A stretch of DNA of 64,000 nt from positions 2,542,001-2,606,000 of the forward strand of contig NZ_AP025017.1 of the NCBI RefSeq assembly GCF_019974135.1. The letters are read 5' to 3'. The notes under the pieces were generated by a model, which worked only from the letters and a program-made list of their open reading frames with translations, ran no database searches and was not told the DNA's origin. This DNA comes from Actinomyces capricornis. GTDB lineage: Bacteria; Actinomycetota; Actinomycetes; Actinomycetales; Actinomycetaceae. Every line of letters begins with the position of its first letter. Within the stretch, counting starts at the first letter, position 1. This document shows positions 1 through 64,000 of this stretch, piece by piece. The position numbers and the translations under genes are program-made.

Positions 1-1501
1 CGTCGAGCACCTCGTCGAAGGACAGGAAGCGCACGGTGAAGGGCAGTCCGGCCAGCGACTCCAGCACCCCGGCATAGGTGTAGCAGGCCTTGTACCACTG
101 GGCGTGGGCGACCATGTGGGTCTGCCAGCTGCGCAGCGCCCCCCAGGAGTTGAGGATCCCCACCGTGAAGGGGGCGCACCACGGCTCGCGGCCCGCACTG
201 AGGTCGTGGATGTCGCGGAACTCCTGGCAGATCTCGGCCGCGCGGGCCACGAAGTCGGGGAACTCCAGGGCCAGGGACACATACCCCCCGTACCCCATCC
301 GGTCCAGCGGGCGGCGCACGATCGCACGCCGCGAGGACAGCCAGAAGTCATTGGCCTGCCCCACCGGGTCGCCGCCGTCGTGGTTGAACACGTCGGGGAA
401 GAAGTAGGGCAGGAAGCGCACCTCCGTGCACTCCACCCCCGGGATATCGCTGATGAGGCGGGTAGTGGCCGCCGACCCCGCCGAGCCCACCACGGCATCC
501 AGCCCGATGGAGGCGAAGTGCGGCCCATAGGGCTCGGTGCCCATCCAGTTGTCCCCCAGGAACATCATCGCCTTGCGGCCCTGGGCATGCACCAGGTCCA
601 CCAGCTCCTTGGCGCGCTGGGCCACGAAGCGCGAGGTGAAGTCGATCCAGTCCCTGAAGGCCCGGCTGGGCGGGCGGAAGGGGGAGTTGTAGTACCCGGC
701 GTCCACGAAGTCCTCAGCGCGCAGCGCATAGCCGTACTCGGCCTCGAATGCGTCGATGGCCTGCGGGGAGACCGAGGCGGAGTAGCCGAACCAGTCGACG
801 AAGCGCTCCCTGCCCTCGGCGTTGAACACCAGGGTGAAGTGGTAGAAGAAGGTGGTGAAGCGCACCACGTCCACCTCGGGGTGCTCCTCCAGCCAGGCCG
901 CCAGTGCCGCCCGGGTGTGCTCCCACACCCCGTTCTTGCGCACGTCGTAGGGCCGCTCCTTGACCCGCCCCGGATCGTCCTGCCACCCATTGGTGATGTA
1001 GTTGTACATCTGCGTGGAGTCCCACAGCTGCTCGGCCAGGAAGGAGACCGTGTAGACGTGCCAGGCCCTGGGGGCGGCGATGGTCACCGTCCCGCGCTCG
1101 CGGTCCACGCTCCAGCCCTCCACCGGTACCACCTCGCCCGTGGTGCGGTCGATGACCTCCCAGAATCGCTCCACTCGCTCGTAGCAGGGCTGGAACTGAT
1201 CGGCGAAGTAGCCGGCGAGCACATCGATGACCAGGGGCTCGCCGCTGGCGGCGGTCACCCGATCGCTCATGAGGTACTGGTTGATGAGAGTCTCGGGGTG
1301 GGCCAGGGCGAAGTCCTGGTCGCCGCGGGCGGGGAAGTAGGTGGAGTAGACCGTGTCCACCAGCTCCGAGGCGATGGCGGGCAGGTCGGTGCCATCGGAG
1401 TTGCGCACGGCGTCGGCGCCCAGGAGGGCGACGAGCTCGCGGATCTGGGAGTCGATCCCCTCCTGGATGGGCAGGGTGACGCGGCCGGTGCTGCGGGGCA
1501 T
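1..1501 (-). CDS. gnpA: 1,3-beta-galactosyl-N-acetylhexosamine phosphorylase (GH112), 3' end outside window
   Basis: Phosphorolyses lacto-N-biose or galacto-N-biose to galactose 1-phosphate plus GlcNAc or GalNAc in the cytoplasm. About 500 N-terminal residues are visible; the family is about 720-750 residues long, so the C-terminal third lies beyond base 1. It opens with STGRVTLP and carries GADAVRNSDGTDLP, AWHVYTVSFLAEQLWD, VVRFTTFFYHFTLVF, KAMMFLGDNWMGTEPYG and DIPGVECTEVRFLPYFFP, all matching from memory the Bifidobacterium LNB phosphorylase. Asp317 in LGDNW lines up with the known catalytic acid Asp313 of that enzyme. The ATG follows AAGGAG at 5 nt. Its neighbours (DeoR-type regulator, SIS protein, ROK kinase) fit use of mucin- or milk-type glycans. 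Specificity for GNB versus LNB cannot be read from the sequence. Confidence 0.93.
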   Translation of the reverse strand, partial: MPRSTGRVTLPIQEGIDSQIRELVALLGADAVRNSDGTDLPAIASELVDTVYSTYFPARGDQDFALAHPETLINQYLMSDRVTAASGEPLVIDVLAGYFADQFQPCYERVERFWEVIDRTTGEVVPVEGWSVDRERGTVTIAAPRAWHVYTVSFLAEQLWDSTQMYNYITNGWQDDPGRVKERPYDVRKNGVWEHTRAALAAWLEEHPEVDVVRFTTFFYHFTLVFNAEGRERFVDWFGYSASVSPQAIDAFEAEYGYALRAEDFVDAGYYNSPFRPPSRAFRDWIDFTSRFVAQRAKELVDLVHAQGRKAMMFLGDNWMGTEPYGPHFASIGLDAVVGSAGSAATTRLISDIPGVECTEVRFLPYFFPDVFNHDGGDPVGQANDFWLSSRRAIVRRPLDRMGYGGYVSLALEFPDFVARAAEICQEFRDIHDLSAGREPWCAPFTVGILNSWGALRSWQTHMVAHAQWYKACYTYAGVLESLAGLPFTVRFLSFDEVLD

Positions 1502-1667
1502 GGGGGCTCCTTGGGAGGGTTGGGAGGGCTGGCGGTGGTGGATGGCGGGTGGACCGTGGGGCGACCGGAGGCGGTGCCGGCCGGGACGGCAGTCGGCGAT
1601 GGTCCGGCCGGGCGGGCCCTGACCGTGCCGGTGATCGTGCCGGATGGCTGCGGGCATGCGGGCTGAT

Positions 1668-2444
1668 CTAGACCAGGCGCACCTCGATCCCGGCGGTGCG
1701 CAGTGCCTGGACCTGGTCGGCCGGGGCGCCGTCGTCGGTGATGAGCAGGTCGATATCGGCAGCGCGGCAGATGAGCGCGAAGGCGGTGGCGCCCAGCTTG
1801 GTGTGGTCGCAGACGACGACGACGCGCCGGGCGGTGCGTGCCAGGGCCGCGTTGACGGCGGCCTCGCCCTCGTGCTGGGCGTAGGTGCCGCGCTCGTCGA
1901 TGCCCTCGACGCCCAGGAAGAGCGTTCCCACCGTGATGGAGGGCAGGATGAGCTCTGTCAGGGGGCCGGTGAGCTCGTATGAGCGGGCCCGGGCCACGCC
2001 GCCGGTGACCACGACGCGCACGCACTGGCGCACGGTCAGCTCGCTGGCGATGTTGACGGCGTTGGTGATGACGGTGACGGGGTTGTCCGGGTCGGTCAGG
2101 CCCGGCAGGAGGGCGATCTCGCGGGCGATCTCGGTGGTGGTGGTGCCGCCGTTGAGGCCCACGCAGTCCCCGGGGCCGACCATGGCCGCTGCGGCACGCG
2201 CGATGCGGGCCTTCTCCTGGGCCATCCGGGAGGTGCGGTAGCGCAGGGGGAGCTCGGCGGAGGTGGGGTTGGCGTTGGCGCCGCCCCGGGTGCGGGTGAT
2301 GAGCTGCTGGTTGGCCAGGAGGTCGAGGTCGCGCCTGGCGGTGGCGGCCGAGATGCCCAGCCGCTCGATGATGTCGTCAATGCGGACGCTGCCCTCATCG
2401 ACGATGATGCCCAGGATGGTGGACAGTCGCTCGTGGCGGGACAT
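1668..2444 (-). CDS. DeoR/GlpR-family transcriptional regulator
   Basis: Protein of 258 residues. An N-terminal DeoR winged helix (SRHERLSTILGIIVDEGSV, with recognition helix region SAATARRDLDLL at about 30-45) is followed by a DeoR sugar-phosphate sensor domain with the isomerase-like motifs VGLNGGTTTTEIARE and VVVVCDHTKLG. The ATG at 2444 is chosen because AGGAGG precedes it; an upstream in-frame ATG would add a low-complexity leader. It lies between the GH112 phosphorylase gene, transcribed the same way, and the divergent SIS/ROK pair, so it probably represses both in response to a phosphosugar. The effector is unknown. Confidence 0.9.
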   Translation of the reverse strand: MSRHERLSTILGIIVDEGSVRIDDIIERLGISAATARRDLDLLANQQLITRTRGGANANPTSAELPLRYRTSRMAQEKARIARAAAAMVGPGDCVGLNGGTTTTEIAREIALLPGLTDPDNPVTVITNAVNIASELTVRQCVRVVVTGGVARARSYELTGPLTELILPSITVGTLFLGVEGIDERGTYAQHEGEAAVNAALARTARRVVVVCDHTKLGATAFALICRAADIDLLITDDGAPADQVQALRTAGIEVRLV

Positions 2445-2640
2445 CGGGCCCTCCTGCGGGGTGGTGCGGTGTGCGGTTCGGTGGCGGTGCAGTGACGATA
2501 GTGACGATGCGGTGAGTATGCGGTGGATGCGCGATGGATGAGCAATGGCGGCCCCGGCGCGATGGGCGCGGTAGGCACCATGCGCCGCGCTGCGCAGTGC
2601 TCGCGGCAGCAGCATAGGCCAGGTCGGACCCGAGCGCTCG

Positions 2641-2694
2641 GATTGTTGTGATGCAAAATGATAGATCTACTGGTAGTCTCGTCGCAATCAATCA
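2641..2694. promoter_or_regulatory. AT-rich divergent promoter/operator region with imperfect dyad
   Basis: A conspicuous AT-rich patch in GC-rich DNA between the DeoR-type regulator and the SIS gene. GATTGTTG (2641-2648) and CAATCAATC (2686-2694) form an imperfect dyad, and TGGTAGTCT near 2671 looks like an extended -10 for the rightward SIS/ROK operon. It is a plausible operator for the adjacent DeoR-family protein. This is inferred from position and composition only. Confidence 0.4.
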
Positions 2695-2740
2695 TCGTGG
2701 GCGGTGGGCGAGCCACCGCTCGGATCCTCCAGGAGGCGGC

Positions 2741-3652
2741 GTGGCCAGTAGGACGACGGTAGAGATCGAATCCCAGCCCCAGGTGTGGCGCAGCGCCATC
2801 GAGCGCGCCACGCGGGAAGGCCGGCCCGCCCCGGGACTGCCCACCAGCGGCCAGCGCGTGGCCGTCATCGGCTGCGGCACCTCGTGGTTCATGGCGCAGG
2901 CCTACTGCCTGCTGCGCGAGGAGCTCGGCCAGGGCTCCTCCGATGCCTTCACCTCCTCGCTGTTCCCCGTCGGGCGCAGCGGCGACTACGAGCGCATCAT
3001 CCTCCTGTCCCGCTCGGGCACCACCACCGAGATCGTGGAGACCGCCCGCGACCTGGCCTCCCGAGGGGCGGCGCTGACCCTCATCACCGCAGTGGGCGGA
3101 GGCCCCATCGCCGCCCACGTCGACGACGAGATCGTCCTGGACTTCGCCGATGAGGAGTCCGTGGTCCAGACCCGCTTCGCCACCAGCGCGCTCATGCTCC
3201 TGCGCGCCAGCCTGGGCCAGGACCTGCAGGGCGCGCTGGAGGACCTGGCTGCCGTCCTGGGCCAGGAGATCCCCCAGGCCTGGATCGATGCCGAGCAGGT
3301 CTCCTTCCTGGGCGACGGCTGGTGCTTCGGCCTGGCCAATGAGGCGGGGCTCAAGTGGCGCGAGGCCTCCCAGTCCTGGACCGAGTCCTACCCGGCCATG
3401 GAGTACCGCCACGGCCCCATCGCCATCGCCCAGCCCGGGCGCCTGGTGTGGGTCTTCGGCGAGGCGCCCGCGGGAATGGCCGAGCAGGTGGCCGCCACCG
3501 GCGCCGACTTCCTCGTCTTCCCCCAGGATCCGGTGGCCGCACTCGTGCTGGCCCAGAGGGTCGCGGTGGCCCGCGCTGAGGCCCGCGGCCTGGACCCCGA
3601 CCGCCCCCGCCACCTGACCCGCGCCGTCATCCTGCCCCAGGATGAGGGCTGA
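2741..3652 (+). CDS. SIS-domain sugar-phosphate isomerase/deaminase (AgaS/GlmS-isomerase like)
   Basis: Protein of 303 residues with two SIS modules: VIGCGTSWFMAQAY near residue 42 and LLSRSGTTTEIVETAR near 86 bind phosphosugar, and MEYRHGPIAIA near 220 is typical of GlmS/AgaS isomerases. There is no glutamine amidotransferase domain, so it should act on an existing amino-sugar phosphate. GTG at 2741 is chosen because AGGAGG lies 4 nt upstream; an in-frame ATG at 2648 lies in the AT-rich promoter region. It is followed after 3 bp by a ROK kinase gene. With the phosphorylase this suggests conversion of GalNAc- or GlcNAc-derived phosphates; the exact substrate is not determined. Confidence 0.85.
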   Translation: MASRTTVEIESQPQVWRSAIERATREGRPAPGLPTSGQRVAVIGCGTSWFMAQAYCLLREELGQGSSDAFTSSLFPVGRSGDYERIILLSRSGTTTEIVETARDLASRGAALTLITAVGGGPIAAHVDDEIVLDFADEESVVQTRFATSALMLLRASLGQDLQGALEDLAAVLGQEIPQAWIDAEQVSFLGDGWCFGLANEAGLKWREASQSWTESYPAMEYRHGPIAIAQPGRLVWVFGEAPAGMAEQVAATGADFLVFPQDPVAALVLAQRVAVARAEARGLDPDRPRHLTRAVILPQDEG

Positions 3653-3655
3653 GCC

Positions 3656-4723
3656 GTGCCCGACGGCGAGGCGGCGCCCCAGCCGATTCCGGTGCCGTGC
3701 TGCGCCCTGGGCGTCGACGTGGGCGGCACGGCGATCAAGGCGGTGGTCTGCGACGCCCGCGGCTCGCTGCTGAGCAGCCTAGAGCTCCCCACGCCCCGCA
3801 CTCTGGTGGGCCTCAGGCAGGAGGTCGGGAGGGTGGTGGCCGAGCTGCGCGGCCGTATCTCCGCCGGGCAGGTGCATCATGGTGCGAGGGATGGCGGGGC
3901 CAGCGGCCCGCCGGTGGTCCTGGAGGACCTGGCGCCCTCGGTGGGGGTGGCCGTGCCCGGGATCGTGCGGGAGTCCGAGGGCATCGCGGTCAATTCGGTC
4001 AACCTCGGCTGGCGCGACGTGCCCATGCGCGACCATATGGAGGACGAGCTGGGCCTGCCGGTGGTCCTGTCCCATGACGTGCGGGCGGGGGCCTGGGCGG
4101 AGAGCCGCTGGGGCGCCGGTGGCCCCGACTGCCTCTACCTCGCCATCGGCACCGGCATCGCCTCGGTGCTCATGCTCGGTGGCTCCCCGGTCGACGGCGA
4201 TGGGTGGGCCGGGGAGGTCGGGCTCATGCTCGTGCCCGATCCGGACCGCCCCGGGGCCGACGCTCACCTGGAGTCCATCGCCTCGGCCTCGGCCATGGCC
4301 CTGCGCTACGCCGCCACCCTGCCCGGGGGCGCCGATGAGCCCGCGGGCCTCCGGGCCCGCTCCGAGGGCTCCCTGGGGGTGCTGCGGGCCATGGAGGCAG
4401 GCGATGAGCGGGCCGCGCGGATCTGGGGCACCGCCCTGGATGCGCTGGCCGACCTCATCGCCACCGGCGCCTGCCTGCTGGGCCCTCTCGACGTCGTCAT
4501 CGGCGGCGGGCTGATGCGGGCCGGCCAGGAGCACTTCTTCGCCCCGCTGCGCGAGCGCGTCGCCCAGCGCCTGGAGCTCGTTCCCGCGCCGCGGGTGCTG
4601 CCGGCGGCCCTGGGCTCCTGGTCCCAGGCCCTGGGGAGCGCGGGGCGGGCCATGGCGGCCGCTCCTCGTGCTCAGGCGGCCCCTGGTCGGATGCCGGATG
4701 CGCCCCGCGCGGGTGATGGCTGA
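3656..4723 (+). CDS. ROK-family sugar kinase lacking the usual cysteine zinc motif
   Basis: Protein of 355 residues, GTG start 3 bp after the SIS gene stop, so co-transcribed and probably coupled. ATP phosphate-binding motif LGVDVGGTAIKA near 18-29, catalytic Asp in LSHDVRAGAWAE near 141, GTGIAS near 163, and second phosphate motif VVIGGGLM near 280. ROK kinases normally carry HxGH and CxCGxxGCxE zinc motifs; here the same place reads GEVGLMLVPDPDRPGADAHLE, keeping the final Glu but no cysteine. The C-terminus is an Ala/Arg/Pro-rich tail. It probably phosphorylates a hexose or N-acetylhexosamine released by the phosphorylase. A role as a non-catalytic ROK protein is less likely because no HTH is present. 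Confidence 0.87.
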   Translation: MPDGEAAPQPIPVPCCALGVDVGGTAIKAVVCDARGSLLSSLELPTPRTLVGLRQEVGRVVAELRGRISAGQVHHGARDGGASGPPVVLEDLAPSVGVAVPGIVRESEGIAVNSVNLGWRDVPMRDHMEDELGLPVVLSHDVRAGAWAESRWGAGGPDCLYLAIGTGIASVLMLGGSPVDGDGWAGEVGLMLVPDPDRPGADAHLESIASASAMALRYAATLPGGADEPAGLRARSEGSLGVLRAMEAGDERAARIWGTALDALADLIATGACLLGPLDVVIGGGLMRAGQEHFFAPLRERVAQRLELVPAPRVLPAALGSWSQALGSAGRAMAAAPRAQAAPGRMPDAPRAGDG

Positions 4724-4861
4724 GTCGGTCCCGGTTCGCGCACCGCTCAAAGAACGTGGCGCCAATGCTTCGCTCCGGGCGTTGCGGAGGCCCACAAACG
4801 CTGCGGTGCATGGCAGGATATTCAACAACTGCACGAATCCGCACTACGGAGGAGACCGGAC

Positions 4862-4897
4862 GTGACCGCCAGTCATGATGCGAGGCGCACGGCGTGA
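4862..4897 (+). CDS. possible 11-residue leader peptide coupled to nadD
   Basis: GTG at 4862 follows a good GGAGGAG Shine-Dalgarno and encodes [11 protein letters not shown]. Its TGA (4895-4897) overlaps the nadD GTG start as GTGA. nadD itself has only a weak ribosome site, so translation of this small frame could feed ribosomes to nadD. The only evidence is spacing and the ribosome site; there is no obvious regulatory codon bias. Confidence 0.35.
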
Positions 4898-5577
4898 GTA
4901 CACCTGCGCGCCCGCTGCGCATCGGCATCATGGGCGGAACCTTCGACCCCATCCACCACGGGCACCTCGTGGCGGCCAGTGAGGTCCAGAACGTCTTCGA
5001 CCTCGATGAGGTCGTCTTCGTGCCGACCTGGGCGCAGCCCTTCAAAAAGGGCCGGAGGGTCTCTCCTGCCGAGCACCGCTATCTCATGACGGTCATCGCC
5101 ACCGCCCCCAATCCGCGCTTCACCGTCTCGCGCGTGGATATCGACCGGGGCGGCACCACCTACACCATCGACACCCTCCACGACATCACGGCGGAGTACC
5201 CCGGAGCCGAGCTGTACTTCATCACCGGTGCTGATGCGCTGGAGCAGATCCTGACCTGGAAGAGCAGCGAGGAGATCTTCGGCCTGGCGCACATGGTGGG
5301 GGTGACGCGCCCCGGGCATGTCCTGAGCGACTCGGGCCTTCCCCGTGATCGCGTCTCGCTGCTGGAGGTTCCGGCCATGGCGATCTCGTCGTCGGACTGC
5401 CGTCGGCGGGTGGGGGAGGGGATCCCGGTGTGGTACCTGGTTCCCGACGGCGTTGTGCAGTACATCCGCAAGTACGGGCTCTATCGTATGCCTCTGCGCC
5501 CCGCATCGACGACGTCGATGACGGCGCGGGTGGCCCACGAGCAGTCCCTGAGGAAGGAGAACGACGGTGAGCACTGA
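4894..5577 (+). CDS. nadD: nicotinate-nucleotide adenylyltransferase NadD
   Basis: Transfers AMP from ATP to nicotinate mononucleotide in NAD synthesis. Protein of 227 residues. The nucleotidyltransferase signature [13 protein letters not shown] lies near residue 13, [15 protein letters not shown] in the middle, and [18 protein letters not shown] with a Cys where ISSTxIR usually has Ile. An in-frame TGA at 4876 excludes longer forms, so the GTG at 4894 is the start. The C-terminal 25 residues (after YIRKYGLY) are an extension. The gene overlaps the next one by 11 bp and leads to rsfS, a common actinobacterial order. Confidence 0.96.
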
Positions 5578-7495
5578 CCAGACCGGCGTGAACGACCTGA
5601 CGCAAGACGATGCTGCGGAGGGCTCGCAGGGCCGGGCGCCACGCAGCAGCCGTCGCGCTATCCGACAGGCCGAGCGGGCAGCTGAGCGCGAGGCCATCCT
5701 GACCGGGCAGCAGCCCCTGCTCACGCGCCGTGAGATGCGGCGCCTGCGGGAGGAGGCCAAGGCCCTCAAGGCCGCTGTGGAGGCGGGGGAGATCACCCCG
5801 GAGCAGGCTCGCGCCCTCCAGGACCCCACCGCCAAGCAGCCCGACGTTCCTGCCTCCAGGCAGGCGCGGTCCCGCGGCGCCGGGCAGGACTCCTCCCAGC
5901 AGCCCACCACGCCCAGCTCGGTGCCCGCGGTCGGCTCGGCCGCCCAGGACTCCGCCGCCTTCGACGACACCGTCCAGGCGCCCCGCGTGGGGGAGTCCGG
6001 GGAGCCTTCCGGGGAGGCGTGGGGCACCGCCGGCAGTGCCGCATCCCCGCTCCAGGGCCAGTCCCCGGCGGAGGCGCCGCAGACGGCGCTGCCCTTGGGG
6101 GCGCCTGAGCCCCACGACTCCCACGAGCCTGCTGCCTACGGCGCGGTCGCGCAGACCGGTGCGGGCGCCGAGCCCGCCCTCGGGGCCGAGTCCGGGGCCG
6201 AGGCCGGTCCGGGTGCCGACGCCGACATGCAGGCCCCCCAGTCCGAGGCCGGTCAGGCGGGCCCGAGCTGGCGCTCCCTGACCGCTGACGAGGCGGTGGC
6301 GATCTCCGAGCTCCCCACGGGCCTCATGGACGCCGTCGACCTGCCGATCATCTCGGCGGAGGCCGAGCGTGCGGCCGCCGAGCACGTGAGCACCGATGGC
6401 GAGCCCGCCCCGGTCCCGACCCGCTCCTCCCTGCGCGAGCGACTGGAGACGGGGCAGGTGCCCAGCGTTGCAGCACTGGGCTCTGCTGACGGTGTGCCCG
6501 CCGACGCCGCCCAGGGCGGTATCGGCAGCGGTGCCGAGACTGCGGGCGAGGCGGTCCCGACCGGTTGGGGCGTGCAGGCCGAGGAGGCCGACGGCGCCCC
6601 CGGCACGGTGCCGAGCGCTGCGTCCCAGGAGGCCCTTGGGGCCCAGGAGGCCCCCTCCTGGTCGGTCGACCAGAGGGCTGATGAGGCGGCGGTGCGCGCC
6701 GCCGATGCGATCCCTGTCCAGGACGCTGCTAGTGCCCAGCCGCAGGCAGCCGAAGCACAGGCAGCCGCTGCGGGCGAGGGCGCGCAGGCGCCGATGGCGG
6801 CCACTGGGGGCTCGGTGCGCCGTCCCATCGTGCGGATCCCCGCCGCGGCCCAGGGGGTGCGCACGGTCAACGTCTCCACCGGTGAGCTCAGTGCGATCCA
6901 GCCCGTGAGCCCTGCCGAGAGCGTCGCCTCCGGGCAGGAGGCGGCCCAGGCCGGGCAGTCCGCCGAGTCGGTGGACGGCCTGGGCGAGGTGACGGCAGAC
7001 GCCCAGGAGACCACGGTGCAGGAGGCCATTGCCGTGGGTGAGGGCGTTGACGGCGAGGACTCGGCCGCACCGCAGTGGAAGTCCCTGCGCGAGCGGATGA
7101 CCTCGGAGAACTCCCTGGTGGGCGGGCAGCAGCCCGTCAGCCCGTACTCGACCACGGGCATGGAGCAGACCACCTCGGTGGAGTACGCCCCCGTCTCCGA
7201 TGCCGGCTTCCCCGAGGCGGGTGCGGCCGGCCAGGTCGGCTCGGCCTGGGACCAGCAGATGCCGGCCGCGGTGCCCTCCGCGCAGCAGGCCCAGGTGAGC
7301 CTGTCCGAGGAGGAGCCGGAGCGCTCCTCCGGAGCGGGCAAGGTGCTGCTCATCCTCCTGGTGGTCCTGGTGGTCGCCCTGGTGGTGCTGGCCATCGTCT
7401 GGTACCTCGTCAGTGGCGGCTCCTCCAGCGCGGCGGCCCAGGTTCAGGGCGCGGCGGTGCAGGGCGTGGAGGCCTGGATCAGCCAGGTCGTCTGA
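5567..7495 (+). CDS. large Ala/Gln/Glu-rich protein with C-terminal membrane anchor, function unknown
   Basis: Protein of 642 residues, GTG start inside the nadD end with GAAGGAG upstream. N-terminal about 80 residues are charged and probably helical/coiled ([40 protein letters not shown]). A long low-complexity stretch of acidic, Ala- and Pro-rich sequence follows, with a recurring SLRER motif ([11 protein letters not shown] near 285, [11 protein letters not shown] near 505) and a [16 protein letters not shown] block. One strong transmembrane helix ([22 protein letters not shown]) near 595-616 leaves a short outside tail. There is no N-terminal signal peptide, so the bulk should be cytoplasmic. 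It is probably lineage-specific; no function is assigned. Confidence 0.85.
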
Positions 7496-7623
7496 GGCCT
7501 CCAGTGACCCGTATCGTCTGACCTGTATTGTCATGGAGCCGGGTGCGCCGCCCGGCTCCATGGCCGTATGGTGGCGCGTGCCCAGGTCGCCTGCCGATCA
7601 TCATCGAACCCTGAAGGAGCACC

Positions 7624-8034
7624 GTGCCCGCTACTGACCGTGCCATCGAGTTGTGCGTCGTCGCAGCCCGCGCCGCCGCGCAGAAGAAGGCTGAGGAGAT
7701 CATCGCCATCGATGTCTCCGATCGCCTCGTCCTCACCGACGCCTTCCTCATCGTCTCGGCCGCCAACGACCGCCAGGTGCGTGCCGTCGTCGACGCGATC
7801 GATGAGGCGATGATCAAGGCGGGCGCCAAGCGCCAGATGCGCGAGGGCCTGACGGAGGCGCACTGGGTGCTGGTGGACTACCAGGACGTCGTCGTGCACA
7901 TCCAGCAGGAGCAGGACCGCGAGTTCTACGACCTGGAGCGGCTGTGGAAGGACTGCCCGCGCATCGCCCTGCCCGCGATGGACGGGGAGGATGAGGCGCT
8001 GGGGCAGGACTCGCCGGTGGCGGCCGGGATCTGA
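7624..8034 (+). CDS. rsfS: ribosomal silencing factor RsfS
   Basis: Binds ribosomal protein L14 and blocks 30S-50S joining when nutrients are scarce. Protein of 136 residues with the full RsfS/Iojap/YbeB core: KKAEEIIAIDVSDRLVLTDAFLIVSA, NDRQVRAVVDAIDE, REGLTEAHWVLVDYQDVVVHI and FYDLERLWKDCP. The GTG start has AAGGAGCACC in front. The C-terminal 20 residues after the core are variable. It is separated from the upstream gene by about 130 bp, so it may have its own promoter, and is followed after 10 bp by a phosphatase gene. Confidence 0.95.
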   Translation: MPATDRAIELCVVAARAAAQKKAEEIIAIDVSDRLVLTDAFLIVSAANDRQVRAVVDAIDEAMIKAGAKRQMREGLTEAHWVLVDYQDVVVHIQQEQDREFYDLERLWKDCPRIALPAMDGEDEALGQDSPVAAGI

Positions 8035-8044
8035 TGGGCCGATC

Positions 8045-8647
8045 GTGACGGATCTTGTTCTGTGGCGGCACGGCCAGACCGACTACAACCATCACAAGCG
8101 CGTCCAGGGGCGGATCGACATCCCGCTCAACGAGGAGGGGCTGGCTCAGGCGGCTGCGGTGGCCCCCGCCCTGGAGGCGCTGGGGCCGCAGCGGATCGTC
8201 TCCTCCCCGTTGCAGCGCGCGCGGGGCACGGCGCGCATCCTGGCCGAGCGCTGCGGGATGGAAGTGGGGATCGACGACGACCTGGCGGAGCGCTCCTTCG
8301 GGCAGTGGGAGGGCCTGACGCGCCGGGAGATCAAGGCCGGCTGGCCGGAGCAGTACCGGCGCTGGCGCACCGGGGCGGAGCCCGAGGGAGTGGGAGTGGA
8401 GGCCCGCGCTGATGTGGCCGACCGTGTTGGTGGGGCACTGGCACGCCTGGCGCAGGATGCGCCGGAGGGCGAGGTCATCGTGGTGGCCTGCCACGGCTCG
8501 GCGCTGACGGTGGGGGCGTGCCGGCTGCTGGGGCTGGAGCCCTCCGCCTGGTTCGGGCTCAGGGGGCTGGATAACAGCCACTACGGGGTGCTGCGCCGCT
8601 CTCGGCGGGAGCCGGGATGGGCGCTGGTGGCCTGGAACCTGGGGTGA
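8045..8647 (+). CDS. histidine phosphatase family protein (phosphoglycerate-mutase-like)
   Basis: Protein of 200 residues with the RHG phosphohistidine motif LVLWRHGQTDYNHHKRVQGR at the N-terminus, SSPLQRARGTARIL, LAERSFGQWEGLT and the second catalytic His in VVACHGSALTVG. This is the usual GpmB/CobC-like broad-specificity phosphatase following rsfS in actinobacteria; in mycobacteria the equivalent is annotated as glucosyl-3-phosphoglycerate phosphatase. GTG at 8045 puts the active-site motif at the normal distance from the start; an in-frame ATG at 7991 would overlap rsfS. The actual substrate cannot be read from the sequence. Confidence 0.9.
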   Translation: MTDLVLWRHGQTDYNHHKRVQGRIDIPLNEEGLAQAAAVAPALEALGPQRIVSSPLQRARGTARILAERCGMEVGIDDDLAERSFGQWEGLTRREIKAGWPEQYRRWRTGAEPEGVGVEARADVADRVGGALARLAQDAPEGEVIVVACHGSALTVGACRLLGLEPSAWFGLRGLDNSHYGVLRRSRREPGWALVAWNLG

Positions 8648-8693
8648 GTGCGACGGTGGGCCGGGCGGCGAGCGTGGTGAGGTAGTGCACGTG

Positions 8694-8710
8694 CCGGGGA
8701 TTTGCCCCGG
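8694..8710 (+). terminator. short hairpin after the histidine phosphatase gene
   Basis: CCGGGG and CCCCGG around the loop ATTTG, 46 bp after the stop and before the tRNA genes. There is no T run, so it is only a weak terminator candidate. Confidence 0.35.
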
Positions 8711-8735
8711 TGGCCTGGGACTACATACAGTTGTC

Positions 8736-8741
8736 CGCGTC
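8736..8741 (+). promoter_or_regulatory. -10 element (TACAGT) for the tRNA-Ala pair
   Basis: TACAGT fits the actinobacterial -10 TANNNT and lies 26 bp before the mature 5' end of the first tRNA. No clear -35 is visible at 16-19 bp. Confidence 0.4.
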
Positions 8742-8767
8742 GCCCGCAGGGGCGGCGCCCGCAGGAC

Positions 8768-8843
8768 GGGGCTATGGCGCAGTTGGTAGCGCGCTTCCAT
8801 GGCATGGAAGAGGTCGGGGGTTCGAATCCCCCTAGCTCCACCA
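8768..8843 (+). tRNA. tRNA-Ala(GGC), copy 1
   Basis: 76-nt cloverleaf with encoded CCA. Acceptor GGGGCTA/TAGCTCC contains the G3-U70 wobble pair that identifies alanine tRNA; anticodon stem CTTCC/GGAAG with loop ATGGCAT gives anticodon GGC; T arm GGGGG-TTCGAAT-CCCCC. Identical to the second copy downstream. Confidence 0.97.
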
Positions 8844-8928
8844 GTCGTCGAGATCGCGGTACTGGAGTGGTTCGGTACGCGGGCGGTGGCTGATCCGGGG
8901 CCCTATGGCGCCCTGCGAGCACCATCAA

Positions 8929-9004
8929 GGGGCTATGGCGCAGTTGGTAGCGCGCTTCCATGGCATGGAAGAGGTCGGGGGTTCGAATCCCCCTAGCTCC
9001 ACCA
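8929..9004 (+). tRNA. tRNA-Ala(GGC), copy 2
   Basis: Exact copy of the first tRNA-Ala, 85 bp downstream of it, with G3-U70 and anticodon GGC and encoded CCA. Probably co-transcribed with copy 1 and ended by the hairpin that follows. Confidence 0.97.
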
Positions 9005-9021
9005 CGTCAACTCTGAGCGAG

Positions 9022-9043
9022 GGCCCCGCCTGACGGCGGGGCC
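9022..9043 (+). terminator. rho-independent-type terminator after the tRNA-Ala pair
   Basis: Perfect 9-bp stem GGCCCCGCC/GGCGGGGCC with loop TGAC, followed by TTTGTGG. It starts 18 bp after the CCA of the second tRNA. Confidence 0.8.
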
Positions 9044-9270
9044 TTTGTGGTGCTGGTGGCGCTGTGCGCCTGGCGGTGGGGGATGGGGTGTGGGGCCTGG
9101 TTCCCCGCCTGGTGGTGGTTCGCGGGTCCGGCTCGTCTCCGAGGGCTTCACGGAGATCGGGGGAGGGTGGCCGAGGTCGCTCGGGGCAGCGGGAGCGGCC
9201 TATCCTCTTCCAATGCGCTAGAGGCGCCGCGATCCCCGCGCCCGCCCGCCGAGCACAGGAGGGAGCATCC

Positions 9271-10230
9271 ATGAGCCCGATGAGGACAGTGCCCCTGGGC
9301 GCCACCGGGATGCGGGCATCCAATGTCATCTCCGGCATGATGCGCATCGCCGACCGCAGCGACGAGCAGATCCGCGCCCTGTACGACGCCGCGCGGGAGG
9401 TTGGCATCGATGTCTTCGACCACGCCGACCTCTACGGCTTCAACCACCGCGGGGGCGGCTACCACCACTGCGAGCAGCGCTTCGCCCGTGCACTGAAGCT
9501 CGCCCCCGCCGAGCGCGAGCAGATCATCCTTCAGACCAAGACCGGCATCATCTCCGATCCGTGGGGGTACGACCACTCCTACGAGCACATCGTCGCCTCC
9601 GCAGAGGAGTCGCTGAGGGCCCTGGGCACGGACTACCTCGACATCCTGCTGCTCCACCGCCCCGACGCCCTGGTCGAGCCCGAGGAGGTTGCCCGCGCAT
9701 TCGACCACCTGGAGTCCACCGGCAAGGTCCGCTCCTTCGGGGTCTCCAACCACACCCCGCGCCAGATCGACCTGCTGGCCACCGCTGTGAGTCAGCCCAT
9801 CGTCGTCAACCAGGTGCAGCTGTCGATCACCCATTCAACGATCATCACCCAGGGACTGGCCGCCAACATCGTCCCCTCCCAGGACTCGCTGACCCGCGAC
9901 GGCGGCGGCCTGGTCGAGCACGCCCGTATCCACTCCACCACCCTCCAGGCCTGGTCGCCCTTCCACACGGGTCTGGGCCCCGGGACGCTCATGGACTCCC
10001 CGGACCACCCCGAGCTCGTTGAGGAGCTGCGCCGCCTCGCCGAGAAGTACGGTGCTGCGCCGGCAGCGATCGCCGTGGCATGGATCGCCCGACACCCCGC
10101 CGGCATCCAGACGGTCGTGGGCACCACAACCCCACAGCGCCTGCGTGAGGCGGCTGCCGGCTCGGATATCCCGCTGACCCGGGGCGAGTGGTACGGGCTC
10201 GTGCGCGCGGCCGGCCACCACGTGCCCTGA
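9271..10230 (+). CDS. aldo/keto reductase
   Basis: NADPH-dependent oxidoreductase with a TIM-barrel fold, 319 residues. The catalytic tetrad is visible: Asp in IDVFDHADLYG, Tyr in the same motif, Lys in LQTKTGI and His in ILLLHRPD. Other family blocks are VRSFGVSNHTPRQIDLL and the cofactor loop TVVGTTTPQRLREA. It looks closest to the YdhF-like AKR group. ATG at 9271 is chosen because AGGAGGGAG precedes it; a longer frame upstream has no ribosome site. It stands alone between the tRNA terminator and the MarC gene. The substrate is unknown. Confidence 0.93.
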   Translation: MSPMRTVPLGATGMRASNVISGMMRIADRSDEQIRALYDAAREVGIDVFDHADLYGFNHRGGGYHHCEQRFARALKLAPAEREQIILQTKTGIISDPWGYDHSYEHIVASAEESLRALGTDYLDILLLHRPDALVEPEEVARAFDHLESTGKVRSFGVSNHTPRQIDLLATAVSQPIVVNQVQLSITHSTIITQGLAANIVPSQDSLTRDGGGLVEHARIHSTTLQAWSPFHTGLGPGTLMDSPDHPELVEELRRLAEKYGAAPAAIAVAWIARHPAGIQTVVGTTTPQRLREAAAGSDIPLTRGEWYGLVRAAGHHVP

Positions 10231-10445
10231 GGCCCGGCGCCCGTGTTCTGCGGGCAACCGCGCATCCTGGGCCCGCGCCTCATCGACTCCGCTGACCGAG
10301 GCTGATGGTGGAGGCATCATGCGGCGATGCGCCCTGCGACGATCGCGCCACGAGTGCGCGTCTCGGCGCGCGTGATAGCGAAGCCTCCACGGGCATGGCT
10401 GACTCAGGAATCGATCACGGTCCGCCCAGCCCGGATGAGGGTTGG

Positions 10446-11099
10446 ATGTGCAGCGTGAAGGCTATGGATGCATCATCAATCATCGGATCCGTCGTCGTCC
10501 TCCTTGCCGTGATGAACCCCTTCCTCGACGTCCCCCGGTTCTTGGAGCTCACCAGCGGGCAGTCGGTTGCCCAGCGCCGCCGGACCGCACTGAGCGTCAC
10601 CCTGCGATGCGCGCTCATCGCAGTAGTGCTCCTCGTCTCCAGCCCCGTGGTGGTGGGCGGTGGCGGTATCCATGGCATGCTCAGCCTCAGCGAGGCCGGC
10701 CTCCTAGCCGGGGGAGGCCTCGTCATCGCCATCATCGCCCTGGCCATGCTCAGAGGACAGCAGTCCTCCATCACCGATGGCACGCAGCGCGAGAAGGAGG
10801 GCTACAGCGCCCTGAAGAGGATCTCCGGCTACCCCCTGACCTTCCCCCTCATCATGGGTCCCGGCACGATCGTGAGCATTCTGTGCCTCATGCTGTCGGC
10901 AGAGCGGTCCAGTGGTTCAGCAGGCCTGTCCGCTGTCGCCATCGCCGTGATCATCGCCCTCCTCGTGCTGGGCGTGAGCCTCATGCTGGCCGCGGGCCGG
11001 GGCGCGCGGCCCTCGGAGGGACTGACCGCCGTCATGACACGCCTGTCGGGCCTCGTCCTGATGGTCTTCGGCGTCGGCATGGTCGCCTCCATCCTGTGA
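10446..11099 (+). CDS. MarC family integral membrane protein
   Basis: About 217 residues, five or six hydrophobic segments. The MarC signature appears as VVVLLAVMNPFLDVPRFLEL at the N-terminus and again as SGYPLTFPLIMGPGTIVSIL in the middle, the two inverted halves of this family. The role of MarC proteins is unknown; the old link to multiple antibiotic resistance was withdrawn. The start is uncertain: ATG 10446, GTG 10455 and ATG 10464 are in frame, with GAGGG upstream of the first. Confidence 0.85.
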   Translation: MCSVKAMDASSIIGSVVVLLAVMNPFLDVPRFLELTSGQSVAQRRRTALSVTLRCALIAVVLLVSSPVVVGGGGIHGMLSLSEAGLLAGGGLVIAIIALAMLRGQQSSITDGTQREKEGYSALKRISGYPLTFPLIMGPGTIVSILCLMLSAERSSGSAGLSAVAIAVIIALLVLGVSLMLAAGRGARPSEGLTAVMTRLSGLVLMVFGVGMVASIL

Positions 11100-11114
11100 T
11101 CGCAGGCGCCTACC

Positions 11115-11149
11115 GAGCCCGCCGGTCCGGCCCTCGACCCGGCGGGCTC
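11115..11149 (+). terminator. GC-rich hairpin after the MarC gene
   Basis: GAGCCCGCCGG and CCGGCGGGCTC pair over 11 bp with a 13-nt loop, 15 bp after the MarC stop. No T tract, so it is a weak or factor-dependent terminator. Confidence 0.5.
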
Positions 11150-11207
11150 ACGAAGCGGCTTGTCAGGCGCGGATGAGGGCTCTTGCTCCTCACACGATGT
11201 CAGGTCC

Positions 11208-11213
11208 CATGAT
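11208..11213 (+). promoter_or_regulatory. -10 element placing the MerR-type gene on a leaderless transcript
   Basis: CATGAT ends exactly 6 nt before the ATG at 11220. TTGCTC (11183-11188) lies 19 bp upstream; a 19-bp spacer is characteristic of promoters activated by MerR proteins, suggesting autoregulation. Confidence 0.5.
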
Positions 11214-11219
11214 GGGGCC

Positions 11220-12035
11220 ATGACCGAGACACGGCTGCTGCGCATCGGCGAGTTCTCCACCCTGACCAGGCTGTCGGTCCGCATGCTGCGGTACTACGAC
11301 GCCCACGGCGTGCTGAGCCCCGCGCGCATCGACGCCGCCACCGGGCACCGGTTCTACGACGCCCACCAAGTCGTCGAGGCCAGGCTGGTGCGCCAGCTGC
11401 GCGACGTCGGCTTCTCCGTCCCGGCCATTGCCGCCCTGCTCCCGCTGCGCGAGGACCCCCAGGCCCTGGGGCGCGCGCTGGCCGTGCAGCGCGATCAGCT
11501 CACCGCCGACGCCGAGGCCGCCCGCCGCCGCGTCGCCGAGATCGACCAGCTCATCGCACACGTCAGGAGGACCCTCATGACCGACATCACCGTCACCACC
11601 CACCCCGCCCAGCACGTCGTCTCCCTGCGCAGGAGGATCAACACCTACCCCGATGAGTCCCGCGTCTGGGAGCAGCTGATGGCCTGCGTCCAGGAGCAGG
11701 GCGTGCCCTACACCGGGGGCCCCTGCGGCGCCATCTTCCACGACGAGGAGTACCGCGAGGCCGACATCGATATCGAGGTCTGGCAGCCCGCGCCCCGGGG
11801 CGCCCGCGTCGCCGCCCCGCTGACCGCCCGGGAGCTTCCCGCCCAGCGGGTGGCCGTGGCCGCCTTCCACGGCGACTACTCCCAGTTCGAGGCGCAGAAC
11901 GCCGCCCTGGCCCAGTACATCGCCGAATCCGGCCTCCAGGTGGACGGACCCATGTACAACCGCTACCTGGTCAGCCCTGCCGACACCCAGAGCCCCGAGG
12001 ACTACGTCACCGAGATCTGCGTGCCCGTGGCCTGA
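11220..12035 (+). CDS. MerR-family regulator with GyrI-like effector domain (BltR/BmrR type)
   Basis: Protein of 271 residues. N-terminal MerR winged helix (LLRIGEFSTLTRLSVRMLRY, then YDAHGVLSPARIDAATGHRF) and dimerisation coiled coil to about residue 115, followed by a GyrI-like ligand domain (VTTHPAQHVVSLRRRINTY to the end). This architecture senses cationic drugs or lipophilic molecules and activates efflux genes; no efflux pump lies next to it here. No ribosome site precedes the ATG, which instead sits 6 nt after a -10 box, so translation from a leaderless mRNA is likely. Confidence 0.9.
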   Translation: MTETRLLRIGEFSTLTRLSVRMLRYYDAHGVLSPARIDAATGHRFYDAHQVVEARLVRQLRDVGFSVPAIAALLPLREDPQALGRALAVQRDQLTADAEAARRRVAEIDQLIAHVRRTLMTDITVTTHPAQHVVSLRRRINTYPDESRVWEQLMACVQEQGVPYTGGPCGAIFHDEEYREADIDIEVWQPAPRGARVAAPLTARELPAQRVAVAAFHGDYSQFEAQNAALAQYIAESGLQVDGPMYNRYLVSPADTQSPEDYVTEICVPVA

Positions 12036-12044
12036 GCGCCCGCC

Positions 12045-12080
12045 GTCCCGGCACGGCCCCGCGCGGGGCCGTGCCGGGAC
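12045..12080. terminator. perfect 16-bp hairpin after the MerR-type gene
   Basis: Two perfectly complementary 16-nt arms (12045-12060 and 12065-12080) around GCGC, 9 bp after the stop. Very stable, but without a T tract. Confidence 0.65.
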
Positions 12081-12211
12081 CCGGCCATGCGGCGATGGCA
12101 GACGATGGCAGCCGCCAGTCCATCCGGGACAATGGCCGGTCAGCATTTGGTCAGCCACTGAGACGCGATCCACGCCCGCACGACGATACGGCACTGGATC
12201 AGCCCCGCTGC

Positions 12212-12230
12212 TGAGGGTAGCCTCACCTCT
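12212..12230. promoter_or_regulatory. DtxR/IdeR-type iron box
   Basis: TGAGGGTAGCCTCACCTCT matches 14 of 19 positions of the DtxR/IdeR consensus TTAGGTTAGCCTAACCTAA, including the central GTAGCCT-ACC dyad. It lies 48 bp before the start of the DUF2470-like gene and contains a -10-like TAGCCT, an ideal place for iron-dependent repression. Confidence 0.75.
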
Positions 12231-12278
12231 GGCAGGTGCGGTACCAGCACTGCACCTTCTCGCAGGAAAGGCACTCGT

Positions 12279-13193
12279 GTGACGTCAGCCCAGGCAGGGA
12301 GCGGCAGCGCCCCCGACATCGCCCACCGCGCCCGCCGCACCGCCCGCAGGCTCCTGTCGGGCGCTGGCAGCGCCGCGGTGACGGCCTACCGCATTGACCC
12401 CTCCGCCCCGGCGGCCTACGTGGCGCATGCGCTGCTCAACGATGGGCGCATCCTCATCGCCGCCTGCCCCGCCCCGGGGGCGCCCCTGGCCATCGCCCCC
12501 GACGGCCTGGCCACCGAGGTCCGCCTGGACATCACCCTGGACGCCGCCGAGCCGGGCGTTCGCATCACCGCGGCCACCGCCCACCTGCTCGGCTCCCTGA
12601 CCTGGGTCGAGGAGGAGACCATCGACGGGCTCCTGGCCTCGGTGCGCACCCCGGCCTGCCACTGCGCCATCACGGGGGACGACCCCCTGGAGCGCGTCAG
12701 CCAAGTGGCCGGCTGGCCCGGTGGCCGCCTGGGCGTCATCGCCACCGAGCGCGTCATGCTCCACTGCGTCACCGGGGTCTCCAGCCACACCATCACCGAG
12801 ATCCTCGCCATCGATGGACGCGATGCCGACGCCGCGGCGCCGCACCCCGCCCTCGGCACCTGGAGCTCCCACGAGGTGCTCGCCGCCCACGAGTCCGTCG
12901 CCGCCGTCGGGGAGCTGGGGCTTCAGGCCATCTGCGACGCCGTCGTCAGTGGCGAGGCGCTCGGCTGGGTCTGCTCCACGCGGCCCTCGGTCGGCGTGTG
13001 CTCCAGCCTGTGGGGCAGGACCCTGTGCGTCGACGTCGATGCCCATGGCGCCACCCTCATGCGCATCAGTCCCGAGGAGATCACCACCCTGGTGGTCGCC
13101 TTCCCCGACGGCCCCACGGCCGCCCACGAGGTGGGCCAGAGCCTAGAGGCCTTGGCTGCCGCGCTCCTGCCCGGCCGCCTCTCGCGCCCCTAA
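12279..13193 (+). CDS. iron-regulated DUF2470-like protein (candidate haem/iron utilisation)
   Basis: Protein of 304 residues, GTG start with AGGAAAGG upstream. No signal peptide or membrane segment, so cytoplasmic. The N-terminal part (RARRTARRLLSGAGSAAVTA, LLNDGRILIAACPAPGAPLA) resembles split-barrel PPOX/HugZ-type proteins, and the C-terminus (LCVDVDAHGATLMRISPEE, VVAFPDGPTAAHEVGQSLEA) resembles DUF2470, a domain attached to haem-degrading HugZ proteins. The DtxR-type box in its promoter supports a role under iron limitation. The domain call rests on eye comparison and is moderate; haem-ligand residues are not identified. Confidence 0.65.
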   Translation: MTSAQAGSGSAPDIAHRARRTARRLLSGAGSAAVTAYRIDPSAPAAYVAHALLNDGRILIAACPAPGAPLAIAPDGLATEVRLDITLDAAEPGVRITAATAHLLGSLTWVEEETIDGLLASVRTPACHCAITGDDPLERVSQVAGWPGGRLGVIATERVMLHCVTGVSSHTITEILAIDGRDADAAAPHPALGTWSSHEVLAAHESVAAVGELGLQAICDAVVSGEALGWVCSTRPSVGVCSSLWGRTLCVDVDAHGATLMRISPEEITTLVVAFPDGPTAAHEVGQSLEALAAALLPGRLSRP

Positions 13194-13272
13194 GGGCAGG
13201 GCGGGGCGCCCAGTGCGCTTGCGCTGCGTCATCCGGAGCCGTCCCCCCCGCACAGGCCGATCAGCACAGCAC

Positions 13273-13311
13273 GGACTGTGGGCCCCGGCATGGTGCCGGG
13301 GCCCACAGTCC
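13273..13311. terminator. bidirectional terminator between the DUF2470-like and DUF1540 genes
   Basis: Perfect 18-bp stem (13273-13290 with 13294-13311) with loop TGG, lying between two convergent genes. Suitable for both strands. Confidence 0.75.
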
Positions 13312-13363
13312 GCGCGTCTAGGCGTCGTCCTGCCCACAGCCGCTCGAGCTGGTGGGCAGGTGC

Positions 13364-13645
13364 TCAGCGCGCCTCGTAGGACAGGCAGGTGGCGGTGTCA
13401 CCGCCGACGCTGACCGCCTCAGCGGTGCACATGAGGTCGGTGTTGTGCACGCACTCCAGGCGCTGGCAGGCGCCCACGTGGCCCTCGGCCACGGGGAGGC
13501 CGCCGCGCGCATCCAGGTTGATGAAGGTGCCGCAGGTGGGTGCACCGGTGTCGCCGCCGACCGTGATGGCAAAAGCGGTGCAGCCCCCGTGGTTGAAGGC
13601 GCAGGAGGTGGTTTCGCAGGACGTGATCTGGGTGACGGTAGCCAT
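13364..13645 (-). CDS. DUF1540 cysteine-rich small protein
   Basis: Protein of 93 residues with two copies of the DUF1540 pattern: SCETTSCAFNHGGCTAFAI...PTCGTF and ACQRLECVHNTDLMCTAEAV...ATCLSY. Each copy has four cysteines, eight in total, arranged like a metal- or zinc-binding knuckle. No secretion signal. The ATG at 13645 has a strong AAGGAGG. DUF1540 proteins are small, widespread in Gram-positives and of unknown role; metal binding is inferred from the cysteines. Confidence 0.88.
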   Translation of the reverse strand: MATVTQITSCETTSCAFNHGGCTAFAITVGGDTGAPTCGTFINLDARGGLPVAEGHVGACQRLECVHNTDLMCTAEAVSVGGDTATCLSYEAR

Positions 13646-13896
13646 GATGGCCTCCTTCTCGAGCGGTCGGATGATCGGTACGTCATTAACGTAAATCCGT
13701 CTCGATCGAGCGGCAACGAAGGCCAGCCTAGCCTGATGGTCTGTCGACTCAAGAACGTTGGAATGGCAGCGTTTTTGTCGATGTGCAAGGTGGGGTTGAT
13801 GCTCCCCTGCCGGTGCTGGGATCACTCCTATTATGTGCCGGAGTATTTCGTTATTCCAGGCAGGTGAGGCAGACCTGCACGAATAGGGCGCAGGCC

Positions 13897-14619
13897 CTAG
13901 CTGTGGGCTGCGGCCACCGCCAGGCGCAGGGCGCCGGTGAAGCGGGTCTCGCGCTCCTGGGCGCTCATGTCCTCGGAGTGGTCCAGCAGGTGGTCCGAGA
14001 TCGTCAGTACCGCCAGCGCCTGCGCACCGAACTCAGCCGCCACGCCGTACAGGGCCGCGGCCTCCATCTCCACCGCCAGGACGCCGTGAGCGGCCAGGCG
14101 CTCGGTCTGGCCCTCGGGGGTGAAGTAGAAGTGGTCGCGGGAGATGATCGGGCCGGCGTGAACAGTCCCGTCCTGTGCCGCCTCGGCACTGCGGGAGGCC
14201 TCCCAGGCCGCCTGGGCCAGGTGGAAGTCGGCCACCGCGGAGAAGTTCACCCCCGGGATGCGCAACTGGTTCATGGCCGAGTCCGTGTGGGCGCCGGTGG
14301 CGATGACGACGTCGCCCACCTTCACCCGAGGGGCGATGCCGCCTGCCGTGCCCACGCGAATAATGCGCTCGACCCCGAACTGACTGAACAGCTCGGTGGC
14401 GTAGATGGTGAAGGAGGGCTGGCCCATGCCCGAGCCCATGACGCTCAGCGGCTTGCCATCCACGGTGCCGGTGAAGCCCAGCATGCCGCGCACATCGGTG
14501 ACCAGGCGGGCGTCGTCCATGAGCATCTCGGCGATGCGCTGGGCGCGCCTGGGGTCGCCGGGCATGAGGACGGCGGGGGCGAAATCTCCGGGCTCGGCGG
14601 CGATATGGGGTGTGGCCAT
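13897..14619 (-). CDS. deoD: purine-nucleoside phosphorylase DeoD
   Basis: Phosphorolyses purine (deoxy)nucleosides to base and (deoxy)ribose 1-phosphate, hexameric low-specificity type. 240 residues. Family motifs: VLMPGDPRRAQRIAE, GMLGFTGTVDGKPLSVMGSG, GVERIIRVGTAGGIAP, VEMEAAALYGVAAEFG and the catalytic Asp in LTISDHL. Length and start match DeoD from other bacteria; AAAGGA precedes the ATG at 14619. A small TAGGGC-GCAG-GCCCTA hairpin overlaps the stop codon. No other nucleoside catabolic genes adjoin it. Confidence 0.95.
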   Translation of the reverse strand: MATPHIAAEPGDFAPAVLMPGDPRRAQRIAEMLMDDARLVTDVRGMLGFTGTVDGKPLSVMGSGMGQPSFTIYATELFSQFGVERIIRVGTAGGIAPRVKVGDVVIATGAHTDSAMNQLRIPGVNFSAVADFHLAQAAWEASRSAEAAQDGTVHAGPIISRDHFYFTPEGQTERLAAHGVLAVEMEAAALYGVAAEFGAQALAVLTISDHLLDHSEDMSAQERETRFTGALRLAVAAAHS

Positions 14620-14962
14620 GACGGGTCCTTTCAGGGTTGGCAGATGCGCAGCGGGGATACCCCGGGAAAGGGGGCAGAGCCCGGCGCTCGATGCCGTTAA
14701 GTGTGGCACACGCGCCGTTGCGCCCGGTTGGCTCCTGCTGTCCGTGCGCCTCGCCTCACGACCCCGTCTGCGCCGCATACCGGTCCGCATGCTGGACGCC
14801 GGGAGACAGATGGAGGTCAGGCGCCTACCGTGCAGTGTTCTATGCACGCGTCGCAGGCGCCCGCATGTGCTGCACCAACCCGCCGCGATGACGCTCGTCC
14901 CGGGCCTGTGCGCAGTGCACTGTTCCGTCACGTACCCGAAAGGGTCCACCGAGAAGGTCGAT
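14620..14962. other. intergenic region between divergent deoD and NSS transporter genes
   Basis: No gene seen. It must contain two divergent promoters. A perfect dyad GTGTG-G-CACAC sits at 14701-14711 and could be an operator. Otherwise the sequence is unremarkable. Confidence 0.5.
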
Positions 14963-16552
14963 ATGGCTTCATCTCCCGCAGCCCCACGGGGCTCACACCC
15001 ATCCCAGGCGCCAGCGCGCGAGCAGTGGAGCGGCCAGGTCGGATTCCTCCTGGCCGCCGTCGGCTCGGCCATCGGCCTGGGCAATATCTGGCGCTTCCCC
15101 GGCGTGGCCTACAGCAACGGCGGCGGGGCCTTCGTGGTGCCCTACATCATCGCACTCATCGGTGTGGGCATCCCCGTGCTCTTCCTGGACTACGCGATGG
15201 GCCACCGCTTCCGCGGATCAGCCCCGGCGGCCTTCCGCCGTGTGCACGCCAAGCTCGAGTGGCTGGGCTGGTTCCAGGTCTTCATCTGCTTCATCATCAT
15301 GACCTACTACGCGGTCGTGGTGGCCTGGGCCCTGCGATACACGATCTTCTCGATCAACACCGCCTGGGGCCAGGACGCCGCAGGCTTCTTCCAGAGCTAT
15401 ATCGGCCTGGGCGAGCTGTCCTCCAGTGGCACGCCCGCCTACTCCTTCACCCCGGTGGCCGGGGTCGTCATCCCGCTCTTCATCGTGTGGGCCTTCGGGA
15501 TCTTCACCGTCGCCCGGGGCGTGTCCAACGGGGTGGAGAAGGCCAACCGCGTCTTCCTGCCCCTGCTGGTGGTCATGTTCCTGGCCCTCGTGGGCCGCGC
15601 GCTGCTGCTCCCGGGCGCCACGGACGGCCTCAACGCCCTGTTCACCCCCAACTGGGAGGCCTTGAGCGACCACCGTGTCTGGATGGCGGCCTTCGGGCAG
15701 ATCTTCTTCTCCCTGTCCGTGGGCTTCGGCATCATGCTGACCTACGCCTCCTACCTCAAGCGCCGCTCGAACCTCGTGGGCACCGGGACGGTGGCGGCCT
15801 TCGCCAACTCCGCCTTCGAGATCCTGGCGGGAATCGGGGTCTTCGCCACCCTGGGCTTCATGGCCCACGCCCAGAACGTGGAGGTCTCCCAGCTGGAGGA
15901 CATCGCGGGGGTGGGGCTGTCCTTCACCACCTTCCCCACCGTCATCTCCCAGATGCCCGGGGGCCCGATCTTCGGGGTGCTCTTCTTCGCCTCCTTCACC
16001 ATGGCGGGCCTGACCTCCTTCATCTCCATCATCCAGGTGGTCATCGCCGCGGTCTCCGAGAAGCTCGGACTGCCCACCAGCAGCGCGGTCCTCCTGGCCG
16101 GACTGCCCTCGGCGCTGCTGTCCTTCGTCCTGTTCGGCACCTCCTCGGGCCTGTACACCCTGGATGTGGTCGACGCCTTCATCAACAACATCGGCGTCGT
16201 CTTCTCCGCCATCGTCATGTGCCTGGCGCTGGGGATCGTCCTGCGCCGCCTGCCGGTCATCGAGCGCCACCTCAACCTGGTCTCGGAGTCCCGGTTGATC
16301 GGCCCCTGGTGGCGGGCGGTCATCATGGTCGCGGTCCCGCTGCTGCTGGGCGTCATGCTCGTCCAGACCGTCTCGTCCTATATCACTGAGGGCTACACCC
16401 CCGACTACTCCCGGTCCTTCGAGCTGCTCTTCGGGTGGGGCGCGCTGCTCATGGTCGCCATCGCCGCGACGGTGATGAGTGTGATGCGGTGGGCCACGCC
16501 GGTCGACGACTTCACCCCGCTGGACCTCGATGCCCTCGAGGAGGTGAAGTGA
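14963..16552 (+). CDS. sodium-dependent NSS/SNF-family amino-acid transporter (MetP-like large subunit)
   Basis: Protein of 529 residues, about 12 membrane segments. The Na-site motif VGSAIGLGNIWRFPGVAYSNGGGAF is reached right after a short cytoplasmic start; GHRFRGSAPAAFRR, FFSLSVGFGIMLTYASYLK and FTMAGLTSFISIIQ are other NSS landmarks. The ATG at 14963 lies close before the first helix and after GAGAAGG; longer frames run into intergenic DNA. It is followed after 1 bp by a MetS-like small subunit, the arrangement of the Corynebacterium MetPS methionine/alanine importer, so import of Met, Ala or similar amino acids is inferred. Confidence 0.92.
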   Translation: MASSPAAPRGSHPSQAPAREQWSGQVGFLLAAVGSAIGLGNIWRFPGVAYSNGGGAFVVPYIIALIGVGIPVLFLDYAMGHRFRGSAPAAFRRVHAKLEWLGWFQVFICFIIMTYYAVVVAWALRYTIFSINTAWGQDAAGFFQSYIGLGELSSSGTPAYSFTPVAGVVIPLFIVWAFGIFTVARGVSNGVEKANRVFLPLLVVMFLALVGRALLLPGATDGLNALFTPNWEALSDHRVWMAAFGQIFFSLSVGFGIMLTYASYLKRRSNLVGTGTVAAFANSAFEILAGIGVFATLGFMAHAQNVEVSQLEDIAGVGLSFTTFPTVISQMPGGPIFGVLFFASFTMAGLTSFISIIQVVIAAVSEKLGLPTSSAVLLAGLPSALLSFVLFGTSSGLYTLDVVDAFINNIGVVFSAIVMCLALGIVLRRLPVIERHLNLVSESRLIGPWWRAVIMVAVPLLLGVMLVQTVSSYITEGYTPDYSRSFELLFGWGALLMVAIAATVMSVMRWATPVDDFTPLDLDALEEVK

Positions 16553-16553
16553 C

Positions 16554-16736
16554 ATGACCGGAGCGGCGATCGCTCTCATGCTCACCGCCGTCGTCATCAT
16601 CTGGGGCGGCCTGGCGGTCTCGGTGACCGCACTGATCTCCCGGGGGCGCCGGGAGGAGCGCGACGCCCGTGAGCAGGCCTCACGGCTCGCCCACAGCCAC
16701 CTGCGCGGCACGAGTGCCACGGGCACTGAGGAGTGA
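16554..16736 (+). CDS. metS: NSS transporter small subunit, MetS-like
   Basis: Protein of 60 residues: one hydrophobic helix (AAIALMLTAVVIIWGGLAVS) followed by a charged cytoplasmic tail (RGRREERDAREQASR). Starts 1 bp after the large-subunit stop, with AGGAGGTGA as ribosome site inside the upstream gene. In Corynebacterium glutamicum the equivalent MetS is needed for MetP activity. Size, topology and position all fit. Confidence 0.88.
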   Translation: MTGAAIALMLTAVVIIWGGLAVSVTALISRGRREERDAREQASRLAHSHLRGTSATGTEE

Positions 16737-16828
16737 GCCGCTGCGGTGGCGCCGCTGTCGCAGCACATCTTCATCACGGATGCCCCTGATCCGCCGGGAT
16801 GTCCCCGCCGCCTCCCAGGTCGGTGGGA

Positions 16829-16834
16829 AACAAT
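16829..16834 (+). promoter_or_regulatory. -10 element of a leaderless transcript (HAD gene)
   Basis: AACAAT ends 6 nt before the ATG at 16841, with GCGGCC between and no ribosome-binding site. The region resembles those before the HIT and MerR-type genes. Confidence 0.4.
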
Positions 16835-16840
16835 GCGGCC

Positions 16841-17737
16841 ATGACTGATTCCGCCGCAGCCGATCTGCCCTCCCTCGTCGCCTTCGACCTGGACGACACC
16901 CTCGCCCCCTCGAAGACGGCGATGCCGGCCCCCATGGCCCGGGCCCTGTGCGGACTGCTGGAGGTGGTCCCGGTCTGCATCATCTCCGGGGGGCAGATCG
17001 GGCAGTTCCGCAACCAGGTGCTCGCCCGCCTGGAGGCCACCCCGGCCCAGCTGGCCGGCCTCCACCTCATGCCCACCTGCGGTACCCGCTACTACGCCTA
17101 CGAAATGTCCGACCACGGCCAGCAGGTCCCGTCGGGCCGGGCGGATCAGCCGGGCGGGTCTGGCCAGAGCGGCCAGGACCCCTGGCGACTGGTCTACGCC
17201 AACGACCTGACCCCCGAGCAGGTGCGTGAGGGATTCGAGGTCGTTGAGGCCGAGGCCCGGAGGCTCGGCCTGTGGGAGGAGCAGACCTGGGGCCCTGCCC
17301 TGGAGGACCGGGGCAGCCAGATCACCTTCTCCGCCCTGGGACAGGAGGCGCCCCTGGAGGCCAAGGCCGCCTGGGATCCCAGCGGGGAGAAGAAGAACAG
17401 GCTGCGCAGTGCCGTCGCCGCCCGACTGCCCGAGCTGGAGGTGCGTTCAGGGGGCACAACCAGCGTCGATATCACCCTCAAGGGCGTGGACAAGGCCTAC
17501 GGCATGCGCCGGCTCGCCCAGATCACCGGCATCGCCCTGGAGGACATGCTCTTCATCGGCGACCGCCTCGATCCCGAGGGCAACGACTACCCCGTCAAGG
17601 CCCTGGGCGTGCCCTGCTGGGCGGTCACGGGCTGGCAGGACACCGTTGAGCGCGTCACCGGGCTGACCGCCCGGCTGCGCGCCACCGGCCCCGGCGCCCC
17701 GAGCGTGCCGGCATCCGCACCGGCCACCATCTCCTGA
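16841..17737 (+). CDS. HAD-IIB family phosphatase (SPP/phosphomannomutase-like)
   Basis: Protein of 298 residues. HAD motif I is LVAFDLDDTLAPSK at 11-24, motif II in VCIISGGQ, motif III Lys in LKGVDKAYGMRR and motif IV in LFIGDRLDPEGNDYP. The type IIB cap lies between motifs II and III. Members hydrolyse sugar phosphates such as sucrose- or mannosylglycerate phosphate, or are annotated as phosphomannomutase-like; the substrate is not evident. A Gly/Ser/Gln-rich insert near residues 93-107 is unusual. Followed after 8 bp by the metallophosphoesterase gene. Confidence 0.88.
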   Translation: MTDSAAADLPSLVAFDLDDTLAPSKTAMPAPMARALCGLLEVVPVCIISGGQIGQFRNQVLARLEATPAQLAGLHLMPTCGTRYYAYEMSDHGQQVPSGRADQPGGSGQSGQDPWRLVYANDLTPEQVREGFEVVEAEARRLGLWEEQTWGPALEDRGSQITFSALGQEAPLEAKAAWDPSGEKKNRLRSAVAARLPELEVRSGGTTSVDITLKGVDKAYGMRRLAQITGIALEDMLFIGDRLDPEGNDYPVKALGVPCWAVTGWQDTVERVTGLTARLRATGPGAPSVPASAPATIS

Positions 17738-17745
17738 GGAGGACT

Positions 17746-19749
17746 GTGCCCGACTCGACGGCCCCAGCGGCCCTCGCTCCCGCCCCACCGCCCCTGTGGC
17801 GCAGGGCCACGCACGCGGTCCGTCGCGCATCGGCGGGGGCGGGGCGCACTGTCTGGCTGTGGTGGCGCCGGCGCACCGTGACCTTCCGCAGGACGGTACG
17901 GGCCCTGGCGCTGGTGGCAGTGACCTCGATCGTCTCCCTGCTGGTGGGGCTGAGCACCGCCAGCGCCCAAGCGCCCCTGGGGCCCCACGAGGCCACCTGG
18001 TCCACCACCCTGGACTCCACCATCACCCTGGACATGGGCCCACTGGGGATCGCCTCCATGGACTCCCCGGCCGGGGTCCTCGGTCTGGAGGTCGTCCCCG
18101 GGGAGATCCCCTCCAAGCCGCAGCCCGAGGCCGCCGACGCCCAGAGCGTGGGCCAGGCCCTGTCCTCCGACGTCGCCTCCTACATCGGCGTCGTCAGCCA
18201 CCCCGAGCTGACCATCCACCGGGGCCTGCACGCCCTGCTCCACGACGCACTGCGCCGCGCGGGCCTCATCGAGTCCCTCATCCTGTGCCTGGTGGCCGCC
18301 GGGCGCCTGGCGACCACCGGCAGGCTGCGCGACACGCTGGCGGCCGGCCTCAGGCGCAGGCCGCCGGCGATCATCGCCGGCGCCGCGGCGCTGTGCACGG
18401 CCATGGCCCTGCTCGTGCCCGCCGTCAGGTCCGAGGCCCCCCGCGGCACCACCCTGGAGGCCCTGGAGGGCACGCCCCTGGCGCAGGCGCGCTTCTCGGG
18501 GCGCATTGCCGACGTCGTGGCCGCCTACGGCCCCCGCGTCACCTCCTTCCTCAAGGACAACCAGGCCTTCTACTCCGCCGCCGAGACCAACCTGCGCGCC
18601 GCCTGGAGCGCCGCACAGGACACCGGCGGACTCGTGGACGTCACCGCCGCGCAGGGCAGCGTCGACCGCGAGGACCTCGACCAGCGGGTGAGCGCCGTCT
18701 CGGTGCGTCGCCTGGGTCGGCCGGCCCCCGGGCCCGGCCAGCCCACCGATGAGGCCACCGATGAGGCGGCGGAGCAGGCCACGGAGCAGGCCACGGAGCC
18801 GGCCCTGGGACAGGCCGATGATGCGGGCCCTGCGGCGTCGGCGGGTCCCTCGGCCGCCGCATCGACGCCCTCGGCCGGGCCGACGAGCAGGCCACCGCAG
18901 GCCACCGGTGCCCGGGCGGTGGAGCGGCGGGGCACCACCACCGCGGTGATGTCCACCGACCTGCACTGCAACCTCGACGTCATCACCTTCACCGGGATCC
19001 TGGACCGGCTGGCCGGCGCCGACATCCACATGGACGACGGCGACCTGACCATGACCGGCTCGGAGCCCGAGCAGCTGTGCGTCGACGCCCTGAGCCAGGC
19101 GGTGCCGGCCTCGGCCGCCAAGGTCGCCACTGTGGGCAACCACGACTCCGACTCCACCGCGCAGCGGCTGCGCTCCCAGGGCTGGACGGTGACCGACGGC
19201 ACCATCCAGAGTGTCGGCGGCCTGCGCGTCCTGGGGGACGAGGACCCCGACCGCACCATTGCCGCCACCGGGACCTCCAGCCGCCGTGGGCGCAACGCCG
19301 CGCAGGTGGGTGCCGGCCTGGCCGCCACCAGCTGCACCGCGCCCACCGACGTCGTCCTCATCCACCAGCCCGCCACCTTCGGGCCCCTGACCTCCCAGGG
19401 CTGCGCGCCCCTGCTCCTGGCCGGGCACGTCCACGCCGAGCGGGGCATGAGCACCCTCCAGTCGCCGCACGGGCCGGTCTCCACCCTCATCTCGGGCGCC
19501 GGCAAGGGCGGTACCTCCCTGGGCTCGGTCACCGAGGACGCCTACCTCCACGTGCTGTCCTTCGACCGCGACGGCTCCCTGGTGGCCTGGCGCGCCGTGG
19601 TCCTGCACCCCGACGCCTCGGTCACCGTCGGTGCCTGGCAGCCGGTCCCCCCGCCCCAGACCCCGGACGAGGCCGAGCGGGCGAATCAGGAGGCCGGCAC
19701 CGCCCCCACCGATGAGGCGGTGGAGCCCGATGAGACCACGGCCCCCTGA
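17746..19749 (+). CDS. membrane-anchored metallophosphoesterase
   Basis: Protein of 667 residues, GTG start with GAGGAGG upstream. Two membrane helices, near 50-70 and 205-225, bracket an extracytoplasmic segment. After an Ala/Glu/Thr-rich linker with repeated ATDEA/ATEQA units (about 325-385) comes a calcineurin-like phosphoesterase domain with all metal motifs: STDLHCN, MDDGDLTMTG, VGNHDSDS, LIHQPATFG and AGHVHAE. A short acidic tail follows. The fold is clear, the substrate is not. Confidence 0.9.
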   Translation: MPDSTAPAALAPAPPPLWRRATHAVRRASAGAGRTVWLWWRRRTVTFRRTVRALALVAVTSIVSLLVGLSTASAQAPLGPHEATWSTTLDSTITLDMGPLGIASMDSPAGVLGLEVVPGEIPSKPQPEAADAQSVGQALSSDVASYIGVVSHPELTIHRGLHALLHDALRRAGLIESLILCLVAAGRLATTGRLRDTLAAGLRRRPPAIIAGAAALCTAMALLVPAVRSEAPRGTTLEALEGTPLAQARFSGRIADVVAAYGPRVTSFLKDNQAFYSAAETNLRAAWSAAQDTGGLVDVTAAQGSVDREDLDQRVSAVSVRRLGRPAPGPGQPTDEATDEAAEQATEQATEPALGQADDAGPAASAGPSAAASTPSAGPTSRPPQATGARAVERRGTTTAVMSTDLHCNLDVITFTGILDRLAGADIHMDDGDLTMTGSEPEQLCVDALSQAVPASAAKVATVGNHDSDSTAQRLRSQGWTVTDGTIQSVGGLRVLGDEDPDRTIAATGTSSRRGRNAAQVGAGLAATSCTAPTDVVLIHQPATFGPLTSQGCAPLLLAGHVHAERGMSTLQSPHGPVSTLISGAGKGGTSLGSVTEDAYLHVLSFDRDGSLVAWRAVVLHPDASVTVGAWQPVPPPQTPDEAERANQEAGTAPTDEAVEPDETTAP

Positions 19750-19872
19750 GAAGCAGCGGGGCCGGGGGAGTGGGAGCCGTCCCCGTCTCACGGAGCCGAC
19801 GGCGGGGCACCATTGCCCGCCCATGGGGCACAATGGCACCGCGCCCATCCGGGGACAAGGAGACACTGGAAG

Positions 19873-20598
19873 ATGACACAGGTGCCCACCGAGGCCGATA
19901 TCGACGCCATGAGCCAGGAGGAGCTCGACGCCTACCTCAGTCGCGCCGTCGAGCGCGACAGTGCGCTGCTGGCCCAGGTGCGCCGCGAGGACCAGGGCCC
20001 GGGCTGGCTGCGGCGCAGCGGCGCCCCCCGCTCCTACGCCTGGACCCTCATCATCTGCGCTGCGGCGGGCATCTATGCCTCCTGGCACCTCCTGACCGCC
20101 CAGATCCAGCTGTTGAAGAACCCCCTGGCCGACCTCACCTGCGACGTCAACCCCCTGGTCGCCTGCGGGGACAGCCTCAACGCCTGGCAGGGCAATCTGC
20201 TGGGCGTTCCCAATTCCCTCATCGGAGCCATGGCCTTCGCCGTCCTGGCCTGCCTCGGCGCCCTACTGGCCAGCGGCCTGCGCCTGCCGCGCTGGGCCTG
20301 GTGGGGGCTGAGCGCCGGGAGCCTGGGGGGTGTGGCCTTCATCGCCTGGTTCCTGTGGGTCTCCGTGGTCGCCTTCGGCAAGCTGTGCCCCTACTGCATG
20401 GTCATCTGGGCGGCCACCATCCCCGTGGCCGCCACCACCTGGTGCTGGGCCGCCCTGGGCGGGCACCTGGGCCTGGGGGCCGAGCGTGCCGCCGACCTGG
20501 TGCGGATGCGCTGGTGGATCACCGGCGCCATGTACCTGGCCGTCATCCTCGTCATCGTGGTCGCCTTCTGGGACCAGTGGCTGGCCCTCCTGCGGTAA
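19873..20598 (+). CDS. vitamin K epoxide reductase family protein (VKOR)
   Basis: Membrane thiol oxidoreductase that re-oxidises a periplasmic/exoplasmic DsbA-like partner using quinone. 241 residues, four or five helices. The loop motif TCDVNPLVACGDS near residue 89 and active-site CPYC near 171 are both intact. N-terminal about 55 residues are a cytoplasmic acidic extension. ATG at 19873 has AAGGAG upstream. No thioredoxin-like partner is encoded next to it. In Actinomyces VKOR supports disulfide formation in exported pilins (established in A. oris), which fits this protein. Confidence 0.93.
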   Translation: MTQVPTEADIDAMSQEELDAYLSRAVERDSALLAQVRREDQGPGWLRRSGAPRSYAWTLIICAAAGIYASWHLLTAQIQLLKNPLADLTCDVNPLVACGDSLNAWQGNLLGVPNSLIGAMAFAVLACLGALLASGLRLPRWAWWGLSAGSLGGVAFIAWFLWVSVVAFGKLCPYCMVIWAATIPVAATTWCWAALGGHLGLGAERAADLVRMRWWITGAMYLAVILVIVVAFWDQWLALLR

Positions 20599-20612
20599 GA
20601 CAGCGCAGAACC

Positions 20613-21398
20613 GTGACCAGCGCATCATCCGGCCCGGCCTCGAGGACCTCCTCCAGGCCCGCCCAGCGCCGCGCCCAGCGGCCCGGCCCCGCCGTCGACT
20701 CCACCGTCACCCAGGACTACCTCAAGGTGGTGTGGGCCGCCTGCGAGTGGGGCGGGACCGGCGCCTCGATCACCGGGCTGGCTCGGCGCATGGAGGTCGC
20801 GCCCTCCACCGCCTCGGAGAATGTGACCCGCCTGGTGGAGGAGGGGCTGGTCGCCCACGAGCCCTACAAGGCCGTCACCCTCACGCCGGAGGGCAGGCGG
20901 CGGGCGATGGCCATCGTGCGCCGGCACAGGCTGCTGGAGACCTACCTGGTGACCCGACTGGGCTTCGAGTGGGATGAGGTCCATGAGGAGGCCGAGGAGC
21001 TGGAGCACGCCGTGTCCGACCGGCTGCTGGCGCGCCTGGATGCCGTTCTGGGCCACCCCACCCGCGACCCCCACGGCGACCCCATCCCCACCGAGGATGG
21101 CGACCTGGACATCCCCGAGCTCGTGCGCATCGAGACCCTGGAGACGGGTGCTGAGGGGATAGTGGGGCGGATCAAGGACGACTCCCACACCCTGCGCCGA
21201 CTCACCCGTGCGGGCATCAGCCTGGACACCCGGGTGCGCGTCCTGAGGCGGGTGGAGGACCCCTGCGGCGGCTGGGCGAGCATTGTGCGGGCGGTGAGCG
21301 GCCGGCCCGAGCACGCCGCAGGCCCGGACGGTGATGCGGGAGCCTTAGGGGCGACCGAGGCCACCGTTCCCGACGGCTCCCTGTGGGTCCTGTCCTGA
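20613..21398 (+). CDS. DtxR/MntR-family metal-dependent regulator
   Basis: Protein of 261 residues from GTG 20613, with a Ser/Arg/Pro-rich N-terminal 30 residues. The winged helix covers QDYLKVVWAACEWGG to NVTRLVEEGLVAHEPYKAV; recognition region is MEVAPSTASENVTRL. Metal-site landmarks are RRHRLLETYLV, EAEELEHAVSDRL, GHPTRDPHGDPIP. A C-terminal FeoA/SH3-like part follows. It is a candidate reader of the iron box at 12.2 kb, but could instead be the Mn-specific MntR type; the sequence alone does not decide. Starts 14 bp after the VKOR gene. Confidence 0.88.
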   Translation: MTSASSGPASRTSSRPAQRRAQRPGPAVDSTVTQDYLKVVWAACEWGGTGASITGLARRMEVAPSTASENVTRLVEEGLVAHEPYKAVTLTPEGRRRAMAIVRRHRLLETYLVTRLGFEWDEVHEEAEELEHAVSDRLLARLDAVLGHPTRDPHGDPIPTEDGDLDIPELVRIETLETGAEGIVGRIKDDSHTLRRLTRAGISLDTRVRVLRRVEDPCGGWASIVRAVSGRPEHAAGPDGDAGALGATEATVPDGSLWVLS

Positions 21399-21521
21399 GC
21401 CGCACGTCTTCAGCGCCCTGAGGGCCGGCCGCCGCTGTGGGAACCGCATGATCCCGGGGCCGGGCTCCTCGGAGCGCCCGGTGGCCCCGCTGAGGATGTG
21501 CAGCGCGCACCGGGCACCGCG

Positions 21522-21527
21522 CACAAT
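21522..21527 (+). promoter_or_regulatory. -10 element of a leaderless transcript (HIT gene)
   Basis: CACAAT followed by GGGGCC and directly by the ATG at 21534. No ribosome site. Same layout as the MerR-type gene. Confidence 0.5.
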
Positions 21528-21533
21528 GGGGCC

Positions 21534-21983
21534 ATGAGCACGCTCTTCACCAAGATCATCAACGGCGAGATCCCCGGCCGCTTCGTGTGGGCCGATGAGG
21601 TGGTCGTCGCCTTCGCCACTATCGAGCCCCACACCGCCGGCCATGTCCTGGTGGTGCCCCGGATCGAGGTCGACTCCTACGTCGATGCCCCCGACGAGGT
21701 GGTGGCGCATATGGCGGTGGTCGCCAAGCGCATCGGCGCCACCCAGGTGCGGGTCTTCGGCGCCTCCCGGGCCGGGCTGGTGGTCGCCGGCTACGGCGTG
21801 GACCACCTCCACCTCCACGTCCTGCCGATCCGCTCCGAGGCTGACCTGTCCTTCTCCTCGGCCCGCGCAGACGTCACCGGCGAGGAGCTCGACGAGGCCA
21901 TGGAGCGGCTGCGGGCCGGCCTGCGCCAGGACGGCTGGGGGCAGTACGTTCCCGCCTCCATAGGCTCGGCGCACACCTCCTGA
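21534..21983 (+). CDS. HIT family nucleotide hydrolase/transferase
   Basis: Protein of 149 residues. Opens with TLFTKIINGEIPGRFVWADE and has the histidine triad HLHLHVLPI near residue 91. This is the Hint-like branch, hydrolysing nucleoside phosphoramidates or similar. The start is fixed by the -10 box 6 nt upstream and by agreement with the family N-terminus. Confidence 0.93.
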   Translation: MSTLFTKIINGEIPGRFVWADEVVVAFATIEPHTAGHVLVVPRIEVDSYVDAPDEVVAHMAVVAKRIGATQVRVFGASRAGLVVAGYGVDHLHLHVLPIRSEADLSFSSARADVTGEELDEAMERLRAGLRQDGWGQYVPASIGSAHTS

Positions 21984-22030
21984 GCGCCGGCGCCCGGCGG
22001 TGCCTCTCAGTGCTCGTTCCAGAGCTCGGG

Positions 22031-23386
22031 TCAGTGCTCGTGGTGGGGGCGCATGACATGGCCGCGGGTCGAGGGCCGTCCGCGCCGTGGCTGGCGCACC
22101 CGGTGCTGGAGCAGCCCGGCACCCAGGATGGCTGAGATGAGCGTGCCCAGGATGACCGCCGCCCGGGCGTGATCGGTGGTCGGGCCCTCGCCGAAGGCCA
22201 GGCCGGCGATGAGCAGGGAGACGGTGAAGCCGATCCCCGCGATCGCCGAGAGGGCCAGCACGTCGGCGCTGTCCACGCCGTGGCCCAGGTGCAGGCGGGT
22301 CAGGCGGGTCAGGACCACCACCGAGCCCCAGATCCCCAGGATCTTGCCCACGGGGAGTCCCAGGTAGACGCCCATGGACACCGGGTCGGTCAGCACCTCG
22401 CCCAGGCCCCCGCCGTCGATGATGTTGACCCCGGCGGCGAACAGGGCGAAGACCGGCAGGGCCAGGCCGGCGCTCCAGGGGTGGACCAGGTGGGCCAGGC
22501 GCGCCGTCATCCCCTGGGGCTCGCGGCGCGTGGGCTTGGCGGGGACCGTCATCCCCAGCAGCACCCCGGCGATCGTGGCGTGCACGCCCGAGGAGTGCAT
22601 GAGCCACCAGGCCACCACGCCCAGGGGGATGAGCAGGTACCAGTGGGTGATGCCCCTGCGCACCAGCAGGCCGAAGACCACCACCACCGCCAGGGCCCCG
22701 AGCAGCGCCAGGGGGCTGAAGCCGTGGGAGTAGAACACGGCGATGACGATGATGGCCAGAAGGTCGTCCACCACCGCCAGGGTCAGCAGGAAGGTGCGGG
22801 CCGCCGGGGGCATGCCGCGCCCGAAGATCGAGAGCACCGCCATGGCGAAGGCGATGTCCGTGGCGGTGGGCACTGCCCAGCCGGTCAGCTCCCCGCTGCC
22901 CGAGGCCAGTTGGATCCCGACGTAGACCACGGCGGGCCCCACCATGCCGAAGACGGCCGCCAGCATCGGCAGCGCCGCCTCCCGCAGATCGCGCAGGGAG
23001 CCGACGACGAACTCCTGCTTGAGCTCCAGGCCCACCACGAAGAAGAAGATGGCCAGCAACCCATCGGCCGCCCAGGCCGAGACCGTCAGGTCCAGGTGCA
23101 GGGCGTGGGGGCCGATCACCGTGGAGGAGACCGCCGCGTAGGACTCCCGCCACGGGGAGTTCGCCCACAGGAGCGCCACCGCCGCGGCCGCCACCATGAG
23201 CAGCCCGGAGAAGACCTCGGACTCCAGGCGGTGGGCGATGCGGCCGGGCAGGTCGCGCAGGCGCAGGGGCGGTCGGTGGGGGCGGGGCTGACGGCCCGGG
23301 GAATGACCTGGCGAATGGCTCGGGGAGTGGTGCGCAGGGCTGTGGGCGTGGTCGGGCCTGCGGGCGCCGTTCGCGGATCGGGTCAT
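22031..23386 (-). CDS. nhaA: Na+/H+ antiporter NhaA
   Basis: Exchanges Na+ for H+ to keep cytoplasmic pH and salt low. 451 residues with about 12 membrane segments. Landmarks: FFFVVGLELKQEFVVGSL, AVPTATDIAFAMAVLSIFG containing the conserved TDIAF, LTLAVVDDLLAIIVIAVF with the essential double Asp, and GIGFTVSLLIAGLAFG. The first 50 residues are a His/Pro/Ser-rich extension not seen in E. coli NhaA. GAGGAGAGG precedes the ATG. Confidence 0.95.
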   Translation of the reverse strand: MTRSANGARRPDHAHSPAHHSPSHSPGHSPGRQPRPHRPPLRLRDLPGRIAHRLESEVFSGLLMVAAAAVALLWANSPWRESYAAVSSTVIGPHALHLDLTVSAWAADGLLAIFFFVVGLELKQEFVVGSLRDLREAALPMLAAVFGMVGPAVVYVGIQLASGSGELTGWAVPTATDIAFAMAVLSIFGRGMPPAARTFLLTLAVVDDLLAIIVIAVFYSHGFSPLALLGALAVVVVFGLLVRRGITHWYLLIPLGVVAWWLMHSSGVHATIAGVLLGMTVPAKPTRREPQGMTARLAHLVHPWSAGLALPVFALFAAGVNIIDGGGLGEVLTDPVSMGVYLGLPVGKILGIWGSVVVLTRLTRLHLGHGVDSADVLALSAIAGIGFTVSLLIAGLAFGEGPTTDHARAAVILGTLISAILGAGLLQHRVRQPRRGRPSTRGHVMRPHHEH

Positions 23387-23750
23387 GCCTACCTCTCCTC
23401 AGGGCCGAGCCCAACACGGGCTCACCGGGCTGGTCGTCGCAGTCAGCCTCCCGCCGGGCAGCCGCCTGGGTCACCGGAATAAGAACAGCCCTCAGACTAA
23501 CTGATGCCCGCGAGCCCATCCCGCGCAGCAGCCCGGCGGAGCCGGTGCGGACCGGCTCCGCACCGCCGTCGTCGGGACAGGGCCGGTGCCGACGTGACCG
23601 GGCTCGCCCGCCCACGCGCCGGACAGCCCTGGGGGCCCGCCGTGCCGGGCGATAGGCTGTGCACCTGCACGACCGGCTCCCGTCCTCGATCAGGCTGGGG
23701 CGGCGTCGCCCCGCATCCACGCCACGAGCACGGAAGAGAGCATCTCCGCC
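23387..23750. other. intergenic region between divergent nhaA and leuS genes
   Basis: No gene seen. TAGTCT on the minus strand (23494-23499) is a possible nhaA -10 and TAGGCT at 23653-23658 a possible leuS -10. A perfect 11-bp hairpin (23536-23546 with 23551-23561) lies between them with no gene to end; its role is unknown. No T-box is recognisable. Confidence 0.5.
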
Positions 23751-26735
23751 ATGACGGACACCACTTCCCAGGGGTCATCCCAGGGCACCGCCGAGGCAAC
23801 CCCCTACCGCTACACCGCGGCACTGGCCGACTCCATCGAGACGGCCTGGCAGGACCGCTGGGAGGCCGAGGGGACCTTCCGCGCCGACAACCCCGTGGGC
23901 GACCTGGCCGGACCGGGCGCGCAGCAGGAGAAGTTCTTCCTGCTGGACATGTTCCCCTACCCCTCGGGCAAGGGCCTGCACGTGGGCCACCCGCTGGGCT
24001 ACATCGCCACCGACGTCGTGGCCCGCTTCACCCGCATGACCGGCAGGAATGTGCTGTACACGATGGGCTACGACGCCTTCGGCCTGCCCGCCGAGCAGTA
24101 CGCGGTCACCACCGGCCAGCACCCGCGCATCTCCACCGAGGCCAATATCGCCAATATGCGCCGGCAGCTGCGCCGCCTGGGCCTGAGCCACGACCCCCGC
24201 CGCTCCCTGGCCACCATCGACGTGGACTACGTGCGCTGGACCCAGTGGATCTTCCTGCAGATCTTCAACTCCTGGTTCGACCCCACCGCCCCGCGCCGGG
24301 ACGGGCGGGGCCTGGGGGCGGCCCGGCCCGTGAGCGAGTTGCGCGAGAAGCTGGCCAGCGGCGAGGTGGCCGTGCCCGACGGGCGCCAGTGGGAGAGCCT
24401 GAGCGCAAGTGAGCAGGCCGGGGTCATCGACTCCTTCCGCCTGGCCTACGTCTCCTCGGCGCCGGTGAACTGGTGCCCGGGCCTGGGAACCGTGCTGGCC
24501 AATGAGGAGGTCACCGCCGAGGGCCGCTCCGAGCGCGGCAACTACCCGGTCTTCAAGCGCCACCTGCGCCAGTGGATGATGCGCATCACCGCCTACGGCG
24601 ACCGCCTGGCCGAGGACCTGGACACGGTGGACTGGCCTGAGAAGGTCAAGCTCATGCAGCGCAACTGGATCGGCCGGTCCGAGGGCGCACAGGTGGCCTT
24701 CGCCGTGCCGGGGGCGGGCGAGGACGCCGCCCTGGAGGTCTACACCACCCGGCCGGACACGCTCTTCGGCGCCACCTTCATGGCGGTGGCCCCCGAGCAC
24801 CCCATCCTGGGGGGCATCGACTCCTCGGCCTCGGTGCGCTCGGAGGACGAGATCGCCGCCGATGCTGGCGCCCTGAGGGTGCCGGCCGCCTGGCCGCAGG
24901 GCACCCGGGAGTCCTGGACCGGCGGGTACGCCACCCCGGCGCAGGCGGTGGCCGCCTACCGCGCCCGGGCCGCGGCCACCACCGAGGCCGACCGGACCGA
25001 TGAGGGGCGGGTCAAGACCGGTGTGTTCACCGGCCTGTTCGGCATCAACCCGGTCAACGGCGAGCAGATCCCCATCTTCGTGGCCGACTACGTGCTCATG
25101 GGGTACGGAACCGGGGCCGTCATGGCCGTTCCCGCCCACGATGAGCGCGATCACGCCTTCGCCACCGCCTACGGCGTCGACATGGTCCAGACCATCGGGC
25201 CGCTTGAGGATCCCGACGGCGTCGACCTGTCGCAGGGGGCCTACACGGGCGACGGCGTTGTGGTCAACTCCGCCCGGGGCGACCTGGACATCAACGGCAT
25301 GGGCAAGGAGGAGGCCAAGGCCGCCATGATCGACTGGCTGGAGGCCAGGGGTGCGGGCCGCCGGGCGGTGACCTACCGCCTGCGCGACTGGCTCTTCTCC
25401 CGCCAGCGCTACTGGGGCGAGCCCTTCCCGATCGTGTGGGACGAGGAGGGCGGCGTCCACGCCCTGCCCGAGTCGATGCTGCCCGTGGAGCTGCCCGAGG
25501 TCACCGACTACTCGCCGCGCTCCTACGATCCTGAGGACGCCGAGTCCTCCCCGGAGCCGCCGCTGGGCAAGGCCACCGACTGGGTGGAGGTCGAGCTGGA
25601 CCTGGGCGATGGCCTGCGCACCTACCGGCGCGAGACCAACACGATGCCCCAGTGGGCCGGCTCGTGCTGGTACGAGATGCGCTACGCCGACCCCACCAAT
25701 GAGGACGCGCTCATCGATCCGGCCAATGAGGCCTACTGGATGGGGCCCCGGCCCGAGGCCGGCAACACCTCGGGCGGCACGGACCTGTACGTCGGGGGAG
25801 TGGAGCATGCGGTCCTGCACCTGCTGTACTCCCGCTTCTGGCACAAGGTGCTCTTCGACCTGGGCGTGGTCAGCTCCTCGGAGCCCTACCACCGCCTGTT
25901 CAACCAGGGCTACGTGCAGGCCTACGCCTACACCGATGCCCGCGGCCAGTACGTGCCCGCCGAGGAGGTCGTGGAGGAGACGGGGGAGGGCGGCGAGCCG
26001 GTCTTCACCTGGCAGGGCCAGCCGGTGCGCCGCGAGTACGGCAAGATGGGCAAGTCCCTGAAGAACATCGTCACCCCCGACGAGATGTACGAGGCCTACG
26101 GGGCCGACACCTTCCGCGTCTACGAGATGTCCATGGGCCCCCTGGACGTGGACCGCCCCTGGGAGACCCGGGCCGTGGTGGGGGCGCAGCGCTTCCTCCA
26201 GCGCCTGTGGCGCAATGCCGTCAGCGAGGAGACCGGTGAGGTCACCGTCGTCGACGAGGCGGCCGACGACGCCACCAGGCGCCTGGTGGCCCGCACGATC
26301 GTGGGGGTGCGCGAGGACTATGAGGGGATGCGCCTGAACACGGCCATCGCCAAGCTCATCGTGCTCAACAACCACCTCACCGGTCTGGAGGCGGTGCCCC
26401 GTGAGGCGATGGAGGCCCTGGTGCTCATGACGGCGCCGGTGGCCCCCCATATCGCCGAGGAGCTGTGGAGCAGGCTGGGCCATGCGGGCTCCCTGGCCCG
26501 CGAGCCCTTCCCCGAGGTGGCCGACGAGTCGCTGCTGCGCGCCGAGGAGGTCACCTGCGTGGTCCAGGTCAAGGGCAAGGTGCGCGACCGCCTTCAGGTG
26601 GACCCGGATATCAGCGCCGAGGAGCTGGAGCGACTGGCCCTGGCCGCCCCGGGCGTGGTGCGGACCCTGGAGGGCCGGGGCGTGCGCAAGGTGATCGTGC
26701 GGGCCCCGAAGCTGGTGAGCATCGTTCCGGAGTAG
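23751..26735 (+). CDS. leuS: leucyl-tRNA synthetase
   Basis: Class I synthetase charging tRNA-Leu. 994 residues, at the long end for bacteria. HIGH-type motif [16 protein letters not shown] near residue 70, editing CP1 domain with [14 protein letters not shown] and [24 protein letters not shown]-type motif [17 protein letters not shown] near 765, and the C-terminal anticodon-binding region ending in [15 protein letters not shown]. It has an insertion near 185-215 ([20 protein letters not shown]) common in actinobacteria. The GC-rich coding sequence stops abruptly at the AT-rich island that follows. Confidence 0.98.
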
Positions 26736-26802
26736 GGAGATGAAACAGACTCCAAGATTGGTTAGTTTGCTAAAAAAGAGGCGAACCTAAGAAGAAGTTG
26801 CG

Positions 26803-27540
26803 ATGTTCATGAAGGTCAAGAATTGGATTAAAGATGGATCGCTCCAGGCGGGTTTAATTCCAGTATATTCAGCAGTGCTTGCCTTCCTTCTTTCTCTAGC
26901 TTTAGACTGGATATTCGGTCGATCTGATCCCTGGTTGGCAGTCGCTTGCGTAGTATCAGTCTTCGTTGTGTATATTCTTACTTCGCTTACAGTCCACGCG
27001 CGCTATGTGGCTCCGGTGGAGCGCGCTTCAAGGCGCATAGATGAACGAGTTGATTTATTTTTAAGAAAGGCGGATTTTGGGGGATTCGAATGGATTGTGG
27101 ATAATGCTTATCTTAAGGCGGTCGAAGCTGGCGAATCGGTGGAGGAAGTGTGGATTGTTTCCGTGGATCTCGCTGGAGATCTTGAGCGTGGAGATTTCGT
27201 AGACGTTGTTCGAAGAAATATTCAACGCGGGGTTAAATATGTGTACTTTATTCCTGATAATAGAGTCAGGTTTTCGAAGGTCGCAGCCCTTAAGGATGTC
27301 TATAAAAGTAACCCTCTTATAAAGGTGCAGTCTCTTAATGGGGATTTCTTTTTTCTTGTCAAGGATCTTGATTTTATCATCTATAACCCCACAGGTAGTT
27401 CTCGGTCTGGGTTTATGGGACTTCCGGTGGATGATGGGCGTGGTCGATGGACGGCAAGGATATCTGACAGCCTTATGGATGTTCTGGTGGGTAAACTTAA
27501 TGAGTTTCTTGAAAATGGTGGGTCGAGCGTGAAGTGGTGA
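26803..27540 (+). CDS. AT-rich unknown membrane protein with soluble domain, possibly PLD-like
   Basis: Protein of 245 residues; base composition and codon use (many A/T-ending codons) are unlike the surrounding genes, a sign of transfer. Two N-terminal helices (about 17-36 and 43-64) are followed by a cytoplasmic domain containing VEEVWIVSVDLAGDLERGD, VVRRNIQRGVKYVYFIPDN and FFFLVKDLDFIIYNP. The pattern 'statement of location - rG.kY.yf.P' resembles phospholipase-D-like fold proteins without a visible HKD motif. No family is assigned with certainty. It starts the accessory island after leuS and faces the OLD-like gene across the IS cluster. ATG 26803 or 26809 could be the start; AAGAAGAAG lies before both. 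Confidence 0.75.
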   Translation: MFMKVKNWIKDGSLQAGLIPVYSAVLAFLLSLALDWIFGRSDPWLAVACVVSVFVVYILTSLTVHARYVAPVERASRRIDERVDLFLRKADFGGFEWIVDNAYLKAVEAGESVEEVWIVSVDLAGDLERGDFVDVVRRNIQRGVKYVYFIPDNRVRFSKVAALKDVYKSNPLIKVQSLNGDFFFLVKDLDFIIYNPTGSSRSGFMGLPVDDGRGRWTARISDSLMDVLVGKLNEFLENGGSSVKW

Positions 27541-27586
27541 TATGGGGTTGGCGATAAAGAAAAGGGGGGTGCCCCTATGCGGTGTG

Positions 27587-28718
27587 TCAAGCGGCGGTTG
27601 CTAGTGGCTGTGCTGGTTGGGGGTTGTAGAGGGTGCCGTCTCTGAGCATTGCGTAGAGGGTGAGGATGCGGCGGTGGGCCAGGGCGAGGATGGCTTGGCC
27701 CAAGGCGTTTGCCCTGGGCGATCTTGCGGTCGTAGTAGGCGCGACTGATGGGGTCGGATCTCAGGGAGGCGAAGGCGGAGCCGAACATGGCTCGCTTGAG
27801 TCTCTTGTTGCCGCCGTGGGAGACGTGCTCGCCGCGGATCGAGGAGCCCGACCTCTTGGTCACGGGTGTCAGACCGGCGTAGGAGGCCAGGTGCGCACCG
27901 GTGTCGAAGGTGCGCCCGAGGGTCTCAGCGATGAACACTGCGGCGGTCCTGACCCCGATCCCGGGCACGGGTGGTCAGGACCTCGTAAAGAGGGTGGGCC
28001 TCCACCAGGGCCTCGACCTGGGTGGCGATGTCACGGCGCTGGGCGTGCAGGGCGATGAGCTGGCGCGCCAGGTGGGGCAGGACGACGCCAGCGGCGTCGG
28101 TCCCCGCGACGGTGAGGGTCTGCTTGGTCAGGGCGCCCATGATCTCCTGCGTCCATGAGGCATGGCGACGAGCCCCGTGAGTCTTGAGCTTGGTGTCAAT
28201 CCTTGTCTTACCCGCCCGCTTGAGCTTGGCTGGAGTGGGCCAGGAGGCGATCACCTCCAGAACGGCGTCGTGCTCGAGCCGGGGGCCCAGGACGGCCTGG
28301 AGTACGGGGTGGATCTGGGTGCACACGGGCCCCGGATACGGTTGGCGGTCTGGTTGACCTGGCGGGCCAGGTCCAGGTCAAAGCCGGTGAGCATGCTCAG
28401 CGCTGCTGCATCCTGGTCACTGGCATTGATGGCTCTCAGGGTGTGGGGCATGGTCCGGGCGGCCTGGGCGATCACCTGAGCATCACGGGCGTCGGTCTTG
28501 GCCTGTCCTGGGGTCAGGTCGGCGATGCGCCTCATGGACAGGCCCGGCAGGTAGCCCACAGTGATGCCCATGTCCTGAGCCACTGCCACGGCCAGGGCCC
28601 CGATGGTGGCGGGCTGGTCGACCACCACCAGGAGGCTTCCGTGGTCCTCCAGCTTCTTGTAGAGGGCTCGTAGACCGGCCTCGTCGTTGGGCAGAGCCTT
28701 GTCGAAGACCTTCGAGCC
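27587..28718 (-). pseudogene. IS110-family transposase, truncated and frameshifted
   Basis: Remains of an IS110 transposase. The DEDD part reads KVFDKALPNDEAGLRALYKK to ADLTPGQAKTDARDAQVIAQ, breaks frame near 28330, continues as QIHPVLQAVLGPRLEHDAV, breaks again near 27960, then gives the C-terminal Transposase_20 block (MPGIGVRTAAVFIAETLG, HLASYAGLTPVTKRSGS, SHGGNKRLKRAMFGSAF) and breaks once more near 27715 before ending LRDGTLYNPQPAQPLATAA. The first 20-30 residues with the first catalytic Asp are missing because the neighbouring IS256 element begins at 28719. Not functional. Confidence 0.85.
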
Positions 28719-30153
28719 TGTCAAGTTTTCTGTGTAAGCGGGTGGGTTAGAGGTAGGGGTTGATGCGGTCGGGGTAGGCGGTGGTGAGTTGGGCCAGGGC
28801 CTGCTTCCAGTTGGTGGTGGTCTGGCCTTCGATGAGGTGGCCCTTGGCACGCCTGTCGGGGGCGCGTTTGCCGGTCTCCTTGGCTCGTTCGTAGGCGCGG
28901 TTGTCCTCGATGTCGCAGATGGTCAGCCACAGCAGCTTGGTGGCGGCTTCGTCGGAAGGGAAGTGGCCTCGGTTCTTGGTGACCTTGCGCCGCTGGTAGT
29001 TCAGCGACTCGATACTATTAGTGGTGTAGATCACTCGTCGCAGGGCCGGGGGGAAAGCCAGGAAAGGGGTGAACCGTTCCCAAGCCCGCTCCCAGGTCGC
29101 CGCGGTCTGGGGGTACTTACCGCCCAGGTCGCTGGAGGCGAAGTCCTCCAGGGCCTGCCAGGCGGCCTCCTGATTGGGGGCGGTGTAGACCGGCTTGAGG
29201 GCCGCGGCGACCTTCCTGCGATCGGCGTAGGACACAAAGCGCATGGAGGCCCTGATCAGGTGGTACCCGCGCAGGTCTGGACCACTGAGTCGGGCCAGGT
29301 CGCTTCGATGGCCTCGGGCAAGCCTGTTAGCCCATCACAGCATACGATCAGCACGTCAGACACGCCCCGGTTGGCCAGATCGGCGCATACGTGGGCCCAG
29401 AAGGAAGCTCCCTCGTCGGCCCGGGGCCCAGATGCTTAAGGCACATGCTTGATGCCCTCCATATCCACGCCGATGGCGATATGAGCGGCACGATTGGCCA
29501 CCCGATTGCCCTGGCGGATCTTGATCCTGATGGCATCCAGGTAGACCACCGGGTAGAAGGCCTCCAGCGGGCGCTGCTGCCAGTCCATGACCGCCCCAGC
29601 GCACCGCGTCAGTGATCCTGGGGTGATCGTCGCACTGGACAGGTCCACCCCCAGCGTCTTACGCAGGTGATGGGAGATGTCGCGCACTTCTCAATCCCCC
29701 CGGGCGTACCAGGCCTGGTGATTCACACGCATCCAACCCGTCCATCGGGCGCTGGCCCTTGCGCACCAGGCGCGGGGTAAAGCTCCCCGCCCGGTCCCGG
29801 GGGACCTCGATCTCGAAGGACCCCACCTCCGAATCGATGGTCTTAGTGGTGGTGCCATTGCGGGCGTTACCCCTGGCCTCGGTGGTGGGCTCGCCCTTGG
29901 CATAGCCCAGGTGGTCACCTGGCTCGGCGCGCAGCCCGGCCTCCAAGGACTCCTTGAGCAGTGCGGGCAGCAGCCCGTCCTGACCAGTCAGAGGCGTCGA
30001 GCCCTCACGGATCTGGGCCAACAGCCCATCAAGAGCACCACAGTCCCGAAGCTCAGCAGCCACCTGAGCACCAGAAGCAGGAACAGTCTTGTCATCCATC
30101 ACAGTCATCAGTGTGCCAGTCCTTCCAAGAGGGCTTACACAGAACAGTTAACA
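28719..30153 (-). mobile_element. decayed IS256-family insertion sequence with terminal inverted repeats
   Basis: 1435 bp bounded by 21-bp imperfect inverted repeats: 28719-28739 and 30133-30153 match at 18 of 21 positions (GCTTACACAGAA at the inner part). It cuts into the IS110 gene on its left side. The 8-bp flanks (TTCGAGCC and CGCCCAGA) are not a duplication, so the element moved with rearrangement or its right flank was lost. Confidence 0.8.
28747..30108 (-). pseudogene. IS256-family transposase, frameshifted
   Basis: Mutator-type transposase in at least three frames. N-terminus from 30108: DGLLAQIREGSTPLTGQDGL, SFEIEVPRDRAGSFTPRLV. Middle frame: DISHHLRKTLGVDLSSATIT and VYLDAIRIKIRQGNRVANRA (first catalytic Asp). 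C-terminal frame: [60 protein letters not shown] with the catalytic Glu, ending DRINPYL. Breaks lie near 29700 and 29440. The pieces cover the whole family length, so this is a recent decay of a full element. Confidence 0.85.
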
Positions 30154-30203
30154 CGCCCAGACCTTCCGCCCGTGGTCAAGTCTTTTTGTGTGGTGTAAGT
30201 GTT

Positions 30204-31463
30204 CTATCGGGTGATGGTGGTCGCTGTGGGTTGGTCGGTGGTCAGGGTGGTGGCGAGTTGGTTCATTGAGGTCTGGGAGAGGTAGCGGCGTTCGGCGTAG
30301 CGCCATTCCTCGTGCTGCTCGAGCAGGATGGCGCCGATGAGGCGGGTGGCGCTGTCTCGATCGGGGAAGACCTGGACGACGTCGGCGCGGCGCTTGATCT
30401 CGCGGTTGAGGCGCTCGATGGGGTTGTTGGACCAGATCTTCTGCCAGTGCTCGCGGGGCATGGCGGCGAAGGCGGTCAGGTCGCTCTGGGCGTCGGTGAG
30501 CATCTGGGCGACCTGGGGGAAGGACTCGCTCAGGGAGTCAACGACCTTGCTGTACTGCGCTGCCACGGCCTGGGGGGTGGTTTGGGCGTAGACGGTGGAG
30601 ATCAGGGCGTTGACCGGCTTGGAGTGGGCTGAGCCCACGGTGTGGGTGACGTTGCGGGCGAAGTGCACGCGGCACCGCTGCCAGGCCGCGCCCGGCAGGA
30701 TCGCCTTGACCGCGGCCCTCAGGCCGGCGTGGGCGTCACTGGTGACCAGTGCGACCCCCAGCGGGTCGGTTGGGCTGGAGATCCTCAATCCCCGCTGGCG
30801 CAGGGAGCGCAGGAAACCGGTCCAGAAGTCGGTGGTCTCGGCGTCCCCGAGGGCCATGCCCAGGATCTCGCGGTTACCGGACCCGGACACGCCGGTAGCC
30901 ACCACCATGGCCTGGGAGACGACCCGGCGCCCGATGCGCACGTCCAGGTAGGTGGCGTCCAGGAACAGGTAGGGGAACCAGTCGTGGTCCAGCGGGCGTG
31001 AGATGAACTCCCCGACGGCCTCGTCGAGCTCCTTGCAGATCCGCGAGACCGTCGAGCGGGAGATCCCCGACTCGCAGCCCAGGGCCCGCACCAGGTCGTC
31101 GACCTTGCGGGTGGAGACCCCCTCGACCCAGGCGGTGGCGATCACCGCGTACAGGGCCTTGTCGACCCGCCTGCGAGGGTTGAGCAGCGAGGGGTAGAAG
31201 GACCCGGTGCGCAGCTTGGGGATGGCCAGCTCAATGCTTCCGGCAGTGGTGTCCAAGGTCTTGGCGCGCTTGCCGTTACGCCTGTTGGTGCGCTGCTCGG
31301 TGCGCTCATAGGGCGCCGCGCCGATCACGGCGGCGGCCTCGGCGTCCACCAGGTCCTGCAGGCCGGCCTGCAGCATCCGGCGGAACACCTCGTCATGGGC
31401 CAGGCCGGGGTCGTCCAGGACTTCCCGGATCAGCACGGACACGGCAGACTGGTTCTTGGGCAT
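30204..31463 (-). CDS. IS256-family transposase, apparently intact
   Basis: Protein of 419 residues, full length for the family and uninterrupted. Motifs: AHDEVFRRMLQAGLQDLVDA, ELAIPKLRTGSFYPSLLNPR, SRSTVSRICKELDEAV, YLFLDATYLDVRIGRRVVSQ with the first Asp, ALVTSDAHAGLRAAVKAILP with the second, and WSNNPIERLNREIKRRADVV with the Glu. It belongs to a different subgroup from the adjacent decayed IS256 element. ATG 31463 has AAGGAG in front, but that ATG lies in a 14-bp stem. The ends of this element could not be defined: no convincing inverted repeats were found. Confidence 0.93.
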   Translation of the reverse strand: MPKNQSAVSVLIREVLDDPGLAHDEVFRRMLQAGLQDLVDAEAAAVIGAAPYERTEQRTNRRNGKRAKTLDTTAGSIELAIPKLRTGSFYPSLLNPRRRVDKALYAVIATAWVEGVSTRKVDDLVRALGCESGISRSTVSRICKELDEAVGEFISRPLDHDWFPYLFLDATYLDVRIGRRVVSQAMVVATGVSGSGNREILGMALGDAETTDFWTGFLRSLRQRGLRISSPTDPLGVALVTSDAHAGLRAAVKAILPGAAWQRCRVHFARNVTHTVGSAHSKPVNALISTVYAQTTPQAVAAQYSKVVDSLSESFPQVAQMLTDAQSDLTAFAAMPREHWQKIWSNNPIERLNREIKRRADVVQVFPDRDSATRLIGAILLEQHEEWRYAERRYLSQTSMNQLATTLTTDQPTATTITR

Positions 31464-31518
31464 CGTGGGGACACTCCTTGTGAATCTTGGTCGACGAACA
31501 CGGACCCCACGATGCCCA
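31457..31518 (-). promoter_or_regulatory. hairpin sequestering the IS256 transposase start codon
   Basis: 31457-31470 and 31505-31518 are perfect 14-nt complements. In the transposase mRNA the 3' arm contains the ATG start codon while AAGGAG lies in the 34-nt loop. Such 5' fold-backs in other insertion sequences block translation of read-through transcripts; here the function is inferred. Confidence 0.6.
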
Positions 31519-31939
31519 CCCCAGCACCCCCGGCTGGCCAAGCCCCGCAGGAATTACCACCACACTACGAGACGCACCCCCGCCCGTCCCGGGTCAGTGC
31601 TGTCGCCCAGTGCTCGTTGCCGACGCCCGGTGCCGACGAAGACCTCAATATCCTCGATGTCCATGCGCCCTACAACGCCTCTCGTGCTCGTGACACGGCC
31701 AGCGCGTGAGCAGACGGTTCCGCACCCACGCCTGCGAAAGACCTCGCCGCACAACGGCGGGTCGTTCCCCTGATCAGCGGTCACCCTCTGCCCGCCACCA
31801 CCGGTGACAACACCCCCCGGATCATTGGGTAGACAGGGGCAAGACATCATGCCGGAGGCGGCTGGCCCGGCCCCGGACCACCCAGGACCACCAACAAGGT
31901 AACGGGCGTGGGTAGGGGCATGCGGGGCCTGGGGGCACA
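31519..31939. other. non-coding remnant between IS elements
   Basis: No credible coding sequence; open frames here are short and lack recognisable domains. Composition is GC-rich like old mobile-element debris. Nothing else seen. Confidence 0.4.
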
Positions 31940-31978
31940 GTGGTGTGTATGAACAACATCTACTTGCTCCGGTCAGGC

Positions 31979-32137
31979 CCCGCACGGGTGTCCTATCGTG
32001 CCACGCTTGATGTGCCTGTTTTTTCCACTGCCCGTACCATCAGCGCCTGGCTGGCTGCCCACCGCAATGCCCATGACATCCGGCCTGGCCAGCGGACGGC
32101 GACTAGCTGGGTCCAAGTGGTGCTGGCGGGGCGCTAG
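31979..32137 (+). pseudogene. IS5-like transposase N-terminal fragment
   Basis: The frame reads VSYRATLDVPVFSTARTISA, then WLAAHRNAHDIRPGQRTATS and stops at AGR. YRATLDVP...LAAHR....R.G.RA.T..QAVL is the usual N-terminus of actinobacterial IS5-type transposases; the catalytic domain is absent. Identified by eye only. Confidence 0.5.
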
Positions 32138-32146
32138 CTCATCGAG

Positions 32147-32327
32147 GCCACCGACATGCCGGTCTACCTCGCCGATCCCCACGGCCCGGCAATCAGGCTC
32201 CAACGAGAACACAGGTGGACTGATCCGCCAGGACCTGCCCAAAGGCCCCCCCCATCCCCAGTACCAGCTCTACCCCACCACCATCGCTGAAGAACTCAAT
32301 GAACGCCCCCGAGCCACCCCGGACTAG
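32147..32327 (+). pseudogene. IS30-family transposase C-terminal fragment, frameshifted
   Basis: ATDMPVYLADPHGP in one frame passes, by a +1 shift near 32187, into RQSGSNENTGGLIRQDLPKG and IAEELNERPRATPD. The N-E-N-T-x-G-L-x-R-Q motif with catalytic Glu is diagnostic of IS30 transposases, as is NxRPR. Only the C-terminal 60 residues survive. Confidence 0.7.
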
Positions 32328-32434
32328 CCCCCCGCCAAGCCCTCGAACGCCTCCTCGCTGCTCCCACCCCTTGACACTAGGCACAAGAAGTGATGAGAAT
32401 AAACAATGAGAGTGGTTTAGGGTGAAGCTATATT

Positions 32435-33964
32435 TCACTCCCTAATTCCTTGAGACACGAGGCAGGGGAGTGCTCCTTCCCACATTCGTTCCACTTTTTC
32501 CGGGAAACTATCGCACCAAATCGTTATAAATGCTCTTTCAACGGTGTCGGTTGGTAGGAAGTCTAAATCTTCTGCTATCTGTGCGAATAGCAGGTGAGGG
32601 TCTCGGCATGTGGACCGACGCGTCTCTATTGATTTCTTTACCTGAGTTTGCGAGTCTGTGTCTAGTGTCAATCGTTGCGTAAGTTTCCCGAGAATCTGAG
32701 TTAGTTTAGCGTAAACATCCTCGAATATCTCGACTTCCGGATGGGAATCGCCGGGACAAAACACAGTCGAGGTAAACTTCAAATCACCTGCTTTTATTTC
32801 TTTTGTAGAGAATTTCGAGTTGTTTTTCATGTCGCCATCTAGTAGTGCAATTGCAGGAAAGGATGAAGTTGGATTACTGTTGTGGTAGGCGACATGCTGA
32901 TATGCAGAGTCAGCTCCACTCATGTGATGAATTTCTATGGAGGATCTTTTCACACCTTGCGATTTCAGTTTTCGTAAAGTTATATCCGCTAGAACAGCAC
33001 CAAAACTGTCTTCTGTGAAAACTGCTGCCTGACACTCTACTTCTCCTGTCAGAGTGCGGAGAGCTTCGATGTCAAGTTTCCCTTGCTTTACCTTCCCGTC
33101 GTAACATGACCAAACTGCATCGTCTGGAAGTGCCTCTAGTGCTGCATTGGAATGCGTCGTGAAAACGACTTGGGTTGACTTTCTCTTAGCGACATCTATT
33201 AGATATTCAACTAATCTCCTCACCGCTAACGGATGGAGGCCATTTTCGATCTCCTCGATCAACATCAAACACCCATCCTGTGCTTCCTCGATTTCTGATA
33301 CGATTCTAATTATACTTGCTTCCCCGGCTCCGAAATGAAATTCAGAGTACCCTACACTCGAGGTTGACTCGTCGCGCATGGCAAAGATTTTCGTCTTAGT
33401 TTTATCTGCGCTGATACTTAGGTAGTTGTCCGCATTCTTTCCCAAGATTTTCTGAACCGCATCGACAATTGCTTGCGAAAAAGTGTGCTCTTCAGATCCC
33501 TTGAAGTTGTTTCCAATGAATGGGTTTAGGTTCTTTCGTTCTGTTGCAGGAAGTGTCCTATCGATGCCAATTACTAGTACTGAACGGGTTAATGCGTCTC
33601 GATTCCATTTTGCCTGACGGAAACTTGCGGTTCGAGTTATCGACGTTCCAGACTTCATGTTTTCGCTAAGCGCGGTATACTCTATTTTCCAATTTTGCAT
33701 GGAGTCATCGTAGCGCCCGCTTTTTGCAAAAAAACGTCTAGGTGACACGGACTTATAAAGCAAGCCAGCCGCTCCAAGAACTGTGGTTTTTCCTGACCCG
33801 TTGGGGCCAATCAGAGCGGTAACTGGAAAATCAAAGGTAATCTCAGTATCACTGAACCCTCGAATTTTAACAAGACGCATTGACTTTAGGTATTCTGCAT
33901 ATTTATTTCTGCGAACTCTTTCTGAGAGGTCGTTGATCTGAGATGGGCGAATTTCTGATTTCAT
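32435..33964 (-). CDS. OLD-like ATPase with TOPRIM-like C-terminus, AT-rich, candidate defence gene
   Basis: Protein of 509 residues, clearly AT-rich with codon use unlike its neighbours. SMC/ABC-type AAA ATPase: Walker A IGPNGSGKTT at 52-61, ABC-like signature FHFGAGEASI, Walker B LMLIEEIENGLHP near 235, and VVFTTHSNAALEAL with the switch His. The C-terminal part has AAVFTEDSFGAVLAD near 316 and AIALLDGDMKNN near 372, matching the Glu and DxD positions of TOPRIM nuclease domains. This layout is that of OLD/overcoming-lysogeny-type proteins, many of which protect against phage. AAGGA precedes the ATG. No clear partner gene adjoins, which fits the stand-alone class; phage defence is an inference. 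Confidence 0.8.
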   Translation of the reverse strand: MKSEIRPSQINDLSERVRRNKYAEYLKSMRLVKIRGFSDTEITFDFPVTALIGPNGSGKTTVLGAAGLLYKSVSPRRFFAKSGRYDDSMQNWKIEYTALSENMKSGTSITRTASFRQAKWNRDALTRSVLVIGIDRTLPATERKNLNPFIGNNFKGSEEHTFSQAIVDAVQKILGKNADNYLSISADKTKTKIFAMRDESTSSVGYSEFHFGAGEASIIRIVSEIEEAQDGCLMLIEEIENGLHPLAVRRLVEYLIDVAKRKSTQVVFTTHSNAALEALPDDAVWSCYDGKVKQGKLDIEALRTLTGEVECQAAVFTEDSFGAVLADITLRKLKSQGVKRSSIEIHHMSGADSAYQHVAYHNSNPTSSFPAIALLDGDMKNNSKFSTKEIKAGDLKFTSTVFCPGDSHPEVEIFEDVYAKLTQILGKLTQRLTLDTDSQTQVKKSIETRRSTCRDPHLLFAQIAEDLDFLPTDTVERAFITIWCDSFPEKVERMWEGALPCLVSQGIRE

Positions 33965-34021
33965 CGTGTTCCTTTTCCTTTGCGTTGCTTCTAGCGTGTC
34001 GCCTTGTTTCGATTCTGGACG

Positions 34022-36103
34022 TTACCGCCGTCGCAGGGTGCCGAAGATGGAGCGGGTGATCTCCCGGGTGATCTGGCGGCCCACCGAGCCGATGGTCCTC
34101 TCGATCTCCCGGTTGCGGCGCTGGGCGGCGCGCTCGGCCTCCCGCTGACGGCGCTCGGCCTCCTTAGCGGCCTCGCGCTCCAGCCGCTCAGCCTCCTTCT
34201 GGCGCTGAGCCGCCTCCTTCTCCGCAGCCTTCTGGGCGGCGGCCTCGGCCTTGGCCGCCTCCTTGGCGGCCTCCTCCGCGGCGCGCGCCTCCTCGGCGGC
34301 CTGGGCATCGGCCGCCACGCGGCTGGCCAGCAGCTCGTAGGCGGACTCGTTGTCCACCGTCGTCGCGTACTTCGAGGCCAGGGCCGAGGAGGACAGCACC
34401 TGGGCCACGGTGGCCTCCTGGGCCGGGCCCATGACGGCGGCGGGGGCGTTGACGACCACGGGGGCCACGGGCGCGGGTCGGCCCTTCTCATCCAGGACAC
34501 TGACCACCGCCTGGCCCGTGCCCAGGCTGGTGAGCACCTGGCTGAGGTTCAGGGGGCTGGTGGGGAAGGTGGAGACTGCCTTCTTCAGGTTCGCCGCATC
34601 GGCCGGGGTGTGGGCGCGCAGGGCGTGCTGGATCCGCGAGCCCAGCTGGGCCAGGACCTCGTCGGGCACATCCGTGGGGGACTGGGTGATGAAGACGATG
34701 CCCACCCCCTTGGAGCGGATGAGGCGCACGGTGCGCACCACTGCCTCCAGGAAGGCCTTGGTGGCGCCGGAGAAGAGGAGGTGGGCCTCGTCGAAGAAGA
34801 ACACCATCGTGGGCTTGTCCGGATCGCCCACCTCGGGCAGGGTCTCGAAGAGCTCGGCCAGCAGCCACATGAGGAAGGTGGAGAACAGCGTGCCCTGGGA
34901 CTGGATGTCGGCCAGCTCCAGGGCGGAGATGAGGCCGCGCCCGTCGGGGGCGGTGCGCATGAGGTCGCGCACGTCCAGGGCGGGCTCGCCGAAGAAGGCG
35001 TCCCCGCCGGCCGCCTCCAGGGCGGCGATCTGGCGCAGGATGACCCCGGCCGTGGCCGCCGAGACCCCTCCGATGGTCTTGAGCTCGGCCTTGCCGGCAT
35101 CCGTGTTCGTCAGGTAGTCCACGACGGCGCGCAGGTCCTTGAGGTCCAGTAGCGCCAGGCCCTGGGCGTCGGCCCAGTGGAAGACGAGTTGGAGGGCGGA
35201 GGCCTGCGTGTCGTTGAGGTCCAGGACCCGCGAGAGCAGGATCGGCCCGAACTCGGTGACCGTGGTGCGGATCGGGGTGCCCTTGACCGCCCCGTCCTGG
35301 GCGCCGCCGCCCAGGGTGAACAGCTCCAGGGGGAAGGACTGGGGAGCCCACTGCTGGCCGGTGGCGGCCGTGCGGGCGGTGAGCCTGTCACTGGTGGTGC
35401 CCGGTTCGGCCAGGCCCGTGAGGTCTCCCTTGATGTCGGACAGGAAGACCGGGACACCCGCAGCGCTCAGCCCCTCCGCCAGCAGCTGGAGGGTGCGGGT
35501 CTTACCGGTTCCTGTGGCGCCCGCCACCAGGGCGTGGCGGTTGAGCAGCCCCAGGGGGATGCCGACCGACAGGCCGGCCACGGGTGCGGGCTCGCCCTCG
35601 GCCTGGGTGTCGAGGTAGGTGCCCACCGGCAGGGTCGGGGCGGAGAAGGAGTAGCCGTCGCGGACCTGGGCGGCGTAGCTCGATGGCGCTGGCTCGTGCG
35701 AGGGCGCGGCACCTTCCGATGGCGCTGTGGACTCTGCTGGAGCGGCCGCAGGGGGCTCCGACGGCGTCGCGGCTGGCCGGGCGGCGGCCTCGGCGCCTGG
35801 GGCCTCGACCGCAGGGTGCTCAGCGGGCTGCTGCGCCTCCTCGGCGGGCTCCTGCTCAGCGGGCGGCGGGCTGCCCGCTACGGCTTGCGCTGCGGCCTCG
35901 CCCGCCTCAGAGGCGCGCTCGGCCGCACCGGCGCCGTCGTCGGCATCGGCGGTTTGGTCGTCGGATGGGGCATCGGGCGTGGCCCCGGAGGCGATCGCGG
36001 CGTCGAGGGCGGCTTGGGCGGCGGCTGCCTTGGCTGCGGCGGCCTCAGCGGCGGCCTGCGCGGCCTCGGCCTTGAGGCGTGCGATATCAGCGGAGTCGGT
36101 CAT
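34022..36103 (-). CDS. HerA-like ATPase, DUF853 family
   Basis: Protein of 693 residues. N-terminal 150 residues are Ala/Glu/Pro-rich and start with a helical coil (IARLKAEAAQAAAEAAAAKA). The RecA-like ATPase domain has Walker A VAGATGTGKTRTLQLLAEGL near 190 and Walker B VFFFDEAHLLFSG near 432, plus the arginine-finger region QSPTDVPDEVLAQLGSRIQH. The C-terminus is a long charged coil (EAERLEREAAKEAERRQRE) ending FGTLRRR. DUF853 proteins are double-stranded DNA translocase-like ATPases of unknown role in many bacteria. Common in GC-rich hosts, so it probably marks the resident side of the island border. Confidence 0.9.
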   Translation of the reverse strand: MTDSADIARLKAEAAQAAAEAAAAKAAAAQAALDAAIASGATPDAPSDDQTADADDGAGAAERASEAGEAAAQAVAGSPPPAEQEPAEEAQQPAEHPAVEAPGAEAAARPAATPSEPPAAAPAESTAPSEGAAPSHEPAPSSYAAQVRDGYSFSAPTLPVGTYLDTQAEGEPAPVAGLSVGIPLGLLNRHALVAGATGTGKTRTLQLLAEGLSAAGVPVFLSDIKGDLTGLAEPGTTSDRLTARTAATGQQWAPQSFPLELFTLGGGAQDGAVKGTPIRTTVTEFGPILLSRVLDLNDTQASALQLVFHWADAQGLALLDLKDLRAVVDYLTNTDAGKAELKTIGGVSAATAGVILRQIAALEAAGGDAFFGEPALDVRDLMRTAPDGRGLISALELADIQSQGTLFSTFLMWLLAELFETLPEVGDPDKPTMVFFFDEAHLLFSGATKAFLEAVVRTVRLIRSKGVGIVFITQSPTDVPDEVLAQLGSRIQHALRAHTPADAANLKKAVSTFPTSPLNLSQVLTSLGTGQAVVSVLDEKGRPAPVAPVVVNAPAAVMGPAQEATVAQVLSSSALASKYATTVDNESAYELLASRVAADAQAAEEARAAEEAAKEAAKAEAAAQKAAEKEAAQRQKEAERLEREAAKEAERRQREAERAAQRRNREIERTIGSVGRQITREITRSIFGTLRRR

Positions 36104-36109
36104 GATGCC

Positions 36110-36115
36110 ATCGTA
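36110..36115 (-). promoter_or_regulatory. -10 element of a leaderless transcript (HerA-like gene)
   Basis: TACGAT on the minus strand ends exactly 6 nt (GGCATC) before the ATG at 36103, and no ribosome site is present. Confidence 0.6.
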
Positions 36116-36341
36116 AACGCTCACTGTGACATCGGGGCCGACTCCCGGGCGGCCGTGCACCCCGACTGCCTGAGCGACGGCGTGGGGGCGGGGTTGTCCA
36201 CAGGTGTGGTGGTTGGGGTGGCGTGGGGCCGGTGGTGTGGTTACAGTCGTGTGATCAGTACTGGTCAGTGTGGACCGTGCTGGTGGTTCCCGGTTTCTCT
36301 GCTTGGTGATGATGGTGGTCGATGATGAGCACGTATGGCAT

Positions 36342-36558
36342 GCGCGGGGGTTGGCGCTCTGGGACGGTGGGACCTGGCCGGTGCGGTGATGCCCGCGGGC
36401 CGGTGGGTCGGCGGCGCTTGAGGTCGTTATGTGGGCCCGTGGGGCGGGGGCCGGGGGCTCGGGGGCCGCGGTGGCGGGCCCCGGGGCGTGGTGCCCGTGG
36501 GCTGGTGGGTCGAGGGCGTTTGGTGCCGGTGGTCGGGCGCGGGGGTTGGCGCTCTGGG
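36342..36558 (+). repeat. 22-bp direct repeat and G-run cluster upstream of the DUF6318 gene
   Basis: Two perfect 22-bp copies at 36342-36363 and 36537-36558 are 195 bp apart, an exact multiple of three. Between them, near 36432-36470, the plus strand has five runs of three to five G separated by one to five bases, a classical G-quadruplex pattern. The stretch is G-rich throughout and may be untranslated leader or Arg/Gly-rich N-terminal coding sequence. Confidence 0.6.
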
Positions 36559-36561
36559 TGG

Positions 36562-37224
36562 GTGCGGTTGGTGGTGGTGTGCTTGGTGCTGGTGGTGCCG
36601 GTGCTGGGTGGGTGTGGTGGTGGGGCTGCTGCGCCGGTGGCGAGTGCTGGGGGTGGTGAGGGCTCGGCGGGTGCGTCGGGTGCTGCGTCTGGGGGGTCGG
36701 GGGCTTTGGACTCTGGTGTGGCGGCCGATCCGAGTGGTGGGCCGGTGGTGGAGCTGCCGGCGGAGCAGGCGGCCAGTCGTCAGGCGGCTCTGGCGACCCC
36801 GTTGCCTGACAGGCCGGTGGGTATGGATGAGGACTCCCCGGCTGGGGCGATCGCGACGGCGGAGTACTTCGTTCAGCTCTATCCGTATGTGTATGCCACG
36901 GGGGACTTGACGGAGTGGCGGGCGATGACCCGTAAGGACTGCGCCTTTTGCACATCAGTGATCGACAATGTCACCGAGCTGCACAGCAAGGGCGGGTGGA
37001 CTGAGTTCTGGACGCCGGCGGTCAGTCAGACCCAGTATGTCGAGCCTGGCGCGGGCAGCGACTACTCCCGTGTGGATATCGCGATCAAGCAGGAAGAGAC
37101 CCGCACCTATGACGGCACTGGAGGTGAGCCCAAGATGGGTGAGGCCCGGGATCGCGTTGTCGTCATCCTAGCTATGAAGTATGAGAACGGGCGGTGGATT
37201 ATTCGTGGCGGTGATGTTCAATGA
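36562..37224 (+). CDS. DUF6318 family lipoprotein
   Basis: About 220 residues. Lipoprotein signal LVVVCLVLVVPVLGGC (lipobox LGGC) is followed by a Gly/Ser/Ala-rich linker and a folded domain with SPAGAIATAEYFVQLYPYVY, TGDLTEWRAMTRKDCAFCTS and VVVILAMKYENGRWIIRGGD. This matches the DUF6318 pattern of Actinomyces and relatives; function unknown. GTG 36562 is chosen because it places the signal peptide at the N-terminus; ATG 36322 is in frame and would add 80 Arg/Gly-rich residues with an internal repeat. The stop overlaps the next start as ATGA, so the two are translated together. Confidence 0.65.
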   Translation: MRLVVVCLVLVVPVLGGCGGGAAAPVASAGGGEGSAGASGAASGGSGALDSGVAADPSGGPVVELPAEQAASRQAALATPLPDRPVGMDEDSPAGAIATAEYFVQLYPYVYATGDLTEWRAMTRKDCAFCTSVIDNVTELHSKGGWTEFWTPAVSQTQYVEPGAGSDYSRVDIAIKQEETRTYDGTGGEPKMGEARDRVVVILAMKYENGRWIIRGGDVQ

Positions 37225-38030
37225 GATCGCGGTCATGGTGCGCGATGTTTGTGCTGCCTCTGCTTTGTGTCAGTTCGATAGCGGTCGCGGATGGAGGTGA
37301 AGATGGGGTTAATTTCACGGCTGAAGGTCTGGATAACTCGATCGATATGACTCAGACGCGGGAGACGGAGATTGCGCAGGCGCCGCAGGAGGATGTGGGT
37401 GCTTCGGGTGGGGGTGATTCCAGTGCTGAGGGCGGCGTGGATGTGAGTGCGGATGCCTCGCCGGGTGCGTGCAGGCGGAATGAGGCTGCTGATTCTGTGA
37501 TGGGTAAGGAGTGTCAGGGTGATGTCCTGTCGCTGGTGGGGGGATCTCGGCCTGGGTCTGGTGGGGGTGGTTCGGTGGTGGTGACCTCGTCGGATGCGCA
37601 GCGGGTGGTGGCGCAGGGGTCGGGGATCGTGCGTCAGCCGCCGGGGTCTCGGGCGCTGGTGTCCAAGGTGGTGATTGTGTATACCTCGGGTGCTGATCAG
37701 GTGGTTGACACGGTGGTGGGTGGCTCGGCGGTGCGGGTGGTGGCCACGCCGGTGTCCTATACGTGGTCCTGGGGTGATGGGACGTCGTTGACCACGACGG
37801 ATGCGGGGGCGCCGTGGCCTGATCACACGGTGTTCCACAAGTACTCCGCCACGGCGCAGGGGGTCAGGATCACGTTGACCACGACGTGGCGGGCGACGTA
37901 CTCGGTCGATGGGGGCCCGGCGCGGGCGGTGGCCGGGGTGCTGACGACCACGGAGAGTGATGAGCCCTTCGATCTGGTGAGGTTGCAGACCTATCTGACC
38001 GACCAGGGCGAGGAGGCCCAAGGCCACTGA
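37221..38030 (+). CDS. secreted protein with PKD-like domain
   Basis: Protein of 269 residues. N-terminal signal peptide (MRSRSWCAMFVLPLLCVSSI, cleavage near AVADGG) then an acidic, low-complexity segment of about 100 residues with a cysteine pair (GACRR, KECQG), then a beta-rich domain with VSYTWSWGDGTSLTTTDAG and FHKYSATAQGVRITLTTTWR, the W-x-W-GDG pattern of PKD domains. Overlaps the DUF6318 lipoprotein by 4 bp. A paired cell-surface function is likely but unknown. Confidence 0.8.
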   Translation: MRSRSWCAMFVLPLLCVSSIAVADGGEDGVNFTAEGLDNSIDMTQTRETEIAQAPQEDVGASGGGDSSAEGGVDVSADASPGACRRNEAADSVMGKECQGDVLSLVGGSRPGSGGGGSVVVTSSDAQRVVAQGSGIVRQPPGSRALVSKVVIVYTSGADQVVDTVVGGSAVRVVATPVSYTWSWGDGTSLTTTDAGAPWPDHTVFHKYSATAQGVRITLTTTWRATYSVDGGPARAVAGVLTTTESDEPFDLVRLQTYLTDQGEEAQGH

Positions 38031-38078
38031 ACCCGACACCTGGGCTGAGCGCCGAGACGCGCCCGGGGTGTGACGCAG

Positions 38079-38098
38079 CCCTCCCGGGCAGGGGAGGG
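38079..38098 (+). terminator. hairpin after the PKD-like gene
   Basis: CCCTCCC and GGGAGGG pair around GGGCAG, 49 bp after the stop. No T run. Confidence 0.4.
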
Positions 38099-38218
38099 TC
38101 CCGACCTGTCCTCCCCGGGGTAGCCTCGGTCCATCGAACCCTTCTGACAGGGCGCGCCGCCCCGGCGGGCCCTGCACAGGACCCCTGCCCATCCCCAGCA
38201 ACGAGGTTCGCCCCATCC

Positions 38219-38365
38219 ATGAACTGGCCGACCACCACGCCCAGCGCCCAGGCCCGCCCTGGCGACCGCCTCCACCCGGTGGGGGAGCCCCGATCCGTGC
38301 TCTGCGGGCATGCCGTGCCCCGGTTCGGGCGCCACGTCGTCTTCCACGAGGCGGGTGGGCGCTGA
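38219..38365 (+). CDS. possible 48-residue small protein before the glycosyltransferase
   Basis: Open frame MNWPTTTPSAQARPGD... ending RHVVFHEAGGR with its TGA 1 nt before the glycosyltransferase ATG. Tight spacing suggests coupling, but the ribosome site (GAGG 11 nt upstream) is poor and no family is recognised. Could be a leader frame or chance. Confidence 0.3.
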   Translation: MNWPTTTPSAQARPGDRLHPVGEPRSVLCGHAVPRFGRHVVFHEAGGR

Positions 38366-38366
38366 G

Positions 38367-39623
38367 ATGCGGATCGCCTTCTTCATCGACGACTACCTGC
38401 CCTCGGTTCATGGGGTCGCGACCTCCACGGCGGGCTTCCGCGAGGCGCTGGAGCGCATGGGCCACGAGGTCTTCATCGTGGCACCCAAGGTGGAGGGCCA
38501 CGTGGAGCAGGATGACCACATCATCCGCCTGTCCTCCTCGAAGTACTACGTCTTCGACAGCCGGGAGATGGCCAATATCTATCCGGGCCTGGCCAGGCGA
38601 TTCGACCGCTACGGCTTCGACATCGTCCACAGCCAGACCCAGTTCAGCCTGGGGGTGCTGGCACAGACCGTGGCCAAGCGCCAGGGGATCCCGCATGTGA
38701 CCACTATTCACACCCTCTACACCGAGCTCATCGACGACTACCCGGTGGCCGTGATAGCCGGGCTCCTCGCCCTGTCCTTCGCCTTTCCCGTGGCGCTGAA
38801 GTCTGCCCCGGTGCTGCCCAGAGTCCACCGCGACTCCATCAAGCACCTGCGCCGGGCCACCATCAAGGCGGCGCTGTCGCGCCATGGCTGGCGACTGACC
38901 GCGGCCTTCGCCAACAAGTGCGATGCCTGCCTGTCCCCCTCCCAGCACCTGGCGCAGATCCTCATCGACGACGGAGGACTGAGCTCACCGTGCATGATCC
39001 TGCCCAATGGCATCGACACCTCCCGCTACCGCCACGCCCACGGCGAGGACTCGCCCATCGATAAGGCCCCGGGACAGCGATTCATCATCTGCGTGGCCCG
39101 CCTCAGCCCGGAGAAGCGCCAGATAGCGCTCATCGAGGCGCTCCCGCATCTCACTGACAGCAGCGTCAGCCTCGTACTGGTGGGAGGAGGCCCCAGCGAG
39201 GAGGACCTGCGTCGGCGGGCCGATGAGCTCGGGGTGGGCCGGCGGGTGATCTTCGCCGGGATGCGCTCACCGGTGGAGGTGGCCGCGATGCTCAAGCAGG
39301 CCGACATCTTCGCCCTGGCCTCCTACCACTTCGACAACCAGCCCATGGTGTTCCTGGAGGCCTCCGCGGCGGGGCTGCCCATCGTGTACTGCGATGAGCG
39401 CATGACCGAGTGCCTCACCGAGCGCAACGCGGTCCTCGCCGGCGGCATTGCAGGGGAGGACCTCGCCCGGGCCTTCAACGAGGTCCTGGGTGACGACGCG
39501 CGCCTGGAGAGCCTGCGCCGCGGCGCCCTGGAGGTATCACGGGACTTCGACGTCGCCACCGCCGCCGGACGGCTGTCCGAGCTCTATACCGGGCTCATCG
39601 AGGCTCGATCAGTGGGGGCCTAA
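38367..39623 (+). CDS. glycosyltransferase family 4 (GT-B fold)
   Basis: Protein of 418 residues. N-terminal acceptor domain MRIAFFIDDYLPSVHGVATS with GHEVFIVAP, and DIVHSQTQFSLGVLAQTVAK, HVTTIHTLYTELIDDY. C-terminal nucleotide-sugar domain: ILPNGIDTSRYR, CVARLSPEKRQIALIEALP, FAGMRSPVEVAAMLKQADIF and NQPMVFLEASAAGLPIVYCD, where the EX7E-type motif is partly seen (PMVFLEASAAG). It resembles alpha-mannosyl or diacylglycerol glucosyltransferases of actinobacterial lipoglycan synthesis; exact donor and acceptor unknown. The ATG at 38367 gives the standard N-terminus. Confidence 0.9.
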   Translation: MRIAFFIDDYLPSVHGVATSTAGFREALERMGHEVFIVAPKVEGHVEQDDHIIRLSSSKYYVFDSREMANIYPGLARRFDRYGFDIVHSQTQFSLGVLAQTVAKRQGIPHVTTIHTLYTELIDDYPVAVIAGLLALSFAFPVALKSAPVLPRVHRDSIKHLRRATIKAALSRHGWRLTAAFANKCDACLSPSQHLAQILIDDGGLSSPCMILPNGIDTSRYRHAHGEDSPIDKAPGQRFIICVARLSPEKRQIALIEALPHLTDSSVSLVLVGGGPSEEDLRRRADELGVGRRVIFAGMRSPVEVAAMLKQADIFALASYHFDNQPMVFLEASAAGLPIVYCDERMTECLTERNAVLAGGIAGEDLARAFNEVLGDDARLESLRRGALEVSRDFDVATAAGRLSELYTGLIEARSVGA

Positions 39624-39649
39624 GAGGACTGTGCCGGACCGGCGCCCCG

Positions 39650-40483
39650 TTACCGCCTCACCGGCAGGGCTTTGCTGTGCAGCCAGCGCAGTGATGCCGT
39701 AAGCGCATCGGAATTGGAGCGTAGTGCGGCTGTGCAGATCTTCTGCTCTCCCGAAGAGCTCGAGAGAACTTTGATCGTCGAATAATCCTCCTTCAAGCTC
39801 CTGCCGGTGAACTCCGAGTACTTCGCTTCGCAATCGACATCGTCGGGCCCCTCATAGATGATCTCTGAGAAGTGCTCGTCGTTGCAGGGTGCTGGATTTC
39901 CTCGACTGTCGAGGCACCTTCTGAATTGACCGCCAGCGGGGTACTCGCTGCCACGGCCAGGAGCCCATATCCCCTCAATCGACGTGTGAGGGAGGTCGTT
40001 CTTGCTGGTGATGGCGCAGAGCGTGCCGTCGCTATTGGCGGCGGCGACCTCCAGATCCGCATTGAGCAGATCCACCCCCGGCTGGCCGCCCAGGTAGGTG
40101 ATGAGTCCACTGGTGTCGCAGGAGAGTCCTTCTCCGGGCTGGAACACCTCCTTATCATGAGGGGAGCTGCACGGGACAGGAGAATCGTCCTTGAAGCAGC
40201 CTGTGGGTGGGGTGGAGGAGAGGTCTGACGGGTCTGCAGGAGGAGCGCCTGTAGAGATAGCGGTGGTCGCGGCGGTGCCGTCGTCGTGAGTTACGGGATG
40301 CCCGGGGGCGGTGATCGCAGCCTTGTTCATCGTGACTATGAAGCTGATTGCGGCGATCGCGACGCCGATCGTCGTGATGATGGCATTGTATTTGGCCCAG
40401 ATGGCAGAGAGTCTCGTCCAGTGGAGAGTCTTGTTTGCCACTGGATCAGTCTGGGATGGATTCTCCTGCGTCTCGGATTCCAT
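39650..40483 (-). CDS. membrane protein with septum-formation-like extracytoplasmic domain
   Basis: Protein of 277 residues. Short cytoplasmic N-terminus, one membrane helix (NAIITTIGVAIAAISFIVTM, about 34-53), Thr/Pro/Ser-rich linker, then a domain with PTGCFKDDSPVPCSSPHDKE, a pattern (C-x-VPC-x-PH-x-EV) of septum-formation/DUF4190-linked proteins, repeated as RRCLDSRGNPAPCNDEHFSE. Paired cysteines suggest disulfides outside the cell. Possible operon partner with the lipoprotein gene 39 bp upstream. Function inferred only by pattern. Confidence 0.7.
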   Translation of the reverse strand: MESETQENPSQTDPVANKTLHWTRLSAIWAKYNAIITTIGVAIAAISFIVTMNKAAITAPGHPVTHDDGTAATTAISTGAPPADPSDLSSTPPTGCFKDDSPVPCSSPHDKEVFQPGEGLSCDTSGLITYLGGQPGVDLLNADLEVAAANSDGTLCAITSKNDLPHTSIEGIWAPGRGSEYPAGGQFRRCLDSRGNPAPCNDEHFSEIIYEGPDDVDCEAKYSEFTGRSLKEDYSTIKVLSSSSGEQKICTAALRSNSDALTASLRWLHSKALPVRR

Positions 40484-40522
40484 GCTCGTATCCGCCAGAT
40501 GGGTTGGTGGGGTGCTTTTGAT

Positions 40523-41254
40523 CTACTGGAGTTGAATATCGAAGAGGACGGCGGTGATCTTCTTTTCCGAGTAGCTGATGTTCCCCTTGTCGTCCACCTT
40601 TGAGAGCCTGATCTTTGCGGCGTTGACATTGGTGACATCAACGTCGAAGGGCTTGATCTCATTGAAGGGCACGTCGGTGGTGCTGACAGTTGCGTTATTC
40701 GCGATGATCTCCACCCTCAGGTACGTGTCCGATGCCTCGGAGGTATCGGCCTGGCCGGCGTTGAAGGTCAGGCGGCTGTACCGGTTGCCGAGTCGTAGCT
40801 CCAGCTCATCGTTTCCGCGGCCGACGGCACTCACCCCGATTCCCTCATGCTTTTCACCTGCCACATCGAAAGGGGCCTGCTTGCTGTTGTCCGGCGGATT
40901 GAAGAAGTCGTCGCGTGTCAGGTTCTTGCCGGTGGGCAGGGTAGGGGCTGCGCCCTTGGTGCTGCCGGGATCGCCCGTGGAGCCGGCGTCGGAGGGCGGG
41001 GGAGGCGTGGTGCCTCCGCCCTGGGGGTCAGGGGTCGTGCTCGGAGTGGGGGCTGGGGGAGTGCTGGTGTCGGGGGTCGTGCTGGGTGATTCAGGGGCCT
41101 GGTCGGGTGCTGCTGACGTGACTGTTGTGGAGGTCGTTTCGGCGGCGACCTGGTCAGCGCTATCCGTGCCGCATCCGGAGATTGCCAGGGCGGTGACGAA
41201 TGCGAGCATCAGTGGTCGCGAAGAGTGGGGAGCGAGTCGTTTCATGGTTTTCAT
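40523..41254 (-). CDS. lipoprotein with Pro/Thr-rich linker and beta-rich domain
   Basis: Protein of 243 residues. Lipoprotein signal LMLAFVTALAISGCGTDS (lipobox ISGC), then a Ser/Thr/Pro linker of about 80 residues likely to span the wall, then a beta-rich domain (FFNPPDNSKQAPFDVAGEKH, LRLGNRYSRLTFNAGQADT) resembling NPCBM carbohydrate-binding modules. The ATG at 41254 is 6 nt after a TAGCAT -10 box; a second in-frame ATG at 41245 exists. Function unknown; it probably interacts with the cell wall or polysaccharide. Confidence 0.75.
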   Translation of the reverse strand: MKTMKRLAPHSSRPLMLAFVTALAISGCGTDSADQVAAETTSTTVTSAAPDQAPESPSTTPDTSTPPAPTPSTTPDPQGGGTTPPPPSDAGSTGDPGSTKGAAPTLPTGKNLTRDDFFNPPDNSKQAPFDVAGEKHEGIGVSAVGRGNDELELRLGNRYSRLTFNAGQADTSEASDTYLRVEIIANNATVSTTDVPFNEIKPFDVDVTNVNAAKIRLSKVDDKGNISYSEKKITAVLFDIQLQ

Positions 41255-41260
41255 GAGTGC

Positions 41261-41266
41261 ATGCTA
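41261..41266 (-). promoter_or_regulatory. -10 element of a leaderless transcript (lipoprotein gene)
   Basis: TAGCAT on the minus strand, 6 nt (GCACTC) before the ATG at 41254. No ribosome site. Confidence 0.55.
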
Positions 41267-41561
41267 GGCGTGTGCTGACGCCCACCGCATCGTGGGCGGT
41301 GATGCTCTGCCGGGGCTGTGCCCGTAGGTTTGCGTTGCGGTAAGGCCGTGCTTGCGGTGAGGCACAATGAATGGTCGAGAACTTCTCGTTTTCGTAGCAG
41401 TCGCATAAGATTGAAGCATCCTGAAAGGAAGTAGAATAATCAATGAAAGAAGGCGGAAAATCGGTCCCTGAGAATGCGTGCTTCCATGGTCGGATCCGTC
41501 ACCCCGGCGCAGGCGTCGTCCCAGGCCATCATCGCCGCGGCGGGGCGCACCGATCGACCGA

Positions 41562-41567
41562 TAGGCT
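41562..41567 (+). promoter_or_regulatory. -10 element of a leaderless transcript (degV gene)
   Basis: TAGGCT, 6 nt (GTCGGC) before the ATG at 41574. The same GATAGGCTGT string occurs at 23651 upstream of leuS. Confidence 0.55.
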
Positions 41568-41573
41568 GTCGGC

Positions 41574-42395
41574 ATGCCGATCGCCGTCGTCACCGACTCC
41601 GCCGCCTGCCTCACGCGCAGCCTCGCCCAGGACCACGGCATCGACGTCGTCGCCCTCCACACCCACACCGATGAGACCGGCGCATCCACCACCTCCCGGC
41701 CCAGCATCGAGGAGCTCGCCCAGGCCTACCGCAGCGCCGCCAGGCGCAGCCGGCAGGTCCTGGCCCTCCACCTGTCCGCATCCCTGTCCGGCACCCTGGA
41801 CAATGCGCGCCTGGCAGCCCAGCAGGTCAACGCCGACGAGGAGGCCCACGTCGCGGTCATCGACTCCGGGACCTGCTCGGGAGCGCTCGCCCTGGCCGCC
41901 CTGGCCGCCAGCGGCGCACGGGACCTGCGGCACGGCGCCGCCCTGGCCCACGAGTCCGCGGCCCGCTCCCACCAGTACTTCATCATCGACAGCCTCGGCC
42001 ACCTGGCCCGCTCCGGCCGCATCGACAGGACCACCGCCCGACTCGGCGGAGTCCTGGGCATCCGCCCCGTCCTCGAGGTCGCCCCCGCAGGCATCCGGGC
42101 CGTCGAGACCGTGCGAGGAGCCGCACGGGCCCGCAGGAGCCTCATCGACCACGCCGTCCACGCCGCCGGAGGCACCGCCCTGTCAGGGCCGCGCCCCCCG
42201 GCCGGGCCCGTGCGCCTGGCCATCCAGGGCGAGGACCCCACCGCCCTCGACGAGCTCGCCCAGGAGCTGCGCGCAGCCCTCGATGCGGCCGGGGCCATCA
42301 CCGTCCAGACCCTGACCCTGCCCATCGACCGGGCCCTGCGCGTCCACCTGGGACCAGGTGCCCTGGGCATCGCAGTGGCCCCCGCCCTGGAATAG
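41574..42395 (+). CDS. DegV family fatty-acid-binding protein
   Basis: Protein of 273 residues. DegV/FakB fold: MPIAVVTDSAACLTRSLAQD at the N-terminus, LALHLSASLSGTLDNARLAA with the Ser of the lipid-binding site, VIDSGTCSGALALAALAA, and FIIDSLGHLARSGRIDRTTA. FakB-type proteins bind fatty acids for phosphorylation by FakA, but no fakA adjoins. Leaderless start 6 nt after a -10 box. Confidence 0.92.
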   Translation: MPIAVVTDSAACLTRSLAQDHGIDVVALHTHTDETGASTTSRPSIEELAQAYRSAARRSRQVLALHLSASLSGTLDNARLAAQQVNADEEAHVAVIDSGTCSGALALAALAASGARDLRHGAALAHESAARSHQYFIIDSLGHLARSGRIDRTTARLGGVLGIRPVLEVAPAGIRAVETVRGAARARRSLIDHAVHAAGGTALSGPRPPAGPVRLAIQGEDPTALDELAQELRAALDAAGAITVQTLTLPIDRALRVHLGPGALGIAVAPALE

Positions 42396-42483
42396 AGCCG
42401 CGAGCCGGTCTCCACAGCCATCGCTCCTGCAGGCCCCATCCACAGGCATGGCAGGTGCGCGAGACGCCCCGCGCGCCCCGCAG

Positions 42484-42489
42484 TAGCGT
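42484..42489 (+). promoter_or_regulatory. -10 element of a leaderless transcript (comEA)
   Basis: TAGCGT, 6 nt (CGAGGC) before the ATG at 42496. Confidence 0.5.
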
Positions 42490-42495
42490 CGAGGC

Positions 42496-43386
42496 ATGGC
42501 AGGCAGGCGGGCACACTCGGGCAAGCGGCCCCTCGAGGAGCTCGTGCGGCTCGCCTGCTCCACCGACCCGATCGAGCCCGAGACCCATCCCCGGCGCCTG
42601 GCCATCGCCCCACGCGCCGCCATCGCCACCGGTGTGGCACTCATCGCCCTGGCCCTCCTGCTCGCCCTGCGCGCCGTCGCCCTGGCGCCCTCGGCCCCAG
42701 CCCCCGCACCCGTCCCGACCCCGGCCCCCACCGACGCCGCAGCAGCCTCCCCCGCCCAAGCCGTCCCACCGGGCGCAGCCGGAGCGCCGCAGCCGGCCGG
42801 CCCCGCGGCCCCCAGCGGTGCCGGCGCCCAAGGAGGCGGCACAGCCCCGGTGGACCCGCTGAGCACCGCAGCCCCCGCGCAGGACCGGGTCGTCGTCCAC
42901 GTCGCCGGCGCTGTCCAGAGCCCCGGGGTCGTCCTGCTGCGCCATGGGGCGCGCGTCGTCGACGCCATCGAGGCCGCCGGCGGGGCCACCGCCGAGGCGG
43001 ACACCGACCAGCTCAACCTGGCCCGTGTCCTGGCCGACGGCGAGCAGGTGCGGGTGCCCCGCCTCGGGGAGACCCTCCCGCCCCAGGACCCCGGCCAGGA
43101 TCCCGCCCATGCGGGCGGGCCGGCAGCCCCCGGTGCCCCGGGCCCGCAGGCACCAGGAGATGCGGCCGGGTCCGGCCCCCAGGCGGCGCCCGGCAGCCGC
43201 ATCAACATCAACACCGCCACCGCCTCCCAGCTCGAGGACCTACCCGGGATAGGCCCGGCCCTGGCCCAGCGCATCGTCGAGCACCGCCAGACCCACGGGC
43301 CCTTCGCCTCCGTGGAGGACCTCACCGATGTTCCCGGCATCGGTCAGGCCAAGCTCGAGGCGCTCAAGGAGGCGGCCACTGTATGA
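42496..43386 (+). CDS. comEA: competence protein ComEA (SLBB + helix-hairpin-helix)
   Basis: Membrane-anchored DNA receptor of transformation. 296 residues: short cytoplasmic start, one helix (AAIATGVALIALALLLALRA), Ala/Pro-rich linker, SLBB domain (RVVVHVAGAVQSPGVVLLRH to LARVLADGEQVRVPRLG), second linker, and C-terminal tandem HhH domain ININTATASQLEDLPGIGPA...FASVEDLTDVPGIGQAKLEAL. The stop overlaps the comEC start as GTATGA, so the two are coupled. Confidence 0.93.
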   Translation: MAGRRAHSGKRPLEELVRLACSTDPIEPETHPRRLAIAPRAAIATGVALIALALLLALRAVALAPSAPAPAPVPTPAPTDAAAASPAQAVPPGAAGAPQPAGPAAPSGAGAQGGGTAPVDPLSTAAPAQDRVVVHVAGAVQSPGVVLLRHGARVVDAIEAAGGATAEADTDQLNLARVLADGEQVRVPRLGETLPPQDPGQDPAHAGGPAAPGAPGPQAPGDAAGSGPQAAPGSRININTATASQLEDLPGIGPALAQRIVEHRQTHGPFASVEDLTDVPGIGQAKLEALKEAATV

Positions 43387-45485
43387 CCCGCGACGACACC
43401 CCCGACACCCCCGGTCCGCAGCCTCCGGCCCGCCCCGCCGCGGCAGCGCCCTGGGACGACCCCGCCCTCCTCTCGGCCCTCGCCCCCTCCCGGCGCGAGC
43501 CCCCGCACGCCCGCAGCGGCAAGGCCCCCGAGGCCCTCGACCTGCGGCTCCTGCCCCCCGCCCTCGGTGCCTGGGCGGCGGCCTTCTGGGCGGTCGGCCG
43601 GCCAGCCGCAGCGTGGAGCACAGTGGCCGCCGTCGCCCTGGCCTGCCTGGGGGCCGCCACCCTCCTGGCTGTTGCCGTCCTGCGCCGTCGCCCACCGCGC
43701 CACCGCGCCGACCACCGGCCGGGAGCGCCCCAGGACCGGCCCGAGACCATCGGCTCACCCACCGCCAGCCTCCTGGTCTGCCTGGTGGCCGTCTGCGGCG
43801 TGCTGGCAGTGGGCGCCGCCCAGATGTGGTCCCGCAGCCTCGACCCCCTCACCGCCGCCACCACGCGCCCAGGCTCCGTGACGCTCATCGGCACCATCGC
43901 CGAGCAGCCCCGGGTATCGGCCACGCCCAGGGCCACCACCGTCATCACCATCCTGGATGTCGAGAGCCTCGAGGGCCGGCCCTGCCGGCAGCGCGCCATC
44001 GTCCTGGCCGGGCAGGAGTGGGCCCGCCTGGAGATGGGCGACCGGGTGCGGGTGCGCGCGAGCCCGGAGACCACCGACCCCGGCAGGCGGGAGGTCGCCC
44101 TCATCGGCCGCTCCGCCAGCGTGCGGCTCCTCGAGCCCGCCTCGGGCACCCTGGGCGCCGTCACCGCGCTCAGGCGGGGCCTTGCCCAGGCCGCCGGCGC
44201 CCCCACCGGTGGGGCCGGCCCCGGCCAGGCCCCACCGGGGCCCTGGCCCGCCGGCAGCCGCGAGCTCGTGCCCGGGGTGGCCCTGGGGGACGACCATGCC
44301 CTGCCCGCCTCCGTGCGCCAGGACATGCGCACTGTCTCCATGACCCACCTCACAGCCGTCTCGGGGCAGCATGTGGCCATCGTCCTGGGGCTGTGCCTGG
44401 CGGCCCTGGGCGTGGTGCCGCGCCGGTGGCGGGCCCTGATCGGGGCCCTCCTCCTGGCCGGCCTGGTCATCCTCGTGCGCCCCTCGGGATCGGTGCTGCG
44501 CTCGGCCGCCATGGGCTCGGTCATGCTCCTCGGGGTGGCCGCGGGACGGCGGGCGACGGCGCTGCCCTCCCTGTACACCGCCATCGTCCTGCTGCTGCTC
44601 ATCGACCCCTGGCAGGCCCGCGACTACGGCTTCGCCCTGTCCGTGTCGGCCACGGCGGGCATCCTGCTGGGGCAGCGACCGGCGGCCGCAGCCCTGTCCC
44701 GCCACCTGCCGCGGTGGGCCGCCACCGCCGTGGCACTGCCCCTGGTGGCCCAGGCGGCCTGCGCCCCCATCCTCATCCTCCTCCAGCCCAGCGTGGGGGC
44801 CTGGTCGGTGCCCGCCAACGTCCTGGCCGCGCCCGTGGTCCCCCTGGTCACGGTCTGCGGCGTCCTGGCGGCCCTCATCGCACCCCTGTGGCCCGCGGCC
44901 GCCTGGCTCATCGCCCGGCCGGCGACGGCGGGCTGCGCCTGGCTGGTGGCGGTCGCCGGGGCCTTCGCCCACCTGCCAGGAGCCCAGATGGCCTGGCCCG
45001 CGGGGATCACCGGCGCGCTGGGGGCAGCCGGGGCCGAGGCCGTCGCCCTCGCCCTGGCCCACCCCGGGGCGCGCCGCAGGTGCGCAGGCCTGCTGCGCCG
45101 CCCTCCCGGCGCGGGGCGCCTGCCGGGCATCCTGCGCGCCGCGGCGGGGCGCAGGCCGCCGCCCCGTGGCAGGCTTGGCCCATGGCATCCCCCCGATCCT
45201 CGCGCTCCCGCGGGGCGCGCAGCGCCCGAGGCTCCAGCGCCCCGGCAGGAATCCCCTGGGACCAGGCCGAGCTCGCCCCGGTGGTCCTCATCCGCGCCGG
45301 GGAGGAGATCCTGGCCGACCGGGCTGTGGCGCTCCTCGTGGCCCAGGCCAAGGCCAAGGACCCCACGACGCAGGTCACGCGGGTCGAGGCCGCCACCTAT
45401 GAGGCCCACCAGCTCGACACCCTCGTCTCGCCCTCCCTGTTCGGAGAGCCGCGGCTCATCCTCATCCCCGCCCTGGAGCAGATGA
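43383..45485 (+). CDS. comEC: ComEC/Rec2 family DNA-uptake channel, C-terminus overlapping holA
   Basis: Membrane channel moving single-stranded DNA inward. 700 residues by open frame. Domains: N-terminal helices, OB-fold DUF4131 (SVTLIGTIAEQPRVSATPRA, LEMGDRVRVRASPE), and the Competence domain with MTHLTAVSGQHVAIVLGLCL near 320, RPSGSVLRSAAMGSVMLLG and DPWQARDYGFALSVSATAG. There is no metallo-beta-lactamase domain at the end. Membrane segments stop near residue 570; the last about 100 residues, Pro/Arg/Ser-rich, lie over holA in another frame and look non-functional. It is therefore a short ComEC form whose stop was lost into the next gene. Confidence 0.88.
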   Translation: MTRDDTPDTPGPQPPARPAAAAPWDDPALLSALAPSRREPPHARSGKAPEALDLRLLPPALGAWAAAFWAVGRPAAAWSTVAAVALACLGAATLLAVAVLRRRPPRHRADHRPGAPQDRPETIGSPTASLLVCLVAVCGVLAVGAAQMWSRSLDPLTAATTRPGSVTLIGTIAEQPRVSATPRATTVITILDVESLEGRPCRQRAIVLAGQEWARLEMGDRVRVRASPETTDPGRREVALIGRSASVRLLEPASGTLGAVTALRRGLAQAAGAPTGGAGPGQAPPGPWPAGSRELVPGVALGDDHALPASVRQDMRTVSMTHLTAVSGQHVAIVLGLCLAALGVVPRRWRALIGALLLAGLVILVRPSGSVLRSAAMGSVMLLGVAAGRRATALPSLYTAIVLLLLIDPWQARDYGFALSVSATAGILLGQRPAAAALSRHLPRWAATAVALPLVAQAACAPILILLQPSVGAWSVPANVLAAPVVPLVTVCGVLAALIAPLWPAAAWLIARPATAGCAWLVAVAGAFAHLPGAQMAWPAGITGALGAAGAEAVALALAHPGARRRCAGLLRRPPGAGRLPGILRAAAGRRPPPRGRLGPWHPPDPRAPAGRAAPEAPAPRQESPGTRPSSPRWSSSAPGRRSWPTGLWRSSWPRPRPRTPRRRSRGSRPPPMRPTSSTPSSRPPCSESRGSSSSPPWSR

Positions 45486-46249
45486 CCGACGCGCTCCTGA
45501 GCGACCTGCTGGCCTACGTGGGCGCCGCCGACCCCGAGGTCGCCGTGATCCTGCGCCACAACGGGGGCCAGCGCGGCAAGAGGCTCCTCGATGCGATCAA
45601 GGCCTCCCCCTACCCGGTCATCGCCTGCGAGGCCATCAAGAGCGCCAAGGACAAGTCCGCCCTGGTCACCGCCGACGTGCGCCGCGCCGGACGGCGCATC
45701 GAGCCCGAGGCCGTCGGGGCGCTCGTCGACGCCCTGGGCAGCGACGTGCGCGAGCTGAGCGCCGCCGTCGACCAGCTCCTGGCCGACACCCAGGGCACCG
45801 TGAGCGTGGAGCACGTGCGCACCTACTACGCCGGGCGCATCGAGGCCACCGGCTTCACCGTCGCCGACGCCGCCGCGGCCGGTAACGCCCCCGCCGCCGT
45901 GACCGCCCTGCGCCACGCCGTGGCCACGGGCACCGACCCGGTGGCCATCGTGGCGGCCCTGGCCATGAAGATCCGCCAGTTGGCGCGCGTGGCCGCCGCC
46001 GGGGGCAGGCGCATGAGCCCCGCCGAGCTGGGCATGGCGCCTTGGCAGGTCGACCGGGCCAGGCGCGAGCTCTCGGGCTGGTCCGACGATGCCCTGGCCG
46101 CCTCCATCCTGGCCGTGGCCCGGGCCGACGCCGAGACCAAGGGCGCCAGCCGGGACCCCGTCTACGCCGTCGAGCGCGCAGTGCTGACCATCTGCCGGGC
46201 CCGGAGCGCAGGATCGGCGCCCCGGGCCGGCGGGCGATCCGCCCGCTGA
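45182..46249 (+). CDS. holA: DNA polymerase III subunit delta
   Basis: Clamp-loader wrench subunit that opens the beta clamp. 355 residues. RAGEEILADRAVALLVAQAK begins the conserved domain, followed by LDTLVSPSLFGEPRLILIPA, VAVILRHNGGQRGKRLLDAI, GSDVRELSAAVDQLLADTQG and MKIRQLARVAAAGGRRMSPA. The first 30 residues are a Ser/Arg-rich extension. CAGGCT ends 6 nt before the ATG, possibly a promoter of the leaderless type inside comEC. The gene shares 304 bp with comEC; together with comEA this is the usual comEA-comEC-holA order. Confidence 0.93.
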   Translation: MASPRSSRSRGARSARGSSAPAGIPWDQAELAPVVLIRAGEEILADRAVALLVAQAKAKDPTTQVTRVEAATYEAHQLDTLVSPSLFGEPRLILIPALEQMTDALLSDLLAYVGAADPEVAVILRHNGGQRGKRLLDAIKASPYPVIACEAIKSAKDKSALVTADVRRAGRRIEPEAVGALVDALGSDVRELSAAVDQLLADTQGTVSVEHVRTYYAGRIEATGFTVADAAAAGNAPAAVTALRHAVATGTDPVAIVAALAMKIRQLARVAAAGGRRMSPAELGMAPWQVDRARRELSGWSDDALAASILAVARADAETKGASRDPVYAVERAVLTICRARSAGSAPRAGGRSAR

Positions 46250-46253
46250 GGCG

Positions 46254-47741
46254 CTACCGCTTCTTGTACAGGGACTTGGTGGCGTAGACCGGCTCGTTGG
46301 TGACCTGCACGCCCAGGGAGCGGAAGATGCCCTCGTCCACGGGGCCCAGGATCGTGGAGGTGTGCACGTCGCAGCCGCGCAGGCTCTCGAGCTGGTCCAG
46401 GGCGCGCCGGGCATTGTCATCCCCATTGGCCGAGACGGCCAGGGCGATGAGCACCTCGTCGGTGTGCAGCCGCGGGTTGCGCGAGCCCAGGTGCTGGGTC
46501 TTGAGGGTCTGGATGGGCTCGATGGACTCCGGCGCCAGCAGCTCCACGCCGTCCTCGATGCCCGCCAGAGTCTTGAGGGCATTGAGCAGCATCGCCGAGC
46601 AGCAGCCCAGCAGGGCGCTGGTCTTGCCGGTGACGATCCGCCCGTCGGGCAGCTCGATGGCGGCCCCCGGCGCGTGAGTGGCGCGGGCCACGGCCAGGGC
46701 CGGGTCCACCACGGGGCGGTCGTGGGTGCTCACCCCCACCTTGGCCATGAGCAGGGCGATGCGGTTGGACTGGACGGGCTCTGCGGCGTCGCGCTTCTCG
46801 GCCACCAGCGCCTTGTAGTAGCGGCGGATGATCTCCTGGCGGGAGGCCTCCCGGCAGGCCTCGTCGTCGCTGATGCAGTGCCCGGCCATGTTGACGCCCA
46901 TATCCGTGGGGGAGGCGTAGGGGCTGGAGCCCAGGATCTCCTCGAACAGGCGGGTGAGCACCGGGAAGATCTCCACGTCCCGGTTGTAGTTGACGGTCTG
47001 GACGCCGTGGGCGGCCAGGTGGAAGGGGTCGATCATGTTGACGTCGTCGAGGTCGGCGGTGGCGGCCTCGTAGGCGATGTTGACCGGGTGGTCCAGGGGA
47101 AGGTTCCAGATGGGGAAGGTCTCGAACTTGGCGTAGCCCGAGGCCAGGCCCCGCTGGTGGTCGTGGTAGAGCTGGGACAGGCAGGTGGCCATCTTGCCCG
47201 AGCCCGGCCCGGGGGCGGTGACGACCACCAGGTCGCGGCTGGTCTCGATGTACTCGTTGCGCCCGTAGCCCTCATCGGAGACGATGCGCGCGACGTCGTT
47301 GGGGTAGCCGGGGATGGGGAAGTGGCGGTAGACCTTCAGCCCCAGGGTCTCGAGCTTGCGCTTGAAGTCCTGGGCCTGGCGGTTGTCGTGGGTCCACTGG
47401 GTGATGACGACGCTGGCCACGTACAGCCCGTAGCCGCGGAAGGCGTCGATGTGGCGCAGCAGGTCGTCCTCGTAGGGGATGCCCAGGTCGGCGCGCACCT
47501 TGTTGCGGGCGAAGTCCTTGGCGTTGACGGCCACGACCACCTCGACCTCGCTGGCCAGCTCGGCGAGCATGACGATCTTGTTATCGGGGGTGAATCCCGG
47601 CAGGACGCGGGAGGCGTGCATGTCGTCGACGAGCTTGCCGCCGAACTCCAGGTAGAGCTTGCCGCCGAACTGGGCGCGCCGCTCGGCGATATGGGTGGAC
47701 TGCATGTGCAGGTACTTGTCACGATCGAATCCGATGCGCAT
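46254..47741 (-). CDS. DUF1846 family protein (UPF0371)
   Basis: Protein of 495 residues, normal for the family. [20 protein letters not shown] opens the conserved region, followed by [60 protein letters not shown] (P-loop-like), [20 protein letters not shown] and [20 protein letters not shown]. The ATG at 47741 has AGGAGA; a farther in-frame ATG at 47783 lacks a site. Members are annotated as hydrolase-like, with unknown cellular role. It is convergent with holA, 4 bp apart. Confidence 0.92.
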
Positions 47742-47839
47742 CGGCTCTCCTGGTGGGGGTGCGGGGGTGGATGGGTGTGTCATGGGCGGGTGGGCGCGCT
47801 GCGGCGCGGGTGGCGGTCGGGTCGACGGCGCAGGGACGC

Positions 47840-47878
47840 AAAAAAGGGGAGGGCGCCTCCCGCTGGGGAGGCGCCCTC
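47840..47878 (-). terminator. rho-independent terminator of rpsT
   Basis: On the minus strand a perfect 13-bp stem (47866-47878 with 47849-47861, loop of 4) is followed by CCCC and six T. The best intrinsic terminator of the window, 26 bp after the rpsT stop. Confidence 0.92.
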
Positions 47879-47903
47879 GACCGTGCTCACTGCTGTGCGT
47901 GCC

Positions 47904-48164
47904 TTACAGGGAGGCGACGCGCTTGGCGAGCTTGGACTTGCGGTTGGCGGCCTGGTTCTTGTGGATGACGCCCTTGGAGACCGCCTTGTCCAGCTTGCGG
48001 GAGGCCGCCTTGAGGTGCTCGAGAGCAGCGTCCTTGTCGCCGGTCTCAACGGCCTCGCGCACGCGGCGCACGTAGGTCTTGAGCTCGGACTTGACGGACT
48101 TGTTGCGCAGACGGGCCTTCTCGTTGGTCTTGATGCGCTTGATCTGGGACTTGATGTTCGCCAC
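47904..48164 (-). CDS. rpsT: 30S ribosomal protein S20
   Basis: Protein of 86 residues, [20 protein letters not shown] at the N-terminus, then [20 protein letters not shown], and [19 protein letters not shown] at the C-terminus, the full S20 pattern. GTG start at 48164. Convergent holA at 46.2 kb is the usual nearby gene in actinobacteria. Confidence 0.97.
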
Positions 48165-48305
48165 GGTGAAGCTTTCTCGTGTCTGGTTCGGTCGATGGCC
48201 GGAAGAGAGGGTTCGCGCCACGGGCTGACATGAGGTGGTGGGGCACCTGGCTGGCCCGGTCGCCGGACCCCGCAGCCGGCCAGGCCAGAGGTCCAGTGCG
48301 CGACT

Positions 48306-49013
48306 CTACCAGGCCGGATTCTCAAGGGCTTCGCGCTCGCGGGCACCGGTTGCGTGAACTTGCTCGCCTGTGCCGAGCGCGACCCGGCTCTCCGCGCGCT
48401 CGACGAGCCTGGGGTCGTGGGTGACCACGAGGATCGCCGCCGAGGCCCGGGTCCACTTATTCAGGGCCTCGATGACCACCGCGGCGAGTTCCTCATCGGC
48501 TCCGGCGGTGGGCTCATCGAGGATGACCAGGCGGGGATGCTCGATGAGCAGTGTTCGCGCCAGTGCCACCCGCATCCGCTCCCCTCCGCTGAGCAGGCCG
48601 GTGCGGGTCCGGGACAGGCGGGTGAGCCCTGTGGCGGCCAGGGCGTCGGTGATCCGTGCCCCGCGCTGGCGCCGGGGGAGCCCGAGAGCCCAAGCGGCGT
48701 GGCGCAGGGTGGCGGTGGGTGTCCAGGAGTCCTCCAGAAGGAGGTCTTGGGGCTGGAGGGCGATCGTGGTGCGGTGCGCCCGGCGGATGTCGCGCGGGCT
48801 CATCTGGCTGGAAGGCCGGCCATCGATGGTGACCATCCCGTTGAAATCGAGGTCGTACAGGCCCAGACACCACGCGGTGGTGGTCTTGCCGGAGCCATTG
48901 GGGCCGATCAGTGCCGTGACGGTGCCCTCCTTCAGGGACAGGTCGAGCCCGTCGACGAGCAGGCGACCGCCCCTGGAGATGGTCAGGCCTGTGGCGGTGA
49001 GCGTGTCAGTCAT
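48306..49013 (-). CDS. ABC transporter ATP-binding protein
   Basis: Protein of 235 residues. Walker A ALIGPNGSGKTTTAW, Q-loop TIALQPQDLLLED, signature LLSGGERMRVALARTLL, Walker B RLVILDEPTAGAD and H-loop LVVTHDPRL all intact. Overlaps the preceding membrane-protein gene by 8 bp, so both form one exporter. No substrate-binding gene. Confidence 0.92.
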   Translation of the reverse strand: MTDTLTATGLTISRGGRLLVDGLDLSLKEGTVTALIGPNGSGKTTTAWCLGLYDLDFNGMVTIDGRPSSQMSPRDIRRAHRTTIALQPQDLLLEDSWTPTATLRHAAWALGLPRRQRGARITDALAATGLTRLSRTRTGLLSGGERMRVALARTLLIEHPRLVILDEPTAGADEELAAVVIEALNKWTRASAAILVVTHDPRLVERAESRVALGTGEQVHATGAREREALENPAW

Positions 49014-50991
49014 GGCGGGCCTGCCTCCTGCGGCGGGGGTGGGTGGGTCGGGTGGTGGTGTGGCACGCTCCCACGACGGCGGCCGCGGCGAGGGCCAGGG
49101 CGCATGCCCCCTGAGTGAGGGCCAGCTCGGCAGTGGGCTGGGCCAGCAGCGGCCAGGCGAGGATGAGGACAGGGATGGTGATGAGGACCAAGGTCAGGAG
49201 ACGTCCGGCCAGCGGCCGCTGGCCCAGGAGACGCTCGATCTCGCGTCTGCGCCGTCTGGCCTGCGCCCAGGCGCGTGCTGCGAGCCCGGCGCTGGCCGCA
49301 GCACCGGCGGCGGCGGTCAGCAGGATGAGGCCGTGAAGGGCCGCTGTGCGCGTGGTTTGCTCTCTGAGGGCCGTGTTACCGGTGCCGACGGTGTCGAAGC
49401 GCGCCACGAGGTCCTCCACATGGTGCTCGCGCAGGCTCTCGCGCAGGGAGACGATGCTGTGGTCGGTGAGGACTGCCGCCCCCTGGGTGATGGCGGACAG
49501 GTAGTCGTCCGGGGCGAAGTAGCCGTCGGGGACGACGGCGATGAGGCAGTCGTTGGTGCGGGTTCCCTCGGAGCTGAGGAAGTAGCTGACGGCGGGCAGG
49601 TTGTCCGGCAGTAGCGCGCTGACGTCCTCCAGGTCGTGGGTGGTAACGGTGATCGTGCCCGCGCTCGCCCCGTGCAGGGTGTTGAAGTGCGCCTGCTCGA
49701 TGAGTCCCTGGGTCAGGGCCTCGTCCTGGCCGGCCAGTGATCGAGGCCGGTAGAGGGTGGCCTGCTGATCGGTGGTCTCGGGCAGGCCGTAGTTGGCGGC
49801 AGCCGTGCTGTTGAGGTAGAGCGTGGGCCTTTCGCCGCTGTCCCCGGTGGAGCCGTTGGGGACCGCCCAGGTCAGGATGAGGCGCCCCTCCTGCTGGGTC
49901 TGGGTGATGAAGGAGGCGATCTGGGGTGTCTTGGTCGTGAAGGTGGGCTCGTTGACGGACCAGATGCTCAGGGAGGTGGCCGGCGGGAGGGACTGCTGGG
50001 CCTGGGCCTGGTTGCGCAGCGCCTGCGCCTGGAGGACGTCGATGACGAGGTTGATGCTCGCTGTTGAGAAGGACCAGGTCATGGCCAGCACGAGTGCGTA
50101 GGTCAGCAGGGCGATCCCGTGGCGTGGGCGCGCCTCAGTCCCGGGGCGCCGCCGGCTCCCGGCGGCGAGCACGGCCCATCCTGCGAGTGTGCCTGTCAGG
50201 GTTGCGGCCAGGGTCAGGGCGGTGCAGCAGCCGATGAGCTCGGCGCTCATGCGGTGGATGTTCAGCATGGTGGATCCGTAGGCGTCGTAGGCCACCATCA
50301 GGGCGAGCAGCGCCAGGGGGAGCAGGAGCCAGCAGCATGTTGCCCGGAGGCTGTTGTAGAGGAGGTGGAGAGCAAGGCGGGTGTGGGAGCGGCCCAGCAG
50401 GCGGGCGTTCCTGTAGGAGGGAGAGTGGGAGGCGGTGGTGAGGGCCAGGACGAGGGCAAGGATCATCTGGGCCACCAGCAGGCTCATGCCGATCTCGGAG
50501 CTGATGGCGGTGGACGGGGCAAGGCCCGGGGACAGGATCCCTGAGCCGCTGATCCGATCGCCCCACTGGCCGGTGACGCGGTTGAGGAATTGCGTGGTGC
50601 TCTGGTGGGAGCCGATGGCGTACCACCCTCCCAGGGCGTCGTCCTGGACGGTGCTGGCGCTGTAGGCGATGGACTCCGGTAGGAGCAGGGGGGTCAGCGG
50701 CGGGCGGATGTAGTCGTCGGCCTTGTAGCCGAGGATCTCGACGGCGGTTGTCGAGAAGGATGCGTTGACGTCGTCGTCGTAGTCCGTGATGTGGCGTACT
50801 TGGGCGACCTCGACGCCGGCCTGCTCGCCGATCCGATGGAGATCGTCGGGGTCGACGCCGGTCTCACTGATAATGACGTAGCCGCTTGTCTCGGCCGGGA
50901 ACAAGGATACGAGCGTCTGGGGGACAAGCAGGACGGTTGCCAGGCACAGTGCGAGGTTGAGGGCCCAGGTGGCTTTGAGGAGATTCTTCAT
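49006..50991 (-). CDS. ABC exporter membrane protein, probably peptide-type
   Basis: 661 residues from ATG 50991 (MKNLLKATWALNLALCLATV), or 676 from ATG 51036, which lies inside a palindrome. Around eight membrane helices in three groups with two extracytoplasmic domains (about 35-165 and 350-540). The layout (helix, long outside loop, helices, outside loop, helix) resembles MacB/FtsX-like or bacteriocin-associated ABC permeases. With the ATPase it is probably an exporter of a peptide or signal; no peptide gene is visible nearby. Confidence 0.75.
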   Translation of the reverse strand: MKNLLKATWALNLALCLATVLLVPQTLVSLFPAETSGYVIISETGVDPDDLHRIGEQAGVEVAQVRHITDYDDDVNASFSTTAVEILGYKADDYIRPPLTPLLLPESIAYSASTVQDDALGGWYAIGSHQSTTQFLNRVTGQWGDRISGSGILSPGLAPSTAISSEIGMSLLVAQMILALVLALTTASHSPSYRNARLLGRSHTRLALHLLYNSLRATCCWLLLPLALLALMVAYDAYGSTMLNIHRMSAELIGCCTALTLAATLTGTLAGWAVLAAGSRRRPGTEARPRHGIALLTYALVLAMTWSFSTASINLVIDVLQAQALRNQAQAQQSLPPATSLSIWSVNEPTFTTKTPQIASFITQTQQEGRLILTWAVPNGSTGDSGERPTLYLNSTAAANYGLPETTDQQATLYRPRSLAGQDEALTQGLIEQAHFNTLHGASAGTITVTTHDLEDVSALLPDNLPAVSYFLSSEGTRTNDCLIAVVPDGYFAPDDYLSAITQGAAVLTDHSIVSLRESLREHHVEDLVARFDTVGTGNTALREQTTRTAALHGLILLTAAAGAAASAGLAARAWAQARRRRREIERLLGQRPLAGRLLTLVLITIPVLILAWPLLAQPTAELALTQGACALALAAAAVVGACHTTTRPTHPRRRRQARHD

Positions 50992-51018
50992 ATGGAGTGG
51001 GTGCAGTAGGCGATCCCC

Positions 51019-51092
51019 ACTTTCGACAATTTGCATGAGATCGTACTTCTCCAGGCCTGGAAAAGGCCGATCTCATGCAAATTGTCGAAAGT
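51019..51092. repeat. 74-bp palindrome with perfect 25-bp arms
   Basis: 51019-51043 and 51068-51092 are perfect inverted copies. The 24-bp centre holds a second palindrome, CCAGGCCTGG (51051-51060). CCCC before and GGGG after extend the stem past a 2-nt bulge. The arms are AT-rich (containing TTGCATGAG) in GC-rich DNA. It lies between the PemK-like gene and the ABC exporter operon, both transcribed leftward, and overlaps the longer exporter start. Confidence 0.9.
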
Positions 51093-51102
51093 TAGGGGTG
51101 GG

Positions 51103-51789
51103 TCAGGAGTGGTGGGCGCGCAGGGCCGCGACGACGGCCTCGAAGGTGCCGCGCGGCATGGTGGCCCCCTCGCGGCGCACCGCGTCCGGCTCCACGCTCA
51201 GCAGCCGGTCCAGGCGCACCTCGCTGGGGCGCCCCCGGGCATCCCAGGGCCCCGAGCCGACGTCGTGCCAGTGGCGGCCCCAACGCGCCTCCTGGGCGGC
51301 GTCGCGGTCATGATCCTTCGACGTCATCTGGGCCACCACCAGCCGGCCCTGGGCACGGGCGAGCACCAGCACCGGGCGGTCCTTGCCCTGGGTGGCGTCC
51401 TCCTCATAGGGCACCCAGGTCCACACCACCTCGCCGGGGTCAGCATCCCCGTCGGGGTCGGGGGAGTAGGTGAAGTCGGGCAGGCCCAGGGAGCCGACGT
51501 CGTAGACCGCCACCCCGCGGTGCGGCGCGGCGCCGCCCCTGCCCCGAGCGGCGTCGTCGGCCCCGCGGCTGCGATTGGGCCGATCGGTGCCACGGGACGA
51601 GGCGCTACCGGAGCGGCCCTTCGAGCCGGAGTCCGCCTTGCCCGAGCCCGAGGAGGTCCCGGTACTGGGGCGGTCGGCGGGGCCGCCGGTGGTCGTCGTG
51701 GGCCTGGTCGCGGTTGTCAGCGCCTCGGAGGCGGCGTCGGCGGCGGCGCGCCCGAGCACGCGCAGGATCCGGTTGAGCAGGCTGGCCAT
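51103..51789 (-). CDS. PemK/MazF-like toxin-family protein with N-terminal extension
   Basis: Protein of 228 residues. Residues 1-90 contain a helix and then a Ser/Gly/Thr/Arg-rich tail; the PemK-like domain follows with DPGEVVWTWVPYEEDATQGK, DRPVLVLARAQGRLVVAQMT, SKDHDRD and VRLDRLLSVEPDAVRREGAT. MazF/PemK toxins cut RNA, but this chromosomal, extended form is common in actinobacteria and no antitoxin gene is adjacent. Leaderless start after TAGGGT. Toxic activity is not established. Confidence 0.82.
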   Translation of the reverse strand: MASLLNRILRVLGRAAADAASEALTTATRPTTTTGGPADRPSTGTSSGSGKADSGSKGRSGSASSRGTDRPNRSRGADDAARGRGGAAPHRGVAVYDVGSLGLPDFTYSPDPDGDADPGEVVWTWVPYEEDATQGKDRPVLVLARAQGRLVVAQMTSKDHDRDAAQEARWGRHWHDVGSGPWDARGRPSEVRLDRLLSVEPDAVRREGATMPRGTFEAVVAALRAHHS

Positions 51790-51795
51790 GGGCCA

Positions 51796-51801
51796 ACCCT
51801 A
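51796..51801 (-). promoter_or_regulatory. -10 element of a leaderless transcript (PemK-like gene)
   Basis: TAGGGT on the minus strand, 6 nt (TGGCCC) before the ATG at 51789; no ribosome site. Confidence 0.55.
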
Positions 51802-51897
51802 GCCGCAGGCGCGCCGACGGCGCCGCACGGGTCCGGCCGCGCAGGCCCGCCCGGCGCCGGGCAGCCCCGGCGGGCGGCCGGAAGGCGGTGGGCGCCG

Positions 51898-53280
51898 CTA
51901 CCGCCCGCTGCCCAGGCCCAGTCTCTCCTCCATCTCCTCCAGGGGCACGCCCTTGGTCTCGGGCATCGTGGTCAGCACCCAGACGAGCTGGCCCACCATG
52001 CACACCAGGAACAGCGTGAAGGCCCATCCCCCGCCCAGGCCCCCGGCGATGGCCGGGAAGCTCCAGGAGATGACCGCGGCGAAGAACCAGTGGGTGAAGG
52101 AGCCCAGGGCCTGGCCGCGGGCACGGATGCGGCTGGGGAAGATCTCGGAGATGAACACCCAGATCACCGAGCCCTGGCCGAAGGCGTGCGCCGCGATGAA
52201 CACCAGCAGGCTCAGCAGCACCAGGGTGGAGGCGCCGCCGGAGAAGCTCTCGCCCGACATGAAGAACACCACCGCGATCGAGCCCAGCGAGATGAGGTAG
52301 CCGATGGAGCCCACGATCATGAGCCTGCGGCGGCCGAACTTGTCGATGACGGTCAGCGCGGTCATCGTGGCGATGAGGTTCATGGCCCCGACCGCGATGG
52401 AGGACAGGAAGGCGGTATCCGAGCCGGCCCCCGCCATGCGGAAGATGTCCGGGGCGTAGTACATGATGGCGTTGATCCCCGAGAGCTGGTTGAAGGCCGC
52501 GATCGCGAAGGCCAGCAGGATGACCCGCCTGTTGCGGCGCACGAAGAACGGCGCCTTGCCCATGGAGGCATCCTGCTGCAGCGCCTGCTCGATCTCCCCG
52601 ATCTCGAAGTCGGCCTCCTGGCGGGAGGAGGTCAGGCGCTCGACGATGGAGCGGGCCTGCTCGGTGCGGCCCCTGCTGTAGAGCCAGCGGGGGCTCTCGG
52701 GGATGGTCAGGGCCAGCAGGAGGAAGGCCATGGCCGGGACCGCCTCGATACCGAACATCCAGCGCCAGGCCACCTCGTAGTCGAAGATCTTGGCCAGCAT
52801 GTAGTTGGACAGGTAGGCCAGCAGGATGCCGAGCACCACGTTGAACTGCACCAGCCCCACGAGCCGGCCGCGCACCCGGGCGGGGGAGATCTCGGCGGTG
52901 TAGATCGGTGCCACCACTGAGGCCCCGCCCACACCGATGCCCCCGATGAGGCGGAAGAACATGAACAGGTACCAGTTGGACACCAGGGCCGAGCCCAGGG
53001 CCGAGACCGTGTAGAGCAGGCCGATGGTCAGCAGGATGCTCTTGCGGCCCCAGATGTCTGCGGGCCGCCCCGCTGACATGGCGCCGATGATGGTGCCGAT
53101 GAGGGCGGTGGCCACGGTGAAGCCGAGGCCGAACTCGCTCAGGTCGAACACCGAGCGCAGGTTGTTGGTCGTTCCGGAGATGACGGCGGTATCGAATCCG
53201 AAGAGGAGTCCTCCCAGCGCGGCCACGATGGCGCTGCGGATGACGAGTAGGCTGATCTTGCTGTGGGCGGCTGACGGCAT
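51898..53280 (-). CDS. MFS sugar porter (XylE/GLUT-like)
   Basis: Proton-linked or facilitative sugar transporter, 460 residues, 12 helices. Motifs: AALGGLLFGFDTAVISGT, GRPADIWGRKSILL, FFRLIGGIGVGGASVVAPIY, PESPRWLYSRGRTEQARSIV, AFNQLSGINAIMYYAPDIF, DKFGRRRLMIVGSIGYL and MPETKGVPLEE. QLSGINA and PESPRWL are diagnostic of the family. No sugar catabolic genes adjoin, so the substrate is unknown (xylose, glucose or galactose possible). Confidence 0.95.
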   Translation of the reverse strand: MPSAAHSKISLLVIRSAIVAALGGLLFGFDTAVISGTTNNLRSVFDLSEFGLGFTVATALIGTIIGAMSAGRPADIWGRKSILLTIGLLYTVSALGSALVSNWYLFMFFRLIGGIGVGGASVVAPIYTAEISPARVRGRLVGLVQFNVVLGILLAYLSNYMLAKIFDYEVAWRWMFGIEAVPAMAFLLLALTIPESPRWLYSRGRTEQARSIVERLTSSRQEADFEIGEIEQALQQDASMGKAPFFVRRNRRVILLAFAIAAFNQLSGINAIMYYAPDIFRMAGAGSDTAFLSSIAVGAMNLIATMTALTVIDKFGRRRLMIVGSIGYLISLGSIAVVFFMSGESFSGGASTLVLLSLLVFIAAHAFGQGSVIWVFISEIFPSRIRARGQALGSFTHWFFAAVISWSFPAIAGGLGGGWAFTLFLVCMVGQLVWVLTTMPETKGVPLEEMEERLGLGSGR

Positions 53281-53515
53281 CGTCGGCTTCTTTCGTCACA
53301 GAGGGTGGGCTGCTCGACCGCAACCCGGTGTGACAAGACACACTATCAGGGGTGGGGTGGCTGGGTGCGCGTATCGACCCTCCGGTGGGCCGTGGCCGAC
53401 GACGCCGGCTGCGGGCGGCCGCCGGGAGCGGCTGGGTTCAACGCTCGCGCCGCTCCCGGCGATCCTGTCGCGGTCGCTGTGCCGGCGGCCGGGGCCGCAG
53501 GCACAGCGCGGGGGC

Positions 53516-55069
53516 CTACTGGCCCGTCTGGCGGGTCACGGCGGTGCAGGTGGCGTGGCTGGCGGCCTGGATGCCGCCTGCCTGGGCGAGCTCCACGGTG
53601 GCTCTCAGCCCCGTGGACGGGTCGGCGGCATCGCAGCGGCTCAGCGCCTCCCATCCTCCTGCTCGGTCCACGGCGCCGGTGTCGACCCGGTAGACGGCGA
53701 AGACCCTCAGCCTCGCCGTGGAGTCCCCGGAGACGGGGATGCCCCCGCCCAGCGTGATCGCGCCGTCGGCCCCGGGCATGAAGGCGTCCAGGGGGCGCAG
53801 CCAGTAGGCGCCGTCAGCGGTGGCGTAGCTCAGGGTCAGGCCCTGGGGGGCCTGGGGCCTCAGGGTGACCGGGGAGGTGGTGGTCCCCACGTCGGTGAGG
53901 TTCTTGTAGTCCACGGTGTAGGTCACGCGCACGTAGGGGCTCTCGCCCAGGCCGTTGATGTTGGCGGGCTCGACCGTGACCGAGGTGTCGGCCTGGACGG
54001 AGGCCTCGACGTCGGCGCGCACGTCCTGCAGTTCGGAGGGGAAGATCTCCTTGGCCTTTGTGCTCGCACTGCTGGAGATCGTGTTGCGCCCTGACACGCC
54101 GGTGGCCTCCAGGTAGCAGGTGGCGCTCTTGCCTGCGGGGATCGAGGCCTTGCCGGCGTAGAGGCTCATCCCATCGGAGGCGGTGGTGTCGGTGACCACC
54201 TCGCCGCCCAGGGCGCTGAAGTCGCAGGTCAGGGACGTCAGGGAGGCGGGCCCCGCGGTCACGGCGCTGGAGACCGAGAAGTCGGACAGGGCGGTGGTGG
54301 AGTCGTTCCGGACGGTGATGGCGTAGCGCCCCGCCCCCCAGGGCTCGTCCTGGACAGCCACGCGCTCGGTGGTGACGGTGGCGTGCGCGTCGGCCTGGTC
54401 CGGCTTGCCCGCGCTCGCGCTCAGGGTCTGGGGGGTGGCGGACTGGGAGGTGGTGATGGACATCGCGGCGGAGTAGGTGCGCGCCCCCGTCCCGGGGGCG
54501 GTGGCGATGGCCCCGATGTCCTCCAGCACCAGGTAGGCGTCCTGGCTCCAGGTCGCGAAGTCGACGGCGTAGGTCAGGCTCAGGTGCTCGGGGGTGCACT
54601 CGACCCGGTTGACCGAGCCGGCGTAGTCCCCGTAGTGGCTGTAGTAGAGGTGGTTGTAGAAGCCCAGGCCGGTGGAGGCCAGCCTCTCAATGGGCCCGCC
54701 GCTGTAGTGGCTGGTGTAGAAGGAGCTCGATCCTGCCACCAGGTCCTCGGCGCGGCAGTCCCACGTCCACTGCCCGGGCGCGGAGTCGGCCTCGATGGTG
54801 ATCTCCGTGCTCTGGTGGCCCACCGCCGTGGAGGGGATGACGAGGTCCCAGGACAGGCAGTCCGGGGCGCTGGTATGCCCGTGGCACCCGGCGCCGCCGG
54901 GGTCGTAGGAGCCGGTGAGCGCCATCGCGCCTGTGGCCGGGGGAGTGGGAGTGGCCTGGGCCGGGGCGGCGAGCAGGGCGGTGGCGATCAGTGGCACCGC
55001 CAGGGCCAGCGCCAGCAGGCGTGCAATTCCATGGCGGAGCGCCGGTGCTCCGGGTGGTGGCGTGCGCAT
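53516..55069 (-). CDS. secreted surface-type protein, no anchor visible
   Basis: Protein of 517 residues. Signal peptide (ALALAVPLIATALLAAPAQA, cleavage near ATPTP). Several beta-rich repeats with paired cysteines (GGAGCHGHTSAPDCLSW, CTPEHL, LTCDFSALGG, TCYLEATG, RVTYTVDYKNLTDVGTTT) resembling DUF11/adhesin-type Ig folds. It ends TCTAVTRQTGQ without LPxTG or a membrane anchor. ATG 55069 has GGAGAAAGG; a longer frame is upstream of it. Likely exported; function unknown. Confidence 0.78.
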   Translation of the reverse strand: MRTPPPGAPALRHGIARLLALALAVPLIATALLAAPAQATPTPPATGAMALTGSYDPGGAGCHGHTSAPDCLSWDLVIPSTAVGHQSTEITIEADSAPGQWTWDCRAEDLVAGSSSFYTSHYSGGPIERLASTGLGFYNHLYYSHYGDYAGSVNRVECTPEHLSLTYAVDFATWSQDAYLVLEDIGAIATAPGTGARTYSAAMSITTSQSATPQTLSASAGKPDQADAHATVTTERVAVQDEPWGAGRYAITVRNDSTTALSDFSVSSAVTAGPASLTSLTCDFSALGGEVVTDTTASDGMSLYAGKASIPAGKSATCYLEATGVSGRNTISSSASTKAKEIFPSELQDVRADVEASVQADTSVTVEPANINGLGESPYVRVTYTVDYKNLTDVGTTTSPVTLRPQAPQGLTLSYATADGAYWLRPLDAFMPGADGAITLGGGIPVSGDSTARLRVFAVYRVDTGAVDRAGGWEALSRCDAADPSTGLRATVELAQAGGIQAASHATCTAVTRQTGQ

Positions 55070-55441
55070 GAATAGCCTTTCTCCGAGGGGGAGCCAGAAG
55101 AATAATGGTGGCCATTCGATTATGTCGGTTCTTCTATCGGCTGTAAAGGACCTGTGCGCCCGGTTCGATATTCCGTAGGATTGCCGCTTAAACGGTGGTT
55201 GACCTGCGTCGATGCTCACTTCTCTTGGTGATTCTCGGTGGCCTCATTGTGCATTGTTGGGTGTGCGTGGGGCGACGGCTGCGCACCATCGAAATGTTCC
55301 GTGTTTATTTCTGGTACGTTTTCATTGGTTCGCCATGGGGATTGCTGGGCGCCCTATGGATGAGATCTGTGCCCGTCCCGGTCCCGGACTCTGTAGCAGT
55401 CCGGGACCGGGCCTGGGGCCGGCCCCCTGCCCGCCGGCGGC
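55070..55441. other. AT-rich intergenic region with terminator-like hairpin
   Basis: No gene found. The part 55080-55350 is AT-rich and presumably holds the promoter of the secreted protein gene. The hairpin 55377-55411 lies at its far end. Confidence 0.5.
55377..55411 (-). terminator. terminator of the trp operon
   Basis: 14-bp perfect stem (55377-55390 with 55398-55411), loop CTGTAGC, 31 bp after the trpA stop on the minus strand. No T tract on the exit side. Confidence 0.65.
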
Positions 55442-56296
55442 TCAGCGAGTGCCGGTGGCCGCCTTCATCGCCGCCACGAAGCCGGTGAGATCGGCGCGTA
55501 GCGCCTCCAGGGCGGCCGCATGGGCCGCAGACCCCTGCGGCGCGGCCGCCAGGGCGGGGAGGTGGGCCTCGATGATCTGCACGGTTGCTGAGCCCGAGAT
55601 CGCCCCATCGGCTCCCGCCGCGATGGCCTCGGCGACCTGCTCGGGCCGGGAGATCCCGAAGCCGAGCATCACCGGGGCCGCACCGGCTCCCCGTAGCCGC
55701 TCCACCGCCTGGGACAGGCCCACCGTGGAGGAGGCGTGCTCGGTGCCGGTGACCCCCACCCGCGAGACGGCGTAGATGTAGCCGCGCGAGGCCCCCGCCA
55801 CCGCGTCGAGCGTGTGCTCGGCGGCCGAGGGCGGGGCGATGTAGACCGCATCAACCCCGGCTTCGGCCGCAGCCGCGGAGAAGGGCGCGGATTCGCGCAC
55901 CGGCACATCGGGCAGCAGCACCGAGTCGATGCCCACCGCCGCGCACCGGGCGTAGAAGGCCTCCAGCCCCAGGGCGAAGGGCACATTGCCGTAGATGAGC
56001 ATGCCGATGGGCAGCTCCGGGTGGCGGGAGCGCACCCGGCCCACCACCTCCAGACAGGCATCGAAATCCACCCCCGCCTCCAGGGCGCGGATATGGGCCC
56101 GCTGGATGGTGGGGCCGTCGGCCACCGGGTCGGAGAAGGGCACGCCCAGCTCCAGGGCGTCGGCGCCGCCCTCGATGAGAGCCTCGATGATGGCTTCACT
56201 GGCCGACGCCGTGGGGTCGCCCACCATGACGAAGGGCACGAAGGCCCCCTGGCGGCGCTCGGCGAGGTCGGCGAACATCTGGGGGTAGCGGCTCAT
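55442..56296 (-). CDS. trpA: tryptophan synthase alpha chain
   Basis: Cleaves indole-3-glycerol phosphate to indole and G3P. 284 residues. FVPFVMVGDPTASASEAIIE, GADALELGVPFSDPVADGPT containing the catalytic Glu/Asp site, FALGLEAFYARCAAVGIDSV, YIAPPSAAEHTLDAVAGASR, YIYAVSRVGVTGTEHASSTV. Starts 1 bp after the trpCB stop with AAGGAG upstream, so probably translationally coupled. Confidence 0.97.
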   Translation of the reverse strand: MSRYPQMFADLAERRQGAFVPFVMVGDPTASASEAIIEALIEGGADALELGVPFSDPVADGPTIQRAHIRALEAGVDFDACLEVVGRVRSRHPELPIGMLIYGNVPFALGLEAFYARCAAVGIDSVLLPDVPVRESAPFSAAAAEAGVDAVYIAPPSAAEHTLDAVAGASRGYIYAVSRVGVTGTEHASSTVGLSQAVERLRGAGAAPVMLGFGISRPEQVAEAIAAGADGAISGSATVQIIEAHLPALAAAPQGSAAHAAALEALRADLTGFVAAMKAATGTR

Positions 56297-56297
56297 C

Positions 56298-58808
<2,511 letters not shown>

Positions 58809-58851
58809 GGGGCGCTCCGTGGTCTCGTGCGTGCTCATCCCTGCTACCGCC

Positions 58852-59985
58852 TCAGGCCCGGCCCGGGGCGGCCGGTTCGCCCGCAGGTTCGCCCGCCGGC
58901 CCGTCGGCCAGCTCGTCGGCCTTGGTCATGGACTCCAGGTGGGTGGCCACCGCCCCGGAGGCGATCTGCTCGCGGGCCATGGCGGCCCCGTCGGCCAGGC
59001 TGTCGGCGGGGCCGGCGAGGTAGAGCAGGGCCCCGGCGTTGACAGCGAGGGCCTCGCGGTGGGCGGGGCGGCCCTGGCCGGCGAGGGCCTCGCGCAGCAG
59101 GTCGGCGTTGAGCGCCGGATCGCCGCCCTTGAGATCGTCCAGCTCGTAGGTCCGGGCCCCCAGCTCGTCGGGGGTGACCTCGTAGGCCTTGACCCCGCGG
59201 GGGGTGGCCTCGCGCACCAGGGTGGGGCCGTGCACGGCGATCTCGTCGAGCCCCGAGCCGTGGACCACCAGGGCGCGCTTGCGGCCCAGCTGGACCATGG
59301 ACTGTGCGATGACGTCGAGCATGGCCGGGTCCCATACGCCCATGAGCTGGTAGGTCAGGTGGGCGGGATTGAGGAGGGGGCCCAGCACGTTGAAGATCGT
59401 GGGGGTGGCCAGGGCCCGGCGCACCGGGGCGACGTGGCGCATGGCCGGGTGGTAGGCCTGGGCGAACAGGAAGGTGAAGTGGTCGCGGGCCAGCAGCTCC
59501 ACGGCGACCTCCGGGGCCACGTCCAGGGGCAGGCCCAGCTCGGCGATGACGTCGGCGGCCCCCGTGCGCGAGGACACCGCCCGGTTGCCGTGCTTGGCCA
59601 CCGAGATGCCCATGGAGGCGGCCACCAGCCCCGCGCCGGTGGAGATGTTGATGGTGCCTGCCCCGTCCCCGCCGGTGCCCACGACGTCGACCAGGGGGAA
59701 GGTGACGGCGGGGAAGGCGCGTGCGGCGGCGCGGAAGGCCGTGGCCGCACCGGTCAGCTCCTGGGACTCCTCGCCTCGGGCGTGCAGGCCCGCCAGGAGG
59801 GCGGCGCTCTGGGCCTCGGACAGGTCGCCGGCCCCCAGGGCGGCGAAGACCACGGAGGCCTGCTCGTGGCTCAGCCGTCCTCCCTGGATGACGGTGCGCA
59901 CCAGGGCGTGGGCGTCCTCGGCGGTAGGAAGGCCCTCCCCGGCGCTGTGGGTGCCGGTTGGGCTGTTCTCGGCCTGCGGTGTCAT
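58852..59985 (-). CDS. trpD: anthranilate phosphoribosyltransferase
   Basis: 377 residues from ATG 59985 (GAAGGAGACC upstream). PPi/anthranilate motifs: [59 protein letters not shown] and [21 protein letters not shown]-terminus is a Gly/Ala/Pro-rich tail. The start overlaps trpG as ATGA. Confidence 0.96.
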
Positions 59986-60785
59986 CGGCTGGTCTCCTTC
60001 GTCGGCGGTGCGGTCGGTGCTGTCGGCGCGCTCATCGGCTGGGCCGACGGCGTAGTGGTCGGCGTGGCCGTTGGCCGGCTGGCTGCCAGGTCGGTGATGA
60101 TGGCCCGCAGCAGGGCCGGGCCCTGGGGGGTGAGGACCGACTCGGGGTGGAACTGCAGGCCGAGGGCCGGGGCGCTGCGGTGGCGGGCCGCCATGGCGAT
60201 GCCGGCACCGTCCTGCCCGCCGGCGCTGCTCGTGCGCGCCAGGCAGATGAGGTCCTCGGGCAGCGCCCGGGTGCCCAGCGAGTGGTAGCGGGCCACATCC
60301 AGGGGGGCGCCGTCCAGGACCGACAGCGCGGCGTCGGCGCGCCCCTGGGCGGTGACCTCCACCCGGTCGCTGCGCCCGTGGACCGGCCCCACCGGGGCGA
60401 TGGTGCCCCCGCAGGCCTCCACCATGGCCTGGAAGCCCAGGCAGATGCCCAGGGCGGGGATGCCCCGCCCGATGCTGGCCTCCACCAGCTCCATGAGGCA
60501 GCCCGAGTCCCGCGGGTGGCCCGGCCCGGGGGACAGGCACAGCACTGGGCGGCGCCCGGCCTCCCGCTCAGCGGCGGTGGGCTCCAGGGCCTCCAGGACC
60601 CGCTGGGCACTGACGTGGTTGCGGTAGACCTCGATGTCGGCGCCCAGGGAGGCGAACTGGTCGACGAGGTTGTAGACGAAGGAGTCGCGGTTGTCCAGCA
60701 GGACGACGCGGGCGGGGGCCTCGGCCGGGGGAGGGGCCCCGCGGCTCGCGCCGGTGCTGCGGCCGATGGCTGTGGCTGGTGTCAT
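59982..60785 (-). CDS. trpG: anthranilate synthase component II (glutamine amidotransferase)
   Basis: 267 residues. Class I amidotransferase triad: nucleophile Cys in IPALGICLGFQAMVEACGG, His/Glu in ALGLQFHPESVLT. N-terminus VVLLDNRDSFVYNLVDQFAS and CLSPGPGHPRDSG are typical. The N-terminal 28 residues are an Ala/Pro-rich extension; the C-terminal 30 a Thr/Pro/Ala tail. GAGGTGAG before ATG 60785. 5 bp after trpE. Confidence 0.96.
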   Translation of the reverse strand: MTPATAIGRSTGASRGAPPPAEAPARVVLLDNRDSFVYNLVDQFASLGADIEVYRNHVSAQRVLEALEPTAAEREAGRRPVLCLSPGPGHPRDSGCLMELVEASIGRGIPALGICLGFQAMVEACGGTIAPVGPVHGRSDRVEVTAQGRADAALSVLDGAPLDVARYHSLGTRALPEDLICLARTSSAGGQDGAGIAMAARHRSAPALGLQFHPESVLTPQGPALLRAIITDLAASRPTATPTTTPSAQPMSAPTAPTAPPTKETSR

Positions 60786-60790
60786 GGCGC

Positions 60791-62563
60791 TCACCTCTGA
60801 GTCCTCTCCGCAGTCCCGTGGGCCTGCGCTCGGCCGTCGCCGTGGCCGGGGCCGTGGCCGTCGGCCGGCCCGGCACCGCCGGGGTCGACGACGGCGCTGA
60901 TCTCCAGGGTCCGGCCCTGGGCCGCGGCCACGGCCTCCAGGACGGCGCGCGCCTTGTGGAGCGTCTCGGCGGCCTCCTTGGCGGGCACGGAGTCGGCCAC
61001 CACCCCGGCCCCGGCCTGGACCAGCGCCTGCCCGCCGGCCACGAAGGCCGAGCGGATGACGATGCAGGTGTCCAGCTCGCCGTCGCCGCGGATGTAGCCC
61101 ACGGAGCCGCCGTAGGAGCCGCGGCGCACGCCCTCGGCGGTGCGGATGAGCTCGGCGGCCCGCAGCTTGGGGGCTCCGGTGAGCGTGCCCATGGTCATCG
61201 AGGCCCGGAAGGCGTCCAGGGCGTCGAGGTCCTCGGCCAGCTCCCCGCTGACCTCGGAGACCAGGTGCATGACCCGGGAGTAGCGGTCCACGCGCATGAG
61301 GTCGCGCACCTGGCGCGTGCCGGGGCGGCACACCCGGGCGACGTCGTTGCGGGCCAGGTCCACCAGCATGACGTGCTCGGCCACCTCCTTGGCGTCGGTG
61401 CGCAGCTCGAGCTCCAGGCGGGTGTCGCGCTCGTGGTCGATGCTGCCGTCGGGGGCCAGCCCGCGCGGGTTGGTGCCGGCGATGGGGCGGATGGCCACCT
61501 GCCCGGTGCGCGCCGAGTACAGCAGTGCCGACTCCGGGGAGGCGCCGAAGAGCTCGAAGTCCGGGGCGGCCAGGTAGAACATGTAGGGGCTGGGATTGGA
61601 ACGGCGCAGGACCCGGTAGGCGGCCAGCGCGTCGGGGCAGGCGATGGTGAAGCCGCGCGAGGGCACGACCTGGTAGACGTCCCCGGCGGCGATGCGCTCC
61701 TTCATGTCCACCACCATCTGCTCGAAGCCGGCGTCGGAGACCGTCGGGGTGGCCTGCAGCGGCCCCGCCGATGGGATCTGCTCCGCGGGGGCGGACGTGG
61801 GGTGGTCGGCGGGGGTGGCCGTGGTGGTCTCGGCCGGTGCCGCATCGATGGCGGTGGCCAGCTCCTCCATGCGCGCCTCCAGGCCGGCGGCGTCCACCGA
61901 GGCCCCCACGAGGGTGGCCGTGGCCGTGGGGTGGTCGACCACCAGGATGATGCGCGCGTCGTAGAAGAGGTAGTCGGGGCAGGTGTTGGCGCCCTGGGCG
62001 ACCTCGGGCAGGGCCTCGAAGGTGGCCAGGTAGTCGAAGGCGAAGGCCCCGGCCTCCAGGGGCAGGTGGGGGTGGTCGACCTCGGCGGCGGCCAGGAGGC
62101 GCAGGGGCTCGATGGTCGACAGGGCGGTGAGGCGGGCCCGCTCCTCGGTGGTGGGGTCGTCGTCGGCGCTGGTGGGCAGGCTCAGGGTGAGGTGCCCGGC
62201 TCGGCGGTCGACGACGTGCTCGCCCAGCTGGGACTCCAGGCGCTCGATGGCGGCCAGGCCGTCGGGGCTGGGGCCGGCGGCCGTGGCGGGTGCGCTGTGC
62301 TCGGGCAGGGCCTCGACGACGACCTGGGGGCCCCAGCAGGTCAGGCGCGCGGAGGCCTCCAGGACGGCGATGGTGGTGCGCGAGGCCTTGGTGGTGATGT
62401 CGGCGCTCTCCAGCAGGACGCAGTCCAGGGGGCGCGGGCGCTGGTTGTGCGGGCCCTGGTCGGTGCGCAGCACGCCCTCTTGGGCGAGGTGCTCGAGGAG
62501 GGCGCCGCCGTCGGCGTGATAGGCCACGGTCCTGGTGACCGGCGTCGGTGGCGTGGGGGTCAT
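60791..62563 (-). CDS. trpE: anthranilate synthase component I
   Basis: Converts chorismate to anthranilate with TrpG. 590 residues. Feedback motif DCVLLESADITTKASRT with LLES (tryptophan binding) at about 48-53; chorismate domain with AAGDVYQVVPSRGFTI, IRPIAGTNPRGLAPDG, RTDAKEVAEHVMLVDLARND, MGTLTGAPKLRAAELI and SYGGSVGYIRGDGELDTCIV. Low-complexity Thr/Ala-rich insert near 250-270. AAAGAGG before ATG 62563. First structural gene of the operon. Confidence 0.97.
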   Translation of the reverse strand: MTPTPPTPVTRTVAYHADGGALLEHLAQEGVLRTDQGPHNQRPRPLDCVLLESADITTKASRTTIAVLEASARLTCWGPQVVVEALPEHSAPATAAGPSPDGLAAIERLESQLGEHVVDRRAGHLTLSLPTSADDDPTTEERARLTALSTIEPLRLLAAAEVDHPHLPLEAGAFAFDYLATFEALPEVAQGANTCPDYLFYDARIILVVDHPTATATLVGASVDAAGLEARMEELATAIDAAPAETTTATPADHPTSAPAEQIPSAGPLQATPTVSDAGFEQMVVDMKERIAAGDVYQVVPSRGFTIACPDALAAYRVLRRSNPSPYMFYLAAPDFELFGASPESALLYSARTGQVAIRPIAGTNPRGLAPDGSIDHERDTRLELELRTDAKEVAEHVMLVDLARNDVARVCRPGTRQVRDLMRVDRYSRVMHLVSEVSGELAEDLDALDAFRASMTMGTLTGAPKLRAAELIRTAEGVRRGSYGGSVGYIRGDGELDTCIVIRSAFVAGGQALVQAGAGVVADSVPAKEAAETLHKARAVLEAVAAAQGRTLEISAVVDPGGAGPADGHGPGHGDGRAQAHGTAERTQR

Positions 62564-62615
62564 GGGGCCTCTTTCCTGAAGTGTCTCCTGGGGTGTCCTT
62601 GACGGCGGGAGTCAG

Positions 62616-62662
62616 GCGGGCCGTTCACGCATGGTGCCGGGGTGGCCCGCGGTGAGCGAGCC
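62616..62662 (-). promoter_or_regulatory. trp attenuator region (two competing stems)
   Basis: In the transcript, GCGAGCC inside the leader (62689-62695) can pair with GGCTCGC (62656-62662), and further on GCGGGCC (62644-62650) with GGCCCGC (62616-62622). The first pair is disrupted when ribosomes stall at the Trp codons. There is no T run after the second stem, so control may act on trpE translation rather than as classical transcription termination. Confidence 0.55.
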
Positions 62663-62670
62663 GGTGCGTC

Positions 62671-62736
62671 CTAGCGCGGCGATGTGGCGGCTCGCCCTGA
62701 GGGGAGCCACCACCAGATGGTGTGCCGAGCAGTCAT
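62671..62736 (-). CDS. trpL: trp operon leader peptide
   Basis: 21-residue peptide with three consecutive Trp codons (TIWWWLP), starting ATG 62736. Stalling at these codons when tryptophan is short is the basis of attenuation, known in Corynebacterium and Streptomyces. The peptide ends 107 bp before trpE. Leaderless: TACAGT ends 7 nt before the ATG. Confidence 0.9.
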   Translation of the reverse strand: MTARHTIWWWLPSGRAATSPR

Positions 62737-62743
62737 GGGGGCC

Positions 62744-62749
62744 ACTGTA
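62744..62749 (-). promoter_or_regulatory. trp operon promoter -10 element
   Basis: TACAGT (TANNNT) on the minus strand, 7 nt before the trpL start codon; TTGTGC (62769-62774) is a possible -35 with a 19-bp spacer. Confidence 0.6.
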
Positions 62750-63019
62750 GACCGCGGTGGGCCGACCGGCACAATCGTCCGCATCGCGGGATCTTCCTGC
62801 GGCCCGCCCACATGCCCGCCTGTGCGGGGAGGGCGTCCGGGGGTGCGCGGGCGGGGAGGGGCTGGAGGATCGTGGTCCGCGGCTGCCGGCGGCCACTGCG
62901 CACCGGTGGAGACGTCATGACAGCTGTTCTGGATATCATGCGGTCGCAGCGACCTCTGAATAGCACGTTGGAGTGCGGTCATGAGAATGGTCGCGGGACT
63001 AAGGAAGCCGGATAGCGAC

Positions 63020-64000
63020 ATGACGAACCTCGATCCTCACCCCACCGCCTCTGTGCTCGGGCCCGGGCAGCCGTGCACCGATATCGAGGTGCTGGAGCCC
63101 CGGCCGGTGCCGCTGGGCGGGCTGCGCGCCATGACCGTTTACCGGACCCTGCCGCAGCGGCAGCGGTCGCTGGTGGGTGCGTGGTGCTTTCTTGACCACT
63201 ACGGCCCCGACGACGTCTCGGCGACTGGCGGCATGCAGGTCCCCCGCCACCCGCACACGGGGCTCGCCACCGTCTCGTGGCTCTTCACCGGGAGGATCGA
63301 TCATCTCGACTCCGGCGGCAATGCCGCCTCGGTGAGCCCCGGGGAGCTGAATCTCATGATCGCCGGCCGTGGCATCACCCACCAGGAGTTCAGCACGCCC
63401 GAGACCACTTCGCTGCACGGGGTGCAGCTGTGGTATGCGCTGCCCGAGGAGACCCGGCATAGCGAGAACCACTTCGCCCACTACGCTCCCGAGCCCGTGA
63501 TCGGCGAGGGGGTCACCGCCCGGGTGTTCATCGGCGAGCTGCTCGGCTCGGCCTCCCCGGTGCGCACGCGCACGCCGGACCTGCTCGGCGCGGAGCTGCT
63601 CATCGATCCGGGTGCGACTATCGGGCTCGAGGTGCGTCCGGATTTCGAGCATGCGGTACTGGCCGAGGATGCCGATGTGGCGGTGAATGGAGTGAGGGCC
63701 CCGCACCGCTGCCTGGCCTACGCACCCGTCGGGTCGGATGCGCTTGAGATCACTGCGGGCCGGGCTGGGGCACGGGTGATCCTGCTCGGCGGCGTGCCTT
63801 TGGGCGAGCAGATCGTCATGTGGTGGAACTTCATCGGCCGCACCCATGACGAGATCGTCGAGTACCGCCGCCGCTACCAGGCCGAGATGGGATTCGAGGC
63901 CATGCATCCCGATGACGCCGGAAAGCCCGCGATCTTCGGCCGGTTCCCGCCGGGGCAGCCGGGGCCCCTTCCCGCTCCGCCGATGCCCACCTCCCGGCTC
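63020..64000 (+). CDS. pirin family protein, C-terminus outside window
   Basis: At least 327 residues, no stop before the window end. Bicupin with metal ligands in VPRHPHTGLATVSWLFTG (H-x-H) and GRGITHQEFST (H-x-E), the pirin pattern. Then HGVQLWYALPEETRHSENHF, FIGELLGSASPVRTRTPDLL and the C-terminal cupin with LLGGVPLGEQIVMWWNFIGR. Pirins may act as quercetinase-like dioxygenases or redox-sensing cofactors. The ATG follows AAGGAAG at about 12 nt. Divergent from the trp operon. Confidence 0.93.
   Translation, partial: MTNLDPHPTASVLGPGQPCTDIEVLEPRPVPLGGLRAMTVYRTLPQRQRSLVGAWCFLDHYGPDDVSATGGMQVPRHPHTGLATVSWLFTGRIDHLDSGGNAASVSPGELNLMIAGRGITHQEFSTPETTSLHGVQLWYALPEETRHSENHFAHYAPEPVIGEGVTARVFIGELLGSASPVRTRTPDLLGAELLIDPGATIGLEVRPDFEHAVLAEDADVAVNGVRAPHRCLAYAPVGSDALEITAGRAGARVILLGGVPLGEQIVMWWNFIGRTHDEIVEYRRRYQAEMGFEAMHPDDAGKPAIFGRFPPGQPGPLPAPPMPTSRL

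Follow-up and report, generated by a model that had tools for sequence, protein, structure and literature searches.

The gene at 32435–33964 of the 64,000-nucleotide stretch of DNA analysed here (the window) is very probably HEC-04, a stand-alone anti-phage gene that was transferred horizontally into the interval between leuS and a HerA-like gene. It would work by an ATPase that drives cutting by a TOPRIM part. P1, the other AT-rich gene of the interval, was most likely acquired separately. Membership in this known defence family was concluded because of a full-length profile match, 78 relatives, the residues kept, an AF2 model and printed protection against T4 and T5. The features of the locus are given in Table 1.

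Table 1. Features of the leuS–HerA interval and its flanks, in window positions
Feature	Position	Strand	Description
leuS	23751..26735	+	Left flank of the variable interval; TIGR00396, 874 bits (cut-off 548.4)
P1	26803..27540	+	245 aa; two membrane helices, C-terminal soluble part
IS110-family transposase, in pieces	27591..28715 (outer bounds approximate, by eye)	-	PF02371 and PF01548
Broken IS256-family element	28710..30158	-	PF00872 split over three ORFs
IS256-family transposase	30204..31541	-	445-aa open frame; PF00872, 412 bits; NF033543, 331 bits
HEC-04 family gene	32435..33964	-	509 aa; SMC/Rad50-type ATPase, TOPRIM-like part, helical C-terminus
HerA-like ATPase gene	34022..36955	-	Right flank; PF05872 HerA_C, 587 bits

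P1 and the HEC-04 gene are intact and convergent, and their coordinates and strands were verified. Their GC contents (0.453 and 0.448) were far below those of the window (0.700), leuS (0.710) and the HerA-like gene (0.724), and their GC3 values (0.419 and 0.420) were below those of leuS (0.954) and the HerA-like gene (0.845). The two genes formed the GC minima of the window in a 1-kb sliding profile over the 64 kb. These values bore out an earlier note on this DNA, which had described two genes of foreign composition facing each other across IS elements; the flanks it had named, leuS and a HerA-like gene, were recognized by their profile models. The stop of the HerA-like gene is followed by 57 bp and then by the start of the HEC-04 gene on the same strand.

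Homology to the DNA of the two nearest relatives broke off at the leuS end, at 26731 and 26733, and restarted at 34023, at the HerA end. The intervening 7.3 kb is therefore strain-specific. For 48 further genomes of the genus, the stretches behind leuS (4.6–11.4 kb, two of them ended by contig ends) were compared as well. The HerA-like gene was found there in 35 and was not found in 13. Measured from tblastn alignment ends, the gap between leuS and HerA was below 500 bp in 15 of the 35 and 0.7–9.2 kb in 20. The content of the longer gaps was varied and, by eye, mostly non-defence; sugar ABC operons, acetyltransferases and surface proteins were seen in other species. P1 was present in one of the 48 stretches, and HEC-04 in none (tblastn, 1e-10). 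A dedicated defence island at leuS–HerA was rejected on the content of the other genomes' intervals. The small defence island proposed earlier was given up as well, with a defence link for one of the two genes only and ordinary cargo, by eye, in the same interval elsewhere. The leuS–HerA region is a variable interval with cargo turnover and is worth mining.

The HEC-04 protein matched the PADLOC model PDLC04149 (HEC-04) over residues 2–497 of 509 with 668 bits (E 1.8e-201), and the runner-up PADLOC model, AriA, scored 73 bits. PHROG phrog_3940 matched residues 24–417 (201 bits). The ATPase domain spans residues ~24–304 and the TOPRIM-like part ~310–380, followed by the helical C-terminus. The protein contains GPNGSGK (53–59), FHFGAGE (209–215), LIEEIE (235–240), H271, E318/D319 and D376-G-D378, which we take to be Walker A and B, signature, H-loop and TOPRIM motifs. 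An ABC-type ATPase domain with Walker A/B, a signature-like motif and an H-loop was present, and all the motifs read earlier (Walker A/B, ABC-like signature, TOPRIM-like Glu and DxD) were located.

In 79 distinct aligned sequences, the window's included, K59, G212, G214, H271, E318, D319, P409, D455 and H457 were present in all, and E237, E238, D376, D378 and E410 in 78. The window's copy keeps every one of these invariant or near-invariant residues. Beyond the expected ATPase- and TOPRIM-type residues, conservation is complete or almost so for the C-terminal D-x-H pair and the P-E pair, and these are direct mutant targets for learning how HEC-04 works.

The AF2 model had a pLDDT of 92.2 and a pTM of 0.87. 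Its top Foldseek matches were the OLD nuclease 6p74 (E 1.1e-13) and GajA (E 3.3e-12); the alignment with OLD covered 579 columns yet was loose (TM 0.39, rmsd 16.5). In residues 313–375, the order of strands and helices fits TOPRIM. No Pfam TOPRIM model matched residues 297–509 of the window's protein, and none was among the 25 of 41 families listed for 61 HEC-04 members. A second structural comparison (VIA-align) covered mainly residues 20–304; its list was filled by the ATPase part, so that the TOPRIM folds missing there are uninformative. The motif residues, the strand and helix order and the loose Foldseek match suggest that the C-terminal part likely has a TOPRIM fold. The earlier note had called the gene an OLD-like ATPase/TOPRIM defence gene. 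The defence part stood and could be named HEC-04 from PDLC04149, the residues, AF2 and Foldseek; the TOPRIM fold itself is likely, short of proof.

The 78 distinct relatives of HEC-04 span seven phyla in the labelled rows, and also plasmids and viral contigs. Relatives were found at 60 loci on genome contigs (the final three partial or weak) and 24 loci on viral contigs; of the 250 plasmid records that gave any match, four had 42–56% identity over 95–98% of the protein. In contrast to the viral contigs, 50,697 phage records gave no tblastn match at E 1e-8. In the phylum sample at E 1e-30, HEC-04 was found in 1 of 396 genomes, the window's own, among the matches listed with three candidates scored per genome. 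The search of 14 control genomes gave a match in Synechococcus elongatus. The protein was matched by 29 of 59 relative genomes at E 1e-3; apart from the window's own, these matches were partial and of AAA type.

In the tree, the row nearest to the window's HEC-04 was that of Austwickia chelonae (66% identical, 100/100 support), within an actinobacterial group. The GC content of the HEC-04 gene was lower than that of its flanks in 74 of the 78 relatives. Horizontal acquisition of the window's gene, which the earlier description had proposed as island or cargo, is supported by its composition, the tree, the relatives on plasmids and viral contigs, and the count of 0/48 behind leuS in the genus.

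HEC-04 might instead act in the repair or segregation of DNA, either the cell's own or that of a mobile element, as an SMC/Rad50-like ATPase would allow. This is unlikely in view of its patchy presence, its AT-rich cargo composition, its carriage on plasmids and viral contigs, and the anti-phage activity reported for the family (as cited in PMC12111858).

To the sides of HEC-04, 671 ORFs of at least 60 aa lay within 4 kb in 68 non-redundant loci. One family alone recurred in at least four of these loci, namely in five. This recurrence count pointed to a single-gene system. Ten ORFs around the window's gene were scanned with Pfam and gave IS transposases, HerA or no match.

The ATPase domains of Gabija GajA, Septu/retron PtuA and PARIS AriA are related to that of the window's HEC-04. 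On the other hand, these are multi-gene systems with the partners GajB, PtuB and AriB, and no partner of these types was found among the ten ORFs. Gabija was rejected with no UvrD-type (GajB) domain there and GajA models at 47–56 bits among the matches listed. PARIS was rejected with no AriB-like domain (Pfam) and the best AriA stretch in the ATPase part (180–273), the whole protein scoring 73 bits, and Septu and the PtuAB retrons with no PtuB HNH domain (Pfam).

With HEC-04 (Hma-embedded candidate 04) the window's gene shares the full-length match, the single-gene design of an ATPase with a likely TOPRIM part, and the near-invariant residues. It differs in its host lineage and site, which are new, in its absence from the genus stretches, and in that its activity is predicted. 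With it, a family of single-gene defences that was described recently gains a well-conserved member, in a genus with no other copy detected here. IbfA of the IncI1 plasmid R64 was placed at 18654–20210 of its locus by proQ adjacency and the HEC-04 match. It has the same overall design: hhalign gave 99.8% over 419 columns, and its VED, LDGD, PE and DxH motifs align with those of the window's protein. However, the identity was 24%, and IbfA scored 141 bits to the HEC-04 model versus 668.

Class 1 OLD proteins (Thermus scotoductus OLD 6p74; E. coli YbjD/OldB) likewise have an ATPase with a TOPRIM-like C-terminus and an isolated gene. The Thermus protein was the best Foldseek match, but its sequence match to the window's HEC-04 was confined to two ATPase stretches, and YbjD reached just 28.7% in hhalign. 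PF11398 DUF2813, the annotated YbjD domain, was touched by 26 of 61 HEC-04 members (best E 3.3e-4).

The following mechanism is proposed. The SMC/Rad50-type ATPase domain, seen in motifs and predicted fold, would bind ATP and probably dimerise. An infection cue would then shift the state of the ATPase. Finally, the TOPRIM-like part that is fused to the ATPase would cut nucleic acid, with metal bound by E318 and D376/D378, and infection would be aborted; this step is drawn by analogy from OLD-type relatives and the printed phenotypes of HEC-04 and IbfA. As cited in PMC12111858, HEC-04 is reported to fuse an ATPase with a TOPRIM part and to give protection from T4 and T5 but none from T7 or lambda. 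The E. coli OLD protein YbjD did not need its TOPRIM domain for the phenotype (PMC13261556), and the cutting step proposed for HEC-04 could therefore be wrong. Most likely, the gene provides a defence by itself, which is triggered by infection and cuts nucleic acid. Against this reading, the family's printed activity is known second-hand, and IbfA, the better-studied protein, is a distant relative.

P1 showed two membrane helices and a soluble C-terminal part by hydropathy, and the soluble part is probably cytoplasmic. As described earlier, no family could be assigned: Pfam, PADLOC, NCBIfam and PHROGs gave none above chance, and solved structures gave nothing convincing (best E 0.16). The single relative found is 42% identical and likewise 245 aa long. 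It also lies directly behind leuS, with no HEC-04 adjacent or detected in its genome, where the best match to the HEC-04 protein spans just 64 residues. With the window's genome included, P1 was found in 2 of 59 relatives, 1 of 396 genomes of the phylum sample, 2 of 49 of the genus and 1 of 396 of the order sample; these samples overlap, and the seeded searches may miss distant relatives. The family sample gave 3 of 213, the window's genome included. The third match (E 2.2e-4) was discounted, as it lay in a frame of 616 codons and covered only profile positions 19–88, which are the membrane helices.

Plasmids gave no P1; with the relative's protein as query, two records were hit by chance (E 3 and E 8). 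None was found in phages and viral contigs, or in genome contigs with two peptide patterns. The single-sequence AF2 model had a pLDDT of 46.5. The strand order, read by eye, hinted at a PLD-like fold. Against 28 PLD proteins, hhalign gave a probability of 0.3 with an unreliable two-row profile, with which 99% was reached by an unrelated control and also by one of 20 column shuffles. Pfam PLDc_2 did not match, and His, as in the HKD residues of such proteins, is absent beyond residue 95. P1 might found a new two-helix membrane family tied to the leuS 3' end, perhaps co-expressed by read-through, whose members serve phage defence as effectors or sensors at the membrane, with HEC-04 as a later neighbour; we hold this to be improbable.

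P1 and HEC-04 might also be one two-gene defence system, in which HEC-04 senses infection, P1 acts on the cell, and the IS elements were inserted later. The two genes share composition (GC 0.45, GC3 0.42) and interval, and both are rare behind leuS in the genus. However, they are convergent, and the sole other P1 sits in a genome without detected HEC-04. Around HEC-04-like proteins, 89 loci were fetched, 85 of which yielded a HEC-04-like frame, and tblastn at E up to 1 found no P1-like sequence in the 89; these loci extend ~5–7 kb to each side, some less, and pairing with a distant P1 is outside their reach. The P1 profile over 187 loci, minus those of the window's genome and the P1-relative's genome, gave only E 2.2 or worse. 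Since P1 was seen with HEC-04 nowhere but in the window, the two-gene system was rejected as the main reading and is very unlikely, and the role of effector suggested earlier for P1 is not supported.

The IS elements between the two genes, two of which are broken, could have moved both of them as passive cargo or as remnants in decay; this is most improbable given the open frames, the near-invariant residues retained in HEC-04, the equal lengths of P1 and its relative, and the Shine-Dalgarno-like AGGAAAAGGAA read by eye upstream of the HEC-04 start. In the IS110-family pieces, PF02371 and PF01548 lie in separate ORFs, and the second match begins at profile position 18. The broken IS256-family element has 24-bp inverted repeats (28716–28739 and 30133–30156, 83% complementary), and its DNA is 76% identical to that of a copy in the leuS–HerA interval of another species. 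At ~31.9–32.3 kb, where the single ORF scanned gave no Pfam match, an IS30-like remnant was suspected by eye.

Two AT-rich genes, placed by the earlier note between leuS and a HerA-like gene, were both found there as open frames. Their GC contents (0.453 for the first, P1, and 0.448 for the second) compared with a window value of 0.700. GC3 was 0.42 for both; leuS has 0.95 and the HerA-like gene 0.84. The note had read them as a small defence island or cargo, with a possible effector. This reading was partly right: the second gene is a defence gene of a known kind (HEC-04) at a new place, and P1 is an orphan.

Features of the interval between leuS and the HerA-like gene
Feature	Position	Strand	Description
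P1	26803-27540	+	open frame, 245 aa
IS110-family transposase	between P1 and HEC-04 gene		in pieces
IS256-family copy	between P1 and HEC-04 gene		broken, 24-bp inverted ends
IS256-family transposase	between P1 and HEC-04 gene		open frame
HEC-04 gene	32435-33964	-	open frame, 509 aa

The identity of leuS was confirmed with a curated model, and that of the HerA-like gene through Pfam. In the two nearest genomes, the DNA match to the window reached the end of leuS (26731 and 26733) and restarted at 34023, where the HerA-like gene ends; nothing in between matched. The content of the interval is strain-specific.

The window was also compared with 48 stretches from other genomes of the genus (blastn, E 1e-5). 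Interval DNA matches longer than 100 bp were found in one species only (locus L083, genome G020). It carried, in its own leuS-HerA interval, an IS256-family copy with 76% DNA identity to the broken copy of the window, and a further 105-bp match to 32147-32249. Of the 48 stretches, 35 had a HerA-like gene located behind leuS. The gap was below 500 bp in 15 of these; the other 20 had larger gaps, whose mixed content (named by eye) included sugar ABC operons, genes for acetyltransferases and surface proteins, and IS elements. The interval is thus a site of cargo gain and loss. By eye, the sugar ABC transporter operons that three species (L067, L091 and L096) carry in this interval, 7-9 kb long there, resemble one another.

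The protein of the second gene matched the PADLOC model PDLC04149 over nearly its full length (668 bits; next-best model, 73), which assigns it by sequence to HEC-04. A PHROG family also matched it (201 bits). Genome contigs gave 60 loci with relatives, of which the last three matched partially or weakly, and viral contigs gave 24. Of the 250 plasmid records that matched at all, four held clear relatives, and none was found in phage records at E 1e-8. Gene GC was below that of the flank in 74 of 78 relatives, by more than 0.05 in 62. The 55 phylum-labelled rows of the tree (79 rows in all) covered seven phyla, and the partner of the window's protein, within an actinobacterial group, was from Austwickia chelonae (66% identity, support 100/100).

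The D-x-H at residues 455-457 (32594-32602, minus strand) was invariant in all 79 rows. E237 and E238 were gapped in one of the 79 rows. The HEC-04 protein of a Cellulomonas plasmid (L051) aligned with three residues missing at the site of the Walker B glutamates of the others. It is possibly inactive, or the loss a sequencing error.

As cited in PMC12111858, HEC-04 is reported to be an ABC ATPase fused to TOPRIM that shields E. coli against T4 and T5 but neither T7 nor lambda. The same paper reports abortive infection against a P22-like phage by IbfA of plasmid pUA1135, which shares 97.5% identity with R64 IbfA. R64 IbfA is a distant relative of the window's protein (24% identity; 141 bits against the HEC-04 model). 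Profile comparison gave 99.8%, with the VED, LDGD, PE and DxH motifs aligned; its D-A-H falls on the invariant D-x-H.

For the window's protein, the analysis shows the family, the motif residues, a predicted ATPase fold and a stand-alone context. HEC-04 would act as an ATP-switched sensor, and its TOPRIM-like part would cut nucleic acid upon infection; we infer the trigger, dimer, substrate and nuclease activity. In E. coli the TOPRIM domain of the OLD protein YbjD was dispensable according to PMC13261556, which calls for caution about the cutting step.

P1 contained two hydrophobic stretches, inside residues 12-39 and 41-67, followed by a C-terminal soluble part with no above-chance family in Pfam, PADLOC, NCBIfam or PHROGs. 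A single-sequence structure model was of low confidence (pLDDT 46.5). Membrane proteins are oriented by the positive-inside rule. Residues 1-16 contain 3 lysines or arginines and residues 66-90 contain 7, so the soluble part is expected on the cytoplasmic side; the relative of P1 has only 3 in the stretch matching 66-90.

This sole accepted relative (L061), of equal length and 42% identical, came from a single further genome of the genus. Both genes lie immediately behind leuS (2 of 49 genomes of the genus; spacer 26736-26802 in the window), the relative in the orientation of leuS and followed by unrelated genes. Across the C-terminal 378 residues, the LeuS proteins of these species share 86% identity, versus 42% for P1, so P1 would have either evolved fast or entered twice.

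Nothing says that P1 and HEC-04 form one system beyond their like composition and shared neighbourhood. HEC-04 was neither found beside the P1 relative nor detected in its genome, and P1 was not found in 89 loci around HEC-04-like proteins. Only one neighbour family recurred in at least four of 68 non-redundant HEC-04 loci (in five). By context, HEC-04 is a one-gene system. Two points are worth a second look: P1 sits behind leuS in both genomes that carry it, and the DxH pair is invariant in HEC-04.
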